Source of the DNA: Halostagnicola larsenii XH-48
GTDB taxonomy: Archaea; Halobacteriota; Halobacteria; Halobacteriales; Natrialbaceae
NCBI RefSeq assembly: GCF_000517625.1
Contig: NZ_CP007055.1
Span: forward strand, 1,984,001-2,048,000
Length of the DNA: 64,000 nt
Direction of reading: 5' to 3'
A program made the position numbers and the translations under genes. Below the pieces are notes generated by a model. The model did not search any database. It saw only the letters and a list, made by a program, of their open reading frames with translations, and was not told where the DNA came from. Below are positions 1 to 64,000 of the stretch, piece after piece (position 1 is the stretch's first letter; each line of letters starts with the position of its first letter).

Positions 1-507
1 CGCGGCTACATCAAGCACAACGGCGAACCCGCTGAAGAGGTCGTCGACCACGGCCAGGGCGTCGCGGTCATGAAGCTCGGAACCATCGGCGTTGATGTCA
101 AGATCATCCCGCCGGGAGCCGAACTTCCCGACGACTTCCAGATCCACGACGATATGGATCCCGAAGAGGTCGTCCCCGACGCCGTCGAAGCGAACGAAGG
201 CGTCGAAGAACTGCTCGAGGCCGAACCGGAAGCAGACGAAGCCGCGGAGGCTGACGAGGAGGGTGCTGCCGACGCAGAGGCGGACACCGAAGCCGACGCG
301 GACGAGGCTGACCTCGACGAAGAGGTCGTCGAGGAGGTCATCGAAGAAGAAGTCGAGTCTGAAGAAGCCGCGGCCGACGACGACTCCGCCGAGGACATCG
401 AGGAAGATCTCGACGAACTCGAGGAAGACGTCGAAGCTGAAGCCGAGGAGCTCTTAGACGAGATGGAAGCAGCGGACGACGAGGACGCCGAGGAGGATGA
501 TTCCTGA
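1..507 (+). CDS. rps3: 30S ribosomal protein S3 (uS3), 5'-truncated by window edge
   Basis: The frame is open from base 1, so this is the C-terminal 168 residues of a gene that starts outside the window. The first 50 or so residues match the end of the conserved uS3 fold ([10 protein letters not shown], then [16 protein letters not shown] and [10 protein letters not shown]). A tail of about 110 residues follows that is almost entirely Asp, Glu and Ala. Such acidic tails are typical of haloarchaeal S3. uS3 sits at the mRNA entry channel of the small subunit. The stop TGA overlaps the ATG of the L29 gene, as expected in the archaeal order S3-L29-Rnp1-S17. Confidence 0.95.
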
Positions 508-767
508 TGGCGATTCTCCACGTTGCAGAAATTCGCGACATGACGGCTGCAGAGAGAGAAGCCGAACTCGAGGAGCTCGAGACCGAGCTTCTCAACCAGA
601 AGTCCGTCCTCGCGGCCGGTGGTGCACCGGAGAACCCGGGTCGCATCGGCGAACTGGGTCGCACCATCGCGCGGATCAAAACGATCCAACAAGAAGAAGG
701 CGACTTCGAGGGCGAGGCGTCTCGAAGCGAAGGCGGTGAAACCGCCGACGAAGCAGACGCCGAATAA
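507..767 (+). CDS. rpl29: 50S ribosomal protein L29 (uL29)
   Basis: 86 residues, beginning [18 protein letters not shown]. It is a two-helix protein with the usual uL29 register ([19 protein letters not shown], then [16 protein letters not shown]). uL29 lies beside the exit of the peptide tunnel, where it helps form the docking site for SRP and SecY. The ATG overlaps the S3 stop (TGATG), implying translational coupling. The last 20 residues are an acidic extension. Position between S3 and Rnp1 is the standard archaeal order. Confidence 0.95.
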
Positions 768-778
768 GCAATAGAGAA

Positions 779-1261
779 ATGGCACTCACACCAGAGACAC
801 TCCCCCGACACGAACTCAACGGCCTTCCGGTCCGCGTCGTCGAAAGTGACGACGAGGGACGGGAAGGACTCGAGGGACGCGTCGTCGTCGAGACGACGAA
901 GACGCTCTCGATCGAGGTTTGCGTTCCGCCGGAAGCGGAACGATGGCGAGACGGTTCGACCGTCGAGCGCGAGGACGGAGCGTCTCGAGTGGTGATGGTG
1001 CCGAAATCGGGCACGGTATTCGAGTTCGCGATCACAGATGAAGCCGCCGAGGACGAGAAGTCCTCGGGGACTGCGTCCAAACTGGCCAACACTCAACCCT
1101 CGTCGACCGACGAGGACCGAGCCGGCGCTAATTCCGACGGCTGTCGTGCCGACCGGCACGCCGCTGGCGAGGACGTGGCCTACGTTACGGTCGATGGATC
1201 GCGGCTGCTCTCACGACCCGCCCGACGAACAGAAACGTCAGGTGATTCACCATGGCAATAG
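779..1261 (+). CDS. rnp1: RNase P protein component 1 (Rpp29/Pop4 family)
   Basis: 160 residues. The N-terminal half holds the Sm-like barrel of archaeal Rpp29 (ETLPRHELNGLPVRVV, then GLEGRVVVETTKTLSIE and VVMVPKSGTVFEF). The C-terminal end has the family finish (VDGSRLLSRPARRTE). It assists the RNase P ribozyme that trims tRNA 5' leaders. Between these parts, about residues 90-135 form a low-complexity, Ser/Thr/Asp-rich insertion that makes the protein longer than the roughly 95-120 residues usual for the family. It lies between L29 and S17, the conserved archaeal position, and overlaps S17 by 10 nt. Confidence 0.92.
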   Translation: MALTPETLPRHELNGLPVRVVESDDEGREGLEGRVVVETTKTLSIEVCVPPEAERWRDGSTVEREDGASRVVMVPKSGTVFEFAITDEAAEDEKSSGTASKLANTQPSSTDEDRAGANSDGCRADRHAAGEDVAYVTVDGSRLLSRPARRTETSGDSPWQ

Positions 1262-1701
1262 GATTAGACGTAACAACGCCTCCGGAACCAGAAAACCCGG
1301 AGGAGTACGACTACGAGAAGTGTCCGTTCTACGGCGAGCTTTCCGTTCGAGGGCAGATCCTCGAGGGAACGGTCGTCTCGACGGACATGGACAAGTCCGT
1401 AGTCGTCGAGCGAGAGTACGACGTGACGGTTCCGAAGTACGACCGTCAGATGAAACGTCGCTCGCGCATCCCGGCACACGTGCCGGGCGTGCTCGAGCCG
1501 CTCTCGGTCGGTGACACGGTCAAGATCGCAGAGACCCGACCACTGTCGAAGACGAAATCGCACGTGGTCGTCGAAGTAACCGAAGAAGCGACCGCCGAGG
1601 ACCTCGCAGAGCTAACCCGTCAGAGCGAACCTGAACGGGAACTCTCCGCAGAGGACGTCTCCGCGGACGCAGACGAAGACGAAACCGACGGTGATCAGTG
1701 A
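1252..1701 (+). CDS. rps17: 30S ribosomal protein S17 (uS17)
   Basis: 149 residues. The OB-fold core is recognisable ([20 protein letters not shown], then [20 protein letters not shown] and [11 protein letters not shown], then [20 protein letters not shown]). uS17 is a primary 16S rRNA binder. The last 40 residues are an acidic tail, so the protein exceeds the roughly 110 residues of non-halophilic archaeal homologues. The start lies inside the end of rnp1 (10 nt overlap) and the stop TGA overlaps the L14 ATG. Confidence 0.95.
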
Positions 1702-2099
1702 TGGAGGCGATGAAAGCCGACGTCACCCAGGGACTCAAGAAGGGGTCGCTGGTCACGTGTGCCGACAACACCGGCGCGCGGGAACTCAAGATCATCAGCG
1801 TCTCGGGCTACCACGGCACCAAGAGCCGCCAACCGAAGGCGGGAATCGGTGACAAAGTGACCGTCTCGGTCACCAAGGGTACCCCCGAGATGCGCCGACA
1901 GGTCCTCGAGGCCGTCGTCGTTCGCCAGCGGAAGTCGATCCGCCGGCCCGACGGCACGCGGCTGAAGTTCGAGGACAACGCGGCAGTCATCATCGACGAG
2001 AACGAAGAGCCCCGCGGCACGGAAATCAAGGGCCCGATCGCCCGCGAAGTCGCAGAGCGCTTCGGAGCAATCGCCAGCACGGCAACGATGATCGTATAG
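1701..2099 (+). CDS. rpl14: 50S ribosomal protein L14 (uL14)
   Basis: 132 residues from [17 protein letters not shown]. Conserved uL14 motifs are [32 protein letters not shown] and [11 protein letters not shown], then [11 protein letters not shown]. uL14 binds 23S rRNA and forms an inter-subunit bridge; it is also the landing site of aIF6. I chose the ATG at 1701, which overlaps the S17 stop; a GTG one codon earlier is in frame but would add only one residue. Length and ending are normal for the family. Confidence 0.96.
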
Positions 2100-2102
2100 A
2101 CA

Positions 2103-2459
2103 ATGAGTAAACAACCACACAAACAGCGAAACGAAACGGCGCGTGCCCCGCTTCACCAGCGACAGAAGCAGATTCACGCCACCCTTTCGGACGATCTTCG
2201 CGACGAGTACGACACGCGTCGCACCCGCGTCAACGCGGGCGACACGGTCGAAGTCATGCGCGGCGATCACGCCGGCGAAGAGGGTGAAGTGCTGACGGTC
2301 GACCTCACCGAGCAGGTGATCCACGTCGAGGACGTGACGATCGAGACGGCAGACGGCGAAGAAGTGCCGCGACCGCTCGAGCCCTCGAACGTTCGAATCA
2401 CGGATCTCGACCTCGAGGACGACCGACGCGAGGCACGCCTGGAAGGTGAGACTGCATGA
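2103..2459 (+). CDS. rpl24: 50S ribosomal protein L24 (uL24)
   Basis: 118 residues with the KOW motif of uL24 ([21 protein letters not shown]) in the middle and an N-terminal stretch rich in Gln, Lys and Arg ([20 protein letters not shown]). The protein nucleates assembly of the large subunit at the 5' end of 23S rRNA. It starts 3 nt after the L14 stop and overlaps the S4e start by 4 nt (ATGA). Nothing unusual. Confidence 0.95.
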
Positions 2460-3151
2460 GCAACCATCAGAAACGACTCTCGGTACCGAAATCCTGGCCC
2501 GTCGAGCGCAAGACCGAGACGTTCACCGTCAAGGCCGGCGCCGGCCCGCACGGTGAAGCAGGCGTTCCGCTCGTCGTTCTCCTGCGGGACGTTCTCGGCT
2601 ACGTCGACTCCAAGAAAGAAGCGCGCTACGCGCTCTCGGAGGACTCGATCCTCGTCAACGGCGACGCGATCAACGACGAACAGCGCCCAATTGGGATGTT
2701 CGACATCATCGCGTTCCCCGACCTCGAGGAATACTACCGAATCTTCCCCGACGAGGGCGGTCGACTCGCGCTGACCCCGATCGACGCCGACGCGGCCGAT
2801 AGCCGCCTCGGAAAAATCGACGGCAAGCAGCAAGTCGCCGGTGGCGACACCCAGTTGACGCTTCACGACGGGACGAACATCATCGTCGACGACGAGTACA
2901 GCGCGAAGGACTCGGTCGTCATCGACAACGACGACAAATCGATCGTCGCTCACTTCCCCTACGAAGAGGGCGAACTCGTGACGGCCGTTCGCGGCAATCA
3001 CGCCGGCAAGATCGGAACGATCGAGAACATCGAAGTCACGAAAGGAAGCGGCTCCAACATCGTGACCGTCGAGACCGACGACGAACTGTTCGAGACCGTC
3101 GAAGAGTACGTCTTCGTCATCGACGAGAAATTTGCAGGTGATGACGAATGA
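2456..3151 (+). CDS. rps4e: 30S ribosomal protein S4e (eS4)
   Basis: 231 residues, an archaeal/eukaryotic-type protein absent from bacteria. Order: N-terminal [16 protein letters not shown], an S4-like RNA-binding segment ([28 protein letters not shown]), a central barrel and a C-terminal KOW motif ([20 protein letters not shown]). Overlaps L24 upstream and L5 downstream by 4 nt each, so it is fully embedded in the operon. Its presence between L24 and L5 is a diagnostic archaeal gene order. Confidence 0.95.
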
Positions 3152-3687
3152 GCGAAGCGAGCGAGGCTGAGTTCCACGAGATGCGCGAACCGCGCGTCGA
3201 AAAAGTCGTCGTCCACATGGGCGTCGGCCGCGGTGGCCGCGACCTCGGGAAAGCCGAAGACATCATCGAGGAGGTCACCGGACAACAGAGCGTTCGAACC
3301 CAGGCCAAACGGACCGAACCGGAGTTCGGCATCCGCGAGGGCGAACCGATCGGCACGAAGGTCACCCTTCGTGACGACGACGCAGCTGAATTCCTCGAGA
3401 CGGCTCTGACTCTCGCCGACCTCTCGGCGAACCAGTTCGACGATACGGGGAACTTCAGCTTCGGTGTCGAAGAACACACCGACTTCCCGAGCCAGGAATA
3501 CGATCCGAGCATCGGTATTTACGGGCTGGACGTGACCGTCAACCTGGTCCGACCGGGATACCGCGTCTCGAAACGTGACAAAGCGACCCAGCAGATTCCA
3601 TCGCGACACCGACTGACCCCCGAGGATGCGATCGCGTACCTCGAGTCCAGTTTCGACGTCGACGTGGAGGAGTCCACAGATGAGTGA
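3148..3687 (+). CDS. rpl5: 50S ribosomal protein L5 (uL5)
   Basis: 179 residues. Recognisable by [19 protein letters not shown] near the N-terminus, [20 protein letters not shown], and [18 protein letters not shown] near the end. uL5 binds 5S rRNA and contacts P-site tRNA. Start overlaps the S4e stop by 4 nt and its end overlaps the S14 start by 8 nt. Confidence 0.95.
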
Positions 3688-3856
3688 AAGTGAAAACGAA
3701 CGAACGGGCGAACACGCCGAAAAGCGTACGGGCCAGATGGAGGCCTGCCAGCGCTGCGGCCGAAAGCAGGGACTCGTCGGCAAGTACGACATCAACCTGT
3801 GTCGGCAGTGTTTCCGCGAAATCGCCCGCGACATGGGATTCAAGAAGTACAGATGA
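3680..3856 (+). CDS. rps14: 30S ribosomal protein S14 (uS14), zinc-binding short form
   Basis: 58 residues starting [19 protein letters not shown] CxxC-x(n)-CxxC zinc site is visible ([10 protein letters not shown] then [13 protein letters not shown]), followed by the invariant GFKKYR ending. This is the short Zn-type S14 of archaea. An upstream in-frame codon would add 18 residues read from the L5 gene that do not resemble S14, so the ATG at 3680 is preferred. Its stop overlaps the S8 start (ATGA). Confidence 0.95.
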
Positions 3857-4245
3857 CAGGGAATAACCCCCTCAGCAACGCGCTTTCGGGGCTCGACAAC
3901 GCAGAAGACGTCGGGCACCTGAGTCACGAGGTACAGCCCGCCTCGAACGAAATCGGCAGCGTACTCGAGGTCTTTTATGACCGCGGGTACATCGACGGAT
4001 TCGATCTCGTCGATGACGGAAAAGCCGGAACGTTCGAAGTCGAACTGAAAGGAGCGATCAACGAATGTGGGCCCGTCAAACCCCGCTACGCCGTCGGTGC
4101 CGATGAATTCGAGAAATGGGAGAAGCGATTCCTCCCGGCTCGAGACTTCGGGACGCTCGTCGTCACGACGAGCAGTGGCATTATGAGCCACTACGAGGCA
4201 CGCGAGAAGGGGATTGGAGGGCAGGTGATCGCATACGTCTACTAA
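3853..4245 (+). CDS. rps8: 30S ribosomal protein S8 (uS8)
   Basis: 130 residues from [16 protein letters not shown]. Family signatures: [20 protein letters not shown] in the first domain and [20 protein letters not shown] in the C-terminal domain, ending GGQVIAYVY. uS8 binds helix 21 of 16S rRNA and in many organisms also its own mRNA in the spc operon. The ATG overlaps the S14 stop by 4 nt. Confidence 0.95.
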
Positions 4246-4247
4246 CA

Positions 4248-4781
4248 ATGCGAGTTGAACTGGAAATTCCCGACGAAGTAACCGCCGAGGTCGATCATCT
4301 CGACGTGACGGTCGAGGGTCCGGAAGGCACCATCACGCGGCGTCTCTGGTATCCCGACGTTACCGTCGAAGTCGAAGACGACACCGTGGTCATCGAAAGT
4401 GAAAACGAGGACGCGAAAACGAACGCGACCGTTGGCACCTTCGAAAGCCACATCGAGAACGCCTTCCACGGCGTGACCGCGGGCTGGGAGTACAAGATGG
4501 AAGTCTTCTACTCTCACTTCCCGATGCAGGTCCGCGCGGAAGGCAGCGAGGTCGTCATCGAGAACTTCCTTGGCGAAAAGGCAGAGCGACGAACGACTAT
4601 CCACGGTGACACCGACGTCTCCGTCGACGGTGAGGAACTCACCCTCGTCGGTCCCAACAAAGAGGACGTTGGACAGACCGCAGCAGATATCGAACAGCTG
4701 ACGAAGGTCAAAGGAAAGGACACCCGCGTCTTCCAGGACGGGGTCTACATCACCGAAAAGCCGGCAGCCGGAGGTGCCTGA
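4248..4781 (+). CDS. rpl6: 50S ribosomal protein L6 (uL6)
   Basis: 177 residues beginning MRVELEIPDEVTAEVDHL. Two tandem L6 domains are visible: the first contains LDVTVEGPEGTITRRLWYPD, and the second ends with VGQTAADIEQLTKVKGKDTR and FQDGVYITEKP. uL6 stabilises the sarcin-ricin loop region near the GTPase centre. It starts 2 nt after the S8 stop. A longer in-frame reading exists from inside S8, but its extra residues are unrelated to L6. Confidence 0.95.
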   Translation: MRVELEIPDEVTAEVDHLDVTVEGPEGTITRRLWYPDVTVEVEDDTVVIESENEDAKTNATVGTFESHIENAFHGVTAGWEYKMEVFYSHFPMQVRAEGSEVVIENFLGEKAERRTTIHGDTDVSVDGEELTLVGPNKEDVGQTAADIEQLTKVKGKDTRVFQDGVYITEKPAAGGA

Positions 4782-4784
4782 TAA

Positions 4785-5543
4785 ATGGCAGAAGACGAAC
4801 AAGAAGCCGATACTGACGAACAGGCTCCCTCGGAACCGAACGGTGACGAGCCGGAGGATCTCGAGAGTATCAGCGGCGTCGGTTCGAGCAAGGCCGACGC
4901 GCTTCGCGACGCCGGATTCGAATCCGTTCAGGACGTCAAAGAGGCGTCCCAGGACGATCTCGCCGAGATCGACGGCATCGGCAACGCGCTCGCCGCCCGT
5001 ATCAAAGCGGACGTCGGCGATCTCGAGGTTACCGAGGAAACCGAAGCAGAGATCGAAGACGAAGACGCCGAGGAAGACGTCGACGAAGACGTCGAGACGG
5101 AACTGCAACCGCGCGGTCTCGTCGAGAAGACGCCGGACCTCTCCGAGAACGAACAGCGGCTTCTGAGCCAGCGCAGCGGCGAAGGTAAACCGCAGTTCAA
5201 CCGGCAGGACTACCACATGAAAAAGCGGACCCCCGAATCCTGGCGGCGGCCACGCGGCCAGCTCTCGAAGCAGCGCAAGGGTATCAAAGGGAAAGGTCCG
5301 AAAGTGCAGGCAGGATATCGCACGCCGAAGGCCGTTCGAGGCAAACACCCGAGCGGCTTCGAGGAGGTCTACGTCGAGAACGCAGACGACCTCGAGGGTG
5401 TCGACGGCGATACGCAGGCGGTTCGAATCGCCTCCTCGGTCGGCGCTCGCAAACGCGAGCGGATCGAGGAACTCGCCGAAGACGATGGCGTTCGCGTGCT
5501 GAACCCAACCTACGTGGAAGTCGAAGTGGAGGACGAACAATGA
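4785..5543 (+). CDS. rpl32e: 50S ribosomal protein L32e (eL32) with N-terminal helix-hairpin-helix domain
   Basis: 252 residues, about twice the length of the conserved eL32 core. Residues roughly 20-80 form a helix-hairpin-helix DNA/RNA-binding unit ([20 protein letters not shown], then [15 protein letters not shown]). An acidic linker follows. The eL32 core starts near residue 120 ([20 protein letters not shown], then [20 protein letters not shown] and [17 protein letters not shown]). Such N-terminal extensions are known in haloarchaeal L32e. Overlaps L19e by 4 nt. Confidence 0.93.
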
Positions 5544-5989
5544 CTGATCTTTCCGCACAGAAACGACTTGCATCCGACGTTCTCGACGTCGGCAAGAACC
5601 GCATCTGGCTCGATCCCGACGCCCAGTCCGATATCGCCGAGGCGATCACGCGCGAGGAAATCCGCGACCTCGTCGATCAGGGCATTATTCAGGCCGAGGA
5701 CGCCAGCGGGAACTCCCGTGGGCGAGCGCGCGAGCGTAACAAAAAACGCGCATACGGCCACCAGAACGGCCCGGGCAAGCGCCGCGGCAAGAAAGGTGCA
5801 CGCCAGAACGAGAAAGAACAGTGGACGAAACAGATTCGCGCACAGCGCCGAAAGCTCCGTGAACTCCGCGATAAAGGCGAACTGACGCCGACGCAGTACC
5901 GCCAGCTCTACAAGAAAGCAGGCGGTGGCGAGTTCCGAAGCGTTCGGTACCTGTTGAACTACATCGACGACAACTACGGTGACCAATAA
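5540..5989 (+). CDS. rpl19e: 50S ribosomal protein L19e (eL19)
   Basis: 149 residues, highly basic in the middle. The start [20 protein letters not shown], then [20 protein letters not shown] and the basic stretch [20 protein letters not shown], are characteristic, as is [16 protein letters not shown] near the end. eL19 makes an inter-subunit bridge. The start overlaps the L32e stop by 4 nt and the L18 ATG overlaps its stop (TAATG). Confidence 0.95.
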
Positions 5990-6537
5990 TGGCGACAGGA
6001 CCACGATACAAAGTTCCGATGCGTCGTCGCCGCGAGGTCCGGACGGACTACCACCAGAGGTTGCGCCTGCTGAAATCGGGCAAGCCCCGCCTCGTTGCTC
6101 GCAAGAGCAACAAGCACACTACGGCGCAGCTGATCTCCCCCGGCCCGCAAGGCGACGAAACGGTCGCGAGCGCACACTCGAGTGATTTAGCGGAGTACGG
6201 CTGGGAAGCACCCACAGGAAACATTCCGGCGGCGTATCTGACCGGCCTGCTGGCCGGCAAACGGGCCGTCGAATCAGATATCGAGGAGGCGGTTCTCGAT
6301 ATCGGTCTAAATACGGCAACGCCCGGAAACAAGGCGTTCGCCGTTCAGGAGGGTGCAATCGACGCCGGTCTCGAGATTCCTCACAACGATAGTGTGCTCG
6401 CAGACTGGGAGCGAACTCGCGGCGAGCACATCGCCGAGTACGCTGAGAGCCTGGACGAACCGCTCTACAGCGGCGAGTTCGATGCGACCGAACTACCCGA
6501 ACACTTCGATGACGTACGAGAGGCGATCCTAGAATGA
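5989..6537 (+). CDS. rpl18: 50S ribosomal protein L18 (uL18, archaeal L18/L5e type)
   Basis: 182 residues. Conserved stretches are [40 protein letters not shown] and the later [13 protein letters not shown] followed by [19 protein letters not shown]. uL18 binds 5S rRNA together with uL5. The ATG overlaps the L19e stop by one base and the stop overlaps the S5 start by 4 nt. Confidence 0.95.
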
Positions 6538-7163
6538 GTGGAAACGACTACAACGACGGCTGGCAGCCGGTCACCCGTCTCGGCCGCAAGGTCCAGGAGG
6601 GCGAAATCGAGACGATGGAAGACGCCCTCAACACGGGACTTCCGCTAAAGGAACCCGAAATCGTCGATCAGCTCCTCCCCGGACTGGACGACGAGGTACT
6701 GGACATCAACATGGTCCAGCGGATGACCGACTCCGGACGCCGGGTGAAGTTCCGCTGTGTCTGTGTCGTCGGCAACCGCGACGGTTTCATCGGCTACGCC
6801 GAGGGACGAGACGATCAGGTCGGCTCTGCCATCCAGAAAGCGATCGGTATTGCAAAGCTCAACATGATCAAGGTCCCGCGCGGTTCGGGATCCTGGGAGG
6901 ACCGTTCGGACCGACCACACTCGCTGACTCACCAGACGACCGGCAAAGCTGGTTCCGTCGAGGTCGAGCTCATCCCCGCGCCGGAAGGCCTGGGACTTGC
7001 GGCGAGTGATACGGTCAACGCCGTCCTCGAGCTTGCGGGAATCGAAAACGCCTGGACGAAAAGCCACGGCAACACCCGAACGACGGTGAACCTCGCGAAA
7101 GCAACCTACAACGCGCTCGAGAACGCCTCGCAAGCGCGCCAACCCGAGGTGATCGACGGATGA
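6534..7163 (+). CDS. rps5: 30S ribosomal protein S5 (uS5)
   Basis: 209 residues. The N-terminal double-stranded RNA-binding segment contains [20 protein letters not shown] and [20 protein letters not shown]. The C-terminal half has [12 protein letters not shown] and the closing region [20 protein letters not shown]. uS5 contributes to decoding fidelity and mRNA helicase activity at the entry channel. Overlaps L18 and L30 by 4 nt each. Confidence 0.95.
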
Positions 7164-7627
7164 AAGCCGTCGTGCAGATTCGTGGCGAAGTAAACCGGAA
7201 TACCGATGTCGACGATACGCTCTCGATGCTCAACATCCACAGCGTCAATCACGCGACGCTGATTCCGGATACCGACGCCTACCGTGGGATGATCACGAAG
7301 GTCAACGACTTCGTCGCCCACGGTGAGCCGGATCAGGACGTCCTCGAAACGCTACTCGAGAAGCGAGCGGAGCCCCTCGAGGGCCGACAGTCCGACGTCG
7401 ACGAGGAGTGGCTCGAGGCGAACACGGAGTACAGCGAGTTCAGCGAGCTGGCCGAGGCGTTGCTGGCAGAAGAGACGACGCTTCGCGACGAAGGTCTCTC
7501 GCCGACGCTTCGACTGCACCCACCGCGGGGCGGTCACGACGGCGTCAAACACGCCGCCGTCGAAGGTGGCCAACTCGGAAAACATACAACCCCGGAGATT
7601 AACGACCTCCTAGAATCGATGCGATAA
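7160..7627 (+). CDS. rpl30: 50S ribosomal protein L30 (uL30)
   Basis: 155 residues, the long archaeal form. Opening [20 protein letters not shown], then [20 protein letters not shown] and [20 protein letters not shown]. The closing segment [20 protein letters not shown] matches archaeal/eukaryotic L7/L30 proteins. Overlaps S5 by 4 nt and lies 2 nt before L15. Confidence 0.95.
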
Positions 7628-7629
7628 CC

Positions 7630-8115
7630 ATGACGAGTAAAAAACGACGCCAACGTGGCTCGCGAACGCACAGTGGTGGCTCCCACAAGAATCGTCGCGG
7701 AGCCGGTCACCGTGGCGGACGCGGCCGCGCCGGGCGCTCAAAACACGAGTTCCACAACTACGAACCGAAGCACAAACACGGCTTCAAACGACCGCAGGGG
7801 ATCCGCGAGGACGTCGTCGAAGTCGACGTTCAGAAGCTCGACGAAGATGTCGCGCTCTACGTCGCCGACGACCTCGCCGAAGAGTCGGGCGACGGCTACG
7901 AGATCGACGCCCGTGACGTCGTCGAAGACGGTCACGAGGCCGACGTCGTAAAGGTCCTCGGCACCGGACAGGTCCGAAACACGCTCACGATCACGGCCGA
8001 TGCCTTTACTGAGGCCGCCCGTGAAAAACTCGAAGACGCTGGTGGAGAGCCAGTTCTCACCGAGCGTGCGGTTGCGAAAGCTGAAGCCGACGCCGACGAA
8101 TCCGACGAGGAATAA
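7630..8115 (+). CDS. rpl15: 50S ribosomal protein L15 (uL15)
   Basis: 161 residues. The Gly/Arg/Lys-rich N-terminal extension (KKRRQRGSRTHSGGSHKNRR, then GHRGGRGRAGRSKHEFHNYE) threads into 23S rRNA. The C-terminal globular part holds DVVKVLGTGQVRNTLTITAD and ends in an acidic tail. Three bases separate its stop from the secY start. Confidence 0.95.
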   Translation: MTSKKRRQRGSRTHSGGSHKNRRGAGHRGGRGRAGRSKHEFHNYEPKHKHGFKRPQGIREDVVEVDVQKLDEDVALYVADDLAEESGDGYEIDARDVVEDGHEADVVKVLGTGQVRNTLTITADAFTEAAREKLEDAGGEPVLTERAVAKAEADADESDEE

Positions 8116-8118
8116 CAT

Positions 8119-9576
8119 ATGGGATGGAAGGAAGCCGCCGAACCGGTTTTGACGCGGATGCCGACAGTACGCCGCCCGGAGGGACACGTTCCCTTCAAGC
8201 GAAAGCTCGCGTGGACGGCAGGCATCCTCGTGTTGTATTTTTTCTTGACAAACATCGACTTGCTCGGCGCTGCGAGCGGACAGGACATCTACGGTCAGTT
8301 CCGTTCGGTCATCGCCGGGTCGCAGGGCTCGTTGCTACAGGTCGGTATTGGCCCAATCGTCACGGCTAGCATCGTCATGCAGTTGCTCGGCGGTGCAAAT
8401 CTGCTCGGCCTGGATACGGACGACCCGCGGGATCAGGTCCTCTATCAGGGACTGCAGAAGGTGCTCGTCATCGCGATGACCGCGCTGACGGCGCTCCCGA
8501 TGGTGTTTGCCGGCGGCATCCTCCCAGCCCAGCAGTCGCTTCAGCTTGGCGGCTTTGCGTTCTCATCGACGGAAATCAAACTGCTGATGTTCGCGCAGAT
8601 TTTCGTCGGCGGGATACTCATCCTCTACATGGACGAGGTCGTCAGCAAATGGGGGATCGGAAGCGGTATCGGTCTCTTCATCATCGCTGGCGTCAGCCAG
8701 CGGCTGGTCACCGGATTCGTCCAGCCCGCAGCGGGCGGGTTCTTCTTCGACTGGTATCGCATCATCACCGGCGACATCGCCGTCGGTTCGGTCTTCAGTA
8801 GCGACGGACTGAACACGATATTACTCGGTCAGGGAGACCTCATTGCCCTGTTTACGACGCTCCTGATCTTTGGGATCGTCGTCTACGCCGAGTCGGTGCG
8901 CGTCGAGATTCCGCTGAGCCACGCTCGAGTGAAGGGTGCTCGCGGTCGCTTCCCGGTGAAGCTTATCTACGCGAGCGTCCTGCCAATGATCCTTGTTCGT
9001 GCGCTGCAGGCGAACCTGCAGTTCATCGGACAGATCATCGAAACGCAGGTCGGAATGCCGAGCGTACTCGGCGTCTACGGTAGTGGTGGCGAACCCGTCT
9101 CCGGGTTCTTCTACTACACCTCGCCGATCTACTCGCCACAGGACTGGATGTGGTGGACCGCGGGGGTCGATCAGGCCTGGTGGATGGTCATGATTCGGGT
9201 CAGTATCGACCTCGCGTTTATGGTCATCGGCGGTGCGATCTTCGCGATCTTCTGGGTCGAGACGACCGACATGGGCCCGGACGCAACGGCCCAACAGATC
9301 CAGAACTCGGGAATGCAGATTCCCGGATTCCGACAGAACGTCGGCGTCATCGAGAAGGTCATGGAGCGGTACATTCCGCAAGTGACCGTCATTGGTGGTG
9401 CGCTCGTCGGGTTGCTCGCCGTCTGGGCGAACATGCTCGGCACCATCGGTGGGGTCGACGGGACCGGTCTCCTGCTTGCGGTCTCTATCACCTACAAGCT
9501 ATACGAGGAAATCGCCGAAGAGCAGATGATGGAGATGCACCCGATGATGCGCCAGATGTTCGGCGGCGGCGAATAA
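8119..9576 (+). CDS. secY: preprotein translocase subunit SecY
   Basis: 485 residues and about ten hydrophobic segments, the channel of the Sec translocon. Typical stretches: TASIVMQLLGGANLLGLDTD (TM2 region), SKWGIGSGIGLFIIAGVSQR (cytoplasmic loop and TM4), VEIPLSHARVKGARGRFPVK (large cytoplasmic loop that docks ribosomes and SRP receptor), and a final IAEEQMMEMHPMMRQMFGGG. It closes the ribosomal operon as in most archaea. The usual next gene, adk, is not here but at 37010-37645. Confidence 0.96.
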   Translation: MGWKEAAEPVLTRMPTVRRPEGHVPFKRKLAWTAGILVLYFFLTNIDLLGAASGQDIYGQFRSVIAGSQGSLLQVGIGPIVTASIVMQLLGGANLLGLDTDDPRDQVLYQGLQKVLVIAMTALTALPMVFAGGILPAQQSLQLGGFAFSSTEIKLLMFAQIFVGGILILYMDEVVSKWGIGSGIGLFIIAGVSQRLVTGFVQPAAGGFFFDWYRIITGDIAVGSVFSSDGLNTILLGQGDLIALFTTLLIFGIVVYAESVRVEIPLSHARVKGARGRFPVKLIYASVLPMILVRALQANLQFIGQIIETQVGMPSVLGVYGSGGEPVSGFFYYTSPIYSPQDWMWWTAGVDQAWWMVMIRVSIDLAFMVIGGAIFAIFWVETTDMGPDATAQQIQNSGMQIPGFRQNVGVIEKVMERYIPQVTVIGGALVGLLAVWANMLGTIGGVDGTGLLLAVSITYKLYEEIAEEQMMEMHPMMRQMFGGGE

Positions 9577-9599
9577 GCAGTCGGTCCGGTCATACTACG

Positions 9600-9605
9600 T
9601 TTTTT
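9600..9605 (+). terminator. oligo-T tract, possible terminator of the ribosomal operon
   Basis: A run of six T lies 24 nt after the secY stop, in the gap between secY and the converging gcvPB. Archaeal polymerase terminates at oligo-T tracts without needing a hairpin, so this is a reasonable terminator for the operon. No strong stem-loop precedes it. Confidence 0.35.
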
Positions 9606-9749
9606 GAAGTACGTTCTACGTGGATTCTGTACTCCAGTAGTCACCGGTCTCGGCCGATTCACGTATCTGACCAGTCAGAACCAAGCTCACTGTCGAAACC
9701 GTCTGTAACGTCCGCAGCGAGGGAGCGACGGCTCCGGAGACAAAGAGGC

Positions 9750-11222
9750 CTACTCTTCTTCGAGCGCGTGCCAGGATAGCCGCGGATTCCGGGCTGCACT
9801 CGTCTGGTCGATTCGACGCGCGGTCGTTCGTTCGGGCGCGGACTCGAGAATCTCGGCTCCTTCCTCGGCCACGGCGTTGAACGCGGCGGCGAGCTGGTCG
9901 AGCGTTTCCTTGCTCTCGATTTCGGTGGGTTCGGTCATGAGCGCCTCCGGGACGATTTCGGGCCACTTGGTCGTCGGCGGGTGAACGCCGTAGTCGAGCA
10001 TGCGCTTTGCGACATCGGCGGCGTCCTGCTCGCCGGCGCTGGCGACGAACTCGTGGTGGAACGGGCCGTAGGGAACGTCGTACTCGATCTGGCTCGCGAG
10101 ATAATTCGCGTTGAGGACTGCCTTCGCACTCGAGTCTGTGAGTCCGTCGTCTCCTACCCTGGCGATGTAGGCGAACGCTTTCACGAGCACGAGCCAGTTG
10201 CCCTGGTAGCCGTGGACGTGACCGATCGAGTGTTCGGGGGCAAACAGTTCGTAGCCGCCGTCTGCGTTGCGAACTCGAGGTTCGGGGAGGAAGGGGGCGA
10301 GTTCGGAGACGACGCCGACCGGCCCGGCACCAGGCCCGCCGCCGCCGTGGGGGGTTGCGAACGTCTTGTGGACGTTGTAGTGCATCACGTCGAAACCCAT
10401 ATCGCCAGGGCGAGCGCGGCCCAAAAGCGCGTTCAAGTTCGCGCCGTCGTAGTAGAGCAAGCCGCCGGCGTCGTGGACCATCTCGGCGATGGTCTCGATA
10501 TCGCGTTCGAACAGCCCGAGCGTGTTCGGGTTGGTCAACATGAGCGCCGCCGTGTTCTCCGACAATGCGGCCTCGAGCGCCTCGAGATCGACCCGTCCGC
10601 CCTCGTCGCTCGGCAGGGAGACCACGTCGTAGCCGCCGAGTGCGGCGGTCGCGAAGTTCGTCCCGTGAGCGCTCTCGGGGATGATCACTTCGTCGCGCTG
10701 GCCCTCGTCGGTGTGCTCGTGGTAGGCCGCGGCGACGCGGATGCCGACGAACTCGCCGGCGGCACCCGCGGGAGGTTGGAGGGTAACGGCGTCCATGCCG
10801 CCGATGACCTCGAGGTATTCCTGCAGTCTGGCGAGCACCTCGAGGGTTCCCTGAATCGACTCTTCCGAGCGGTCCGGATGGACGAGCGCGCTCGGCAGGG
10901 ACGCGACGTCCTCCGTGAACTTCGGGTTGTACTTCATCGTACACGACCCCAGCGGGTAGGGGCCGCTGTCGATGCCGTAGACCATCTGGGAGAGCCGCGT
11001 GTAGTGACGAACGAGTTCCGGTTCGGACGGGTCGGGTAACTCGAGGTCGTCTCTGGTCAGGTCCTCGGGAAGCGGCGACTCGTCGATCTCGACGCGGGTC
11101 CTGTCCTTCTCGACGAGCAACGGTTCGTACTGGCCGTTTCGAACGTACCGGGCCTGATCGTATCGCGAGCGGCCGCTCGGATCGACGGTTCCGGGCGCTT
11201 CCCGAGCGTTATCGTCGCTCAT
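9750..11222 (-). CDS. gcvPB: glycine dehydrogenase (decarboxylating) subunit 2
   Basis: 490 residues from [20 protein letters not shown]. This is the PLP-binding half of the split P-protein of the glycine cleavage system, which decarboxylates glycine and passes the aminomethyl group to the lipoyl arm of GcvH. The PLP lysine is in HYNVHKTFATPHGGGGPG (Lys near residue 286). The start region LYPLGSCTMKYNPK-like (here GPYPLGSCTMKYNPKF) is also diagnostic. The ATG overlaps the stop of gcvPA by one base. A longer upstream reading in this frame lies inside gcvPA and is not coding. Confidence 0.95.
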   Translation of the reverse strand: MSDDNAREAPGTVDPSGRSRYDQARYVRNGQYEPLLVEKDRTRVEIDESPLPEDLTRDDLELPDPSEPELVRHYTRLSQMVYGIDSGPYPLGSCTMKYNPKFTEDVASLPSALVHPDRSEESIQGTLEVLARLQEYLEVIGGMDAVTLQPPAGAAGEFVGIRVAAAYHEHTDEGQRDEVIIPESAHGTNFATAALGGYDVVSLPSDEGGRVDLEALEAALSENTAALMLTNPNTLGLFERDIETIAEMVHDAGGLLYYDGANLNALLGRARPGDMGFDVMHYNVHKTFATPHGGGGPGAGPVGVVSELAPFLPEPRVRNADGGYELFAPEHSIGHVHGYQGNWLVLVKAFAYIARVGDDGLTDSSAKAVLNANYLASQIEYDVPYGPFHHEFVASAGEQDAADVAKRMLDYGVHPPTTKWPEIVPEALMTEPTEIESKETLDQLAAAFNAVAEEGAEILESAPERTTARRIDQTSAARNPRLSWHALEEE

Positions 11223-12556
11223 CAAAGCACCTCCTCGAGGGTCTCGACGAACGCATCGAGTTCGTCGTCCGTGACACCTGCGACGCAGAACTGCAGTTCG
11301 TGTTCGCCGACGACGTGTACTGCAAAGCCCTGGCGCTCGAGGTCGTCGGCGATCGCTTTCGCCGGTTGATCGACGTGGGCAACGAACTCGCGGAAGTGCC
11401 GCCGGTCGTGGACGGGCGCTTTGACGCCGACGAGCGCGTCGACGTCGGCGGCGAGCGATTCGGCTCGGGTAACACCTCGTTTTGCGAGTTCGATCATCCC
11501 GTCGGGGCCGAGTGCGGCCGCGTGGATCGCCGTCCGAAGTGCGACCCACGCCTGATTCGTACAGATGTTACTGGTCGCACGCTCGCGACGGATGTGCTGT
11601 TCTCGCGTCTGGAGCGTGAGCGTAAATGCCCGTCTGTCCGTCGCGTCTTCGCTCGCACCGACGAGTCGGCCCGGAACCTGCCGGAGGTACGACTCACGGG
11701 TCGCGAACAGCCCGAGACCCATCCCGTAGCTCGCGGGCAGACCGAGCACGCTCGCATCGCCGACGACGACGTCCGCACCCACATCGGCCGGTTTCTGGAG
11801 CAGCGAGAGCGCGATCGGATCGGTGCCGAGGACGAACAGCGCGTCGGCGTCGGCGGCGACCGCGCCGATTTCCGCGAGGTGCTCTTCGATCGTTCCCCGA
11901 ATCGTTGGGTTTTCCGCGTAGATCATGATGGCCGTCTCGTCGACCGCCTCTTCGAGCGCCTCGAGATCGACATTTCCGTCGGCGGTCGCGTACGTCTCGA
12001 CGGTGAGATCGGTGCCTTCGACGTAGTTCTCGAGGGTGCTCCGTCGGCCCTCGCTTAGGAGTTCGGGGATGAGCACGCGGTGGCCCGAGGTCGTCCGAAC
12101 CCGTTTCGCGAGCGTCGCCGCTTCACCGAGCGCGCTCGCGGCGTCGTACATCGAGCAGTTCGCGATCGACAGTCCGGTGAGTTCGACGAGCAGCGACTGG
12201 TACTCAAACAACGCCTGCAAGAACCCCTGTGAAACCTCGGGCTGATACTGGGTGTAGGAGGTCAAAAACTCCGAGCGATTCGACAGGTGATCGACGACCG
12301 ACGGAACGTAGTAGCCGTACTGCCCCCGTCCGAGCAGTTCCGTGAGGTCCGCGTTGCGCTGGAGTATCGTTCGAACTAACTGACGCGTTTCTCGTTCAGT
12401 TCGAGCGTCGATGCCGAACTCACCGTCGTACTGTACCGCCTCTGGGATGTCGAAGAGGTCTTCGACGGTGTCGGCACCGACCGCCTCGAGCATCGCCGTG
12501 AGGGTCTCGTCCGTGTGGGGAGCGTACGGACTCCCCGTGGCGTGTAATCCATTCAT
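11222..12556 (-). CDS. gcvPA: glycine dehydrogenase (decarboxylating) subunit 1
   Basis: 444 residues. The N-terminal half of the P-protein: [40 protein letters not shown], and [20 protein letters not shown] are hallmark segments. It forms an alpha2-beta2 enzyme with GcvPB. The two genes are co-transcribed and coupled. The T- and H-protein genes that commonly precede this pair in haloarchaea are absent; HMG-CoA synthase lies 215 bp upstream instead. Confidence 0.95.
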
Positions 12557-12771
12557 GAGTGAGGGAGGTCTCGGACGTACAAAAACGGTGTTCCAATTCC
12601 GCGACCGCCTGCAGAGCCAATCCGAGACACGTTAGCAGCTAGTATCGGGCAAGGGGTTATGAACACACCTGTTCGAAACTGGCCGCAAAATCGATCGGGA
12701 AAACTGGCGGTGTACAACGCCTGCTCGAGCCGGTATCGACAGTCGATCCGAGCCGGTATTGACGCCCGAAA

Positions 12772-14109
12772 TTACTCGACGTACTCGTACTCCCGTTCGC
12801 CCATCCGTCCCCAACCGCCGAAGACGAACTCGCCGTCCGGAGCGGTCATCGGCTCGATATCGACGTCCATATCGTGGTTGTGTGCGTCGTGGATCTCCTC
12901 GTAATCGTCCCACGTCAATTCGTATCGGTCCGCGAGTTGTTCGTCGACGTTGAGCGCCTCGATCTCCGCAGCCCAGCCGTCCTGGACGATTTCCGTGTGG
13001 ATTTCGGCCTGTGCACCGCTCCCGTAGGAGCCGACCGCAAGCGTCTGTCCGGCGAGGTCTTCTCCCTGCTCTACGGCGTATTTGAGCGCGCTGATCCGGG
13101 CGACGTGCACCGATCCCGTATACCAGTTGCCGACCTCTCGAGCGATCGTTAGCGTCGGATCGATCGTTTCGGCGTACCACTCCTGGTAGCGATCGGTCTC
13201 TTTGAGGCCGTCCATGTATTCCCGAAGCGCGTCGCGGAATTCGTCGTCGGTTTCGAACGCTTCCTGACGCGGTTGCCGACCGATCTCATCGGCAAGTTCG
13301 TCTTCGACGGCCGTATCGCGAATGATGTGGCGGTAGGCCAACATTGCAGCCTTTCGGACCATTCCGGGGAACGGCGTGTGGAACGGCACGAATCGAACGT
13401 CGTCGAGATGAAGTTCCCCTGCGACGCTCTGGTAATCGACCAACGCTTCGCGCATGCGGGCGAGGTACACCTGTACCGAGCGTTTGCCGTCGACGCTTGG
13501 GAACTGTTGGTTGGGCTTGAGAAAGTCGGTCTCGTCGGCCGACCCGTACCCCTGTTCGGTCGAGAGCGTGACCAGATCCGGGTCTTCGGTAATATACAGC
13601 GCGATCGCACCCGCCCCCTGAGTCGCTTCGCCGGGGTCGTCTCGAGCGTACAGCGCCGTATCGGTCGCGATTACGAGCGCGCCGCGGCCGCGATTTCGAC
13701 CCGCGCGGATCCAGTTGTACGCGTCGTCCAAACTCTGGGTGCCGGCGATGCAGGCGAACTTCCGCTCGCCTTTGTTCGCGTGGTGGAAGTCGCCCTCGAA
13801 GACCGACTCGAGACAACCGGCGATGTACGTCGAGACCGGCTTGGAGTTGTCGAACGCGCTCTCGGTCGCGACGTCGATCCGACCGATATCGTCGGGCTCG
13901 AGGCCTTTTCGTTCCATCAATCGATGGGCAGCGTTTGCCCCCATCGTGACGATATCTTCGTAGCTATCGGGGAACGAACTGGCGTTCAATCCGAGCCCTT
14001 TGGTGTATTTTTCGGGGTCTTCGCCCTTCTCGGGGGCGAATACACCAGGCAGATCGAGTTTGAGGTTTCCGGTCCAGATTTCGACGGCGTCGATACCGAC
14101 TGCGGTCAT
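12772..14109 (-). CDS. hmgB: hydroxymethylglutaryl-CoA synthase
   Basis: 445 residues. It condenses acetyl-CoA with acetoacetyl-CoA in the mevalonate pathway, which supplies archaeal isoprenoid lipids. The nucleophilic Cys is in ERKFACIAGTQSLDD (near residue 120), the general-base Glu lies in DVATESAFDNSKP, and the active-site His in FVPFHTPFPGMVRKAAMLAY. Length and motifs match haloarchaeal enzymes. Single gene; the mevalonate neighbours are not in the window. Confidence 0.93.
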   Translation of the reverse strand: MTAVGIDAVEIWTGNLKLDLPGVFAPEKGEDPEKYTKGLGLNASSFPDSYEDIVTMGANAAHRLMERKGLEPDDIGRIDVATESAFDNSKPVSTYIAGCLESVFEGDFHHANKGERKFACIAGTQSLDDAYNWIRAGRNRGRGALVIATDTALYARDDPGEATQGAGAIALYITEDPDLVTLSTEQGYGSADETDFLKPNQQFPSVDGKRSVQVYLARMREALVDYQSVAGELHLDDVRFVPFHTPFPGMVRKAAMLAYRHIIRDTAVEDELADEIGRQPRQEAFETDDEFRDALREYMDGLKETDRYQEWYAETIDPTLTIAREVGNWYTGSVHVARISALKYAVEQGEDLAGQTLAVGSYGSGAQAEIHTEIVQDGWAAEIEALNVDEQLADRYELTWDDYEEIHDAHNHDMDVDIEPMTAPDGEFVFGGWGRMGEREYEYVE

Positions 14110-14219
14110 ACTTCGATACTATGGGTCGTGATACATGGTATTGTCGTTTAGTGTTTCGACGACCGTCGATATGCGTTCGTACCGGCAGCTGGTCTGACGG
14201 GGAGATACCTGTCGTCGAA

Positions 14220-14912
14220 TCACCGCTGGTCCGGGGATTCAGACCGGAACACGCGAGCGGCAGGCCCGGCAAGCAAGACTGCAACCGCGATGAGACAGCC
14301 GGCGGTAACGACCATTCCCAGGTGTCCGAGCCCACGCGTACTGACGGTCGCGGCCGACGATCCGACTACGACCGCTGCGATCGTCCAGGGGAGTTCACCG
14401 AGCACCGTGCCAACGACGAACTGGGGATAGGAAACGCGGCTCCCGGCGGCAGCACAGGTCGCGACATCCGATGGAATCGGCGCGAGTCTCGAGGCGATCA
14501 CTCCGCGGGTCGGACCTGCCGTTCGATAGTACCGACCGATAGCGGTACCGGCCCGATCAATGGTCTCGCCGAACGGCAGTGCCTCCCACGACCGGTTCGC
14601 GGTATCGGAGACGGCCCACCGGACCGCGACGAAAACGGGCGTTACGGTGACTACCACGCCGGCGAGTGCGATCGGGATCCCGGGTATCACACCGAAGCCG
14701 TATCCGACCACGAACGAAAGCGGCGTCGTCGGCCAGGCGACCAGTGGACGGACCAGATACAACGCCGCGACGACGAGGGAGAATCGAACCGGATCGTCGA
14801 CGATCGACTCGAGAAACGCGCTCACCCCGTCAGGTGAGATCACCGCTCCCGCCGTAACTATCGCGCCCACGAGGAGTACGCCTCCGATCGCCCGCCGCGA
14901 GACCCGTGGCAT
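14220..14912 (-). CDS. VTT/TVP38-TMEM64 family membrane protein
   Basis: 230 residues with about five to six hydrophobic segments. The VTT (DedA-like) core is visible: PTTPLSFVVGYGFGVIPGIP, a helix-loop region with SRLAPIPSDVATCAAAGSRV, and FVVGTVLGELPWTIAAVVVG. Family members act in membrane homeostasis; some eukaryotic and bacterial homologues are lipid scramblases, but the substrate here is unknown. It sits alone between HMG-CoA synthase and a divergent unknown gene. Confidence 0.8.
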   Translation of the reverse strand: MPRVSRRAIGGVLLVGAIVTAGAVISPDGVSAFLESIVDDPVRFSLVVAALYLVRPLVAWPTTPLSFVVGYGFGVIPGIPIALAGVVVTVTPVFVAVRWAVSDTANRSWEALPFGETIDRAGTAIGRYYRTAGPTRGVIASRLAPIPSDVATCAAAGSRVSYPQFVVGTVLGELPWTIAAVVVGSSAATVSTRGLGHLGMVVTAGCLIAVAVLLAGPAARVFRSESPDQR

Positions 14913-15006
14913 CGGCTCACGTTCGAACTCGAGTACCGAAGGTTTTGTGACTCCGGGAGGGTGCGGGACACAACGTTTATTCGCCTCCGAAGGTCACCAC
15001 TCATCG

Positions 15007-15360
15007 ATGGACGACCGCGTCGAACGTGGGCTGGCGTTACTCGAGCGACTCGAACACGAGTCCCTGCCGCTCGCCGACGCCGTTGATCGCCTCGAGATCG
15101 TAACCGCCGATCCAACCGTAACTCGGACGATACTCGACGAGGCGGAACTGCGCGGAATCATCGAACGCGAAGACGGGATTATCCGCCCGCGAAGTCGACA
15201 GTACGTCAGTTTCGACGAAGACGTGATTACGAAAGACGGCGACTTCGAGTGCAAACGCTGTGGTTCCGGTCTCTCGACGGGCCACTTCATCAATCTCGAG
15301 GCCGGAGAAATCGGTCCCTTCGGCTCCTCGTGTATCCGAAAAGTAACTGGACGCGAGTAA
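15007..15360 (+). CDS. haloarchaeal wHTH plus zinc-ribbon-like protein (probably the DUF5830 family)
   Basis: 117 residues from MDDRVERGLALLERLEHESL. The N-terminal 60 residues look like a winged-helix fold (DAVDRLEIVTADPTVTRTIL, then AELRGIIEREDGIIRPRSRQ). The C-terminal part has CKRCGSGLSTGHFIN and a third Cys in GPFGSSCIRKV, a likely metal site. Function unknown; a small DNA-binding protein is the simplest reading. The family name is from memory and should be checked. Confidence 0.75.
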   Translation: MDDRVERGLALLERLEHESLPLADAVDRLEIVTADPTVTRTILDEAELRGIIEREDGIIRPRSRQYVSFDEDVITKDGDFECKRCGSGLSTGHFINLEAGEIGPFGSSCIRKVTGRE

Positions 15361-15393
15361 GTGATCGAAGCGCAAGCCCCGGATCGGTAGCCG

Positions 15394-16587
15394 CTATCGT
15401 CCCTGTCGGAGCTCCGTGATGAGCTGTTCGATGGTCCGTTGTTGCTCTTCGAGCAGCACCGTCTGCTTTTCGACCGTCTCCTCGAGGTCGTCGAGTCGCT
15501 CGAGCAGTTCCGGATCGGTACCCGCCGTCGCGGCCGTGAACCCGCTCTCTCCGAACGATGGTGATGGGGACCCGTCGTCGATATCCTCGATCGAGCCCTC
15601 CGTTTGGCCGTCCGCTGTGACATCGGGTTCGGTCGTTTCGGGGACCGCCGATTCGTCCGTGGACTCCGTGCTAGAGCGTTTCGAAGACTCGTCCTGCGAG
15701 GAATGTGCTGCAAGCGGATCGACCTGTCGTGGTTCGCTTTCTTGGTCGACGACCGCCTCGGAAGCTGCGTCCTGGTCGGGCTCCATGTTGGAATCGACGC
15801 TCGAGGCGGCGTTTTCGTTCGACTCGGTGGCTTGCTGTTCGGTCGACTGCCGGTCTAACTCCTCTGGCGTCGGCGGGTTCGCATCGAGGGGATCGACGCC
15901 CTCGCCAAAGGCCGTTACAGGGTCCTCGCTCGGCTCTGGCTCTTGTTCGCGGCCAACTGCGTTATTGAGTTGTGCCAGCGTGTCGACGCCGTGATAGGCG
16001 AACAACGCCCGCTCGAGGCGTTCCCGGAGATCCGCCGCCTCGTCGTTCGGGGCCTTGATTCGTTTCGGACGCCCGTCTACTTCGAGAACGATCTGCGTCG
16101 CGACGCTGCCGTCCTCAAACGACAGGTTGGTGACGTCGTCGAAGTGATACTGTTCGAAGTCCTCGTCCCAGACCGCTTCGCCGATGTGTTTGACGAGTCG
16201 GTCGCTGGTGACGATCAGCGTGAGTTCGCTGAACCGATAGGTCTGGATAACCGCCTCGTCGGGGTCCGAAATTCCATTGCCGTTCAACACGCCGGCGACG
16301 AGCGGCGTAAGCACGGTATCCGTCGACCCCGACGGAATAGTGAAGTCTCGAGTGCCGTCGAGGGCGTACTCGAGCGTGAACCGCGTTTTTCGTCGTCCTT
16401 CTGAGATCGTCAGACGGTCGGCGTCGTGTGGAAACTCCTCGACCGATTCGTCGCTCAACAAACCGTCTGCACGATAAATGATCGAATCCGTGGGGGTGAT
16501 AAAGAGCTCGTCGTCGCCGCCGAGAGACACGCGCGTGACGATCTCTTCACCATCGAGAGTGGACTGTACGATGCCGGGAACGCTCAT
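15394..16587 (-). CDS. haloarchaeal conserved protein with PH-like N-domain and coiled-coil C-terminus (probably DUF7115)
   Basis: 397 residues from MSVPGIVQSTLDGEEIVTRV. Residues 1-230 contain repeated beta-rich segments (VSLGGDDELFITPTDSIIYR; TLIVTSDRLVKHIGEAVWDE; FEDGSVATQIVLEVDGRPKR) that resemble the PH-like bPH/GRAM fold. A long acidic, Ser-rich low-complexity linker (about 240-350) leads to a C-terminal coiled coil (ERLDDLEETVEKQTVLLEEQ). No signal peptide is seen. A further upstream reading of the frame (to 16743) has no homologous character. Role unknown. Confidence 0.75.
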   Translation of the reverse strand: MSVPGIVQSTLDGEEIVTRVSLGGDDELFITPTDSIIYRADGLLSDESVEEFPHDADRLTISEGRRKTRFTLEYALDGTRDFTIPSGSTDTVLTPLVAGVLNGNGISDPDEAVIQTYRFSELTLIVTSDRLVKHIGEAVWDEDFEQYHFDDVTNLSFEDGSVATQIVLEVDGRPKRIKAPNDEAADLRERLERALFAYHGVDTLAQLNNAVGREQEPEPSEDPVTAFGEGVDPLDANPPTPEELDRQSTEQQATESNENAASSVDSNMEPDQDAASEAVVDQESEPRQVDPLAAHSSQDESSKRSSTESTDESAVPETTEPDVTADGQTEGSIEDIDDGSPSPSFGESGFTAATAGTDPELLERLDDLEETVEKQTVLLEEQQRTIEQLITELRQGR

Positions 16588-16710
16588 ATGCCCGGTGTTC
16601 GCAATGACCTGTGATAAATCCGTGGGTAGGATGCGGTGACCTCGTGGGGGGAGCGCATGCCTGGACCGAATGAGAAGGTTAAAGAAAGAGACCGCACTAC
16701 GGGAGAACGA

Positions 16711-16863
16711 GCCCGGGTGGCTTAGCTGGACATAGCGCCGCACTCATAGGGTTCAGAGATTCGGTGCGGTTTCGCCTTGGAAGCCTCCGTGTCCCTTGAG
16801 GACTCTGCCGAGCCTCGAACCTGGGACATGCGGAGATCGAGGGTTCGGAGCCCTCCCCGGGCA
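16711..16863 (+). tRNA. trnM: tRNA-Met(CAU), elongator, with intron
   Basis: Acceptor GCCCGGG (16711-16717) pairs with CCCGGGC (16856-16862), discriminator A at 16863. T arm is GAGGG/TTCGGAG/CCCTC. The anticodon stem CCGCA (16738-16742) pairs with TGCGG (16829-16833), and the loop reads C-T-CAT-A before an intron of about 79 nt (16749-16827), placed after position 37 as usual for archaeal introns. Elongator tRNA-Met genes of haloarchaea are known to contain an intron here. A CAT anticodon could also mark tRNA-Ile2, but the intron and sequence favour Met. CCA is not encoded; a T5 run follows at 16864-16868. Confidence 0.9.
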
Positions 16864-17024
16864 TTTTTCAAGGAGTTACGAACGCAGTGAGTAACGACGC
16901 TGGAAAACGCCCGGGGATGCTTTCCACGGATGTCTCGAGTCGGAGACGTGTACCAATCCGAGACCCAGGACGAATAGCGGTCGCATTGGGAAGCGCGGCT
17001 CCGCTGTGAAAAGGGGATCGGAGG

Positions 17025-18854
17025 TTATTCGAGGGACATAATATCGGTAATCTCGAACCGTGCTCCGCCTTCAGTTTCCGCAATTGGGCGAATACTCCAC
17101 CCGTGAGCCTTGACTACCTGCTTGACGATCGACAGACCGAGACCAGTACCGTTAGGTCCTGAAGAGTACCCGACCTCAAAAATCTGATCGAAGTCCGCAG
17201 GTGGGATTCCGGGGCCGGTATCCTCAATAGCAAAGCCATCCTCAATCGGTTCGACCTTGACTGTGATGTTCGGCCCCCCATGTTCGATTGCGTTTCCAAA
17301 TAAGTTCTCGAGCAATTGACAGAGGCGGTTATAGTCTGCCTCCATAGTCAACGACTCGCTGTCATCGATGCAAACTAAGTCGCTTCCTGTCGCTGCGTCA
17401 CCGTCGACGATAGTCCAGGCATCCTCGACGGCGTCCCAAAAGGAGACAGGTTCGGTTTCACCGATACCCCGTCCCTGCTGTGTAAGCCACAGCACGTCAT
17501 CGATGAGACGCTCCATGCGCTCGTGTGCGTCCGCAACCGGCTGGAGGAACTCACAATCATGCTCTGTTCGAGCGAGTGCCAGATACCCGTTGGCCAAATT
17601 TAGTGGATTTCGAAGGTCGTGAGAGACGACGCTGGCAAACTCGTCGAACCTGTCACGTTCGCGCTTGAGTTTCTGCTCGCGTTCCTTGCTTTCGGTGATA
17701 TTAGTGGCGACACCAGCGATTTCGACGGGAACCCCCTCGTCATCAGTGACCAGTTCGAGTCGCGACTGGACCCACTGGATCCCCTGTTCCGGATGCTGGA
17801 TACGGAACTCTTGTTCTACCGGCCAGTCGGCGGTCCGTTCTTGCTGAGTTTCTATTTCTGCGACCATCTTGCTCCGGTCGTCGGGATGAAGATGTCGCAT
17901 CCACGATTGGGGGTCCTCGTATGCTTCCTCGAGTGTGATCCCGTAGATTTGCTCGACAGCGGGATTTGCATACAGTGTCTCCGAGTAATCTGTGGAGACG
18001 AAAAAGAGCGCATCCTGTACGTGTTTGCCGAATCGTTCGAATCGGGAGTGGAGACTTCGCAACTGCTCTTCGCGTTCTTTCTGTTCGGTAATGTCTCGGA
18101 CGTACCCCACGATACGGCTTACAGACCCGTCCTCGAAAATCGGTTTTCCCTCGCTTCGAACCCACCGCAGTTCGCCGTTTGAACGGAGTATTCGATACTC
18201 GATTGCATCCGGTTCACCGTTTGCGACCGTTTCCATGGAGCGGATTGTACTCTCGCGGTCTTCGGGGTGAATGTACGCTAAAAATGCCCCGGGGTCGGCT
18301 GTGACGTCCGAAATAGAACCGCCCCAAATATCTTCGTACGCCGAATTGACGAACAGGAGTTCGCTCCAATCGCTGTTGAACATGAACAGGATATCATCGG
18401 ACTTATCGGCAAGTTGGAACAATTTCTGCTTGGTTTCTTCGAGATCGCGTTGTGACCGTGACTGCCTGACGACATTGCCGATTCGATTTGCGAGTACCGT
18501 GTACTGACTGGTCCCAGACTCTTTCTGAAGATACTCTGTTACACCTGCAGAAATCGCCTCGCTGGCCACTTCCTCAGAGCCTTTCCCAGTGTAGAGAATA
18601 AACGGAAGATCAGGGTATCGCTCTCGAACGGCTTTGAGGAATTCGATGCCGTTCCGTCCAGTCATTTCGTAATCGGAGACGATACAGTCGACATCGTACT
18701 CGGCGAGCAATTCCAGACCATCGTCCGCAGCGGTTGCGGTTTCGACGGAAAATCTGTTGTCCTCACGCTCGAGGTAGATGGCGATCAAGCTGGCCAAACT
18801 CGAATCGTCGTCGACATGAAGAACGGTTATCTCCTCTTCACTCCCACTTGCCAT
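17025..18854 (-). CDS. hybrid sensor histidine kinase: REC-PAS-PAS-HisKA-HATPase
   Basis: 609 residues, no membrane segments. Residues about 8-125 are a receiver domain (VLHVDDDSSLAS; phospho-acceptor Asp in DCIVSDYEMTGRNGIEF; conserved Lys in EYLQKESG). Two PAS domains follow (about 145-270 and 275-400), each with the closing GYVRDITEQK or GVATNITESK. The phosphorylated His is in SVVSHDLRNPLNLANGYLAL. The ATPase has ENLFGNAIEHGG, DTGPGIPPADF and GPNGTGLGLSIVKQV. Such N-terminal-receiver kinases are abundant in haloarchaea; ligand and target are unknown. The DNA is visibly less GC-rich than the neighbours, which suggests recent acquisition or relaxed codon use. Confidence 0.92.
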   Translation of the reverse strand: MASGSEEEITVLHVDDDSSLASLIAIYLEREDNRFSVETATAADDGLELLAEYDVDCIVSDYEMTGRNGIEFLKAVRERYPDLPFILYTGKGSEEVASEAISAGVTEYLQKESGTSQYTVLANRIGNVVRQSRSQRDLEETKQKLFQLADKSDDILFMFNSDWSELLFVNSAYEDIWGGSISDVTADPGAFLAYIHPEDRESTIRSMETVANGEPDAIEYRILRSNGELRWVRSEGKPIFEDGSVSRIVGYVRDITEQKEREEQLRSLHSRFERFGKHVQDALFFVSTDYSETLYANPAVEQIYGITLEEAYEDPQSWMRHLHPDDRSKMVAEIETQQERTADWPVEQEFRIQHPEQGIQWVQSRLELVTDDEGVPVEIAGVATNITESKEREQKLKRERDRFDEFASVVSHDLRNPLNLANGYLALARTEHDCEFLQPVADAHERMERLIDDVLWLTQQGRGIGETEPVSFWDAVEDAWTIVDGDAATGSDLVCIDDSESLTMEADYNRLCQLLENLFGNAIEHGGPNITVKVEPIEDGFAIEDTGPGIPPADFDQIFEVGYSSGPNGTGLGLSIVKQVVKAHGWSIRPIAETEGGARFEITDIMSLE

Positions 18855-18964
18855 CTATAGCACCAGTATCCGTGGGCCTGTTGTTCTTACGGCCACGAAT
18901 GTCCTGTGGTATCGGCTGTCGATAAGTACGTCTCGTAGGTAAGACGCGCTCGAGTCCGTCGGAA

Positions 18965-20773
18965 CTACTGTGAGACCGACAATCGGTCCGTTTTGCCGTC
19001 AGCCGACTCAGAGTTCGGGCGACTCGAGTCATCAGATTGCTGGACCGCAGCGATGAGCGTCAACAGGAAATACTGCTGCGTGGCGGTGTACTGTCCGCTC
19101 GACCACGTCACCCGCTGGACCGCCTCACTCGAGAAGTGCTCTTGAAAGTCGGACGGATCGCTCGTCGCCTCCGCGAGGGCCATCGGCGGGCTGTCGGCAC
19201 CCCCTTCTCCCTGTCCGAGAAGTCCGAAGACGCGGTCTTTGAGGCCGGGATGTTCGGAGAGCCACTCGTAGCCAAAGCGCTTGACGCGATAGGTGAGCGA
19301 ATCGATCGGCGCCCCGAAATCGACGTAGTCGATCTCGAGGGTCGCCGGCGAGAGCTGGGCCAGAAACTCCTGATAGAGCTTCGTTCCGTCCTTTTGGGCC
19401 GGCGGGCACGCCATCGCCTCCGCGAAGAAGGCGAGCGCGTAAAACGGCGTCGTCGACCACGTGTAGTACCGCGTGCGGTCCTCGCCGTGGTTGAGCCAGT
19501 TGATGCCGCGCTCTCGGACGAGGAAGTGGACGTACCGTCCTTCGAGCGTCGATTCGGGGTAGGAAAGCAACCGATTCTTGACCGAGCTAACAAGCCGCGC
19601 TAGCTCGACGTCGACGATGTCGGCGACCTCCTCGAGCGAGAAGACCTGTTGTCCGTCGATGACCAGTTCGACGAGTTCGTCCATCGAGTCGACGTCTTTC
19701 GACGGGGTAAGATCCGGGATGGCCTTGTCGCCGCCGTCGCCGGTAACGAAGGTGGCGTTCGGATGGTCCGTAGCGACCTGCTCGGCGAAATTGAGGCCGA
19801 GTGACATCCCGAGGTTGTTCATCCCCTGGCTCATCTCAAGAAGGAGTTCCCGGTGGCGGTCGGTTCTGTCCGCAACGTAGGATTGCCACGGAACGTCGAG
19901 TGCGTTCGCGACCTGTCTCGCGACATCGACTTCGGCGGCGTTACTGCCGTTCGGCCGCGCCGACGTCGCCGCCAACAGGTCACCCTCGGCGTGGGTGTAG
20001 CCGGCGATGACCGCTCGCGAATCCAGGCCGCCGCTTAACGAGACGACCGTCTCGCCGGTGACGCTCGCCCGGTTCTGACAGGCCTCGACGAATCGATCAC
20101 GAAGCCGCCGGGCGTTTTCTTCGACGGATCGGTGCTCGTTCGCGTGGGCATCGAACTGGAACTCGTGAGTCGAGTCGACGGTGTTCGACTCGAGTTCGAG
20201 GACCGACCCTGGCGGGAGTTGCTCGACATCTTCGAACAGCGTTCGCGTCCCCAGCGGATAGCCGAACAGCAGCATCTGACCGAGCGCCAACGAATCGGGC
20301 TCGAGTCCGTCGCCCGCCTGCTGGGCCAGTTCGCGAACGACCTTGAGTTCGCGGGTGAGTATCGTTGTCTCCCCGATAGTCGCTCGATAGGTCGGCAGCC
20401 GTCCGAACGCGTCGTTTACCGCCCACGTCGTGCCGTCGTCCTGATCGACAACCAAAAGCAGAAAGTCCCCATCCCGTTCGCCGACCCACTCCGAGAGTTC
20501 GTCGTTACGTTCCTCGGCGACGAGCGTGGCCGCCTCCGTCACCGCTTCCTCGACGGTTTCGGTGCCATAGAGGTGCCCCTCGAGAACGATCGTGTACTCC
20601 TCGAGTTCGAAGACTTCGATCGGGTACTCGTCGTACCCCGAATAGGCGACGACCCCGTCGTCGCCATCGATCACGTAGTGGCTGTCGTACCGATCGGTAA
20701 AACAGACGGATCGAAGCGCGTCGTCGACTGCCTCGCGGTCGAACTGATCGTCGGCGACGGTGATTCCTGGCAT
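18965..20773 (-). CDS. asparagine-synthase-like amidotransferase lacking the catalytic N-terminal cysteine
   Basis: 602 residues. The N-terminal ~190 residues look like the class II glutaminase fold (VNDAFGRLPTYRATIGETTI is the NDxxGxxPLYY-like strand), but the protein starts MPGITVADD, so the Cys2 nucleophile of true glutamine amidotransferases is missing. The C-terminal synthetase domain keeps the PP-loop (TVVSLSGGLDSRAVIAGYTH) and the second ATP-site element TFVTGDGGDKAIPD. It probably adenylates a carboxylate and uses free ammonia or another amine. Haloarchaeal paralogues often lie in cell-surface glycan loci; none is evident here. Confidence 0.82.
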   Translation of the reverse strand: MPGITVADDQFDREAVDDALRSVCFTDRYDSHYVIDGDDGVVAYSGYDEYPIEVFELEEYTIVLEGHLYGTETVEEAVTEAATLVAEERNDELSEWVGERDGDFLLLVVDQDDGTTWAVNDAFGRLPTYRATIGETTILTRELKVVRELAQQAGDGLEPDSLALGQMLLFGYPLGTRTLFEDVEQLPPGSVLELESNTVDSTHEFQFDAHANEHRSVEENARRLRDRFVEACQNRASVTGETVVSLSGGLDSRAVIAGYTHAEGDLLAATSARPNGSNAAEVDVARQVANALDVPWQSYVADRTDRHRELLLEMSQGMNNLGMSLGLNFAEQVATDHPNATFVTGDGGDKAIPDLTPSKDVDSMDELVELVIDGQQVFSLEEVADIVDVELARLVSSVKNRLLSYPESTLEGRYVHFLVRERGINWLNHGEDRTRYYTWSTTPFYALAFFAEAMACPPAQKDGTKLYQEFLAQLSPATLEIDYVDFGAPIDSLTYRVKRFGYEWLSEHPGLKDRVFGLLGQGEGGADSPPMALAEATSDPSDFQEHFSSEAVQRVTWSSGQYTATQQYFLLTLIAAVQQSDDSSRPNSESADGKTDRLSVSQ

Positions 20774-20797
20774 ACGACGTCGAAGACAGAGAATGGG

Positions 20798-20809
20798 GAT
20801 TATTATATA
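20798..20809 (-). promoter_or_regulatory. TATA box of the asparagine-synthase-like gene
   Basis: Reading on the minus strand gives an AT-only core (CTATATAATAAT) centred about 30 nt before the ATG at 20773, in a GC-rich setting. That spacing predicts transcription starting at or very near the ATG, so a leaderless mRNA is likely. Confidence 0.55.
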
Positions 20810-20829
20810 GCTGTTAAACCCGCCAGCGA

Positions 20830-21316
20830 GCGGATCCGCTAAAGTGTGCCGTAGGGACCGCGATCTCGACAGATGGGTGAAAAACGTTCATCGAGTTGCG
20901 TTGATCGAACCGTTCGACCCCACCGTCACGTCAGAGAGAAAGAATTAAGCGATCGCCGGCGGGTATCTTACGTGGGGCGAACGCCCTGCTTCCGGCGAAA
21001 CAAACCACAGCCCGAACGGCCATCGCTGAAGGCTCCCGGCGAAGGCACACGACGCGTGAACGGACGTTTGGATCCGGCGACCCGCAGCGCCGTTCGAGCC
21101 GAGCCCACAGCCGATAGGGGATGGCGCGTCGGACTCGTGGCCGTAAAAGCCCCCGGAAGCTACGTACGACGCCGAGACTCGGAATAACGCACCGCGCGAA
21201 AAACGGGTCGAAGAACTCGTACGGACTTTTCTACGACACAACAGACGGGCAACGAGTGGACCGGTTCGAGCCAGCTTTCCGGCTAGTTGAAGTGTGCGTA
21301 CCCCACTTTCGAGAAC
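20830..21316. other. gene-free stretch before birA
   Basis: About 490 bp without a believable gene. Readings on either strand are Arg-rich shadows with no family resemblance. A nested inverted repeat lies at about 20951-21027: outer GCGAT/ATCGC, middle GCCGG/CCGGC, inner GGGC-GAAC-GCCC. It could fold into a hairpin, but I recognise no RNA family. The last 50 bp hold the presumed birA promoter. Confidence 0.4.
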
Positions 21317-22264
21317 ATGAACGAGACGAAACGCTCGATTCTCGAGGCCCTCTCGGCGGGACCGGTCGGCGGCCCTGCTCTCGCCGACTCGCTCGGAATC
21401 TCTCGAGCGGCGGTCTGGAAGCACGTCGACGAACTGCGCGAGGCCGGGTTCGAAATCGAGGGCGGATCCGACGGCTACGTGCTCGGCGGGTCGACCGAGT
21501 ACAACGCGTTAGCCGTCGAATACGGGCTCGAGGCACCGTTTTCCGTGGAGTATCACGATTCGATTGGGAGCACGAACGACCGCGCGCGAGACCTTGCAAC
21601 TGACGGCGCTTCCGACATCGCCGTCCTCGCGGACGAACAAACGGGGGGACGAGGCCGACTCGAGCGCGCGTGGAGCGCACCCAGCGGTGGCGTCTGGGTG
21701 AGTCTCGTCTGTCGACCGGACGTGCCTCCGACGAAAGCGCCGCTTTACACCCTGGCAGCGGCGGTTGCGACGGCTCGAGCCGCCCGCGAAGCCGGCGTCG
21801 ATGCGCGGATCAAGTGGCCCAACGACGTCGTCGTCCCGCTCGAGGATGAGGAGACCGACCGACCGTATCGAAAGCTCTCGGGAATCCTGACGGAGATGGA
21901 GGGTGAAACCGACCGCGTCGACTGGCTCGTCGTCGGAGTCGGCGTCAACGCGAACATCGATGCGGCCGAACTGCCCCCCGAAGCGACCAGCGTTCGCGAG
22001 GAAGCGGGCGACGTCGACCGTCGCGTCTTCGTCCAGCGGCTGATAGAGGAGTTCGACGCCCAGCGAAACGCCCTCGAGTCGGTCGTCGAGGCGTGGCGGG
22101 AACTCGCGCTGACGATCGGAAAACACGTGCGAGTCGATAGCGCCGGCGGAGCGGTCGTCGGCACGGCCGTCGATATCAGCGACACCGGAGCGCTACTCGT
22201 CGAAACGGCCGACGGCAGACAAATGGTATCCGCGGGGGACTGCGAACACCTCCGGCGGACGTGA
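21317..22264 (+). CDS. birA: biotin operon repressor / biotin-[acetyl-CoA-carboxylase] ligase
   Basis: 315 residues from MNETKRSILEALSAGPVGGP. N-terminal winged HTH (ADSLGISRAAVWKHVDELRE), then the ligase domain: DSIGSTNDRARDLA, the biotinyl-AMP loop ADEQTGGRGRLERAWSAPSG, GGVWVSLVCRP and IKWPNDVVV. The small C-terminal beta barrel (GKHVRVDSAGGAVVGTAVDI) is present. It attaches biotin to carboxylases and, with the HTH intact, probably also regulates transcription. An upstream in-frame start at 21287 would add ten residues unlike the family. Confidence 0.93.
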   Translation: MNETKRSILEALSAGPVGGPALADSLGISRAAVWKHVDELREAGFEIEGGSDGYVLGGSTEYNALAVEYGLEAPFSVEYHDSIGSTNDRARDLATDGASDIAVLADEQTGGRGRLERAWSAPSGGVWVSLVCRPDVPPTKAPLYTLAAAVATARAAREAGVDARIKWPNDVVVPLEDEETDRPYRKLSGILTEMEGETDRVDWLVVGVGVNANIDAAELPPEATSVREEAGDVDRRVFVQRLIEEFDAQRNALESVVEAWRELALTIGKHVRVDSAGGAVVGTAVDISDTGALLVETADGRQMVSAGDCEHLRRT

Positions 22265-22327
22265 ACACCGCTAGGAACGGACCTGAAATTTCGACGGACA
22301 CAACAGACGCCTTCACATATCCAGTAG

Positions 22328-24346
<2,019 letters not shown>

Positions 24347-24362
24347 AGAGTAGGCAAGACAC

Positions 24363-26864
24363 ATGAGCTCAGACGTACCCGAACCCACGGATGTAGAGGC
24401 TCGGACGGTCGAAACCGTCCGCATCGAAGACGAGATGGAACAGAGCTACATCGACTACGCGATGAGCGTCATCGCGGGTCGTGCCCTCCCCGACGCCCGC
24501 GACGGGCTCAAGCCCGTCCACCGACGCATCCTGTACGCGATGCACGAACTGGGCGTCACCAGCGGCTCGAGCCACCGGAAGTCGTCCTCGATCGTCGGCG
24601 AAACGATGGGTGACTATCACCCACACGGCGACAGCGCGATTTACGACACACTCGTCCGAATGGCACAGGACTTCTCGATGCGCTATCCCCTCGTCGACGG
24701 CCAGGGGAACTTCGGGTCGATGGACGGCGATCCGGCCGCAGCGCCCCGATACACTGAGGCACGGATGTCCGCGCTCTCCGAGGAGCTACTCGAGGACATC
24801 GACAAGGACACCGTCGACTTCCAGTCGAACTACGACGACCGACTCGAGGAACCGACCGTGCTTCCCTCCTCGTTCCCGAACCTGCTCGTCAACGGCTCCT
24901 CGGGCATCGCGGTCGGGATGTCGACGAACATTCCACCGCACAACCTCGGCGAGGTGATCGACGCGACGATCGAACTCATCGACAACCCCGATTCGACCGT
25001 CGAGGACCTGATGGAACACGTCAAGGGACCCGACTTCCCGACCGGCGCGAACATCGTCGGCCGCGACGCCATCTACTCGGCCTACGCAACCGGACGCGGC
25101 CGACTCCGGGTTCGGGCCGAGTTCGAGGTCGAGGAGTGGAAAACCGATCGGGAACGCATCGTCATCACGGAGCTTCCCTACCAGGCGAACAAGGCACGAA
25201 TCGTCGAGCGAATCGCCGAAGACGTCAACGAGGGCGAAATCGAGGGGATTTCGGACCTGCGAGACGAGTCCGACCGAAACGGCGTTCGGGTCGTCATCGA
25301 CCTCAAACGCGGCGCAAACAGCGACGTCGTCAAGAACAAACTGCTCGAGAATCACTTAGAGCGGACTTTCGGCGTCATCAACCTCGCACTGGTCGACGGC
25401 CAACCGCGGGTCCTCTCGCTCAAAGAGACCCTAGAGGAGTACGTCTCCCACCGCAGGGAGGTCGTCCGCCGGCGCAGTGAGTACGACCTCGAAGAGGCCG
25501 AGGATCGCGCCCACATTCTCGAGGGACGGTTGAAGGCCCTCGAGAACGTCGAGGACGTCGTCGAACTCATTCGCAATTCCGAGGACCGCTCGGCGGCGAA
25601 ATCCGGGCTCGCATCCGAGTTCGACTTCTCCGAGTCGCAGGCAGAACACATCGTCCGGATGCAACTGGGCAGCCTCACATCGATGGAATCCGCGGAGATC
25701 GAAGACGAGTACGAGGAGGTCCAAGCGGAGATCGACCGCCTGACCGCGATTCTCGAGAGCGAGTCGAAACTGCTGACCGTCATCAAAGACGAACTTCGGG
25801 AGATCAAAGACGAGTACGACGACGACCGCCGAACCTCGATCATCGAGGATCAGGGGACGGTCACCCACGAGGACCTCATTCCGGAAGAAGACGTCGTCGT
25901 CGTCATGACCGAAGACGACTACGTCAAACGGATGCCGATCGACGCCTTCGACCCCCAGGGTAGAGGCGGCAAAGGGATCATCGGCGCGGACGTCAAAGAG
26001 GGCGACCGCGTGTCGGCGGTGTTCCAGGCGAACACCCACGACTACCTGCTTTGCTTTACGAACCACGGGCAGGTCTATCAACTGAAAACCTACGAGATTC
26101 CCGAGATGGGCCGGACGGCACGCGGCAAATCCGCCGTCAACATCCTCGATCTCGACGACGGCGAGGAGATCACGGCGGTCGTCGACACCGACTCGTTCGA
26201 GGACGACGAGTGCGTGACGATGGTGACGAAAAACGGCTACGTCAAACGCACGGCCGGCGAGGAGTTCGACAACATCCTCACGACGGGCATCATCGCGGCG
26301 AGCCTCGAGGAGAGCGACGAACTCGTCGACGTCGAGGTGACAGACGGCACGACCGATCTCGTGATCGCGACCGAACGGGGGATGACCATCCGGTTCGACG
26401 AGAACGAGGTGCGCGAGATGGGACGCAACGCCCGCGGGGTCAACGGGATCAAACTCCAGGGCGACGGCGACGACCGCGACGCTGTGGCCGGACTCGTCGC
26501 GATGGATCAGGACGACGACCGTTCGCTGTTGACCGTCACCCAGAACGGCTACGGGAAACGGACGCTGCTCTCTGAGTACAGCAAACAGTCACGCTACGGC
26601 AAGGGGCTAATCGACATCAAAACCAACGAGCGAAACGGTCCCGTTACGGCCGTCAAAGCCGTCACCGAAGACGACCACCTCGTCGCGATGAGCGAACGCG
26701 GACAGATCATGCGGACTCGAGCAGGCGAGATTTCGACGGTCGGGCGCAACACAATGGGCGTGACCATCATGGACGTAGAAGCCGACGACGCCGTCGCGAG
26801 CGTCGACGTCATCCCGGCGGTCGCCGCAGGTGATGTGAGCGAGTCGGACGAATCGTCCGAATAG
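24363..26864 (+). CDS. gyrA: DNA gyrase subunit A
   Basis: 833 residues. The breakage-reunion domain begins [20 protein letters not shown]. The quinolone-resistance region [20 protein letters not shown] is followed by the DNA-cleaving Tyr in [11 protein letters not shown]. The C-terminal beta-pinwheel has repeated blades, and the GyrA box is recognisable in [12 protein letters not shown]. With gyrB it forms A2B2 and introduces negative supercoils. Co-transcribed with gyrB. Confidence 0.97.
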
Positions 26865-26960
26865 GCTGTTTTTCGATCTTCAGACGGGCTTTTCGGATCG
26901 AATTTCGTGGCACTGCTGATCGAAGACAATTACCAGGGAAACAGAAAATACCAGCGGCAG

Positions 26961-27494
26961 TTAGTGGGCGGCTTCTTCGGACGGTGCGACCATCTCGTCG
27001 ATTCGAAGGATCAGAATGTTGTTCGTATCGTCCTTGCCGTCGACGGTGCCTTCGATGAGGAGTTTCGAGAGCGGCGTCGGGCCGACGACGACCGAATCGT
27101 CCTCGTTAATGTCGCCGATCGCGCCCTGAACGTGAATCTCTGCGCGGCAGAGTTCGGGGTGGTGGACGCTCGAGAGGTCGATCTCTTCGATGATTACGTC
27201 GGTTACGGGTTCGCCTTCGTGCTCAAGTGGGACGGACGCGGGGTCGTCCATCTGCTGAATCTCGAGGGCTTCGTAGGCTGCTGCGGTCGGTTTGTATCCG
27301 CCTTTCGGACCGGGTACACCCTCGACGAGCTGGAGGGCTTTGAGACTCTGCATCTGGTTGCGAATCGTGCCCGGGTTTCGGTCGACCTGTTCTGCGATAT
27401 CTTCGCCTTTGATCGCGTCGTCAGTTTCGTTGTGTAGATTCGTCAGGGCGCGAAGTATTTTCTTCTGGCTCGGAGTGAGTTCGATTGATGACAT
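26961..27494 (-). CDS. winged-HTH transcriptional regulator, haloarchaeal Rrf2/MarR-like
   Basis: 177 residues from MSSIELTPSQKKILRALTNL. Winged helix in residues 1-85 (AIKGEDIAEQVDRNPGTIRN, then LVEGVPGPKGGYKPTAAAYE). The C-terminal 90 residues form a separate beta-rich, probably regulatory domain (EVTDVIIEEIDLSSVHHPEL-like; CRAEIHVQGAIGDINEDDSV). No metal ligand or cofactor pattern stands out. The shorter start is chosen because it follows a TATA-like box by about 28 nt. Regulon unknown. Confidence 0.75.
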   Translation of the reverse strand: MSSIELTPSQKKILRALTNLHNETDDAIKGEDIAEQVDRNPGTIRNQMQSLKALQLVEGVPGPKGGYKPTAAAYEALEIQQMDDPASVPLEHEGEPVTDVIIEEIDLSSVHHPELCRAEIHVQGAIGDINEDDSVVVGPTPLSKLLIEGTVDGKDDTNNILILRIDEMVAPSEEAAH

Positions 27495-27518
27495 ATGGAA
27501 TCCTACGTAATTGATTTC

Positions 27519-27525
27519 CTTAAAC
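27519..27525 (-). promoter_or_regulatory. TATA box of the wHTH regulator gene
   Basis: On the minus strand TTTAAGG lies about 28 nt before the ATG at 27494. The spacing fits a leaderless transcript and supports that start over longer upstream readings. Confidence 0.45.
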
Positions 27526-27814
27526 CCGGCGGGTGAGCCCGGTGTTCTTTTCCATTCTTTTGTTGTTCCCGTGAGTAGTAAGGCGTTTCCTTTCTTTGAA
27601 AGCTGAATTCGGCGTTCGGAGAGAGGAAACTGTCGCGTGGCGGACCAAATCGACCGGGACACCATCCACGGGCAACGGCTTTCGAATGATTAGGTTGTGC
27701 TAATTACTGTGTTTGGGTGACCAATCTCGCTATGTAAGGAGCACGCCACAGATCGAGAGAATCCTCGAGGTTGAATACGAGCCCACCGTCAAGACCGGTG
27801 CGCCAAACCAGCGC

Positions 27815-28495
27815 TTACGACTCGAGTCCGGGAAGGGGGGCAACGCGAACGTGGTGAGCGACGCCCTCGGGCAGCGACACCGTCTCATCGTGATCCTCGG
27901 CGCATGCAGTTACCATCCCGAAGGGAGCGACCTCGAGAATCTCGAGTTCGACGCCGGGTTCGACGCCGTGATCGGCGAGGTACGAGAGGATTTCGGGGTC
28001 CCGATCGGCGACTTCCTCGACGACGACGACGTCGCCTCGTTCGAACTCGGTGACCGAGTCACCGTCGGGCTCTGCAGGGGGCTCTAAGTCCGCACCGGGG
28101 ATCGGCGAGCCGTGTGGATCGACGTCCGGCTCGTCGAGGGCGGCAGCGACTCGACGCTCGAACGCCTCGCTAATGTGGTGTTCGAGCCGATCCGCCTCCG
28201 CGTGGACTTCCGACCAGTCGTAATCGAGGTGTTCTGTCAGATACGACTCGAGGAGTCTGTGATGACGGACGACCTCGAGCGCGACCGTCTCGCCCTCGGC
28301 GGTCAACGTGACGCCGCGATATTTCTCCCGATCGACGAGCCCCCGATCTTCGAGTTTCTCGAGCATGCTCGTCACCGTCGGCGACGTGACGTCGAGTTCG
28401 GCCGCGATCTCGGAGGTCTTGATACGATCGTCCTGATCGCGTTGAAGCTGGTAGATGGCTTTGAGGTAATCTTCCATCACGTCGCTCAGCATCAT
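27815..28495 (-). CDS. DtxR/MntR-family metal-dependent transcriptional regulator with FeoA-like domain
   Basis: 226 residues. Winged HTH first (MEDYLKAIYQLQRDQDDRIK, TSEIAAELDVTSPTVTSMLE, then GLVDREKYRGVTLTAEGETV). The metal-sensing dimerisation domain follows, with the ligand-rich segment VVRHHRLLESYLTEHLDYDW and DRLEHHISEAFERRV. A C-terminal SH3/FeoA-like domain (about 150-226) contains GVEPGVELEILEVAPFGMVT. It represses metal-uptake genes when Fe2+ or Mn2+ is bound. The start could also be the second ATG, one codon later. Its promoter carries an inverted repeat at 28505-28518. Confidence 0.88.
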   Translation of the reverse strand: MMLSDVMEDYLKAIYQLQRDQDDRIKTSEIAAELDVTSPTVTSMLEKLEDRGLVDREKYRGVTLTAEGETVALEVVRHHRLLESYLTEHLDYDWSEVHAEADRLEHHISEAFERRVAAALDEPDVDPHGSPIPGADLEPPAEPDGDSVTEFERGDVVVVEEVADRDPEILSYLADHGVEPGVELEILEVAPFGMVTACAEDHDETVSLPEGVAHHVRVAPLPGLES

Positions 28496-28504
28496 AGTTG
28501 AAAT

Positions 28505-28518
28505 TTAGAGGCGTCTAA
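28505..28518. promoter_or_regulatory. inverted repeat, candidate autoregulatory operator of the DtxR-family gene
   Basis: TTAGA-GGCG-TCTAA is a perfect 5-4-5 inverted repeat 10 nt upstream of the regulator start, in the 92 bp divergent gap shared with the arginase gene. It resembles DtxR-family half-sites (TTAG...CTAA) but differs from the TTTAGGC-type boxes at 44958 and 46201. Confidence 0.5.
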
Positions 28519-28587
28519 CCCTAAACCTATCGACAGCCGTTCTCCGGGGATCGATACCACCAAACGACTGGCAGTAGACGACCGAGT

Positions 28588-29508
28588 ATGGACCGGACAG
28601 TTCGAATTATCGGTGCGCCGATGGACTACGGTGCGAACCGTCGAGGCGTCGACATGGGACCGTCGGCGATCAGGTACGCCGGCGTCGCCGCGGAGCTCGA
28701 GACCACCGGCCTCGAGGTGACCGACGCCGGAGATCTACAGATGCCCCGCGCGGAGGAACGAGATCCGGAAGCCAACCAGCTGAATCGCGGGAACGCGAAG
28801 TTCCTCCGGGAGATCGAAGACGTCTCGAGACGACTCGCTCGAGAGGTCGGCGAAACGATTCAGGAAGGAGTCTTTCCGCTGGTGCTCGGCGGCGATCACT
28901 CGATCGCGATCGGCTCGATGAACGGCTCGGCTCGCGACGCCGATCTGGGCGTCGTCTGGTTCGACGCGCACGCAGATCTCAACACACCTGAAACCTCACC
29001 CAGCGGGAACGTCCACGGAATGCCACTCGGTGCGGCCCTCGGACGCGGAATCTTCGGTGAGATGGACTGGGCGCACGCGCCTCGCGTCCGCGAGGAGTCA
29101 GTCGCGTACGTCGGCCTCCGGAGCATCGACGACCGGGAGCGCGAACTCATTCAACAGAGCGATATTACGTCGTTTACGATGTCAGACATCGATTCTCGCG
29201 GAATCACAACCGTTGTCGAAGAGGCTCTCGACGTCGCGACGAGTGGAACCGACGGCATCCACGTGAGCCTCGATCTGGACTGGCTCGATCCCAAAACCGC
29301 GCCCGGCGTCGGCACGCCTGTCCGTGGTGGCGTCACGTACCGCGAAGCACACTCCGCCCTTGAGGCCGTCTCGAGCCGTCACGCCGAAACTGGCGTCCTC
29401 CGGTCGATGGATGTCGTCGAAGTGAATCCGATCCTCGATGAGGCCAACGAAACGGCGACGCTCGCTGCCGAACTGAGCGCAAGCGCGTTCGGCAAGCGAA
29501 TCCTCTAA
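28588..29508 (+). CDS. rocF: arginase
   Basis: 306 residues of the ureohydrolase family. The binuclear Mn ligands are in LGGDHSIAIGS, WFDAHADLNTPETSPSGNVH and SLDLDWLDPKTAPGVGT. The segment NTPETSPSGNVHGMPL and the closing SMDVVEVNPILDEANETA are those of arginase rather than agmatinase. It hydrolyses arginine to ornithine and urea. Divergent from the DtxR-family regulator, but there is no sign that the two are functionally linked, beyond manganese dependence. Confidence 0.9.
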   Translation: MDRTVRIIGAPMDYGANRRGVDMGPSAIRYAGVAAELETTGLEVTDAGDLQMPRAEERDPEANQLNRGNAKFLREIEDVSRRLAREVGETIQEGVFPLVLGGDHSIAIGSMNGSARDADLGVVWFDAHADLNTPETSPSGNVHGMPLGAALGRGIFGEMDWAHAPRVREESVAYVGLRSIDDRERELIQQSDITSFTMSDIDSRGITTVVEEALDVATSGTDGIHVSLDLDWLDPKTAPGVGTPVRGGVTYREAHSALEAVSSRHAETGVLRSMDVVEVNPILDEANETATLAAELSASAFGKRIL

Positions 29509-29541
29509 CCGACGGTTCGCGCCATAAGTGTGTGAACTATA

Positions 29542-29559
29542 AACACAGTAGTTTGTGTT
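29542..29559. promoter_or_regulatory. inverted repeat beside the ndh TATA box
   Basis: AACACA-(6 nt)-TGTGTT lies immediately after an ACTATAAA element at 29536-29543, about 45 nt before the ndh ATG. A protein bound here would cover the promoter core, so it is a candidate operator. An 8-bp palindrome GTGTACAC follows at about 29576-29583. Confidence 0.4.
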
Positions 29560-29597
29560 CCAACACCTTTGTATCGGTGTACACACCACTGTTGGGT

Positions 29598-30752
29598 ATG
29601 ACAGACAATGTTGTCGTGCTCGGTGCCGGATACGCCGGTGCCGGCGCGGTCAAGAAACTTCAATCGGAGCTCGAGGACGACGCGTCGCTCACGTGGATCG
29701 CAGACGTCAACTACCACCTCGTTCTCCACGAATCCCACCGCGTGATTCGCGACCCGAGCGTTCGATCCGACATTACGATCCCCGTCGGCGAAATCGCCGA
29801 CCGCTCGACGCAGTTCATCCAGGACGAAGTCACCGAAATCGACACCGACGAACGACTCGTCTCCCTTGAGGACGGAGACGAAGTCGAGTACGACTATCTG
29901 ATGGTCGGTCTCGGAAGCCAGACCGCCTACTACGGCATTCCGGGTCTCGAGGACCACTCGCTCACGCTCAAGAGCCTCGACGACGCACTCGAGATCCACG
30001 AATCGATCAAGGAAGCAAGCGAGGAAGCGACTCGCGGCGAACCGGCACAGATCGTCATCGGCGGCGCGGGACTGTCGGGAATTCAGACGGCGGGCGAAAT
30101 CGCCGAGTTCCGCGACATCCACCGCGCGCCGATCGACATTCACCTGGTCGAAGCGCTCGAGGAGATCTTCCCCGGAAACGACCCGGAGATCCAGCAGGCC
30201 CTGCGCGACCTCCTCGAAGAGGCCGGCGTCGAAATCCACACCGACGACCCGATTACCGAAGCCGAAGAGGGCGTCATCCACTTCGACGAGGGCGAACCGC
30301 TCGAGTTCGACACCTTCGTCTGGACCGGCGGCATCACGGGCCGGGACGCACTCGACGACACCGACCTCGAGAACGAACACAACCGCGTCACCACCGAGGC
30401 GAACTTCCAGACCTCCGACGAGCGCGTCTTCGCGATCGGCGACTCGGCCATCATCGACCAGGGCGACCAGCCCGCCCCACCGACGGCCCAGGCCGCCTGG
30501 CAAGCAGCTGAAGTCGTCGGCGAAAACATCCCTCGAGCGATCGAGAACCGGCCGCTGAAGACCTGGGAGTACGACGACAAAGGGACCGTGATCTCGGTCG
30601 GCGACAAAGCGGTCGCCCACGATGTCAAGATGCTGCCGTTCGATACGTTCGGCGGCTTCCCCGCGAAGAACCTCAAGAAACTCATCGCCGCCCGCTGGAT
30701 GGCCGACATCACGTCCTGGAACCGGGCTCGAACGTCCTGGTCGTCACTGTAA
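29598..30752 (+). CDS. ndh: type II NADH dehydrogenase-like FAD/NAD(P)-binding oxidoreductase
   Basis: 384 residues from MTDNVVVLGAGYAGAGAVKK. FAD Rossmann fold GAGYAGAG at the N-terminus, the NAD(H) fold IVIGGAGLSGIQTAGEIAEF near residue 155, and the third FAD motif DERVFAIGDSAII. It is the single-subunit, non-proton-pumping NADH:quinone oxidoreductase class. The C-terminal portion (FDTFGGFPAKNLKKLIAARW) could be the membrane-associating amphipathic segment. Sulfide:quinone reductase is a distant alternative, but its catalytic Cys pair is not seen. Confidence 0.85.
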   Translation: MTDNVVVLGAGYAGAGAVKKLQSELEDDASLTWIADVNYHLVLHESHRVIRDPSVRSDITIPVGEIADRSTQFIQDEVTEIDTDERLVSLEDGDEVEYDYLMVGLGSQTAYYGIPGLEDHSLTLKSLDDALEIHESIKEASEEATRGEPAQIVIGGAGLSGIQTAGEIAEFRDIHRAPIDIHLVEALEEIFPGNDPEIQQALRDLLEEAGVEIHTDDPITEAEEGVIHFDEGEPLEFDTFVWTGGITGRDALDDTDLENEHNRVTTEANFQTSDERVFAIGDSAIIDQGDQPAPPTAQAAWQAAEVVGENIPRAIENRPLKTWEYDDKGTVISVGDKAVAHDVKMLPFDTFGGFPAKNLKKLIAARWMADITSWNRARTSWSSL

Positions 30753-30826
30753 GCGACTGATTTAGCCGATTTTCCATCGATCGAGGGATCGATTTATGCC
30801 GGTGCTTTTTGGTCTCGAATCGCCCG

Positions 30827-31411
30827 TTACTCAGAGCGAGAGTCGTCGCCGGTGCCATCGGACGACTCCTCTCTGGACCCGTCGCTCGAGTCGCTCCCCA
30901 TCGGTCGTGCGGGGACGCCGGCGACCGTCGTTCCGGGGGCCACGTCTCGAGTAACGAGCGAGTTCGCCGCCACGCGCGCGTCGGCACCGATTTCGACGCC
31001 GGGTAACACGATCGCACCCGCGCCGATCATCGCTCGCCCTCCCACCACGACCTCGCCGGTCCGGTACTCATCTTGGAGGAACTCGTGACAGAGGATCGTC
31101 GCATCGTAACCGACGATGGCATCGTCCTCGACGGTGATCAGTTCGGGCCAGAAGACGTCGGGCGTCGCCTCGAGTCCCCACGAGACGCCCTCACCGACGG
31201 TTACGCCTATTCGGCGCATCAACCAGCGCTTGAGCCGAAGGCTCGGCGAGATGCGGACGAGCCAGATCACGAGGTAATTGATCGCTACCTGCAGCGGGTT
31301 CCGAGCGGTCGTCCAGTGAGCGAGCGAGTTCGAGGCCCCCGTCGTGGGATGGACGCGGACGCGGTCGTGTCGCCGATTCGTCCTCTCGCTTCGGTCCGTT
31401 TCGTCGGTCAC
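30827..31411 (-). CDS. hexapeptide-repeat acyltransferase
   Basis: 194 residues from a GTG codon. Left-handed beta-helix hexapeptide repeats run from about residue 75 to 165 (ITVEDDAIVGYDATILCHEF, GGRAMIGAGAIVLPGVEIGA, DARVAANSLVTRDVAPGTTV, AGVPARPMG). The N-terminal third has an amphipathic/hydrophobic segment (INYLVIWLVRISPSLRLKRW) that may bind membrane. Family members O- or N-acetylate sugars or antibiotics; the acceptor is not predictable. The last 25 residues are a Ser/Asp-rich tail. Confidence 0.8.
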   Translation of the reverse strand: MTDETDRSERTNRRHDRVRVHPTTGASNSLAHWTTARNPLQVAINYLVIWLVRISPSLRLKRWLMRRIGVTVGEGVSWGLEATPDVFWPELITVEDDAIVGYDATILCHEFLQDEYRTGEVVVGGRAMIGAGAIVLPGVEIGADARVAANSLVTRDVAPGTTVAGVPARPMGSDSSDGSREESSDGTGDDSRSE

Positions 31412-31478
31412 TGTTTCGTCCGTTCGTGGTCACTCATCATGAAACCGACTGGTTTTCCAGCTATCGAGTCGAGGAAGT

Positions 31479-32297
31479 TCAGTCGAACTCCGTGAGGAGC
31501 CGATCCGCGCTCGAGCGCTCGCCCGGGATTCCAACGAGGTCCCGAAAGGCCTCGCCCGATACCGAACAGCGGTAGGCCGGCTTGTACATCATGTTCTCCC
31601 CGCCGGCGGTGACCGAGAGCGCGTCGGCGATCTCCTCGCGGAGGTAATACTGTGCCCGCTCGTTGCCGGGTTTGACGTAGTACTCGCTGAGGCGAATCGG
31701 ATACCGATCGAACAACCCGCCGGGTTCGCGTCCGTCGATCAGCACGATCGTCTTGTCCTCGAGATAGGCGTTCCCATCGCGTGCGCGTTTCGCGTGAGCG
31801 TTATCGGAATGAGCCTCGAGCAAGGCTCGTCGCTGGTCGAGAGGCGAGTCGGGCTCGAGTACGTCGACCGTTCCAACCGTGAAGTAACCGAGAAGGTACC
31901 GGTGTGCACGGTCGCCGTCCGGTCGCCGGAGCCCCGCGTAAAATCCGACGATATCGCCGGGTTCCAGAGAACGAAGTCGAGAGACGTAGCCGCCGCGATG
32001 TTCCCCGTAGGTCAACGCCTCGAAGTTGGGATCGCGATGAAACGGCCACTCGTCGAGGGCGGCTCCGGAAATCCGCGTCTCACCATCGGTGATCGGACGG
32101 GGAGAGATGGTGGTTGCGAGATCGGCCGCGACTCCCTCGCGTGTTCGAAGCGGCCACGACCCGAGCGTTTCTGACTCGCTCGTGTGTCGAGTTTTTTCAG
32201 GGATCGGGACGTAATCGAAGCGTCCGTCCTCAGCGAGCCCCCCGAGCGCGCCGAGGTTTGTGGTATCAGCACCGATGCCGGCGAGGACGACAGTCAT
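31479..32297 (-). CDS. haloarchaeal protein with similarity to nucleotide-modification-associated domain 3 (Nmad3-like)
   Basis: 272 residues. The opening VVLAGIGADTTNLGALGGL followed by DGRFDYVPIPEKTRH, then HRDPNFEALTYGEHRGG and SLEPGDIVGFYAGLRRPDGD, follow the layout I recall for Nmad3 proteins (a small EVE/PUA-like fold predicted to contact modified bases or sugars). No nuclease or methylase motif is evident. The next gene upstream on this strand encodes another EVE-like protein. The family assignment is from memory of the pattern and needs a profile search. Confidence 0.5.
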   Translation of the reverse strand: MTVVLAGIGADTTNLGALGGLAEDGRFDYVPIPEKTRHTSESETLGSWPLRTREGVAADLATTISPRPITDGETRISGAALDEWPFHRDPNFEALTYGEHRGGYVSRLRSLEPGDIVGFYAGLRRPDGDRAHRYLLGYFTVGTVDVLEPDSPLDQRRALLEAHSDNAHAKRARDGNAYLEDKTIVLIDGREPGGLFDRYPIRLSEYYVKPGNERAQYYLREEIADALSVTAGGENMMYKPAYRCSVSGEAFRDLVGIPGERSSADRLLTEFD

Positions 32298-32457
32298 TGT
32301 ACGAGGTGGGTCGGACGAGCGGATAAATCCGGTGATGGCAGCCCGAATCCAACGGAATTACTGGGGGGATAGTTCCTGATGTCGTCTGCAGAGGATATCG
32401 CTGCCACTCTACAAACGATCTTTGGCGGGTCTCGAGAACAGCACGTATCGACGCGAC

Positions 32458-32931
32458 CTAGGTGTACTGCTTGACGGCGAGTTCGATCGCCTCGAGCGTG
32501 TTATCGACTCGATTGTCCGCGACCCGGATCAAACCACTCGGGTTATAGCCGTCTGAGTAATCGAAGACCGTGTTGACTGCCGCTTTCGGCACCGACGTCG
32601 CTGTGAAGTCTTCGACCGTATAGATCAGCGTGGCGGGCTCGTCGTCCCAGAACGTCGTGCTCGCCCATTCGTCAGTATCCGTGAACGTGGTCCCGACGCG
32701 GCCGGTTCCAACGTACTCGTCCTCGTGGTAAAACAGCAGGAGATCTCCTTCGTCCATTTTCTCGAAATACGTTTCCGTGCTCGATCCCGCTTCTACGCCC
32801 CAGAATCGGGCCGACTCCGACCCGGACAGCTCGTCGGGGCGATCAGGATAGTCGCTCAGATCGACTTCCGAAAGAACCGTCCGCTCAAATGTTTCAGAGT
32901 CATACGGCACGAGAAATACGTTCGAGCTCAT
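32458..32931 (-). CDS. small EVE/PUA-like domain protein
   Basis: 157 residues, a single domain. Segments NVFLVPYDSETFERTVLSEV, ESARFWGVEAG, FEKMDEGDLLLFYHEDEYVG and TGRVGTTF, then WDDEPATLIYTVEDF resemble the predicted modified-base-reading domains fused to restriction endonucleases (for example McrB-type and HNH proteins). Here it stands alone with no nuclease. The final part (FDYSDGYNPSGLIRVADNRV) matches the ending of such domains in haloarchaeal proteins. Function unknown; a reader of modified DNA or RNA is an inference. Confidence 0.55.
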   Translation of the reverse strand: MSSNVFLVPYDSETFERTVLSEVDLSDYPDRPDELSGSESARFWGVEAGSSTETYFEKMDEGDLLLFYHEDEYVGTGRVGTTFTDTDEWASTTFWDDEPATLIYTVEDFTATSVPKAAVNTVFDYSDGYNPSGLIRVADNRVDNTLEAIELAVKQYT

Positions 32932-33157
32932 TACCGTATAAACGAACGGAATTACTGATAAAACGTTGGTTTTACGCTCACGAACCGGCCATAAGTATCG
33001 ACAATATGACTAATTCCCCTGTCGTGTCGGGCTCGAAAACACGCGACCCGATCGAGACCGAACGAGAGATCAACGTCGTTCCGTCGAAAACCCCATAACA
33101 ACTAACAGTTGATCGGATGGCAGCAACAGATATACACGACACGAAACCACAGACCAT

Positions 33158-33577
33158 ATGGAATATCTGCTGTGGGTCGTGATCGCAGTTCTGGCGTACT
33201 CGGTCGTCGCCCCGCTCACGAGTATCGCAACGCAAGACGTGCCGGCCGCAGTAGGACTCTTTCTCGCGACGGTCGTGTTTCTCGTGATTACAACGGTGGT
33301 GTTGTTCCTGACGGGCACCGTCGATCCGTCCTACGCGGTTTCAGAGGACGCCGCGTACATTTACGTCGGCGGAGTGTTCCTCACGATCGGCATTCTCGCG
33401 TACACATCGGCGCTCGAGGCCGGCCCGGTCAGCGTCGTCGTACCGATTTACGGCATGTTCATCGTCGGGAGCTCCGTGCTTGGAATCTTCTTTCTCGACG
33501 AGACGCTCTCGGTGACCCGCGGTGCAGGAATCGCCTGTGCAATCGTCGCGATCTACCTTAGTGCGGGTGAACAGTAG
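33158..33577 (+). CDS. half-size EamA (DMT family) membrane protein, first of a pair
   Basis: 139 residues, four to five predicted transmembrane helices, corresponding to one of the two EamA repeats found in normal ten-helix transporters. The EamA signature AGPVSVVVPIYGMFIVGSSV and the end FFLDETLSVTRGAGIACAIV are clear. Its stop overlaps the GTG of the next gene by one base. The pair most likely forms a heterodimer equal to one full transporter. Substrate unknown. Confidence 0.82.
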   Translation: MEYLLWVVIAVLAYSVVAPLTSIATQDVPAAVGLFLATVVFLVITTVVLFLTGTVDPSYAVSEDAAYIYVGGVFLTIGILAYTSALEAGPVSVVVPIYGMFIVGSSVLGIFFLDETLSVTRGAGIACAIVAIYLSAGEQ

Positions 33578-33996
33578 TGGTCCGTCGCTATCTCTCCCTG
33601 TCGCTCGTTGCGTTCATCGCGTACAGTCTGGTTGCGCCGGTGATGAAAATCGCGATGGAGTCGGTTCCGAGCACGGTGGCCGTCTTCCTCTCGAACTTCG
33701 TCCTGCTCGTGCTGGTTGGCGGCGTATTGGTTTACAGAGGTATGTCGGTTCGGCCGTACCTATCCCACCCGAAAACGCCCTACATCGCTGGCTGGGGGAT
33801 CACGCTGGCAGTCGGTCTCCTAGCGTACTACCGCGCGCTCGAACTCGGTCCAGTCAGCGTCGTCGTTCCCATCTACGGGCTCTTCATCGCCCTGAGCTCC
33901 GTCATCGGCATCGTCTTCCTCGAGGAATCGCTCACGGCTCGAAAGGTAGCGGGTATCGGGTTCGCGGTGCTTGCTATCGTGCTTATGTCCCTGTGA
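33577..33996 (+). CDS. half-size EamA (DMT family) membrane protein, second of a pair
   Basis: 139 residues starting at GTG (MVRRYLSLSLVAFIAYSLVA), same length as its neighbour. EamA signature ELGPVSVVVPIYGLFIALSS and FLEESLTARKVAGIGFAVLA. The N-terminus is preceded by Arg-Arg, whereas the first protein begins MEYLL without positive charge; opposite membrane topologies are therefore plausible by the positive-inside rule. Translational coupling to the first gene supports a 1:1 complex. Confidence 0.82.
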   Translation: MVRRYLSLSLVAFIAYSLVAPVMKIAMESVPSTVAVFLSNFVLLVLVGGVLVYRGMSVRPYLSHPKTPYIAGWGITLAVGLLAYYRALELGPVSVVVPIYGLFIALSSVIGIVFLEESLTARKVAGIGFAVLAIVLMSL

Positions 33997-34111
33997 CCAC
34001 CGTACGATACGGCGACTAACTACGCCGACAGAAAGATCCCCCTCTAAATACCGCTGATGGCGCTCTTAGGTGCTCGAGACACCCGCAGATGAAAAGATAG
34101 AGAATACGTAG

Positions 34112-34182
34112 TGGGACCGCTGAGAGTCGAACTCAGGTCCTACGGACCCCATCCGCAGAGGATACCACTACCCCACGGTCCC
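34112..34182 (-). tRNA. trnP: tRNA-Pro(GGG)
   Basis: On the minus strand acceptor GGGACCG pairs with CGGTCCC, discriminator A. The D arm is GGGG-TAGTGGTA-TCCT, the T arm CTGAG-TTCGACT-CTCAG. The anticodon stem TGCGG/CCGTA (one G-T pair) encloses ATGGGGT, giving anticodon GGG. 71 nt, no intron, CCA not encoded. Located downstream of the cbf5 gene on the same strand. Confidence 0.92.
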
Positions 34183-34250
34183 GCATATTGATCGATGAGA
34201 GTGTGGCGTTTAAGCGTGTCGTTTCGCGAGGACCGGAACGCCCTCGAGAA

Positions 34251-35156
34251 TCACACGAGCACGCGCTCGAGTTCGACGACGGTCCCCGACTCGCTCGAGG
34301 CGTCACCGACGAGCGTTCCGAGACAGACTGCCGCCCCGTTTTGGGTGTAACAAGTCACGAGCGAACCTCGATCAGCGTCGGGGACCTCGAGCACGCCGGG
34401 GGCGTATACCGGCGCGCCTTCGGCGACCTCCCGGGCCGCACTATCGGCGATGACGACCGAGGGAATGTGCTCGAGGATCCGCTCGCCGGGGCTGACGAGT
34501 TCGAAGAGGGGCTCCGGGTCGTCGTCCTCGAGCCAGAAGGCGAGGGCGTCGACGAAATCCTCGGCGGTACAAAGCGTGCTGTCGTCGAACGGTTCCGTCG
34601 CCGTTCGACGGAGGTGACCCATGTGGCCGCCGGTTCCGAGCGCGAGCCCGATATCGTGACAGAGTTTCCGGACGTAGGTGCCACTCTCGCAGCGAATCCG
34701 CAACAGAACCTGTCGATCGGCGGCTTCGAGCACCTCGAGATCGTACAGTTCGCGAACGCGCAGACGACGCGAGACGGCGCTTTTCCGAGGGGGTTTCTGG
34801 TAGATCGGGCCCTCAAACTCCCCGATAACGGACTCGGCGTCCGCAGGAACCGTTGCGTGGGTTTCGAGGACGGCCACGTACTCCTTTTCGCCCTCGAGAA
34901 AAGCCTGTGCGAGACGAGTTGCATCCCCGAGCATGACCGGTAGACACCCAGTAACCTTGGGGTCGAGCGTACCGGCGTGGGCCGCGCGATCGATCGTCGT
35001 TCCGGCGTCGGCGCGCTCAAGCGAATCATCGACGGCGTCACGAATCCAGCCGCTGACCTGATGGGAGGACGGGCCGGGCGGTTTGTCGAGATTGACAACG
35101 CCGAAGGTGAGCAACTCGGCGGGCGAACGGTCGTCCGGTGGGCCACGGAGAGCCAT
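34251..35156 (-). CDS. cbf5: tRNA/rRNA pseudouridine synthase Cbf5 (TruB family)
   Basis: 301 residues. N-terminal VVNLDKPPGPSSHQVSGWIR, the catalytic Asp in AAHAGTLDPKVTGCLPVMLG, then YVAVLETHATV, the KPPRKSAVSRRLRVRELYDL segment and the RCESGTYVRKLCHDIGLALG motif. A PUA domain closes the protein (SVVIADSAAREVAEGAPVYA). It is the catalytic subunit of archaeal H/ACA RNPs and can also modify tRNA U55 alone. The ATG overlaps the cmk stop; a TTG one codon upstream is not needed. Confidence 0.92.
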   Translation of the reverse strand: MALRGPPDDRSPAELLTFGVVNLDKPPGPSSHQVSGWIRDAVDDSLERADAGTTIDRAAHAGTLDPKVTGCLPVMLGDATRLAQAFLEGEKEYVAVLETHATVPADAESVIGEFEGPIYQKPPRKSAVSRRLRVRELYDLEVLEAADRQVLLRIRCESGTYVRKLCHDIGLALGTGGHMGHLRRTATEPFDDSTLCTAEDFVDALAFWLEDDDPEPLFELVSPGERILEHIPSVVIADSAAREVAEGAPVYAPGVLEVPDADRGSLVTCYTQNGAAVCLGTLVGDASSESGTVVELERVLV

Positions 35157-35731
35157 CAAAACTCGGCGTCCAGTTCGATCGGGGCCTTCCCCTCGTCCCC
35201 GTGTTGGTCGTATTCATCGACTGCGGTCACGAGCATGTCGAGTACGGCGTCTGGCTCCCACCTGGCGGTGTTGACCGAGAGATCGTAGATCGTCAGATCG
35301 CGGATATCGATCCCGTAGTACTCCCGATACCGCTGGGCTTCACTCGCTTCTCGAGCCTGCGTTTCCTCCGTCGCCCGGACCGGGTCTTTCTCCTCTCGCT
35401 CAGCGATCCGTTCGCCGCGGACGCTCGCGGGTGCATCGAGCCAGAACCGAAAGTCCGCGTAATCGCCCGCGAGCCACCCGGCGAGTCGTGACTCGAGAAC
35501 GAGGTCGTCTTCCTCGATCGCGATCTCGCGGAGCCGACGGTCCAGATCGCGGTCGATATCGTCGTTTTCCTCGGCGAGTTTGTTGAATTCGAGAGGGGTA
35601 TAGCCGCGTTCCTCGGCGAGTTCCCGGAAGATATCACCGCCGCTGACGTGCGAGAGGTCGAAGGTCTCAGCAAGCAACTCGGCTGTCGTGCTCTTTCCGC
35701 TTCCCGGCGGTCCGGAGACGGTGAGTAACAT
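35156..35731 (-). CDS. cmk: cytidylate kinase
   Basis: 191 residues. P-loop [20 protein letters not shown] at the N-terminus, then [20 protein letters not shown] (typical of archaeal CMP kinases), and [20 protein letters not shown]. It phosphorylates CMP and dCMP. Stop overlaps the cbf5 start by 4 nt. In archaea cmk regularly neighbours cbf5 and adk, as here. Confidence 0.92.
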
Positions 35732-35904
35732 ATCTCACCTCCACGCTACCGGGTAAAATGGGTTTTGAATCGCATGCGGTCGACTGGGCGGATCAACGCT
35801 AAGAGAAACACTCGAGGTAAAACAACTGATCGAAGATGAGACGGAATCACCGACATGAGGCGGTTGATCGACGGGAAAACGGATGACTGCCTTTCTGAGC
35901 CGGT

Positions 35905-36855
35905 TCAGGTGTTCGTGGGGGTCATATCGATGTTGAGCGCTTTCCGCAACAGCTGGGAAAAGCCCATCGAACAGAGGAAGTACCAGAGAATCCAGGCCAT
36001 CACCGGCCCGAGTACGCCCTGTTGCCATCGAATCTCACCGACAAGCGGCATGATGACGTACCGCTCGGCTCCCTGGAGCGTCGACACCTTCCAGTACATC
36101 CAGAGGAACAGCGGGATCGTAAAGAGCATAATCCAGACCATCGGCCGGAACTGCTCTTTGAACATGCCCAGGTTGTCCGCCATGGCTTCCATCTGCTCTT
36201 CGCGAGCCTGTTGCATCTCGTTTTCGAGCGCCTCGAGTTCCGCCTCGCTCGCGCCGCGCTCTTCGGCTTCTTTCTTGCGCTCGCGAACGTCCTTCTGTTT
36301 TTCCTGCATCGCGTTCATGCGCTCTTGATACTTACCGATACGTTCGGTGTTCATCAAGTTCGCCTGAAGCAGCGTCGAGTAGAGCCCTGTGAGCATGGAA
36401 ACTGCGATAATCACGGCGTAAAATGGAAGGGCTGCATCGAGCGGGCCAAAGACCATATCGACCGTCCTCCCAACCGTGTCTCCGACCGAATTGAGCCAGT
36501 AGCCGAACATCAACAAGATGGCACCGACGCCGGCCATCTTATCCCACTGGGACCACTTGGCTTCGTCCTCGTCGATATCGACGTCGGGAACGTCGGTGGC
36601 GCTACCGCCACCATCGCCGTCTAACGCCTCGTCGTAGGCGTCTCGGTTCGCGATTTCGAATCCCTCATCGCCATCGACCAGAATCCCTTTCTCGATCAGT
36701 CGGCCCCACTGCCCGCTCGTGAGGTCGTCGCGGACGTCCGACCATTCGATCTCCCCCCCGTTTCGATCCGCCGTCTCGCGGATCGCCTCGAGGGCCTCGG
36801 TCATCGAGCCGTCCTCGCGGACGAGAGAATTGATTTTATCGGCTGTACGCGTCAT
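35905..36855 (-). CDS. DUF106/EMC3-TMCO1 family membrane protein, archaeal YidC-like insertase
   Basis: 316 residues. The N-terminal ~100 residues are a soluble wHTH-like region (INSLVREDGSMTEALEAIRE; EIEWSDVRDDLTSGQWGRLI). Membrane core: a first TM pair (GAILLMFGYWLNSVG; FYAVIIAVSMLTGLYSTLLQ), then a long charged coiled coil (NAMQEKQKDVRERKKEAEER, EAELEALENEMQQAREEQME), and a C-terminal TM region (MVWIMLFTIPLFLWMYWKVS). This is the arrangement of the Oxa1-superfamily archaeal insertases that help insert membrane proteins near SecYEG. Between adk and cmk, matching the conserved archaeal cluster. Confidence 0.9.
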   Translation of the reverse strand: MTRTADKINSLVREDGSMTEALEAIRETADRNGGEIEWSDVRDDLTSGQWGRLIEKGILVDGDEGFEIANRDAYDEALDGDGGGSATDVPDVDIDEDEAKWSQWDKMAGVGAILLMFGYWLNSVGDTVGRTVDMVFGPLDAALPFYAVIIAVSMLTGLYSTLLQANLMNTERIGKYQERMNAMQEKQKDVRERKKEAEERGASEAELEALENEMQQAREEQMEAMADNLGMFKEQFRPMVWIMLFTIPLFLWMYWKVSTLQGAERYVIMPLVGEIRWQQGVLGPVMAWILWYFLCSMGFSQLLRKALNIDMTPTNT

Positions 36856-37009
36856 CTAGTCGCCCTTTGGGTGGTCCGATATACAAGTGTTTTTCTTCGA
36901 CAGCGCGCGCTCGACATCACGCGATTGTTCAACACGCACAATCCGACAAAACGAAGCTATCGATCGGCTCCACCGGTCGCTTGGTGGAGATAGACCGGTC
37001 GCGTGCGCT

Positions 37010-37645
37010 TCAGGTCGTCGTCTCGATCGTTTCCCTGACGTCTTCCCAGACCTGTTCGGGAGCCTGCTCGCCGTCGACGCGCTCGAGGGCCCCCGCGTCC
37101 TCGTAATGGTCGATTACGGGTTCGGTGTTCTCTCGATACACCCGAAGGCGTTCTTTGACGGTTTCTTCGGTGTCGTCGTCCCGCTGGACGAGTCGTTCTT
37201 CGACTTCGTCGTCTTCGGGCGGGTTATACTCGACGTGATATATATCGCCAGTCTCGGGGTCCAGCCGACGACCGGTGAGCCGGTGGACGAGCTCGTCTTC
37301 GCTCACGTCCAGCATGAGCACGAGATCGAGCTTGGTCATCGACTCGAGTTCTTCGGCCTGCTCGAGGTTTCGCGGATAGCCGTCGAGAACGAATCCGTCG
37401 GCCTGCGAGAGCGCTTCGTCGACGATTTCGTTGACGACCTCGTCGGGGACGAGTTCGCCGGCGTCCATGTACTCGCCCGGCGTGTCGTACTCGAGACCGA
37501 GGTGGGAGATGTCAATCCCTTTGTTTGCACGCAAGGCGTCACCGGTCGTGATGTGCTCGATATCGAAGTGGTCGGTGATCTTCGCACTCTGTGTTCCTTT
37601 CCCGGCCCCGGGCGCCCCCAGGATCAGAATTCGTGGCTGTGCCAT
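37010..37645 (-). CDS. adk: adenylate kinase
   Basis: 211 residues from [21 protein letters not shown]-loop [14 protein letters not shown], the NMP-binding segment [15 protein letters not shown] and [15 protein letters not shown], and the [23 protein letters not shown]. It interconverts ATP, AMP and ADP. This is the longer, LID-containing type, not the short archaeal AdkA. In many archaea adk follows secY directly; here the adk-DUF106-cmk-cbf5 group is 27 kb away from secY. Confidence 0.94.
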
Positions 37646-37703
37646 ACGAGCCAGTACCGCACCGTCGCATAAAGGCTTAAAGAAACGAGAGCGTGACACA
37701 GGT

Positions 37704-38111
37704 ATGACCAGATTCGACGCCGCCGACCCCGAAACGCGGCGGGCCCTGTACGCCGACGCGATCGCCGCTCACCGGGAACGTGAGAGTCAATTTCTGACGA
37801 TCGAAGTCGACGAAAGTTCTCTCGAGGGGAATCCGGCAGTTGCAGAGCACGGTATTCCGTGGCTCCAGTTTGCAGACGACACTATCAATCTCGACTGTAC
37901 GAACGACGAACTCGAGCGGTTGAAATCACTCCTCTCGGACTTCCCCGCGTTCAGCATCGACGAACTGACGCGGCCCGAAAACGCAGACGGCATCAATGTG
38001 CGCCTACGCGCGACTACCGACCCGGAGCGGATCGCACAATTTCTCGACGCGGCAATTCAAACCGTCTACGTGCTTCCCGAGGCGACGAAAGTGTGGGCCG
38101 TCGAGGTATAG
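37704..38111 (+). CDS. conserved haloarchaeal protein of unknown function
   Basis: 135 residues from [20 protein letters not shown]. Soluble, acidic, probably alpha/beta ([76 protein letters not shown]). No catalytic motif or metal site is visible. Diverges from adk with a 58 bp gap that must hold both promoters. I recognise it only as a haloarchaeal orphan-type family. Confidence 0.7.
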
Positions 38112-38509
38112 CGAGGTCGTTTCCATGGCCGAAACGACCGATCTAGTTCGAAGGCGAGAACGTCAGATAGTGGTAAGCTCCGCGCGCGGCTCGGCCGAAC
38201 GCACGAAAGAGTATGCGCGGCAGGTGTGGCGGGAGCGGTAAAATAGTGTGTTGTGCTGATAGCCCGAACATATTCGTATAAATGGCCGACTCGAGCGGTA
38301 ATACGCTCTTTCTATTCGAGAACCCGGGATTGAGAGCGACAGAAAAAAGACCCATGGGTCGAACAAGGACGTACGGACTAGAGAGCACACAACGGCTCGT
38401 AACACGGCTGTATCGAGCGGACAGTCGTGACTAGCGACAGGCCAACGTTTCCAAATAGATAAGTGCTCCCAGCGAGCATCGTCCGACATATACCCGGTTT
38501 ACAATAGAG
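38112..38509. other. gene-free stretch upstream of the terminal oxidase genes
   Basis: About 400 bp without a convincing gene. A 50-codon reading starting at 38282 has mixed codon use and no recognisable features. The 3' end holds likely coxB promoter elements: CATATAC at about 38487-38493 lies about 20 nt before the GTG, and an AAATAGATAAG element lies at about 38454-38464. Confidence 0.4.
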
Positions 38510-39565
38510 GTGAACACAATCTACAGCGCACTTCCAACTCCGACTCCATTGCAGATGGGTACGGGTGCAGAAGACATGACACGTTCAGACGTGTTCGGGG
38601 ATATCTTCCTCGTCTTCCTCGCGCTCGGTACGCTCGTCGGGATTCTCGTCATTTCGTATACACTGTACAACTCGTACAAGTACCGTGATACGGAGGACCG
38701 ATCCGACGACGAAAATCTGCCGGCACTCGGAGAACTTCCGACAGGCGGAGGCAGCGGCAAGAAACTATTCGTCTCGTTCATTCTGAGTGCGATCGTCGTT
38801 ATCGCACTCATCGTCTGGACCTACGGTATGCTCCTCTACGTCGAGGACGGACCGGACGAAGAGCCCGCAGTCGAGGTCGACGTACAGGGGGCAACGTTTA
38901 GCTGGTCCTACGAGTACGATAACGGGCTCGAACCCACCGAACTGGTCGTTCCGGCCGGTGAACATGTCGAGTTAAACGTCACATCAATAGACGTCTGGCA
39001 CACCTTTGGGATAAGTCAGGAGCGGGTGAAGGCTGATGCAATCCCCGGTGAACACGATGAAACATGGTTCATCGCCGACGAAACAGGCACACACGAAGGT
39101 GCAATCGAATGCTACGAACTGTGCGGTTCAGGCCACTCAAATATGGAGGGTGACCTCGTCGTCTACGAACAGGACCGGTACGAAGAGTGGGTTGACGAGC
39201 AGTTCACACTCAATATTACGGTCGAAGACGGAAACGAAGAACCGGTAACCGACGGCGTCGACGAGATCACGCTCGAGCACACGGAGGAGGACGGTCACGA
39301 CTACTCCTACGACGGCTCCGAGTTCGAAAACGGCTCGATCACGATCAACGAGATTGATCAGGGCGGCACCTACGATCTCGTGATCACGCCGGAAGACGGC
39401 TCTCAGTTCGAACCGGTCGAAGAGGAACTCGACTTCACCGGACCGACTGAGGAGACGTACACGCTCGAATCACCCGACGACGAAAGCTCGGGTGATGACG
39501 AATCAGGAAATACCAATGATGGAGACGATGAGAGCGGTAGTGGAGACCAGGGGGGTGAGAATTGA
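38510..39565 (+). CDS. coxB: cytochrome c oxidase subunit II with extra C-terminal domain
   Basis: 351 residues from a GTG. Two N-terminal transmembrane helices (GDIFLVFLALGTLVGILVIS; FVSFILSAIVVIALIVWTYG). The cupredoxin domain holds the CuA ligands: His in TSIDVWHTFGISQ and the cluster ECYELCGSGHSNMEGDLVVY (C-x3-C-x3-H-x2-M). After about residue 220 comes an unusual beta-rich domain (LNITVEDGNEEPVTDGVDEI to TYTLESP) and a Ser/Asp/Gly-rich acidic tail. It receives electrons from a blue copper donor at the outer face. The stop overlaps the coxAC start (TTGATG). Confidence 0.92.
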   Translation: MNTIYSALPTPTPLQMGTGAEDMTRSDVFGDIFLVFLALGTLVGILVISYTLYNSYKYRDTEDRSDDENLPALGELPTGGGSGKKLFVSFILSAIVVIALIVWTYGMLLYVEDGPDEEPAVEVDVQGATFSWSYEYDNGLEPTELVVPAGEHVELNVTSIDVWHTFGISQERVKADAIPGEHDETWFIADETGTHEGAIECYELCGSGHSNMEGDLVVYEQDRYEEWVDEQFTLNITVEDGNEEPVTDGVDEITLEHTEEDGHDYSYDGSEFENGSITINEIDQGGTYDLVITPEDGSQFEPVEEELDFTGPTEETYTLESPDDESSGDDESGNTNDGDDESGSGDQGGEN

Positions 39566-42051
39566 TGAGTGATCTTCCGCCAAAAACGTCAATCAAACGG
39601 TGGCTGGTCACGACAAATCACAAGGATGTCGGCGTGCTGTATATCATCACAGCACTGTTTTTCCTCGTCCTTGGTGGATTGTTCGCACTGTTGTTCCGTG
39701 TCCATCTTTGGGAGAGTGGTGGCACCGGAATCCTCTCTAACAGCGGCTACAACCAGGCTGTTACAGCCCACGGGCTGGTGATGGTCTTCTGGTTCCTCTC
39801 GCCGATTGCGAGTGGGATTGCGAACTACTTCGTTCCGTTACAGATCGGAGCAAAAGATCTCGCGTTTCCGCGATTGAACGCGTTGAGCTATTGGTTCTAC
39901 CTGTTTTCGGGACTGCTGATTGCACTCTCGTTCTTCCAGGGCGGAACGTTTGCGGGCGGGTGGACGATGTACGCTCCATTGAACGTTCCGACGTACACGC
40001 CAGCCGTTCAAGCGACGACAGGCGGAACCGCGACGATCTTCGCGTTGATCCTGTTCGTTCTCTCGATTACGATCGGGACGGTGAACTTCCTCGTGACGAT
40101 CCACCGGTCCCGTGCAGAAGGACTCGGTCTGTGGAACATTCCACTGTTTACCTGGTCGTGGCTTCTGACGGTCTGGATGATGCTGTTCGCGTTCGCAGCC
40201 TTGCTCGCAGCACTCCTACTCCTCGGGATAGACCGGGTGATGATGACCCAGTACTTCGCGACCGATCAAGGATCGGGGCTCCTCTGGGGCCACCTGTTCT
40301 GGTTCTTCGGCCATCCGGAGGTGTACATCGTCTTCTTCCCCGCATTGGGGATCATGTTCGAGACGTTCCAGACCTTCTGTGGTCGACGGCTCGTCGGGCG
40401 TAAGTGGGTCATTATTGCGATGGTCCTCGTGGCAGTCCAGTCGTTCCTCGTCTGGATGCACCACATGTTCCTGACGACGATCAACCTAGAAATCAAGACG
40501 CTGATCATGGCGACTACCATCGGGATTTCGTTACCGTTCGACCTGATGGTGTTCTCGCTGATCTACACCATGGTCAAGGGACGCGTCCGGTTTACGACGC
40601 CGTTCCTGTTCAGCCTCGGCGCGCTCGTCCTGTTCATCCTCGGCGGTATTACCGGAGTCTTCCTCGGTGCCGTCGTGCTCGACTACGAGTTCCGTGGCAC
40701 CTACTGGGTCGTCGCTCACTTCCACTACGTGATGGTCTCGGGCGTCACCGCACTGATCGCGGGACTGTACTACTGGTGGCCAAAGATAACCGGGAAGATG
40801 TACTCCGAACGACTCGGCAAACTCAACTTTGCCGTTTACTTCTTCGGGTTCAACCTGCTTTACTTCCCGATGTTCCTCGCCTGGGAGACCCCACGCCGGG
40901 TCTTCAACTACGGGGAAGGAATGGAAATCTACCACCAGATGGCGACGGTCGGCGCGTTCATCCTCGCGTCGTCTATCGCGATCATGTTCATCACGTTCGC
41001 CCACAGCTATCTCTTCGGGCCGAAAGCACCCGACAACCCGTGGAAGTACTCGCGGACGGCCGAATGGGCGATTCCATCGCCACCGCCACTCGACAACTGG
41101 AGCGGCCGCCCATCCTACGCGAGCGGACAGCTCGAGTTCGTCGATGACTCCGCAAAAGCAACTGACGGCGGCGTTACAGCCGAGACGGCTGTCGCCCAGC
41201 AGGAAGCAGAACACGCCGATCACGCCAGTATCTGGCCATTCGGGATCGGTCTCGGAACGTTCGTCACCTTCCTCGGCATCAGCGGCTTGACGCCGTTCGT
41301 GTACAGGTTCATGGAGTCGGAGGTCGACGCCGGAAACACCGAAATCGCCGGCGGCTTGCCAACCGGCCCCGCCGCCGAACCGAATATCATGTTCCCGGCA
41401 CTGACCGTCGTCGGACTCGGAATCCTCGCGATCACGCTGTTTAAATTCGGCGTCGAGGAGTTCAACGCACCTGAGATGGCCATCGCCGAACGCTGGCCGT
41501 TCGGCGGCGTCGACAACGCCAAGATGGGCGTCTGGGTGTTCCTCGCATCCGACGTCGTCGTCTTCGGCGCCGCAATCGGCGCGTACGTGTTCATGCGGAT
41601 CCACATGGGCTGGACGAACTGGGAAACGGTTCCGTTCGCCACCTGGCCGGGACTGTTGAACACCTATATCCTGATCACCTCGAGTTTCACCGTCATCCTC
41701 GCGCTCGTGATGGCCGAACGCCAGAACAAGAAGGGGCTGCTTGCAACCCTCGGCGCGACGATACTGCTCGGGTTCGCGTTCATGGGTGTGAAAGCCTACG
41801 AGTACACCCAGAAGTTTAGCCACGGAGAGTACTGGTTCTCCGGGCTCGAGTACTCGCTGTACTACGTAACCACAGGCTTGCACGCACTCCACGTGATCCT
41901 CGGCCTGCTCGTCGCAGGCTTCATGATCTACCGAGTGCTCTCCATCGACGCCTACCTCGAGGATCACAGACCGGTAGAGTACTTCGGTCTCTACTGGCAC
42001 TTCGTCGATATCGTGTGGGTTCTCCTGTTCCCACTGTTCTACCTGCTGTAA
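39565..42051 (+). CDS. coxAC: cytochrome c oxidase subunits I and III fused
   Basis: 828 residues. Subunit I part (about 1-530): TNHKDVGVLYI, low-spin heme His in AVTAHGLVMVFWFLSPIASG, CuB His in FWFFGHPEVYIVFFPALG (HPEVY Tyr cross-link type), HH pair in LVWMHHMFLTTI, and heme ligands in YWVVAHFHYVMVSG. Subunit III part (about 640-828): WPFGGVDNAKMGVWVFLASD, then TTGLHALHVILGLLVAGFMI. A linker with two more helices joins them. Fusion of I and III is usual in haloarchaeal aa3-type oxidases. It reduces O2 to water and pumps protons. Confidence 0.95.
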   Translation: MSDLPPKTSIKRWLVTTNHKDVGVLYIITALFFLVLGGLFALLFRVHLWESGGTGILSNSGYNQAVTAHGLVMVFWFLSPIASGIANYFVPLQIGAKDLAFPRLNALSYWFYLFSGLLIALSFFQGGTFAGGWTMYAPLNVPTYTPAVQATTGGTATIFALILFVLSITIGTVNFLVTIHRSRAEGLGLWNIPLFTWSWLLTVWMMLFAFAALLAALLLLGIDRVMMTQYFATDQGSGLLWGHLFWFFGHPEVYIVFFPALGIMFETFQTFCGRRLVGRKWVIIAMVLVAVQSFLVWMHHMFLTTINLEIKTLIMATTIGISLPFDLMVFSLIYTMVKGRVRFTTPFLFSLGALVLFILGGITGVFLGAVVLDYEFRGTYWVVAHFHYVMVSGVTALIAGLYYWWPKITGKMYSERLGKLNFAVYFFGFNLLYFPMFLAWETPRRVFNYGEGMEIYHQMATVGAFILASSIAIMFITFAHSYLFGPKAPDNPWKYSRTAEWAIPSPPPLDNWSGRPSYASGQLEFVDDSAKATDGGVTAETAVAQQEAEHADHASIWPFGIGLGTFVTFLGISGLTPFVYRFMESEVDAGNTEIAGGLPTGPAAEPNIMFPALTVVGLGILAITLFKFGVEEFNAPEMAIAERWPFGGVDNAKMGVWVFLASDVVVFGAAIGAYVFMRIHMGWTNWETVPFATWPGLLNTYILITSSFTVILALVMAERQNKKGLLATLGATILLGFAFMGVKAYEYTQKFSHGEYWFSGLEYSLYYVTTGLHALHVILGLLVAGFMIYRVLSIDAYLEDHRPVEYFGLYWHFVDIVWVLLFPLFYLL

Positions 42052-42066
42052 GCGGCTCGTTTTCTG

Positions 42067-42072
42067 TTTTTT
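42067..42072 (+). terminator. oligo-T tract after coxAC
   Basis: T6 lies 16 nt after the coxAC stop, with further T-rich sequence before it (CGTTTTCTGTTTTTTCG). A plausible archaeal terminator separating coxBAC from the following subunit IV gene, which has its own TATA box. Confidence 0.4.
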
Positions 42073-42182
42073 CGCAATAGCTCTCTCTTCGAACGCTGCG
42101 AGTCGATCTTGATGTGTTAAATCACTGGCTTAGCCATCACTATCGCTATTCAAACCTCGTTCTGTGAAACGATATGAGGAAG

Positions 42183-42190
42183 GTATAAGT
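42183..42190 (+). promoter_or_regulatory. TATA box of the oxidase subunit IV gene
   Basis: GTATAAGT is centred about 29 nt before the ATG at 42216. This spacing predicts a leaderless transcript and decides against the in-frame GTG at 42189, which would lie within the promoter. Confidence 0.55.
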
Positions 42191-42215
42191 GCCTCTCTCC
42201 CCCAATAATCAGTCA

Positions 42216-42485
42216 ATGGCGTCGATTCGGACCTACTCGCTCATTTACGTAGCACTGCTCCTACTGGGTACTGCACAGTTCGCCCTCTTCGAAATCGACC
42301 TGATCGAATTCGGCTACTGGACAGCACTGGCTGGCGTGCTGGTTTTCTCAGTCGCAAAAATATTGCTGGTCGCGGGGTACTTCCAGCATCTCATCGAAGA
42401 ACCGCGTGCGATCACGTATATGATGGGAACCGCGGTGTTCATGGTGTTTCTACTCACCGTGGCTGCCGGATTCTCGATCCAGTAA
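42216..42485 (+). CDS. cytochrome c oxidase subunit IV-like membrane protein
   Basis: 89 residues from MASIRTYSLIYVALLLLGTA. Three hydrophobic helices (SLIYVALLLLGTAQFALFEI; WTALAGVLVFSVAKILLVAG; YMMGTAVFMVFLLTVAAGFS). The segment AKILLVAGYFQHLIEEPRAI matches the prokaryotic subunit IV family, where F/YFQHL follows helix 2. It lies 164 bp after coxAC on the same strand but has its own promoter. It probably helps assemble or stabilise the oxidase. Confidence 0.85.
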   Translation: MASIRTYSLIYVALLLLGTAQFALFEIDLIEFGYWTALAGVLVFSVAKILLVAGYFQHLIEEPRAITYMMGTAVFMVFLLTVAAGFSIQ

Positions 42486-43069
42486 TTCGTTCGTCGGCGC
42501 GATTTTACGTCTATTCCTGCGTTCGAACCTTGTGTCCGTATGAGCGATACACGTTGTCTATCGCCTGTTCCTCTCCAATACGATCTACCGGCGACATCCG
42601 TACCGGCCCAGAGAGTGACGTGACCTTTCTCGAGGATCTTGAGTAGGCCCACCATGACGAGACATCGGTATGCGAGCAGATCCGAGATGAGTGATACGAC
42701 CCGCGGCACAACGAGCAAAGGCGTCCCAGCAGAGCCCTACTGGCTGCCACTCGATAACTCGAGTAGGAGAGAGACAATACCCAGACCAACTTCAGCAACG
42801 ATATCGCTACCATCGAGTACGATGTCGAATTCGGCCAGTAAAGCGGATTGGAACCCGCCTCTATAGAGGAGAGATATTCGACCGTGAGTCGGGGATCAAA
42901 ACGCCAGAAACAATTCCTGACGAACGCATTCCTCACTGTGTTCGTCATCTTGTGTCGTCAGAGAGGGCTGGGGCAGATTTGGACCACGGTCGTTTCGCTT
43001 CACTCCCTGATTCAAATCTACCTACCGTAACGATCCTGTCGCTCGTAAATTTGCTCGCGACAGAAGTAG
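42486..43069. other. gene-free stretch with a possible decayed reading frame and a tRNA fragment
   Basis: About 580 bp, less GC-rich than its surroundings. A minus-strand frame from about 42870 to 42600 reads plausible membrane-protein-like sequence (AEFDIVLDGSDIVAEVGLGI, then LLVVPRVVSLISDLLAYRCL) but is broken by an in-frame TAG near 42740 and has no start. A 16-bp segment at 42969-42984 matches the 3' part of the tRNA-Val gene 106 bp away with one mismatch. Confidence 0.35.
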
Positions 43070-43144
43070 TGGGTTGGGGCAGATTTGAACTGCCGACTTC
43101 CTCCGTGTGAAGGAGGTATCATAACCGGACTAGATCACCAACCC
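43070..43144 (-). tRNA. trnV: tRNA-Val(CAC)
   Basis: On the minus strand acceptor GGGTTGG pairs with CCAACCC, discriminator A at 43070. The anticodon stem CCTCC/GGAGG encloses TTCACAC, giving anticodon CAC. The T arm is GGCAG-TTCAAAT-CTGCC. 75 nt, no intron, no encoded CCA. Confidence 0.93.
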
Positions 43145-43501
43145 GCAGCCGATTGTATCCGTGCGTTCGACTTAAGACTTCCTTTCAAGTGTCGACAGTG
43201 CTCCCCGAGCAGCTCGTGCCGAACGATGAGCACCTGTCACGGACCTGTATACCGTCTCAGCAGTACATCCGGATACCAGGGAAGCCGATAGCGAGTCCCT
43301 CGAGGCGCGGACAGCGACACGTTTTCAACCCAGTCATCGCGGTCATGGGACCAAACAGATCGCCACTGGGGGAGCACTACTCGAGAATTCCACCGAGGAT
43401 GCCAATTTTGTATAGCACTATAGAATATATTACTTCAATAGAGTCGTACGCACGTGTCCAAAATCAGTACGTTAAACTCGGTCCGGTCCCTACCGACTCG
43501 C
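43145..43501. other. gene-free stretch between tRNA-Val and a zinc ribbon gene
   Basis: About 360 bp. Neither strand shows a supported gene. An AT-rich patch at about 43407-43440 (TTTGTATAGC..ATAGAATATATTAC) is the only clear structure and could hold promoter elements for the small gene at 43502. Confidence 0.4.
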
Positions 43502-43663
43502 ATGGCTCAGGAACTCGAACACGAATGTCCCGAATGCGGGGTCAAAACTTTTTATCGCGCAGCCAGCACGTCTTTGCACCTCGGCGAGAAAATCAAGTGG
43601 CACTGCCCGGATTGTGACTACGGCTTCGTCCAAATCGGTGAGATCGACTCAAGCGCGGCATAA
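43502..43663 (+). CDS. small zinc-ribbon protein (probably the haloarchaeal DUF7838 family)
   Basis: 53 residues from MAQELEHECPECGVKTFYRA. Two CxxC knuckles, HECPECGVKTFYRA and WHCPDCDYGF, make a zinc beta-ribbon. Such very short zinc proteins are common in haloarchaea and often conserved, but their functions are mostly unknown. The family name is from memory. An upstream in-frame GTG would add 16 residues without family character. Confidence 0.75.
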   Translation: MAQELEHECPECGVKTFYRAASTSLHLGEKIKWHCPDCDYGFVQIGEIDSSAA

Positions 43664-43737
43664 AGCAGCCTGAAACGGGCACTTCCCGTGGTAACTCAGC
43701 CGGAATCTCTACCTCTTGATAAGGGAGATTACAAGCG

Positions 43738-44646
43738 TTAGACAAAATCCGCAATCGATTCGAACGAGCCGTCGACGATCGCGTCTGCAACGCGATCGCT
43801 CTCGAGGTCGTCCGGAACGTGATTCGGGTACTTTCGTCGGAAGTACCCCACAAGATTCTGCAGATCTCGTTGGAGGAACGTCGTCGCGTTTTCGTGGTCC
43901 GTCGGCACCGCCTGGGGCCAGTCGAATATTTTCACACCCGATTCACTGACGAAGACGTTATACTCGCTCATATCGGCGTGGACGTATCCGATTTCGTACG
44001 CGCGAGCGAGCTCTGCCAACAGGAGATCGAGGACGCCTTGAACCTGCTCGTCCTCGAGTTTCGTCTGTGAGAGTTCGACGCCGTCCATCTTTTCCATCAC
44101 GATGGCGTGGCGGTTCTGTCCGATCGGCTGGGGAACCGACACGTCGGGATAGAGCGACTCGAGGATATCGTGTTCCCGTTCGGCGGCCTTTCGCGCGGTG
44201 TACATCCAGGAAACGTGCTCGTTGTCGGCGGTATAATCACGTTCTTTGTGGACTTCGCGAAAGTTCGTATATCCCTCGCGGTGGTACTTCAGCGCGAGCG
44301 GTTTGTACGATTTGACCTCGTAGACGTCGCTTTCCTTGCCGACGCCCAGCGGTGATCCGAACTCGGAAATCGTATCACTTTCGACGAGTGCGCGTAGGGC
44401 GAGCGTATCATAGCCCTCGAACTGGAGGGTATATCCCTCGTACTGGATCGTCTTCTTTTCGACCAATCCGCGTTTGAGACACCGCTCGAGGCGGTAATCT
44501 ACCTCCTCAGGAGTTAATCCAGAGAAATTCGTCAGTTTCTCTCGCTGGACCCACTCGGAAAAGCGCATCCCCTGTTCGACCCCAGAGAGGAGATAGAAGT
44601 CCTCCGTTTCGAGTTCCGGCAAGAGCCCGGCGATATTCCGCACCAT
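43738..44646 (-). CDS. rio2: RIO-type serine/threonine protein kinase Rio2
   Basis: 302 residues from MVRNIAGLLPELETEDFYLL. N-terminal winged helix typical of Rio2 (FSEWVQREKLTNFSGLTPEE). The kinase domain has the ATP loop GVGKESDVYEVKSYKPLALK, catalytic GYVHADMSEYNVFVSESGVK, and metal-binding KIFDWPQAVPTDHENA. Rio2 acts late in maturation of the small ribosomal subunit. A longer reading to 44736 adds 30 residues outside the family, so the ATG at 44646 is preferred. Confidence 0.92.
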   Translation of the reverse strand: MVRNIAGLLPELETEDFYLLSGVEQGMRFSEWVQREKLTNFSGLTPEEVDYRLERCLKRGLVEKKTIQYEGYTLQFEGYDTLALRALVESDTISEFGSPLGVGKESDVYEVKSYKPLALKYHREGYTNFREVHKERDYTADNEHVSWMYTARKAAEREHDILESLYPDVSVPQPIGQNRHAIVMEKMDGVELSQTKLEDEQVQGVLDLLLAELARAYEIGYVHADMSEYNVFVSESGVKIFDWPQAVPTDHENATTFLQRDLQNLVGYFRRKYPNHVPDDLESDRVADAIVDGSFESIADFV

Positions 44647-44976
44647 AGACGGTGTATCCGTCGGGTACGTAAAAACGTCGTGACGTTGGGTGGTGAGTTG
44701 GCCGTTGTGAATACCCATCAATAAACCACATAGCACGATACCAAATTGGGCTGAACTGTATCATCATCCGCTATCTGAGACGGCCACTATCCGATGTTTG
44801 ATGCGATTTACGTGGTGGACAGATATGGACGGGATGAATTGTTCGGACGGCAATTGGGGTTAAGACGATAGCGACGGGCGTTACGCGAACTGGCTCTCAG
44901 CGTTCATCCGAAACAGTTCCGTGAGATGGGTCACGAGAATCGAAACGACTTTGTTATTTTAGGCTGGCCTAAATAT
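44647..44976. other. intergenic stretch between rio2 and the iron-box unit
   Basis: 330 bp between divergent units. Nothing coding was recognised. The right end holds a DtxR-type palindrome (44958-44973) and the presumed TATA-like T/A-rich core TTGTTATTTTA at about 44951-44961. Confidence 0.5.
44958..44973. promoter_or_regulatory. DtxR/IdeR-type iron box 1
   Basis: TTTAGGC-TG-GCCTAAA has perfect 7-bp arms around a 2-nt centre. It matches the TTAGGNTNNCCTAA style of sites bound by DtxR/IdeR/SirR-type iron repressors. It overlaps the TATA-like core and ends 3 nt before the ATG of a 37-codon ORF, so repressor binding would block transcription initiation. Confidence 0.75.
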
Positions 44977-45090
44977 ATGGGACGAACCAATACAGCGGGT
45001 TGGGCGCTGACTCGTCGTAACGACGATGCTCTCAAGGGCCTATTCTATCGCAAGCAGATAAACGATATCGTCAACGACAACAGATCGTAA
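44977..45090 (+). CDS. 37-residue leader peptide or small protein upstream of the flavoprotein
   Basis: ATG at 44977 opens 37 codons (MGRTNTAGWALTRRNDDALK to IVNDNRS) ending in TAA at 45088-45090, whose last A is the first base of the flavoprotein ATG. It starts 3 nt after the iron box, exactly where a leaderless transcript from the T/A-rich core would begin. Product is basic and soluble with no recognisable domain. Either a real small protein or a leader ORF that couples translation of the flavoprotein gene. Too short for usual gene callers. Confidence 0.5.
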   Translation: MGRTNTAGWALTRRNDDALKGLFYRKQINDIVNDNRS

Positions 45091-46022
45091 TGACCACTAC
45101 AGACCTAGATACAGGAATGGATTTCGATTACGACGTCGTCATCGTCGGTGGCGGCCCAGCGGGCTGTTCGGCGGGCATCTTCGCCGCCCGATACGGGCTC
45201 GAAACGGTCATCTTCGACCGAGGGCGCTCCTCGATTCAGCGGTGTGCACACCTCGAGAACTATCTGGGGTTTCCGACAGGGATAGACATCGAAACGCTGT
45301 ATGCGCTGATGCACGACCACGCCGAGGTAGCCGGTTGCGAACACGTGTCCGACCTCGTCGAATCGGTTACACCAACCGGCGACGGGGACGGGTTCACCGT
45401 CGAACTCGAGGAGGGCGAACACGTCACCACACGTCGACTCATCGCGGCGACACGCTACGGCGGAGCGTATCTGCGCGGGCTGGACGACGAGAACGCGATG
45501 TTCGAATCGTACGAATACGACGGGGAGGAACGCGAGCGGTTCAACAAGGAGTACGCCGAAACCGACGGGACGACCCCGGTCGACCGGCTGTACGTCGCAT
45601 CGCCGTCCACAGAAAGCGATTCGCAGGCGATCGTCGCTGCCGGTCGCGGGGCACGGACAGGTATCACCGTCGTCGAGGACGTCCGTCGAGAGCAGGGATA
45701 TCCCGATCCGGTAGCGAACTACTACGACTGGGTTCGCCGAGAGGAGGAACTCGAGGATGAGTGGCGCGACCGGGATCGATGGGAACAATATTTCGACGAT
45801 CGCATGCCCGATGACCACGACCTCGAGGAAGCCGACCGCCTCGAGATTCGCGAGCGAGAAATCGACCGTCGACTCGAGCAGTATATCGATCGTTCGGATC
45901 GAAAACGGCGGCGTATCCGCGGGCAGGAACGACTGCTCGAGTACGTCGACGACGAGCGAATCCTCGAGGCGGCACGGGAAATCACCGTGAAACGAGAATC
46001 CGATAGCTCGACTGATAGATGA
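45090..46022 (+). CDS. iron-box-controlled FAD-binding oxidoreductase, truncated thioredoxin-reductase-like
   Basis: 310 residues. The N-terminal ~200 residues are a GxGxxG flavoprotein fold (YDVVIVGGGPAGCSAGIFAA; RCAHLENYLGFPTGIDIETL; later ESDSQAIVAAGRGARTGITV, the second FAD strand region). The redox CxxC and the NAD(P)H-binding insert of thioredoxin reductase are missing. From about residue 205 the protein becomes a highly charged coiled coil (REEELEDEWRDRDRWEQYFD; EADRLEIREREIDRRLEQYI). Downstream of iron box 1, so probably expressed under iron limitation. Ferric-siderophore or ferric reductase activity is a guess. Confidence 0.75.
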   Translation: MTTTDLDTGMDFDYDVVIVGGGPAGCSAGIFAARYGLETVIFDRGRSSIQRCAHLENYLGFPTGIDIETLYALMHDHAEVAGCEHVSDLVESVTPTGDGDGFTVELEEGEHVTTRRLIAATRYGGAYLRGLDDENAMFESYEYDGEERERFNKEYAETDGTTPVDRLYVASPSTESDSQAIVAAGRGARTGITVVEDVRREQGYPDPVANYYDWVRREEELEDEWRDRDRWEQYFDDRMPDDHDLEEADRLEIREREIDRRLEQYIDRSDRKRRRIRGQERLLEYVDDERILEAAREITVKRESDSSTDR

Positions 46023-46200
46023 TCTGGGTTCCCCGTCCGACAAACTTCGTCGATGGCGGTCCAATCGTATGACTCGTTGGGCCATCGTCTGTACCACCGG
46101 CTCTTGGCTGCCCATCACGCACGGGGTTGTCGGCTCGGGATGTGAGCCCACCACCTCGTCCGCCGGTCAACACGTCAAACAATCAAAGCAGTTATAGTGT

Positions 46201-46216
46201 TTTAGGCTAGCCTAAA
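46201..46216. promoter_or_regulatory. DtxR/IdeR-type iron box 2
   Basis: TTTAGGCTAGCCTAAA is a perfect 16-bp palindrome and the best match in the window to an IdeR/DtxR-type operator. It follows a GTTATAGTG element at about 46191-46199 and lies 22 nt before the ATG at 46239, i.e. between TATA box and transcription start of that gene. Confidence 0.8.
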
Positions 46217-46238
46217 TCATGAAGCGGCATCAAGATCA

Positions 46239-47159
46239 ATGATCGGAACGACACTCGGAGACATTCGCCAGCACCTCGAGGCACTCGCGGCGGAGACGGG
46301 CCGGTACTACCTGGTTTGTGGACGAAGCGGCGAACATCCCTCTCCCGCGATCGGACTGCGCTTTGAAAACAGACCGACGGCTCGAGCGGCCGCGCGAGCG
46401 ACCGAACAGTATCGCGCAGCGCTTCGCCGATACGATCCGCAGCTCCCGCGCTACGACGTAATCGTCTGCGAAGACCCATCCCCGCCGAACGAACCCGGGA
46501 CAGCGAGTACAGATTCCCCTCGAGAGTCGGCCGACGGTCGCGAGACACTGCTCCCCTCGGCGACCGATCGATCGGCGTCTGACGAATCGCTCGTCGATTT
46601 CTGCCACGCCATCGCGGGAGCGATGTTCGAAACCGTCGCCGAATCGCCCCATCAATCGGTCGAACGGGCGATCATGGACACATATCTCGAGATCGCAGAG
46701 ACGATCGAAACGCCGGACGAACTCTGTCTTCGACTCCTCGAGAGCATGGCGATCGAACTCGAACGGCGACTCGATTCGCAGGCGCAGGCCTCGATTCTCA
46801 TGGCAGCAGCCGAGCGGCTGTCCTCGCCGTCCGCGGACGGCGAACCGCTGGAGTTGGCGCTGTCTCGTCTACAGTCGGTTGCACTCTTCGATGAGTACAC
46901 GCTCGAACGGAACGCTCTCGAACAGCAGGTTCGGACGCGCTCGTGGACTGTGACGCTGTCGGCGTACCCGCTCGGGCGGGCCGAAACGGGCGTCGTTACG
47001 CTCCCGCTGGCGATCGAACTGTTCCGTTACTGTTCCGAGCCAGGGGTCTCGATTTCACAGGCCGAACCGGTCGACGGTGCGTCCTCGACGTGGGAGTTCG
47101 TTCTGACGACATCGGCTGATGAACGCCCGTCCGGGCTGGTCAGCGTTCCGCCGAAGTAG
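46239..47159 (+). CDS. iron-box-controlled haloarchaeal protein of unknown function (probably DUF7551)
   Basis: 306 residues. Two regions: residues 1-90 (TLGDIRQHLEALAAETGRYY; LVCGRSGEHPSPAIGLRFEN; ARATEQYRAALRRYDPQLPR) and 115-300 (LVDFCHAIAGAMFETVAESP; HQSVERAIMDTYLEIAETIE; a helical middle; RSWTVTLSAYPLGRAETGVV). No membrane segment, signal or cofactor motif. A start at 46218 is closed by a stop after seven codons, so the ATG at 46239 is used. Its promoter is covered by iron box 2, which points to a role in iron limitation. The DUF label is from memory. Confidence 0.72.
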   Translation: MIGTTLGDIRQHLEALAAETGRYYLVCGRSGEHPSPAIGLRFENRPTARAAARATEQYRAALRRYDPQLPRYDVIVCEDPSPPNEPGTASTDSPRESADGRETLLPSATDRSASDESLVDFCHAIAGAMFETVAESPHQSVERAIMDTYLEIAETIETPDELCLRLLESMAIELERRLDSQAQASILMAAAERLSSPSADGEPLELALSRLQSVALFDEYTLERNALEQQVRTRSWTVTLSAYPLGRAETGVVTLPLAIELFRYCSEPGVSISQAEPVDGASSTWEFVLTTSADERPSGLVSVPPK

Positions 47160-47202
47160 TCCATCCACAACCACTAACTCGATTCCACACGTCTCGAGAG
47201 AT

Positions 47203-48027
47203 ATGACCGCGACGAACCTCGAGAACCGGAACTGGCGACTGATCAGGGACGACGCTCGCGACGGAGCGACCCAGATGGCCCTCGAGGAAGTCGCTGCACG
47301 GACGGCGCTCGAGGAGGATCTTCGAACGGTTCGGGTCTACTCCTGGGAACCCAGCACCCTCTCGCTTGGCTACCGACAGGATGCCGAGACGGTCGACTGG
47401 GACTGGTGTCGGAAAAACGGCGTCGGCGTCACGCGCCGACAAACCGGCGGCGGCGGCATCTACCACGACGCTGTCGCCGACATCTCCTATACGATCGTCG
47501 CGCCCGCGGGGGAGGTGCCCGGCGATCTTATGGACTGTTATGCACTGTTTTGCGAGCCGATTCTCGAGGCGTTTTCCCGGATGGGCGTCGATGCCGCCTT
47601 CGCCGACGCCAAACAGGAGTCGATCTACCAGCCGTCCTGTTACCTGCGGGATATCCACCCAGCTCACGACATCGTCGTCGACGGGGCGAAGATCAGCGGC
47701 AACGCTCAGTACCGACAGCGCGACGTCGTCATCCAGCACGGGTCGGTGAGCTACGACATGGAGCCCGCGCGCCACGTCGGCGTCTTCGACGCCGACCTCG
47801 AGGAAACGACGTTTACAGACCGCGTGACGAGTATCCGCGAACAGACGAACCTCGACCGCACGGGAGCGGTCGACGCGCTCGCCGACACGCTCGGTACGTG
47901 GTGTGGCGCCGAGGACGGCTCGTGGCGAGCCGACGAACTCGAGGCCGCCGAGGCGCTCGCTGAACGGAAGTTCGGCAGCGACGCGTGGGTTCGCGACCGG
48001 GAGGTACTCGAGGCGGGCGAACACTGA
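47203..48027 (+). CDS. lplA: lipoate-protein ligase A / octanoyltransferase family protein
   Basis: 274 residues from MTATNLENRNWRLIRDDARD. Signature stretches: GATQMALEEVAARTALEEDL, VRVYSWEPSTLSLGYRQDAE, the lipoate-binding loop GVTRRQTGGGGIYHDAVADI and the catalytic Lys in DIVVDGAKISGNAQYRQRDV. It attaches lipoyl or octanoyl groups to E2 and GcvH proteins. The GcvH partner of the window's gcvP genes would be a substrate. The starting ATG follows an A-rich segment 44 nt after the preceding stop. Confidence 0.88.
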   Translation: MTATNLENRNWRLIRDDARDGATQMALEEVAARTALEEDLRTVRVYSWEPSTLSLGYRQDAETVDWDWCRKNGVGVTRRQTGGGGIYHDAVADISYTIVAPAGEVPGDLMDCYALFCEPILEAFSRMGVDAAFADAKQESIYQPSCYLRDIHPAHDIVVDGAKISGNAQYRQRDVVIQHGSVSYDMEPARHVGVFDADLEETTFTDRVTSIREQTNLDRTGAVDALADTLGTWCGAEDGSWRADELEAAEALAERKFGSDAWVRDREVLEAGEH

Positions 48028-48106
48028 CGATCCGCTGAGCGTTGGTCGATGAAGAGTACGACCTCGCTTCGGTATACCTATCACGAACCAGTACTGACGA
48101 GGGTCT

Positions 48107-48976
48107 ATGAAGGTCGGCGCACACGTTTCGATTTCCGGATCGCGCGTTTCCTCGGACGAAGAGACTCCACCGTACGACGACATCCGAAACGCGGTTCACC
48201 GCCAGATCGCCTTCGGCGGTAACTGCGGGCAGGTGTTTACGACCTCGCCGCAGGTCTGGGCGCAGCCAGAGATCGGCGAGGAAGCCGCCGAAGGGTTCCG
48301 AGCGGAGACCGACGAGAAACTCGAGGGGCCGTGGGTGATCCACTCGGCGTACCTCGTCAACCTCTGTACGCCCAAGGAAGACTTGCGTCGAAAGTCCAAA
48401 GAGAGCATGCAGGCCGAACTCGACGCGGCCGAACGCCTCGGAATTCCCTACGTAAACGTTCACCTGGGGGCTCACACCGGGGCCGGCGTCGAAGGCGGAC
48501 TCGACAACGCCGCGAGCGTCATCGACGACCTCGAGGTTCCCGAGGACGTGACGATTCTCATCGAATCCGACGCGGGAAGCGGCACGAAACTCGGCGGCGA
48601 GTTCGCCCACCTCGCGGGGATCATCGACCGCACCGAGACCGAGATCGGCATCTGCATCGACACCGCCCACACGCTGGTCGCGGGCAACGACCTCACCACG
48701 CCCGAGGCCGTCGACGAGACGGTCGGCCGCTTCGACGACGAGGTGGGCCTCGAGTACCTCGAGTACATCCACTTGAACGACTCGAAACACGACGTGGGAA
48801 CCCACAAGGACGAACACGCGCTCATCGGCGAGGGGTACATCGGCGAGGACGGCATGCGAGCCATCGTGAACCACCCGGATCTACGGGACCTGCCGTTCGC
48901 GCTCGAGACGCCGACCGAAGACGGTCGCGGCTTCGCGTGGAACATCGAAAAGGTCAAAGAACTCCGCGAAGCGTAA
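48107..48976 (+). CDS. nfo: deoxyribonuclease IV (endonuclease IV family AP endonuclease)
   Basis: 289 residues, TIM barrel. Opening [12 protein letters not shown], then [60 protein letters not shown], and the zinc-site segments [15 protein letters not shown] and [38 protein letters not shown] ends the barrel. It cleaves DNA 5' to abasic sites in base excision repair. The expected three-zinc His/Asp/Glu ligands are present in these motifs. Confidence 0.93.
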
Positions 48977-48998
48977 CGAATGGCTCGAACCGCCGGTT

Positions 48999-49247
48999 TC
49001 AGCTATCGTCGGAAACTTCCCAGGACAACTCGACGGTAATCTCTTCGCGAGCGCCGCCGAGCATCGGCGAGCGTTCCTGGGCCTCGATGGAGTACTCGAT
49101 CCGAGACGACGGCGACAACGTGACCATCTTGTTTCCGATTCGAACCTCCGCGGTGTCGCCCTCTCGCAGTTCTCGAGCCAGTTCCTGTACCAGATCCGAT
49201 ACCTCTTCTCGTGGGAGTTCGTCCGAATAGGTGGTCGTATCGCCCAT
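48999..49247 (-). CDS. amphi-Trp domain-containing protein
   Basis: 82 residues from MGDTTTYSDELPREEVSDLV. The family layout is visible: an N-terminal helix (QELARELREGDTAEVRIGNK) and the beta strands VTLSPSSRIEYSIEAQERSP and EEITVELSWEV with alternating hydrophobic and Trp positions. A common haloarchaeal small domain with unknown role. Converges with nfo (22 bp gap). A 128-residue longer reading has no matching character before residue 47. Confidence 0.85.
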   Translation of the reverse strand: MGDTTTYSDELPREEVSDLVQELARELREGDTAEVRIGNKMVTLSPSSRIEYSIEAQERSPMLGGAREEITVELSWEVSDDS

Positions 49248-49387
49248 AGGGAACGACCACCGATCTATCGGAAATAGGTTGGCCGCGAATCCGCAGGCCC
49301 AGTCCCGCTGGCCCCCGCCGAGACCGCGACAGCGTCGATGCCGGTGAAACCGACCCGCTTTTACTCGAGACGCCGCAGTGTCCATTC

Positions 49388-50203
49388 GTGCGCGAGTTTG
49401 CAGCCGAATACCTTCGTCGGACCCGCGACGGAATGTGGGAGGACTCTCGAGTGGCGCTGGCTCCGCTGGCGCTCGACTCTCGCGACCGGATTCTGGATGT
49501 CGGCTGTGGAACCGGCGAGCTGAGCGCCGTCCTCGCCGCCGAATCGTCCGGGGAGGTGATCGGCTGTGACGTCGACACGGCTCTTCTCTCCCGCGCGCAG
49601 AACCGAACTGGCGTCTCGACAGTCGCCGGAAACGCGCTCGAACTCCCGTTTGCGGACGACTCGTTCGATCTCGTCGTCTGTCAGGCGCTATTGATCAACC
49701 TTCCGGATCCGGCGGCGGCGCTCGCGGAGTTCGCCCGCGTCTCGAGCGATCTGGTCGCGGCAATCGAGCCCGACAACGCCGCCGTCGACATCGACTCGAG
49801 CGTCGACCGCGAGGAACGACTCGAGCGGCGGGCGCGGCGAGCCTACCTCGACGGCGTTCGCACCGACGTGACGCTGGGCGAGAGTGCACGCGACGTCTTC
49901 GAATCGGCCGGACTCGAGGTATACGAGACGCGCCGGTACGATCACGTCCGGCGCGTCGAACCACCTTACAGCGAGGGAGCGGTGATCGACGCCCGGCGCA
50001 AAGCGACCGGATCCGGGCTGGCGGACGACCGCGAGACGATGCTCGCCGGGGCGTTGACCGAGTCGGAGTACGACGAACTGCGTGGCTCCTGGCGAGAGAT
50101 GGGACGAGACGTGATCGAGCAGATGGCGTCTCGAGAGTACCGCCGGGAAGAAGCCGTTCCGTTTTTCGTCACCGCAGGTTCGGTTTCGGAGGGCGAGCAG
50201 TGA
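49388..50203 (+). CDS. class I SAM-dependent methyltransferase
   Basis: 271 residues from GTG. SAM-binding motif I DRILDVGCGTGELSAVLAAE, motif II EVIGCDVDTALLSRA, and a post-II strand DDSFDLVVCQALLINLPDPA. C-terminal part is helical with an ending like the family (MGRDVIEQMASREYRREEAV). Methyl acceptor unknown; the overall pattern is that of small-molecule methyltransferases. Divergent from the amphi-Trp gene across 140 bp. Confidence 0.85.
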   Translation: MREFAAEYLRRTRDGMWEDSRVALAPLALDSRDRILDVGCGTGELSAVLAAESSGEVIGCDVDTALLSRAQNRTGVSTVAGNALELPFADDSFDLVVCQALLINLPDPAAALAEFARVSSDLVAAIEPDNAAVDIDSSVDREERLERRARRAYLDGVRTDVTLGESARDVFESAGLEVYETRRYDHVRRVEPPYSEGAVIDARRKATGSGLADDRETMLAGALTESEYDELRGSWREMGRDVIEQMASREYRREEAVPFFVTAGSVSEGEQ

Positions 50204-50219
50204 GACCGTAGAAAGTCAG

Positions 50220-50873
50220 TTAGACGACATCGCCGCGAATCGTCACCCCGTCCTGGGTCGAGCGCCACTCGTGGACGACCTGGGCGGCGTCGTCCGCCTC
50301 CGTCTCGTCCATCCCGAGCATCTCGAGGGCCGCAGAAAGCGTCGGCAGCGCGAGGTCGCCCTCGCGGAGTTTCCGAAACGCCTCGTCGCTCGTCGTGCCG
50401 TCGACCCAGAGACAGACGCCTCGAGGGTCGAGCAACTGCGTGTAGTCCTCCCGGAGTTTCGCGCCGCGTAATCGCTGTGTGACGTTGTCCTCGAAGGACG
50501 TATTACAGACCTCGAGGTGAACCGGTTCGTCCTCGGGAAGCAACTGTGCGGCCAGACACTTCTCGGGGGCGGCGTGGCCGTTTCGGTTCGCCCGAAGGTG
50601 TTCGGGATACCGCTCGGCCCACTCGGCGCGGACCGACTTGCCGACGCCGTCGATGTCGTAGTCGTCTCCCGTCGTAGACCCACTCTCCGAATTGTCGCGG
50701 ACGAGAACATCCTTCGTCAGGTAGATATCCAGCCGGTCGACGGGGTCGAGCCCCAGCGCGATATCCCCGAACGCCCACACCTCGCGGACGGGCACCGGCG
50801 TGAGGTCGTTCTCGACGGTTTCGACGACCGCCTCGAGGCGATCGACGGCCCCGTCGCGAGAAAATCCACTCAT
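50220..50873 (-). CDS. haloarchaeal conserved protein (probably DUF7095)
   Basis: 217 residues from MSGFSRDGAVDRLEAVVETV. The N-terminal half looks like a nucleotidyltransferase-type alpha/beta fold (VREVWAFGDIALGLDPVDRL, DIYLTKDVLVRD), though the GS-x(n)-DxD catalytic pattern is not intact (GDIALGLDPVDRLDIYL). The C-terminal half includes LRGAKLREDYTQLLDPRGVC and LREGDLALPTLSAALEMLGM. No clear active site. Family name from memory; function unknown. Confidence 0.7.
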   Translation of the reverse strand: MSGFSRDGAVDRLEAVVETVENDLTPVPVREVWAFGDIALGLDPVDRLDIYLTKDVLVRDNSESGSTTGDDYDIDGVGKSVRAEWAERYPEHLRANRNGHAAPEKCLAAQLLPEDEPVHLEVCNTSFEDNVTQRLRGAKLREDYTQLLDPRGVCLWVDGTTSDEAFRKLREGDLALPTLSAALEMLGMDETEADDAAQVVHEWRSTQDGVTIRGDVV

Positions 50874-51024
50874 TGTGCGTCGTAGCGTCTCGAGCCCCAA
50901 ATCCGTTTCCTCACGTGTTCGAAACGGAGGCCTCGAGACGGCCCGATTCGCCTCGCGGAAATCGGGCCACCAGACCGGTGTGCGGGTAGTAAGCCTTTAT
51001 ATCAAACAGTCTGAAGATCGATTG

Positions 51025-51303
51025 ATGGACGAGTCAGACCCTCCAGACGACGGTGAACTCGAGTTCAGTCTCGAGGACCAACGACAGTACGAAATCCTCC
51101 GGACCGCCATCGAAGATGCGCTGATAAACGTGCTCGCGACGATCGTCATGCTCTCGTTGGCGTTCGGCCTGTTCGTGGTCGGTGCGCAAATCGCTATCGA
51201 GGGCGACGAGATGCTGCTTCTGATCGGTGGCGCGGTCGTCCTCGTCGCCTGTTACATCGCCGCGATGGCGCTCGATCTCCTTCCGGCATCGCTCACGCCA
51301 TAG
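51025..51303 (+). CDS. small two-helix membrane protein
   Basis: 92 residues from MDESDPPDDGELEFSLEDQR. Acidic cytoplasmic-looking N-terminus, then two transmembrane helices (NVLATIVMLSLAFGLFVVGA and LLLIGGAVVLVACYIAAMAL) joined by a short loop. A TATA-like TTTATAT lies at about 50996-51002, 26 nt before the ATG, supporting this start. Function unknown. Confidence 0.7.
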   Translation: MDESDPPDDGELEFSLEDQRQYEILRTAIEDALINVLATIVMLSLAFGLFVVGAQIAIEGDEMLLLIGGAVVLVACYIAAMALDLLPASLTP

Positions 51304-51401
51304 AAACGGTCGAAACGCCTTGAAACAGCAGATATCCCGTTCTTTTCGCAGTCTCGTGTCAAGAGCGCAGATTTTTGGTCCCGGCCGATGAACGGGCGGG
51401 T

Positions 51402-52121
51402 ATGAGACACCGCATCTTCAACGAGGGCAGCGACGACGACCTGGTCTTTATCATGGGCTGGGGAAATCGCTGGACTCACGAAAACGTGAGCTGGCTCATC
51501 GGCCGACTCGCAGATGCCGGGTTTCGGATCCACGCGTTCGAACTCCCGACGAACATCGACGACTTCAAAGCCGACTGGCTCGAGCCCATCGTCGAGTACG
51601 TCGTCGATCTCGAGGGCTACCAGTTGCTCGCCCACAGCGCCGGCGCACTCGTCGGACAGGCCCTCGACGGGGCGGAAAACCACGTCTACCTGAGCCCCTG
51701 GTGGGGCTACAGCGAAGATCACCCCGAGTTCGCCCTCGAGATCATCGAACAGATACCCACGAGCTTCCCGTTCGTCCCCTTCGGCGGAATGGGCAAGATG
51801 GATCTGGGAAGTCTCGCGACGGATCACCAGATCGCGACGACCCCCGAGTGGGTCTCACCGGCGTTCATCCGGGAGACGCGCCGAGCCCAACAGGAACTGC
51901 TTACGATCGACCACGACGCCGTCGTCTTCTGCTCGCTTCGCGATCCCGTCATCAGTCTTCGACCGATCGGCGAACGGGTCCCCGCAGAGCACGTCGTCCT
52001 CTACGGCGGCGGACACGAACTGTTCTCCTCTCAGTCCCGCGAACGCTACATCGATACCCTCATCGCGGCCCTGAAAGACGGTGCGGAATCGGTCGAAGAC
52101 CGACCGACCGTTCCGGCCTGA
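51402..52121 (+). CDS. alpha/beta hydrolase
   Basis: 239 residues from MRHRIFNEGSDDDLVFIMGW. Nucleophile elbow in YQLLAHSAGALVGQALDGAE (A-H-S-A-G), acid in VVFCSLRDPVISLRPIGERV, and the base His in LYGGGHELFSSQSRERYI. The oxyanion region is GWGNRWTHENV. Conserved in haloarchaea; the substrate is unknown. An upstream in-frame GTG would add nine residues. Confidence 0.8.
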   Translation: MRHRIFNEGSDDDLVFIMGWGNRWTHENVSWLIGRLADAGFRIHAFELPTNIDDFKADWLEPIVEYVVDLEGYQLLAHSAGALVGQALDGAENHVYLSPWWGYSEDHPEFALEIIEQIPTSFPFVPFGGMGKMDLGSLATDHQIATTPEWVSPAFIRETRRAQQELLTIDHDAVVFCSLRDPVISLRPIGERVPAEHVVLYGGGHELFSSQSRERYIDTLIAALKDGAESVEDRPTVPA

Positions 52122-52174
52122 GTACGACCGCTTCGAGTCCGGTACCGATCGTTTTCGCTGTGTTCTGTCGGTAT

Positions 52175-52909
52175 CTAATTGCCGAGCGCGTCGGTCAGCG
52201 CTCGAAGCTGTGTCGGACCGTTCTCGAGCAGTGCGCGCGGAAAGCCGCGTCGCGCGTTCGTCAACGCGGCGTGAAGCGCCGCTGCCGGCTCGTCGAAGAG
52301 TCCGGTTCCGTGACCGACGAGCACTCGATCCGGATCCAGTCCCGTAAACGCCTCGAACGGCGGCAGTAGCCGGCACAGAAGGTAAACACCGAGACGCTCC
52401 GACCCCGACGTATACAACGGCGCCGTTCCGAGCACGTCGGGAACGTACAACGTATCGTCCGACGCGCGATACGGGGCCGCCTCGCACCAGCCCGGCATCG
52501 AATCGACCCGTTTAACGGTGAATCCCGACGCACCCAGTTCGTCGTCGTAATACTCGAGGGGAGCCTCGAGACGGTCCGGGACACGCCCAATCCACGACGG
52601 AACGTACACGGGAACGTCGTACCGACGCGCAAACGCGTCCGAATCACGAGCGTGATATCGCGAACAGACGGCGATCCCCGCGACGTCGCCCAGTGCGCCG
52701 ATTTCCTCGTCGATCCCGGGTGCATCGAGGGGATCGAACAACCAGACGTCTCCGTCGTCACCGACGGTGGCGTGGCTCGCGCGCAGTCCCGTCTCCTCGG
52801 GATGAGCCAACCAGCCAAAGCCGTTCTCGAACGTATCGATCAGCCGATAGCCGCTCGAGGGCGACCGATCGTACATGACCATCGTCCCGACGTCGAACCG
52901 TCGGACCAT
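52175..52909 (-). CDS. MBL-fold-like protein with degraded metal motif
   Basis: 244 residues. The overall order of strands resembles the metallo-beta-lactamase fold: VWLFDPLDAPGIDEEIGALG, then AVCSRYHARDSDAFARRYDV in place of the HxHxDH motif, DDTLYVPDVLGTAPLYTSGS, and RVLVGHGTGLFDEPAAAL. The zinc-binding HxHxDH is not conserved (only one His remains in YHARDS), so hydrolase activity is doubtful. An alternative start is the internal Met nine codons later. Function unknown. Confidence 0.65.
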   Translation of the reverse strand: MVRRFDVGTMVMYDRSPSSGYRLIDTFENGFGWLAHPEETGLRASHATVGDDGDVWLFDPLDAPGIDEEIGALGDVAGIAVCSRYHARDSDAFARRYDVPVYVPSWIGRVPDRLEAPLEYYDDELGASGFTVKRVDSMPGWCEAAPYRASDDTLYVPDVLGTAPLYTSGSERLGVYLLCRLLPPFEAFTGLDPDRVLVGHGTGLFDEPAAALHAALTNARRGFPRALLENGPTQLRALTDALGN

Positions 52910-53061
52910 AGGCGTTCCGTCGGTATCGCTCGAGAACGCGACACGCGGAGCGTGCGGTCAGTGCACGACGCGAGACTATGCGAGCGATAGTACGGCGCGG
53001 GACTGTGCGGGCGATAGCGGAGACGAAACCGACATACACTCGCATCGACTAGGCGCTCGTA

Positions 53062-54027
53062 ATGGAGTGTAACCGGTGTGAGGAGCCGTCCGTCATGCAC
53101 GCCGCGTACTCGGGAGCGCACCTCTGTGAGTCTCACTTCCGCGAATCGGTGGAGAAACGCGTCCGTCGTCGCGTTCGGCGGGACGACCTCGTTTCGCCGG
53201 ACGCGACACCCGACAATCCTCAGACGTGGGTGATCGGCCTCTCCGGCGGGAAAGACAGCGTCGTCCTCACGCAAATACTCCACGAGACCTTCGAGGAGGA
53301 CCCGCGAATCGAGTTGGTCGGATTGACCATCCACGAAGGGATCGAAGGCTACCGCGACAAGTCGGTCGACGCCTGCGTCGACCTGGCCGACGACCTCGAG
53401 ATCCGCCACGAAGTCGTCAGCTACGCCGAGGAGTTCGGCGTGGAGATGGACGATGTCGTCGAGGACGACCCTGAAAACATGGCCGCCTGCGCGTATTGTG
53501 GCGTCTTCCGACGGGACCTCCTCGAGGCCTACGCCGAGAAACTCGGCGCCGACCTCATGTTGACCGGCCACAATCTGGACGACGAAGCCCAGACGGCGCT
53601 GATGAACTTCCTCGAGGGCGACGTCGCCCAGATCGCGAAACACTTCGACGCCAGCCTCGGTCCGATCACCGATCGCGAGGACCAATCCGAGTTCGTCCCT
53701 CGAGCCAAGCCACTTCGAGACGTACCCGAGAAGGAAGTGGCCCTCTACGCACACCTACGGGACCTCCCCGCACACATCACCGAGTGTCCGCACTCGAGCG
53801 AGGCCTATCGCGGGGAGATACAGCGACTCCTGTACGATCTCGAGGAGAATCATCCGGGTACCCGACACTCGATCCTCTCAGGATACGAGGAACTCGCCGG
53901 GATCGTTGCGAACCGCTACAACGGTGATGACGAGGAGGGAGCCGACCTCCGCGAGTGCGTCGAATGCGGGTCGACGACGACTCGAGAGCGGTGCCGGAAG
54001 TGTTCGCTGTTAGAAGCGCTCGTTTGA
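53062..54027 (+). CDS. ncsA: tRNA thiolation ATPase NcsA (TtuA/Ncs6 family)
   Basis: 321 residues. N-terminal zinc finger MECNRCEEPSVMHAAYSGAH with LCESHF; PP-loop VIGLSGGKDSVVLTQILHET; catalytic CxxC-containing AACAYCGVFRRDLLEAYAEK and TGHNLDDEAQTALMNFLEGD; a third Cys in HITECPHSSEAYRG; C-terminal zinc ribbon LRECVECGSTTTRERCRKCS. It adenylates and thiolates U34 of tRNA with a ubiquitin-like sulfur carrier. In haloarchaea this gene is next to ftsZ2, as here. Confidence 0.92.
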   Translation: MECNRCEEPSVMHAAYSGAHLCESHFRESVEKRVRRRVRRDDLVSPDATPDNPQTWVIGLSGGKDSVVLTQILHETFEEDPRIELVGLTIHEGIEGYRDKSVDACVDLADDLEIRHEVVSYAEEFGVEMDDVVEDDPENMAACAYCGVFRRDLLEAYAEKLGADLMLTGHNLDDEAQTALMNFLEGDVAQIAKHFDASLGPITDREDQSEFVPRAKPLRDVPEKEVALYAHLRDLPAHITECPHSSEAYRGEIQRLLYDLEENHPGTRHSILSGYEELAGIVANRYNGDDEEGADLRECVECGSTTTRERCRKCSLLEALV

Positions 54028-54143
54028 TTCTGCTGTGCGCTCGCGGATCGATAGCTGATCTGCTTCGAGAGACGAGATGAGAGAAACCCAGCAGCTGCTC
54101 GAAAGCGAGCGAGACGGAGAAGCGAGAGAGGAGATCGGACGGA

Positions 54144-55325
54144 TTATCGAATGACGTCGACGCCGTTTTTCTGCTCGACTTTGTCTCTGCCGCCGTCACT
54201 CTGCGTGCCGGGGTGAGACGTTTCGACGTTGTTGCTCGCATCGAAATCGGCGTCGTTGAGCCCTTCGATACTCTGGCGGGATTTATCCGCCTGTTTTTGG
54301 GTCGTCGGACCGAGGACCTGCGCGCTCTGGACGCCGGTCATGATGGCCATAACGCGGACCTTGCCCTTGTAGTTCTCCTGAATGCGCGCGCCCCAGATGA
54401 CGTTTGCACTCGCCTCGAGTCGCTCGGTGATGTTGTCCGCGATGCCTTCTGCCTCTTTCAGTGTGAGATCCGGTCCACCGGTGATGTGAACGAGGCCGCC
54501 GGAGGCACCCCGATAGTCGACGTCGAGCAGCGGGTGGTTCATCGCGTCGCTGACGACTTCCTGTGTCTTGTTCTTGTCCTGTGTCTCGCCGACGAGCATC
54601 ACCGCGACGCCGCCCTGATTCATGATCGTGGACATATCCGCGTAGTCCAGGTTGATCAGGCTCGGCTGGGTGATCGTCTCCGAGATTCCCTTGACCGTTT
54701 CGGCGATGATTTGGTCCATCACCGAGAAGGCTTTGCCGATCGGGAGGTTCGGGACGTAATCGAGCAGCCGGTTGTTGTCGAGGACGATGATCGAGTCGGC
54801 CTGTTCGCGGAGTTTTTCGAGGCCTTCCTCGGCTTTGACCGTCCGAGCGCGCTCGACGTTGAACGGCGTCGAAACCATGCCGACGACGATAGCGCCCTGG
54901 TCTTTCGCGATTTTCGAGACGACGGGGGCGGCACCCGTGCCGGTGCCACCGCCCATGCCAGCGGTCACGAAGACGAGGTCCGCGTCTCCGAGAACCTCTT
55001 TGATCGTGCTCTGGGCCATCTCGGTCGCGCGTTCGCCCATCGATGGGTCGCCGCCGGCGCCGAGCCCGTTGGTGAGCGATTTGCCGACGAGAATCTTCGT
55101 GTCGGCTTCGATCATCTTCAGGTGCTGTTTATCGGTGTTGATCGCGACGGTATCCGCGCCGTCGACGCCGATGTTATACAGTCGGTTTATCGTATTGTTT
55201 CCAGCACCGCCACAGCCGACGATGACGATCCGCGGATCGCCGAACTCGTCGTCGTCCATCGATTCGTCCATCTGACGGGCTTCGGCTTCGGCGTTATCGA
55301 GGGCATCCTGTACGATATCCTGCAT
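54144..55325 (-). CDS. ftsZ2: cell division protein FtsZ2
   Basis: 393 residues. GTP-binding motifs [20 protein letters not shown] and [20 protein letters not shown]; synergy region [20 protein letters not shown]; the T7-type [10 protein letters not shown] precedes. Long N-terminal region ([17 protein letters not shown]) and C-terminal tail of about 40 residues. The assignment to FtsZ2 rather than FtsZ1 rests on the neighbours: ncsA on one side, cdrS and cdrL on the other, as in Haloferax and Halobacterium. FtsZ2 acts in ring constriction in haloarchaea. It starts 2 nt after the cdrS stop. Confidence 0.94.
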
Positions 55326-55327
55326 CG

Positions 55328-55507
55328 TTACACCTTTGCCCAGCCGCGTTTACCCGTCTGGTCGCGACGACCGTTCTGTTGTTCGTTGATCATTTCTCGG
55401 ACCGCCGACCGGATCGCCTCGCTCCGGTTCGGAAACTCGCCCGAGTCGACCAGCTGTTCGACTTCGTCGATCTGCTGTTCCGGAATTCGCAGTGTCACAC
55501 GCTCCAT
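55328..55507 (-). CDS. cdrS: CdrS, small ribbon-helix-helix cell division regulator
   Basis: 59 residues, too short for many gene callers. Conceptual translation begins [20 protein letters not shown], a beta-strand with RVTLRI, then [20 protein letters not shown], i.e. a complete CopG-type ribbon-helix-helix, then a basic tail ([14 protein letters not shown]). Its stop is 2 nt before ftsZ2, so the two are co-transcribed. CdrS is established in haloarchaea as a transcription factor controlling division genes. Upstream are several GTAAGAC operator copies. Confidence 0.93.
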
Positions 55508-55522
55508 TGTTGTATTCCCTCT

Positions 55523-55669
55523 GTAAGACGGTGCGCCCCTGTTAGACGCGGTGTCTTACACGGTAGATCGGCTGAGGCACCAGTTTGGCGCCGTTCCGAC
55601 CCGTTGTAAGACGATCGTCTTACGCAACTATAGCAATACTGTTCATGGGTAATAAATATTTCGTAAGAC
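55523..55669. promoter_or_regulatory. operator array upstream of cdrS-ftsZ2 (GTAAGAC/GTCTTAC repeats)
   Basis: Half-site GTAAGAC at 55523-55529; imperfect palindrome GTTAGAC-GCGGT-GTCTTAC at 55541-55559; perfect 18-bp palindrome GTAAGAC-GATC-GTCTTAC at 55606-55623; half-site GTAAGAC at 55663-55669. They bracket the T/A-rich core at about 55649-55660 (AATAAATATT). Ribbon-helix-helix factors bind such inverted repeats cooperatively, so CdrL, CdrS or both are the obvious candidates. Confidence 0.8.
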
Positions 55670-55684
55670 GGGAAAATTTCCGTA

Positions 55685-56278
55685 TTACGAATTTCTCGAG
55701 TGCTGGCTGTTCGAGTCGAGAACGTCCGCCGCGGCTGTCCGACGGCCACAGCCGGGACAGAACGCCCAGTCAGAACGCAGTTCGTCTCCACACTCACAGA
55801 ACAGGCGATGTGAAGCCTTCTCGCCGCAGTTCGGGCAGTATACGTGCTCCGGCGAGATGGATTCGCCACATTGCCCACACTGCTGTTCAGTGGGGCCCGG
55901 TTCGACGTGGGCCGTCCCTCGAGCGGGCGGGGCCTGACTGGCCGGATCAGCTTCGTTCGCCTCCGCTGTCTTACGAACGTGCGACGCGTTCTCAAGTGCC
56001 ACTGTGACGTTTACATCCTGGGGCTCTCGCTCTCGATGATCGGTAATCCGTTCCTCGAGCAGTGCATCGACTCGATCTCGAATGAACTCATCGATGCTCT
56101 CATGAGCCGATTCGTCTCGTGCTGGCTCCGCTTGGGTGATGGTCTCTCGTGACTGACCCGTCTCACCACCCTCGAGGTACGTCCGGAGCGCGTCGCGCAT
56201 GACTTCGCTCTTCGACGCGTCGAACGTCTCGAGTTCGTCGATGAGCTCGTCGTCAGCACGGAACGTGATCTTGCTCAT
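55685..56278 (-). CDS. cdrL: CdrL, ribbon-helix-helix plus zinc-ribbon cell division regulator
   Basis: 197 residues. N-terminal RHH (MSKITFRADDELIDELETFD, then KSEVMRDALRTYLEGG), a linker, and C-terminal double zinc ribbon: QQCGQCGESISPEHVYCPNC, then LFCECGDELRSDWAFCPGCG. This architecture, and the position directly upstream of cdrS-ftsZ2 on the same strand, is that of CdrL, which is known to control the cdrS-ftsZ2 promoter in haloarchaea. It has its own AT-rich promoter (around 56310-56330). Confidence 0.92.
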   Translation of the reverse strand: MSKITFRADDELIDELETFDASKSEVMRDALRTYLEGGETGQSRETITQAEPARDESAHESIDEFIRDRVDALLEERITDHREREPQDVNVTVALENASHVRKTAEANEADPASQAPPARGTAHVEPGPTEQQCGQCGESISPEHVYCPNCGEKASHRLFCECGDELRSDWAFCPGCGRRTAAADVLDSNSQHSRNS

Positions 56279-56401
56279 GAGTGTCTCGGTCGGGTTCGTA
56301 TTTCAGGCCATCCCTTATGAATATTTGCCTTTGTCGGACGGCTGTCACACAGCCCGGGAATGATAACCCTTATGTCCGTCTCGTCTGCTATGTTCGAGTG
56401 C

Positions 56402-56475
56402 CCGCCCTTAGCTCAGACTGGTAGAGCAGTCGACTGTAGATCGACTTGCCCCCCGTTCAAATCGGGGAGGGCGGA
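56402..56475 (+). tRNA. trnY: tRNA-Tyr(GUA)
   Basis: Acceptor CCGCCCT pairs with AGGGCGG, discriminator A at 56475. Anticodon stem GTCGA/TCGAC encloses CTGTAGA, giving anticodon GTA. T arm CCCCG-TTCAAAT-CGGGG. 74 nt, no intron and no encoded CCA. A 14-bp copy of its T-arm region occurs at 59107-59120. Confidence 0.94.
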
Positions 56476-56656
56476 CCTTTCTCCCCGTCGAATCGTGGCA
56501 GAAGCGAAAAGCGACGTATGACAACGGAATAGCACCGCTACCGGCGGAATCCGATTTCGGTCTACCCCCCGAAATTACTGAGTGGAACTTGCTACAAGTC
56601 GTACCCCTCCGCTGTCTGGTGAATTTTAGAGTTGAGATCTCCGGGAGTGAGTTTTG

Positions 56657-56950
56657 ATGCAGCGCTGGGACACCCAACAGAACAACCAGCGCAGTCTCAC
56701 GTGTGAGAGTCACGTCACCCCGGGGTTCCGTCGCGTCTACGGCGATCGCGACGACCGCGTACACCGCTGTCCGATCTGCGACACTGCTATCAGACTGAGC
56801 GAAGGGAGCGCCGCTGGGAAAGATATCGATACGAGAGATCCCCTCGAGCATCCCGGTCGGTTCGGCGTCTCGCTCGACGAACTGCCGCCACGAGTGCGCT
56901 CACTCGTTGACTCTCAGTCCGTTGCGACTGACGGGGGTGAGGACCAGTAA
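56657..56950 (+). CDS. small zinc-binding haloarchaeal protein (DUF7563-like)
   Basis: 97 residues from MQRWDTQQNNQRSLTCESHV. A C-x(n)-C...CPIC pattern is visible: LTCESHVTPGFRRVYGDRDD then VHRCPICDTAIRLSEGS, resembling the haloarchaeal family with C..HV.x.F.RVYGD..RVHRCP.C. Remainder is acidic and disordered-looking. A TTG one codon before is in frame but the ATG is preferred. Function unknown; family label from memory. Confidence 0.65.
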   Translation: MQRWDTQQNNQRSLTCESHVTPGFRRVYGDRDDRVHRCPICDTAIRLSEGSAAGKDIDTRDPLEHPGRFGVSLDELPPRVRSLVDSQSVATDGGEDQ

Positions 56951-57142
56951 GAGACCAGTACGTCGGAAATTCCGATTTCCGGGCGTACGTTCGCCGACGA
57001 ACTCGGTTACGTGATCGCCTGAGGATTTTCCAGGGACAGAATATCTGGGTGCGTCGGACGTGGTGAAAACGTACTCGGCAAGGCGAGGATTCCGATACGT
57101 TGTTCAGTGATCTCGTCCGAATTTGCCCGACCCGGGGTCCCC

Positions 57143-58771
57143 TTACTCAGACGGTTCGTTCACGCTGGTCGATTCGTCGACGCCGGCCTTCCGGCGCAGC
57201 CACTCAAGGCCGAGCGCCCCGCCGAGAAGTCCGCCACCGGCCGTGAAGCCGGGCACGTTGTCGGCGTCACTGTTGTTCTTGGTCTTCGTCTCGTTTTCAG
57301 CGTCCCCATCTCCGGCGGTTACGTTCCCGCTATCGCCGTCGTCGACGGACTCTCCGTCGTCGTCGGCCGGATCGTCGTCCGGACAGGGGCACTCGTCTTC
57401 GTCGTCACTGCCGTCTTCCCCCGCATCGCTGTCGTCCTCGCTGTCCTGCTGATCGTCTCCCTCGTCATTTCCTCCGTCCGTGTCGTCGTTCTCATCGGGC
57501 TGGTCGTCCGTGTCGTCGTTCTCATCGGGCTGGTCGTCCGTGTCGTCGTTCTCATCGGGCTGGTCGTCCGTGTCGTCGCTCTCGTCGGACTGGTCGTCCG
57601 TGTCGGTTTCTTCGCGAAGCGCCACGAGCTCGCCATCGTTATCGACGTAGATGGTTTCTCCGCTGATCGCACGAATGGGGCCGACCGGTGCGTCGTCTTT
57701 CGAGAGCGTCCACTTCTCGGACCCGTCGTACTTGGTCAAGGCGACGAGGTCGTTGCTCGCCTCCCCGTTCACGGGGTCGGTATATGCGAGATATGCGAAC
57801 ACGGTTTCGCCGCTGATGACGCCCTGTCCGGGGTGGTACTTGGAAGTCCACCAGTATTCGTCACTGTGGATCGAACCGCCGGAGTACCCATCCCCGAGGT
57901 CGCCGCCGACCATGATTTCTTCACCGAACGCTATCTCGTGGGACCCTGAAATCGAGGATACAAGCTCTCCCGTTTGGGCATCGTACAATTGCCAGTACGG
58001 GGGGTTACCGTTCAAAGCGACCGCTGTCGACGTCGCGTAGACGGCATCGTGGGTGGGGCCTCTGTCCCGCCAGACTTCGGCACCGGTCTCGGGCTCGAGA
58101 GCGATCGGTCCTGCAGTCGTGGCGCTGTAGACCACGCCGTTTGCCGCGGCGGGCGCCGCAATGAACTCGTGCTCGTCGTCGTCGCTGCTGACCGATTCCC
58201 GCTTCCACCGAACCGAGCCGTCGTCGGCTTCGAGTGCGTACAGCGTGCCGTCGGCGACGGCGTACACGCCGCCGTAAGCGACCGTCTGCCAGACGATCTC
58301 TTCCTCGGGATCGAACTCGGTTTCCCAGCGAACGCTCCCGTTGGATCGAGCGAGCGCGACGACCTCGTTCCCGCTGAGATAGACGGTCTCGCCGGCGACC
58401 GACGGCGTTCCCGCGTCGATATCCGTGTTCTCCCAGACGACGGTGCCGTCCGTCGCGTCGAGGGCGACGACACCGTCGTCAGTCGGCGTGTAGACCGTCT
58501 CGTCGGCGACGGCGACGGAACCTGCGCCCGCACCCGCGACGGACCACGCGGCCTCGAGTTCTCCACCGTCGAACTCGTGGCCGTCCGCGATGTATCTGGC
58601 GTGACCTGGGTCGCCTCGGTGTGACGGCCAGTCCTCGTTCGGTCCCGGATCGCGATCAGGATCCGGGAGCTCGTCGATGTCAGCCTCGGAAGCTCCGGCC
58701 CCCACCGAAGCGAGTCCGGTCCCGATCGTCAGCGCTGCACCAGTCGTCAGCACGGATCGTCGTTTCCACAT
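57143..58771 (-). CDS. secreted PQQ-like beta-propeller protein with Tat signal and PGF-CTERM anchor
   Basis: 542 residues from MWKRRSVLTTGAALTIGTGL. Twin-arginine signal (KRRSVLT, hydrophobic core, VGAGA). Residues about 60-400 are beta-propeller blades of the PQQ_2 type (VALDATDGTVVWENTDIDAG; LYALEADDGSVRWKRESVSS; LEPETGAEVWRDRG). Then a Thr/Asp/Asn-rich stalk with a 10-residue unit repeated (TDDQPDENDD) and the C-terminal sorting signal NVPGFTAGGGLLGGALGL followed by RRK, which archaeosortase A processes. The cofactor-binding residues of PQQ enzymes are not evident, so the function is likely structural or ligand binding at the cell surface. Confidence 0.9.
   Translation of the reverse strand: MWKRRSVLTTGAALTIGTGLASVGAGASEADIDELPDPDRDPGPNEDWPSHRGDPGHARYIADGHEFDGGELEAAWSVAGAGAGSVAVADETVYTPTDDGVVALDATDGTVVWENTDIDAGTPSVAGETVYLSGNEVVALARSNGSVRWETEFDPEEEIVWQTVAYGGVYAVADGTLYALEADDGSVRWKRESVSSDDDEHEFIAAPAAANGVVYSATTAGPIALEPETGAEVWRDRGPTHDAVYATSTAVALNGNPPYWQLYDAQTGELVSSISGSHEIAFGEEIMVGGDLGDGYSGGSIHSDEYWWTSKYHPGQGVISGETVFAYLAYTDPVNGEASNDLVALTKYDGSEKWTLSKDDAPVGPIRAISGETIYVDNDGELVALREETDTDDQSDESDDTDDQPDENDDTDDQPDENDDTDDQPDENDDTDGGNDEGDDQQDSEDDSDAGEDGSDDEDECPCPDDDPADDDGESVDDGDSGNVTAGDGDAENETKTKNNSDADNVPGFTAGGGLLGGALGLEWLRRKAGVDESTSVNEPSE
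57481..57600. repeat. 30-bp tandem repeat in the stalk of the PGF-CTERM protein
   Basis: Three identical 30-bp units (57481-57510, 57511-57540, 57541-57570) followed by one diverged copy (57571-57600). They encode the TDDQPDENDD decapeptide of the acidic stalk. Copy number probably varies between strains by slippage. Confidence 0.9.
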
Positions 58772-59197
58772 AGCTATCCGAGTACGAAGAATATCTGTCA
58801 TAACCCTATATGGTAGTTAATATGACTTTTTAGATCTGCAATTGTTTCAGACTGTTCAGGACGCAGACCTAGGTGGCGGTCAGTTCACCGTAAAAGAGAG
58901 TGAGGTTAACACCACGGGAGGACTTCTATGACACTCTCGACTGTATCCCTGTATCGGACGGCTACGTGAGATATGCCGCATCACTTCGTAGAAGACGATT
59001 AGGACACACCATTCTTCGTGTGTTTCGTGAATGGGTCCTGTTGAACACGGAAGTCACAGGCCCGCACAGCTGAGCACCGCGAGGCAGGCAGGAACGTCTT
59101 CCATCTGTTCAAATCGGGGATATCGACCCCAGTCGGATCGTAGCAGAGACACGAGGCTGTGGACTCCGGCTTCGTCGGCGACACGCAAATCCGAGCC
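58772..59197. other. gene-free stretch with a tRNA-Tyr T-arm copy
   Basis: 426 bp without a supported gene. Left end has a T/A-rich patch (CCTATATGGTAGTTAATATGAC) that likely holds the promoter of the PGF-CTERM gene. A 14-bp exact copy of tRNA-Tyr sequence (GTTCAAATCGGGGA) is at 59107-59120. Confidence 0.5.
59107..59120 (+). repeat. 14-bp direct copy of tRNA-Tyr T-arm, possible relic attachment site
   Basis: GTTCAAATCGGGGA is identical to 56455-56468 within the tRNA-Tyr T arm and in the same orientation, 2.65 kb away. Haloarchaeal integrative elements recombine at the 3' half of tRNA genes and leave such copies. No integrase gene remains between the copies, so this is only a possible scar. 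Confidence 0.35.
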
Positions 59198-60442
59198 CTA
59201 TCGCCGACCGAGAATATCCGCGTCCGACGGACCGCCGGCATCGAACTCCCGGACGTAGGCGTCTAACTTCACCGGATCCTCCGCGTTCGGAAGCGAGACA
59301 TCGGCCGTCAGACACTCGGCGTCCACCTCGAGTTTCTCACAGACCAGATCGGCGGTCGCCTCGGCCATCTGCCGGTAGGTCGTGAGTTTCCCGCCGACAA
59401 TGCTGAGGAAGTTCTCGACGCCGTCGTCGGCGTGGTCCAGTCGGACGAACCCCCTCGAGATCCCGCGGCCGCCACGGGCGGCTTCGTCCGGTTCGTACAG
59501 CGGTCTGACGCCCCACCAGGTTCGGGTGATCGCCCGCTCGCTCACGTCGGGGACCAGCTTCGAACACTCGGTGATCGTTCGTTCGACCTCCCACGCGGGC
59601 TGTTCGTACTCGTCCGGATCGTTGACCGGAACGCTCGTCGTCCCGAGGACGACCTCCTCGTCGTGGGGAACGATGATATCCCCATCGTCGGGATCGCGAC
59701 AGCGGTTGAGCACCGGTTCGAAGGCGTCGTACTCGACGGAGACCATGACGCCCCTGGTCGGGCGCATTGGGATCGACACGCCCGCCAGTTCGCCGATCCC
59801 CTCGGCGTACGCGCCGGCGGCGTTGATGACGATTTCGGGTTCGATGGTCCGCTCGAGTTCGCCGCCGATCGAGACCTGCGAAATCTCCCGCGTTCCGGGT
59901 CCGTCTTCGCCCTCCTCGAGCGTCATCGACGTGACCGGCGCGTGGGTCAGGATTTTCGCCCCGTGATCGCGTGCATCCGCCGCGTTCGCGGCCACCAATC
60001 GGGACGGAACCACGACGCCGTCGGGAACCCACATCGCTCGTTCGACGTCGTGGTTGAGCGCCGGCAGCTCCGCCCGAATTTCGTTCGCGTCGACGACCTC
60101 CGTCGGGATTCCGATGTCCGCACAGGCGTCGCGTTTCTCCTCGAAGTAGTCCGGATCGTCGCCGGCCAGCTGGACGAACAGACCGCGGGTGTGGCGGACG
60201 CACTCGCCGCCGATCGCCCGCAGAATCCGGTTCTCTCGAAGACACTCTCGAGCACCCGCCTCGTCGGCTTCGGCGTACCGGGCACCGCTGTGTAAAAGGC
60301 CGTGGGATCGGCCCGACGCGCCCGCGGCGAGCCCGTCGCGTTCGACCAGCGTCACGTCTACTTCCCGAAGCGCGAGGTCCCTGGCGATCCCCGCGCCGGT
60401 CGCGCCGCCGCCGATAACGAGTACGTCCGTCCGACTGTTCAT
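59198..60442 (-). CDS. short GlpA-like glycerol-3-phosphate dehydrogenase
   Basis: 414 residues. FAD fold VLVIGGGATGAGIARDLALR, the GASGRSHGLLHSGARYA loop, VINAAGAYAEGIGELAGVSI, and the C-terminal substrate/FAD strand VENFLSIVGGKLTTYRQMAE with RTWWGVRPLYEPDEAARGGR. It oxidises sn-glycerol-3-phosphate to dihydroxyacetone phosphate in GlpA-type enzymes. It ends shortly after the FAD domain (DAGGPSDADILGRR), without the extra C-terminal domain of full-length haloarchaeal GlpA (about 580 residues). No glpB, glpC or glycerol kinase gene is adjacent. Confidence 0.82.
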   Translation of the reverse strand: MNSRTDVLVIGGGATGAGIARDLALREVDVTLVERDGLAAGASGRSHGLLHSGARYAEADEAGARECLRENRILRAIGGECVRHTRGLFVQLAGDDPDYFEEKRDACADIGIPTEVVDANEIRAELPALNHDVERAMWVPDGVVVPSRLVAANAADARDHGAKILTHAPVTSMTLEEGEDGPGTREISQVSIGGELERTIEPEIVINAAGAYAEGIGELAGVSIPMRPTRGVMVSVEYDAFEPVLNRCRDPDDGDIIVPHDEEVVLGTTSVPVNDPDEYEQPAWEVERTITECSKLVPDVSERAITRTWWGVRPLYEPDEAARGGRGISRGFVRLDHADDGVENFLSIVGGKLTTYRQMAEATADLVCEKLEVDAECLTADVSLPNAEDPVKLDAYVREFDAGGPSDADILGRR

Positions 60443-61098
60443 AGGCGCATCACGCGACCCAGACGGACATATGTTTCACTCGAGACGAGGTCGCGATCGG
60501 CGAAAACACCCCACGGGAGAACGGTAGGTAGTTGGTGTGATGGTGGCTACTCCCGCGGGGCGGGTGTACTAGCTCCGGGTGGGTGTAAGGGCCGTCGTCG
60601 AAGGCAAGGTGGGTTTCGTCGGGTTCGAAGTCGAAGGAAAGTCGCCTACGACGGGTCGAATCGAACCGGGTGCGGGTGGAAAAGAGGGTGGCTCGAGATG
60701 GCCTCTTCGAGCCCGAAACCGGGCCGACGGCGTGGGAGCCACCGGGTGGCGGCGTGGGGAATGACCGCCGGCCCGCGTCGGTTGTCTCCGCAGGCGTGTG
60801 GCCGCGAACAGGTCGCGAGTCGCCCGAAGTCGGTGTCGGACCCACCAACGCAACACCGAGCAGTGAGGTTCCGAGGCGATCGACTGCGATCCGAATGGCA
60901 CTGGCCGAACACGCCACTCGAACCGTCACCGCGAAGACCAAAAACGGTGTATATGAGGTCTATAGATCGCTCCGGAGGACGACCACCGTCTCGAGAGCGC
61001 TCGGTTCGGGAGCGTGGACCGCCACCGGTTCCGTTTCGATCGGTCGGCACGCGCTCGCCGGCCAACCGCTTTTCAGCGCGCCAAAGATAGCCCCGGGT
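60443..61098. other. GC-rich gene-free stretch
   Basis: 656 bp. Readings on both strands are low in recognisable protein character. The part 60540-60800 is unusually rich in G on the plus strand (GGGTGGGTGTAAGGG, GAAGGAAAGTCGCC, GGGTGCGGGTGG). A structured RNA is possible, but I could not match it to RNase P RNA or SRP RNA: their conserved motifs are not seen. Confidence 0.35.
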
Positions 61099-61482
61099 AT
61101 GTCCGAAGAGCCCGACCGCGACCGAGCACAGGATCGCATCGGCGACCGAAAAGCCGACCGCGCGGAGACGACCGAATCGATTCTCGAGGACGTTGAGGAC
61201 CATCTGGGCGAACTCGAGTATCCGATCACCAGCGAGGAGATCGCCTCGGAGTACGGCGGCGGCCCGATGGAGCTTCCGAACGAAACGGAATCGCTGGGGA
61301 GCGTCTTCGATCGGCTGGCAGGCGAGGAGTTCGAATCGGCAGAACAAGCTCGAGAAGCGGTATACGGCGAGATAACGGGCCAGGCTGGAGATAGCAACGA
61401 GGCGAATCCCGAACGCGATCTCGAGGGTCTCGACGAGCGGTCCCAAAATCCGGTCGACGAACGCGAGACGAATTCGCTGTGA
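61099..61482 (+). CDS. DUF5789-type haloarchaeal protein
   Basis: 127 residues from MSEEPDRDRAQDRIGDRKAD. Core (about 25-95): ESILEDVEDHLGELEYPITS, EEIASEYGGGPMELPNETES, LGSVFDRLAGEEFESAEQAR, EAVYGEITGQAG. This ELP-(N)-ET-LG-VFDRL arrangement is the hallmark of the family as I recall it. Short, acidic, no catalytic motif; function unknown. The C-terminal 30 residues are disordered-looking. Confidence 0.8.
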   Translation: MSEEPDRDRAQDRIGDRKADRAETTESILEDVEDHLGELEYPITSEEIASEYGGGPMELPNETESLGSVFDRLAGEEFESAEQAREAVYGEITGQAGDSNEANPERDLEGLDERSQNPVDERETNSL

Positions 61483-61617
61483 GTCGGCGCGATCGGCGAA
61501 GTTGATTGCCGACGATCCTCCGTTATACGCGAATTGGCTGGTACCCCCTCTACAGGCTGATCCTCGACGTCGAGGAAAACGTGTACGGGCCGTAAACAGC
61601 GGGTTCTGGAGTAACAC

Positions 61618-62565
61618 TCACTCGAGACGGAAGACCTCCGCAGCGATATCCGTCGAGAGACCGTATTCGGCCTCCTCGAGCGAGGCCGGAACGCCGACTA
61701 CTGATCCGATCTCGGCGTCGACCGTCTCCGCAAGTTGGGCGTCGGCCGTATCCTCGCGTTCGGCCTCGTCTGTCGCCTCGAGTTCGGCTTCCTCTGTCGT
61801 CTCGAGGTCGCCGCTACCCTCGAACTCGCTTCCATCGTAGTGCGCACGGAGCGCGCCGAGCAGCGCGTCTCGCACGCAGGCTCGCGTCGCGGCCCCGACC
61901 GCCGTCGCGGTTCCCGAAAACTCCGACCGTCTGCCCGAAGGATCGTGGCCGACGACGACCGCGTCGCTGGTCGTCCCGGGAAACCCGGTCGTCTCGAGCA
62001 GCGTTGCAGCCTTGGCCTCCGCGGCGACGGTCAGGAGATTCGCGAGTGCCCCCGCCGAAAGCGACCGAGTCGTTCCGACGAGGATGTTGACGGTTCCGAC
62101 CGGTTCGCCGGGTTCGGACGCGCTCTCGAGGTCGCCGTCCGGCAGCGTGCCGCCCTGTGGCTCCATCGGTAACGCTGCGGGGTTCGACAGGCCGGCGGTG
62201 ACGACGACGGTAACCGACCCACACCGAGCGCCGCGAGCGTCGGCTACGTCGACGCCAGTCAGCAATGCAGGGCCGCGCTCGCCGAATCCGGCGCGCTCGA
62301 GTCGGTCGGCGACGTACGTCTCGAGGTCCGTCCGCGGCCACCCGTCGGGGACCGAGAGGTTGTACGCGGCGTCGGTCTCCCAGCGGCCGCCGTTCGCGCC
62401 GCTCGAGAGCCACTCCGTTCCGTTACGGTGGAGTCGAACGACCCCGTCGCGTCGAGTCGTCTCGAACGCCGATGCTTCAGGAAATTCGTCGCTTTCGGTC
62501 ATCTCGAGCGAATCGCCGTCACTCGAGTCGGGAGCCTCCGTCATTTCGTCGTCACCGCCGCTCAC
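61618..62565 (-). CDS. cbiZ: adenosylcobinamide amidohydrolase CbiZ
   Basis: 315 residues from GTG, whose codon overlaps the cobD stop. Characteristic segments: AYNLSVPDGWPRTDLETYVA, ALLTGVDVADARGARCGSVT, VVVTAGLSNPAALPMEPQGG, GTVNILVGTTRSLSAGALAN, and TAVGAATRACVRDALLGALR. It removes the aminopropanol side chain from cobinamide so that corrinoids can be salvaged. N-terminal 30 residues are an acidic extension; a start at 62544 (ATG) is an alternative. Confidence 0.9.
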   Translation of the reverse strand: MSGGDDEMTEAPDSSDGDSLEMTESDEFPEASAFETTRRDGVVRLHRNGTEWLSSGANGGRWETDAAYNLSVPDGWPRTDLETYVADRLERAGFGERGPALLTGVDVADARGARCGSVTVVVTAGLSNPAALPMEPQGGTLPDGDLESASEPGEPVGTVNILVGTTRSLSAGALANLLTVAAEAKAATLLETTGFPGTTSDAVVVGHDPSGRRSEFSGTATAVGAATRACVRDALLGALRAHYDGSEFEGSGDLETTEEAELEATDEAEREDTADAQLAETVDAEIGSVVGVPASLEEAEYGLSTDIAAEVFRLE

Positions 62566-63650
62566 CCATCCCCCGACGGTTCGGCATCCGATGGTTCGAC
62601 ATCCGGACGTTCGATTCCGAGGGCCTCGAGCGCCCGATCGTTTCGGTCCCGGTCCTTCACGGCAACCCTGAAATGCGACTCGAGCGAGCGAAACGTCCGT
62701 GCGTCCCTGATCGCGACGCCGCGATCGCTCGCGGTCTCGATGATCTCGGAAACGTCCGCCTCGCCGGCGTCACAGAGCAAATAGGGGGCGTCGGACGGGA
62801 ACACGTCGAATCGCGTCTCGAGCGCCGCGCGCATTCGGTCGCGTTCGCGGTCGACGCGCTCGCGAGTCGCCGAGATAAACGAGTCCTGTCTCAGACAGTA
62901 CGTCCCGACCCGATCGGCGGGAGTTCCGAGACACCAGGACCGACGGGCGGTCTCGAGGCGGTCGCGGCGGTCTCCCGAGGCGACCGCGAACCCGGCGCGC
63001 AGTCCCGGCAGTCCGAAGAGTTTGGTGAGCGAGCGAGCGACGATGACGTGGTCTCCGGATCGGGTCGCTCCCCAGGAACTCGAGGCGGCGGAGGGGATGT
63101 CGGTGAACCCGAGGAAGGCTTCGTCGATCAGCAGCGTCGTCCCGGCGTCCCCACAGCGTCTCGCAAACCGCTCGAGCGCCTCTGCGTCCGCGGCCTCTCC
63201 CGTCGGGTTGTTCGGCGTACAGACCACGGCGAGCGCGCAGGACTCGAGCAGGTTCGTCGTCGCCTCGAGCATCGCGTCGTGGGCCACGAACAGCGGAGTC
63301 GCCCCCTGTAGCGTGACTTCACGAGCGTACTCCCCGAAACTCGGGTACGGAACGAGCGCCCTCTCGCCCGGCTCGAGTACGGTTTCCATCGCGAGTCGAA
63401 TCGCGGCCAGTCCGCCCGGCGTGGGGACGATATTCTCGACGTCACAGTCGACGTACTCGGCGGCCGCCGCCCGAAACTCGGGATAGTCGTCGTCGGGATA
63501 CCGGCGCGCGTCAGACAGGGCGTCCGCGTACACGTCTTCGACGCCGTCGGGGGCGAGGGGGTTCGTGTTCGCCGAAAAATCGAGGACCGTTCGGTCGGTC
63601 TCGCCGCCGTGGGGAACGCGCGCGCCCTCGCGAACGGAATCAGGATCCAT
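62562..63650 (-). CDS. cobD: threonine-phosphate decarboxylase-like aminotransferase (CobD/HisC family)
   Basis: 362 residues from MDPDSVREGARVPHGGETDR. PLP fold-type I: LDFSANTNPLAPDGVEDVYA at the N-terminus, PTPGGLAAIRLAMETVLEPG, VVCTPNNPTGEAADAEALER, LLIDEAFLGFT, and the PLP Lys in VIVARSLTKLFGLPGLRAGF. It makes (R)-1-amino-2-propanol phosphate for the cobalamin lower-ligand linker. It overlaps cbiZ by 4 nt and the upstream gene by 11 nt, making one cobalamin operon. Length 362, normal for CobD. Confidence 0.9.
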   Translation of the reverse strand: MDPDSVREGARVPHGGETDRTVLDFSANTNPLAPDGVEDVYADALSDARRYPDDDYPEFRAAAAEYVDCDVENIVPTPGGLAAIRLAMETVLEPGERALVPYPSFGEYAREVTLQGATPLFVAHDAMLEATTNLLESCALAVVCTPNNPTGEAADAEALERFARRCGDAGTTLLIDEAFLGFTDIPSAASSSWGATRSGDHVIVARSLTKLFGLPGLRAGFAVASGDRRDRLETARRSWCLGTPADRVGTYCLRQDSFISATRERVDRERDRMRAALETRFDVFPSDAPYLLCDAGEADVSEIIETASDRGVAIRDARTFRSLESHFRVAVKDRDRNDRALEALGIERPDVEPSDAEPSGDG

Positions 63651-64000
63651 GCGTCGGTTCTTCGCTCGTCTCAGGGAGTCTCCCATCGTCGTCGGACGAT
63701 TCGATTCCGAGCCGATCGCAGACGGTGACGAGACGCTCTCTGACCGCCGGCAGTTTACCGTCCGGGACGAGCGAGAGCGCTCCGCCCATCGCAACTCCTT
63801 CCTTGGCTTCCCCGGCACAGTATCGCTCCATCGCAACGTGGTCCGCCTCGTCGAAGCCGGGGTCGGTGACGGTCAACTCGCAGTTCAGGCGAAAGCAGGT
63901 CTCTCCGAGCGACCCGCCCTGTTCGTCGGCGACGAAGGACGTCGTCGCGATGGAGAGTTCGTCGTCGACCCCCGACCGGCGCAAGAGAGCGGCGACGGTC
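63640..64000 (-). CDS. unidentified cobalamin-cluster protein, N-terminus beyond window edge
   Basis: Open to the window end on the minus strand; 119 codons visible. Sequence TVAALLRRSGVDDELSIATT, then SLGETCFRLNCELTVTDPGF, RYCAGEAKEGVAMGGALSLV and VTVCDRLGIESSDDDGRLPE. I do not recognise the family. It overlaps cobD by 11 nt on the same strand, so it belongs to the cobalamin operon. Four Cys residues are present, without a clear metal-site spacing. Confidence 0.6.
   Translation of the reverse strand, partial: TVAALLRRSGVDDELSIATTSFVADEQGGSLGETCFRLNCELTVTDPGFDEADHVAMERYCAGEAKEGVAMGGALSLVPDGKLPAVRERLVTVCDRLGIESSDDDGRLPETSEEPTHGS

Follow-up and report, generated by a model that had tools for sequence, protein, structure and literature searches.

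A probable operator array of GTAAGAC heptads for the RHH regulators CdrL and CdrS at the cdrS-ftsZ2 promoter of haloarchaea

The RHH proteins MetJ, Arc, CopG, NikR and the omega repressor act at short repeated or inverted boxes on which RHH dimers sit side by side. The NikR half-site, GTATGA, resembles the heptad GTAAGAC described here. The present array differs from these operators in its heptad sequence, its strict 11-bp register, its location at a division gene of the tubulin family and the presence of a half-site within the coding sequence of the neighbouring regulator. In the archaeon Halobacterium salinarum, ChIP-seq of the RHH regulator CdrL has been reported to yield a sole reproducible site, upstream of cdrS-ftsZ2, and the cdrL deletion to have carried second-site mutations (PMC7439475). 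The promoter and the neighbouring RHH gene are the same as those analyzed here, and a single target in vivo fits a single palindrome. The available text does not contain "motif" or "palindrom" and gives no motif or site architecture, whereas the evidence presented here is base-resolved, spans the class and concerns a second reader (PMC7439475). In Haloferax volcanii, CdrS was shown to have a symmetric motif and 18 ChIP sites, which include ftsZ1 and hisB but not the cdrS promoter (PMC8406309).

The window analyzed here is a stretch of 64 kb from Halostagnicola larsenii XH-48 that holds cdrL, cdrS and ftsZ2 (Table 1). The preliminary description of this DNA had placed RHH factors on either side of the promoter. 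CdrS exceeds the RHH_1 cut-off, and its residues 1-9 (MERVTLRIP) are invariant across 169 loci. The CdrL of the window scores 19.2 bits, just under the cut-off, but RHH_1 was matched by 12/12 CdrL sequences at E<=0.01. Residues 3/5/7 of the RHH strand are retained as K/T/R in CdrL and R/T/R in CdrS. Helices of CdrL are predicted at 10-18 and 23-37, in a protein whose structure model is of low overall confidence (mean pLDDT 63, pTM 0.26). Among PDB sequences, CdrL gave weak zinc-ribbon matches only and CdrS gave weak matches of the CopG/NikR type. Elsewhere in the window, a protein predicted to be exported, which has acidic DDTDDQPDEN repeats, is encoded at 57143-58801, near tRNA-Tyr (56402-56477).

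Table 1. Genes and putative regulatory elements of the cdrS-ftsZ2 locus (window coordinates).
Feature	Coordinates	Strand	Remarks
ftsZ2	54144-55325	-	PF00091 and PF12327; co-oriented with cdrS, 2-nt gap
cdrS, 59-aa RHH regulator	55328-55507	-	PF01402, 33 bits (cut-off 20.5)
Half-site D, GTAAGAC	55523-55529	+	Read directly; GTCTTAC in the cdrS sense; just 5' of the cdrS ribosome-binding site
Imperfect palindrome C, GTTAGAC-gcggt-GTCTTAC	55541-55559	.	Read directly; 5-nt spacer; in the cdrS 5' UTR
Perfect palindrome P, GTAAGACGATCGTCTTAC	55606-55623	.	4-nt spacer, 11 bp from heptad to heptad; covers ~+1 to +18 of the predicted cdrS transcript
Predicted cdrS-ftsZ2 TATA element, ATATTTATTA on the minus strand	55650-55659	-	Between A and P
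Half-site A, GTAAGAC	55663-55669	+	Directly 5' of BRE/TATA; GTCTTAC in the cdrS sense
Degenerate partner of A, GTATTAC	55682-55688	+	Read directly; 12-nt spacer to A
cdrL, RHH + middle region + double zinc ribbon	55685-56278	-	PF24252 CdrL_M 31.3 bits, DZR 32.7 bits, both over cut-off
Heptad E, GTAAGAC within the cdrL coding sequence	55968-55974	-	Read as R-K-T (CGT AAG ACA)
CdrS-type heptad pair in the cdrL promoter, GTCGGACggctGTCACAC	56333-56350	.	Two mismatches from GTCWGAC-N4-GTCWGAC

Direct reading of the letters recovered, within 147 bp, the two half-sites, the imperfect palindrome and the perfect 18-bp palindrome of the preliminary description, together with the T/A-rich core that they flank, which corresponds to the predicted TATA element. 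The degenerate partner of A, the sixth heptad (E) and the pair in the cdrL promoter had been overlooked. The GTATTAC partner is also present in another Halostagnicola locus; in other species it stands at other spacings or is absent. Exact GTAAGAC occurs seven times in the window, against 4.8 expected per 64 kb, and five of these copies fall inside the 147 bp (Poisson P ~1.4e-12). With a spacer of 2-7 allowed, the 4.13-Mb genome holds a single copy of the palindrome. A 3-mismatch scan of the genome returned 53 sites versus 44 for a reversed-pattern control, so that no further GTAAGAC palindromes rise above the control and P at cdrS is a lone outlier. Chance clustering of the heptads was ruled out by the Poisson probability (~1e-12), the genome-wide uniqueness of P and the control scan.

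The motif search at other haloarchaeal cdrS promoters that the preliminary description had called for revealed strong enrichment. In counts across species that, owing to relatedness, are not independent trials, GTAAGAC-N2-7-GTCTTAC is present in 286/292 Halobacteria genomes, in single copy in nearly all, versus ~5/292 for the reversed-pattern control. Outside Halobacteria it was found in 3/204 genomes versus ~15 for the control, i.e. at background level. P stands ~86-155 bp upstream of cdrS in 164/169 parsed loci and was found in 78/80 named cdrS loci. Its half-sites lie 11 bp apart, start to start, in 132/164 loci and 12 bp apart in 22/164. All fall within N2-N6, with spacers differing among species, and the orientation of the flanking sites changes. 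Among the 169, most of the cdrS loci without P have a palindrome that departs from it by one or two changes. CdrS itself was found in 291/292 Halobacteria genomes. One genome without the palindrome (G229) has no CdrS, CdrL or FtsZ2, so its locus is absent from the assembly or was lost. Loci of the Haloquadratum type (L220, L226, L062) have three direct heptads, GTATGACtgcGTAAGACggtGTATGAC, with a 10-bp period in place of the palindrome.

Between A and P, conservation is highest in TTTATA, which starts 32-33 bp upstream of P (163 loci). Given this distance and the geometry of haloarchaeal promoters, the predicted cdrS transcription start should lie near the first base of P. The flanking heptads were counted with up to 1 mismatch in 159 CdrL-containing loci and in coding background (n=169). 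A was found in 152/159 loci (background 24/169), C in 118/159 (20/169) and D in 155/159 (17/169). C is located ~65-68 bp downstream of P, and in many Natrialbaceae its second arm is GTCTGAC, the CdrS type. D is located at ~-25 from the cdrS ATG, beside a conserved GGGG ribosome-binding site. Mismatches in A fall mainly at middle positions 4-5 and leave GT and AC untouched, a pattern that would be expected if each heptad were bound by a two-fold symmetric RHH dimer.

Ten Haloferax ftsZ1 promoters carry GTCRGAC-N4-GTCTGAC upstream of TATA, and the same motif, GTCAGAC-N4-GTCTGAC, stands in front of hisB in Haloferax. Because ftsZ1 and hisB are both on the published CdrS ChIP list, GTCAGAC-N4-GTCTGAC is most likely the CdrS box. 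In Halobacterium, the only CdrS box of the ftsZ1 promoter (L274) is a degenerate one, in agreement with the independence from CdrS reported for this gene (PMC7439475). P shares the 7+4+7 layout of the ftsZ1 and hisB sites, with the same 4-nt spacer and 11-bp period, but differs from the CdrS box at heptad position 3 (A instead of C) and at its symmetric counterpart. The heptad of P is GTAAGAC in 164 loci and does not match GTCWGAC; only some arms of C read GTCTGAC. Furthermore, the Haloferax CdrS sites number several per genome and lie upstream of promoters, whereas P lies over the start. One Haloferax genome also has a second FtsZ2-like gene on another contig (L270, G210:C19:12204-13277), with 81% identity to the FtsZ2 of the window.

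Phased heptads were also found beyond the class, in 15 cdrS loci (L320-L334) of other Halobacteriota on the methanogen side, which have ftsZ downstream and are without CdrL. The 140 bp before cdrS contain 60 GTCWGAC-like heptads in these 15 promoters, versus 3.5 in shuffles and 2 in a control stretch. The heptads are spaced almost exclusively at 11, 22, 33 and 44 bp and are often in direct orientation. The first usually lies 36-41 bp after TATA, near the position of P. The likely ancestral state suggested by these promoters is a GTCAGAC array in 11-bp phase by which CdrS acted at its own promoter. The repeated boxes at helical spacing that an RHH array should have are thus found in P, in the outgroups and in the cdrL promoter. 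GTCWGAC-type pairs at exactly 11 bp occur in 79/153 cdrL promoters (up to 2 mismatches in all), against 0-14 at other spacings and 0 at 11 bp in a coding control.

The coding sequence of cdrL has retained a heptad of its own. Wherever cdrL has RKT in the stretch of E (79 genes), the exact heptad is present, and 100 GTAAGAC sites were observed in 153 cdrL genes, for which synonymous resampling gave 16.5 (maximum 27). The Arg of RKT is encoded by CGT in 76/76 and, in a second count, 79/79 genes with the heptad, where CGT makes up ~19% of Arg codons. In two cdrL loci the heptad is kept despite a residue change to Ser or Cys; in the Cys case it lies elsewhere in cdrL and may be due to chance. The stretch that holds E is a linker predicted to be disordered. 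The invariant CGT, the heptad kept despite residue change and the disordered stretch point to apparent DNA-level selection on a coding half-site across many haloarchaea. The helical phasing of E relative to P, considered as a possible sign of looping, shows some clustering (R 0.37-0.43, n 98, with species that are not independent).

Which protein reads the array can be addressed by comparing genomes with and without CdrL. If CdrL alone read all GTAAGAC heptads to control the neighbouring cdrS-ftsZ2, the motif should follow CdrL. At the level of the class it does, since the GTAAGAC palindrome and CdrL are both restricted to Halobacteria, and the one palindrome per genome matches the single CdrL ChIP peak (PMC7439475). 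In addition, A tracks the presence of CdrL in these comparisons and is mostly gone where CdrL is gone (3/9 versus 152/159 loci). CdrL was undetected in 11/292 Halobacteria genomes by a profile search that scored best candidates only, so these genomes could conceivably encode a diverged CdrL relative that is short and has an RHH domain alone. The ten CdrL-less genomes with cdrS (G001, G007, G002, G026, G092, G135, G260, G137, G281 and G182) belong to seven genera and all retain a perfect P, and D is intact in 9/9 of those in which A and D were scored by the common rule. The spread over seven genera, two of which include species with CdrL as well, makes the losses of CdrL look independent. The persistence of P and D argues for a reader other than CdrL at both sites, and CdrL as the only reader of P is rather unlikely. 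The second reader is most likely CdrS, which is universal, has an invariant DNA-binding strand and, in the CdrL-less outgroups, is accompanied by phased heptads in the corresponding promoter region. The persistence of P and D without CdrL could even suggest a purely CdrS-autoregulatory operator, with the CdrL ChIP signal caused by recruitment via CdrS or by binding elsewhere in the region. This is unlikely, since CdrS sites elsewhere are GTCAGAC rather than GTAAGAC, A tracks CdrL and the cdrS promoter is missing from the CdrS ChIP list, as is, as far as can be told, the cdrL promoter (PMC8406309). The N-terminal FLAG tag, next to the DNA-binding strand of CdrS, may bias that list. P also stays GTAAGAC, not GTCAGAC, in the CdrL-less genomes, which would not obviously be required by a pure CdrS reader.

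A third DNA-binding protein common to all haloarchaea would explain both P without CdrL and the missing cdrS promoter. It is quite improbable as the reader of the palindrome, given that an extra factor is needed, that the heptad length and 11-bp spacing closely match the CdrS box and that CdrL occupies the region in vivo. P, C and D could also be imagined to work at the RNA level, as hairpins of the 5' UTR or as elements of the leader, given the placement of P and C within the predicted leader and the potential of P to form a 7-bp stem with a tetraloop. A role in RNA is highly improbable, as A is located on the 5' side of TATA and E within cdrL, P has variants with mismatches that break the pairing (GTAAGAC..GTCATAC, GTAAGAC..ATCTTAC), direct orientation is frequent among the heptads of the outgroups and an Rfam search gave no match.

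We therefore favour, with a probability of roughly 0.6, an operator array in DNA that the RHH regulators CdrL and CdrS would read and that descended from a CdrS autoregulatory array. The assignment of proteins to heptads, repression at P, activation at A and feedback are what we infer for such an array. Each 7-bp heptad (GT-NNN-AC, nearly symmetric) would fit one RHH dimer, and two heptads separated by a 4-nt spacer, 11 bp or one helical turn apart, would fit a pair of dimers. At P, which lies over the predicted transcription start, binding would most likely repress by blocking polymerase loading. A adjoins BRE/TATA on the upstream side, the position taken by CdrS at ftsZ1, and binding there may cause activation or looping with P. 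Further occupancy would come from C, D and the cdrL coding heptad. In relatives without CdrL, the ancestral 11-bp-phased GTCAGAC array would have given CdrS control of its own operon; in haloarchaea, the heptad would have changed from GTCAGAC to GTAAGAC, with CdrL joining as a reader. CdrS would act at cdrL and ftsZ1 through CdrS-type boxes, and CdrL with CdrS at cdrS-ftsZ2, a mutual wiring. A more detailed version is doubtful. In it, CdrS homodimers would read the symmetric GTC-A-GAC (ftsZ1, hisB, cdrL and methanogen cdrS) and CdrL-CdrS heterodimers the asymmetric GTA-A-GAC (haloarchaeal cdrS), so that the ratio of the proteins would set ftsZ2 and ftsZ1 expression via the mutual wiring, with the cdrL heptad as an auxiliary operator. 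The preliminary description had suggested graded or cell-cycle-tuned autoregulation from multiple sites with different spacers. Conservation supports the view that the array at the cdrS-ftsZ2 promoter is a regulatory operator. Simple one-factor autoregulation does not hold, because CdrL on the array is regulation by a neighbouring gene and CdrL-less genomes keep the palindrome.

In a search of the published literature (preprints lay outside it), the array was not found described, and no paper on GTAAGAC with Haloferax was found. New here are the 11-bp array on the methanogen side, GTCAGAC-N4-GTCTGAC at Haloferax ftsZ1 and hisB and in degenerate form at cdrL, the cdrL coding heptad and the retention of P without CdrL. 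The array is a base-resolved cis-element at an archaeal division operon; Halobacteria have conserved it, and its ancestry can be followed into methanogen relatives. A coding sequence appears to retain an operator heptad, and the two small regulators are predicted to be mutually wired. The lineages that have lost CdrL are natural tests of which protein reads which site. The finding bears on the timing of FtsZ-based division in archaea, for which exact sites for mutation are now named.
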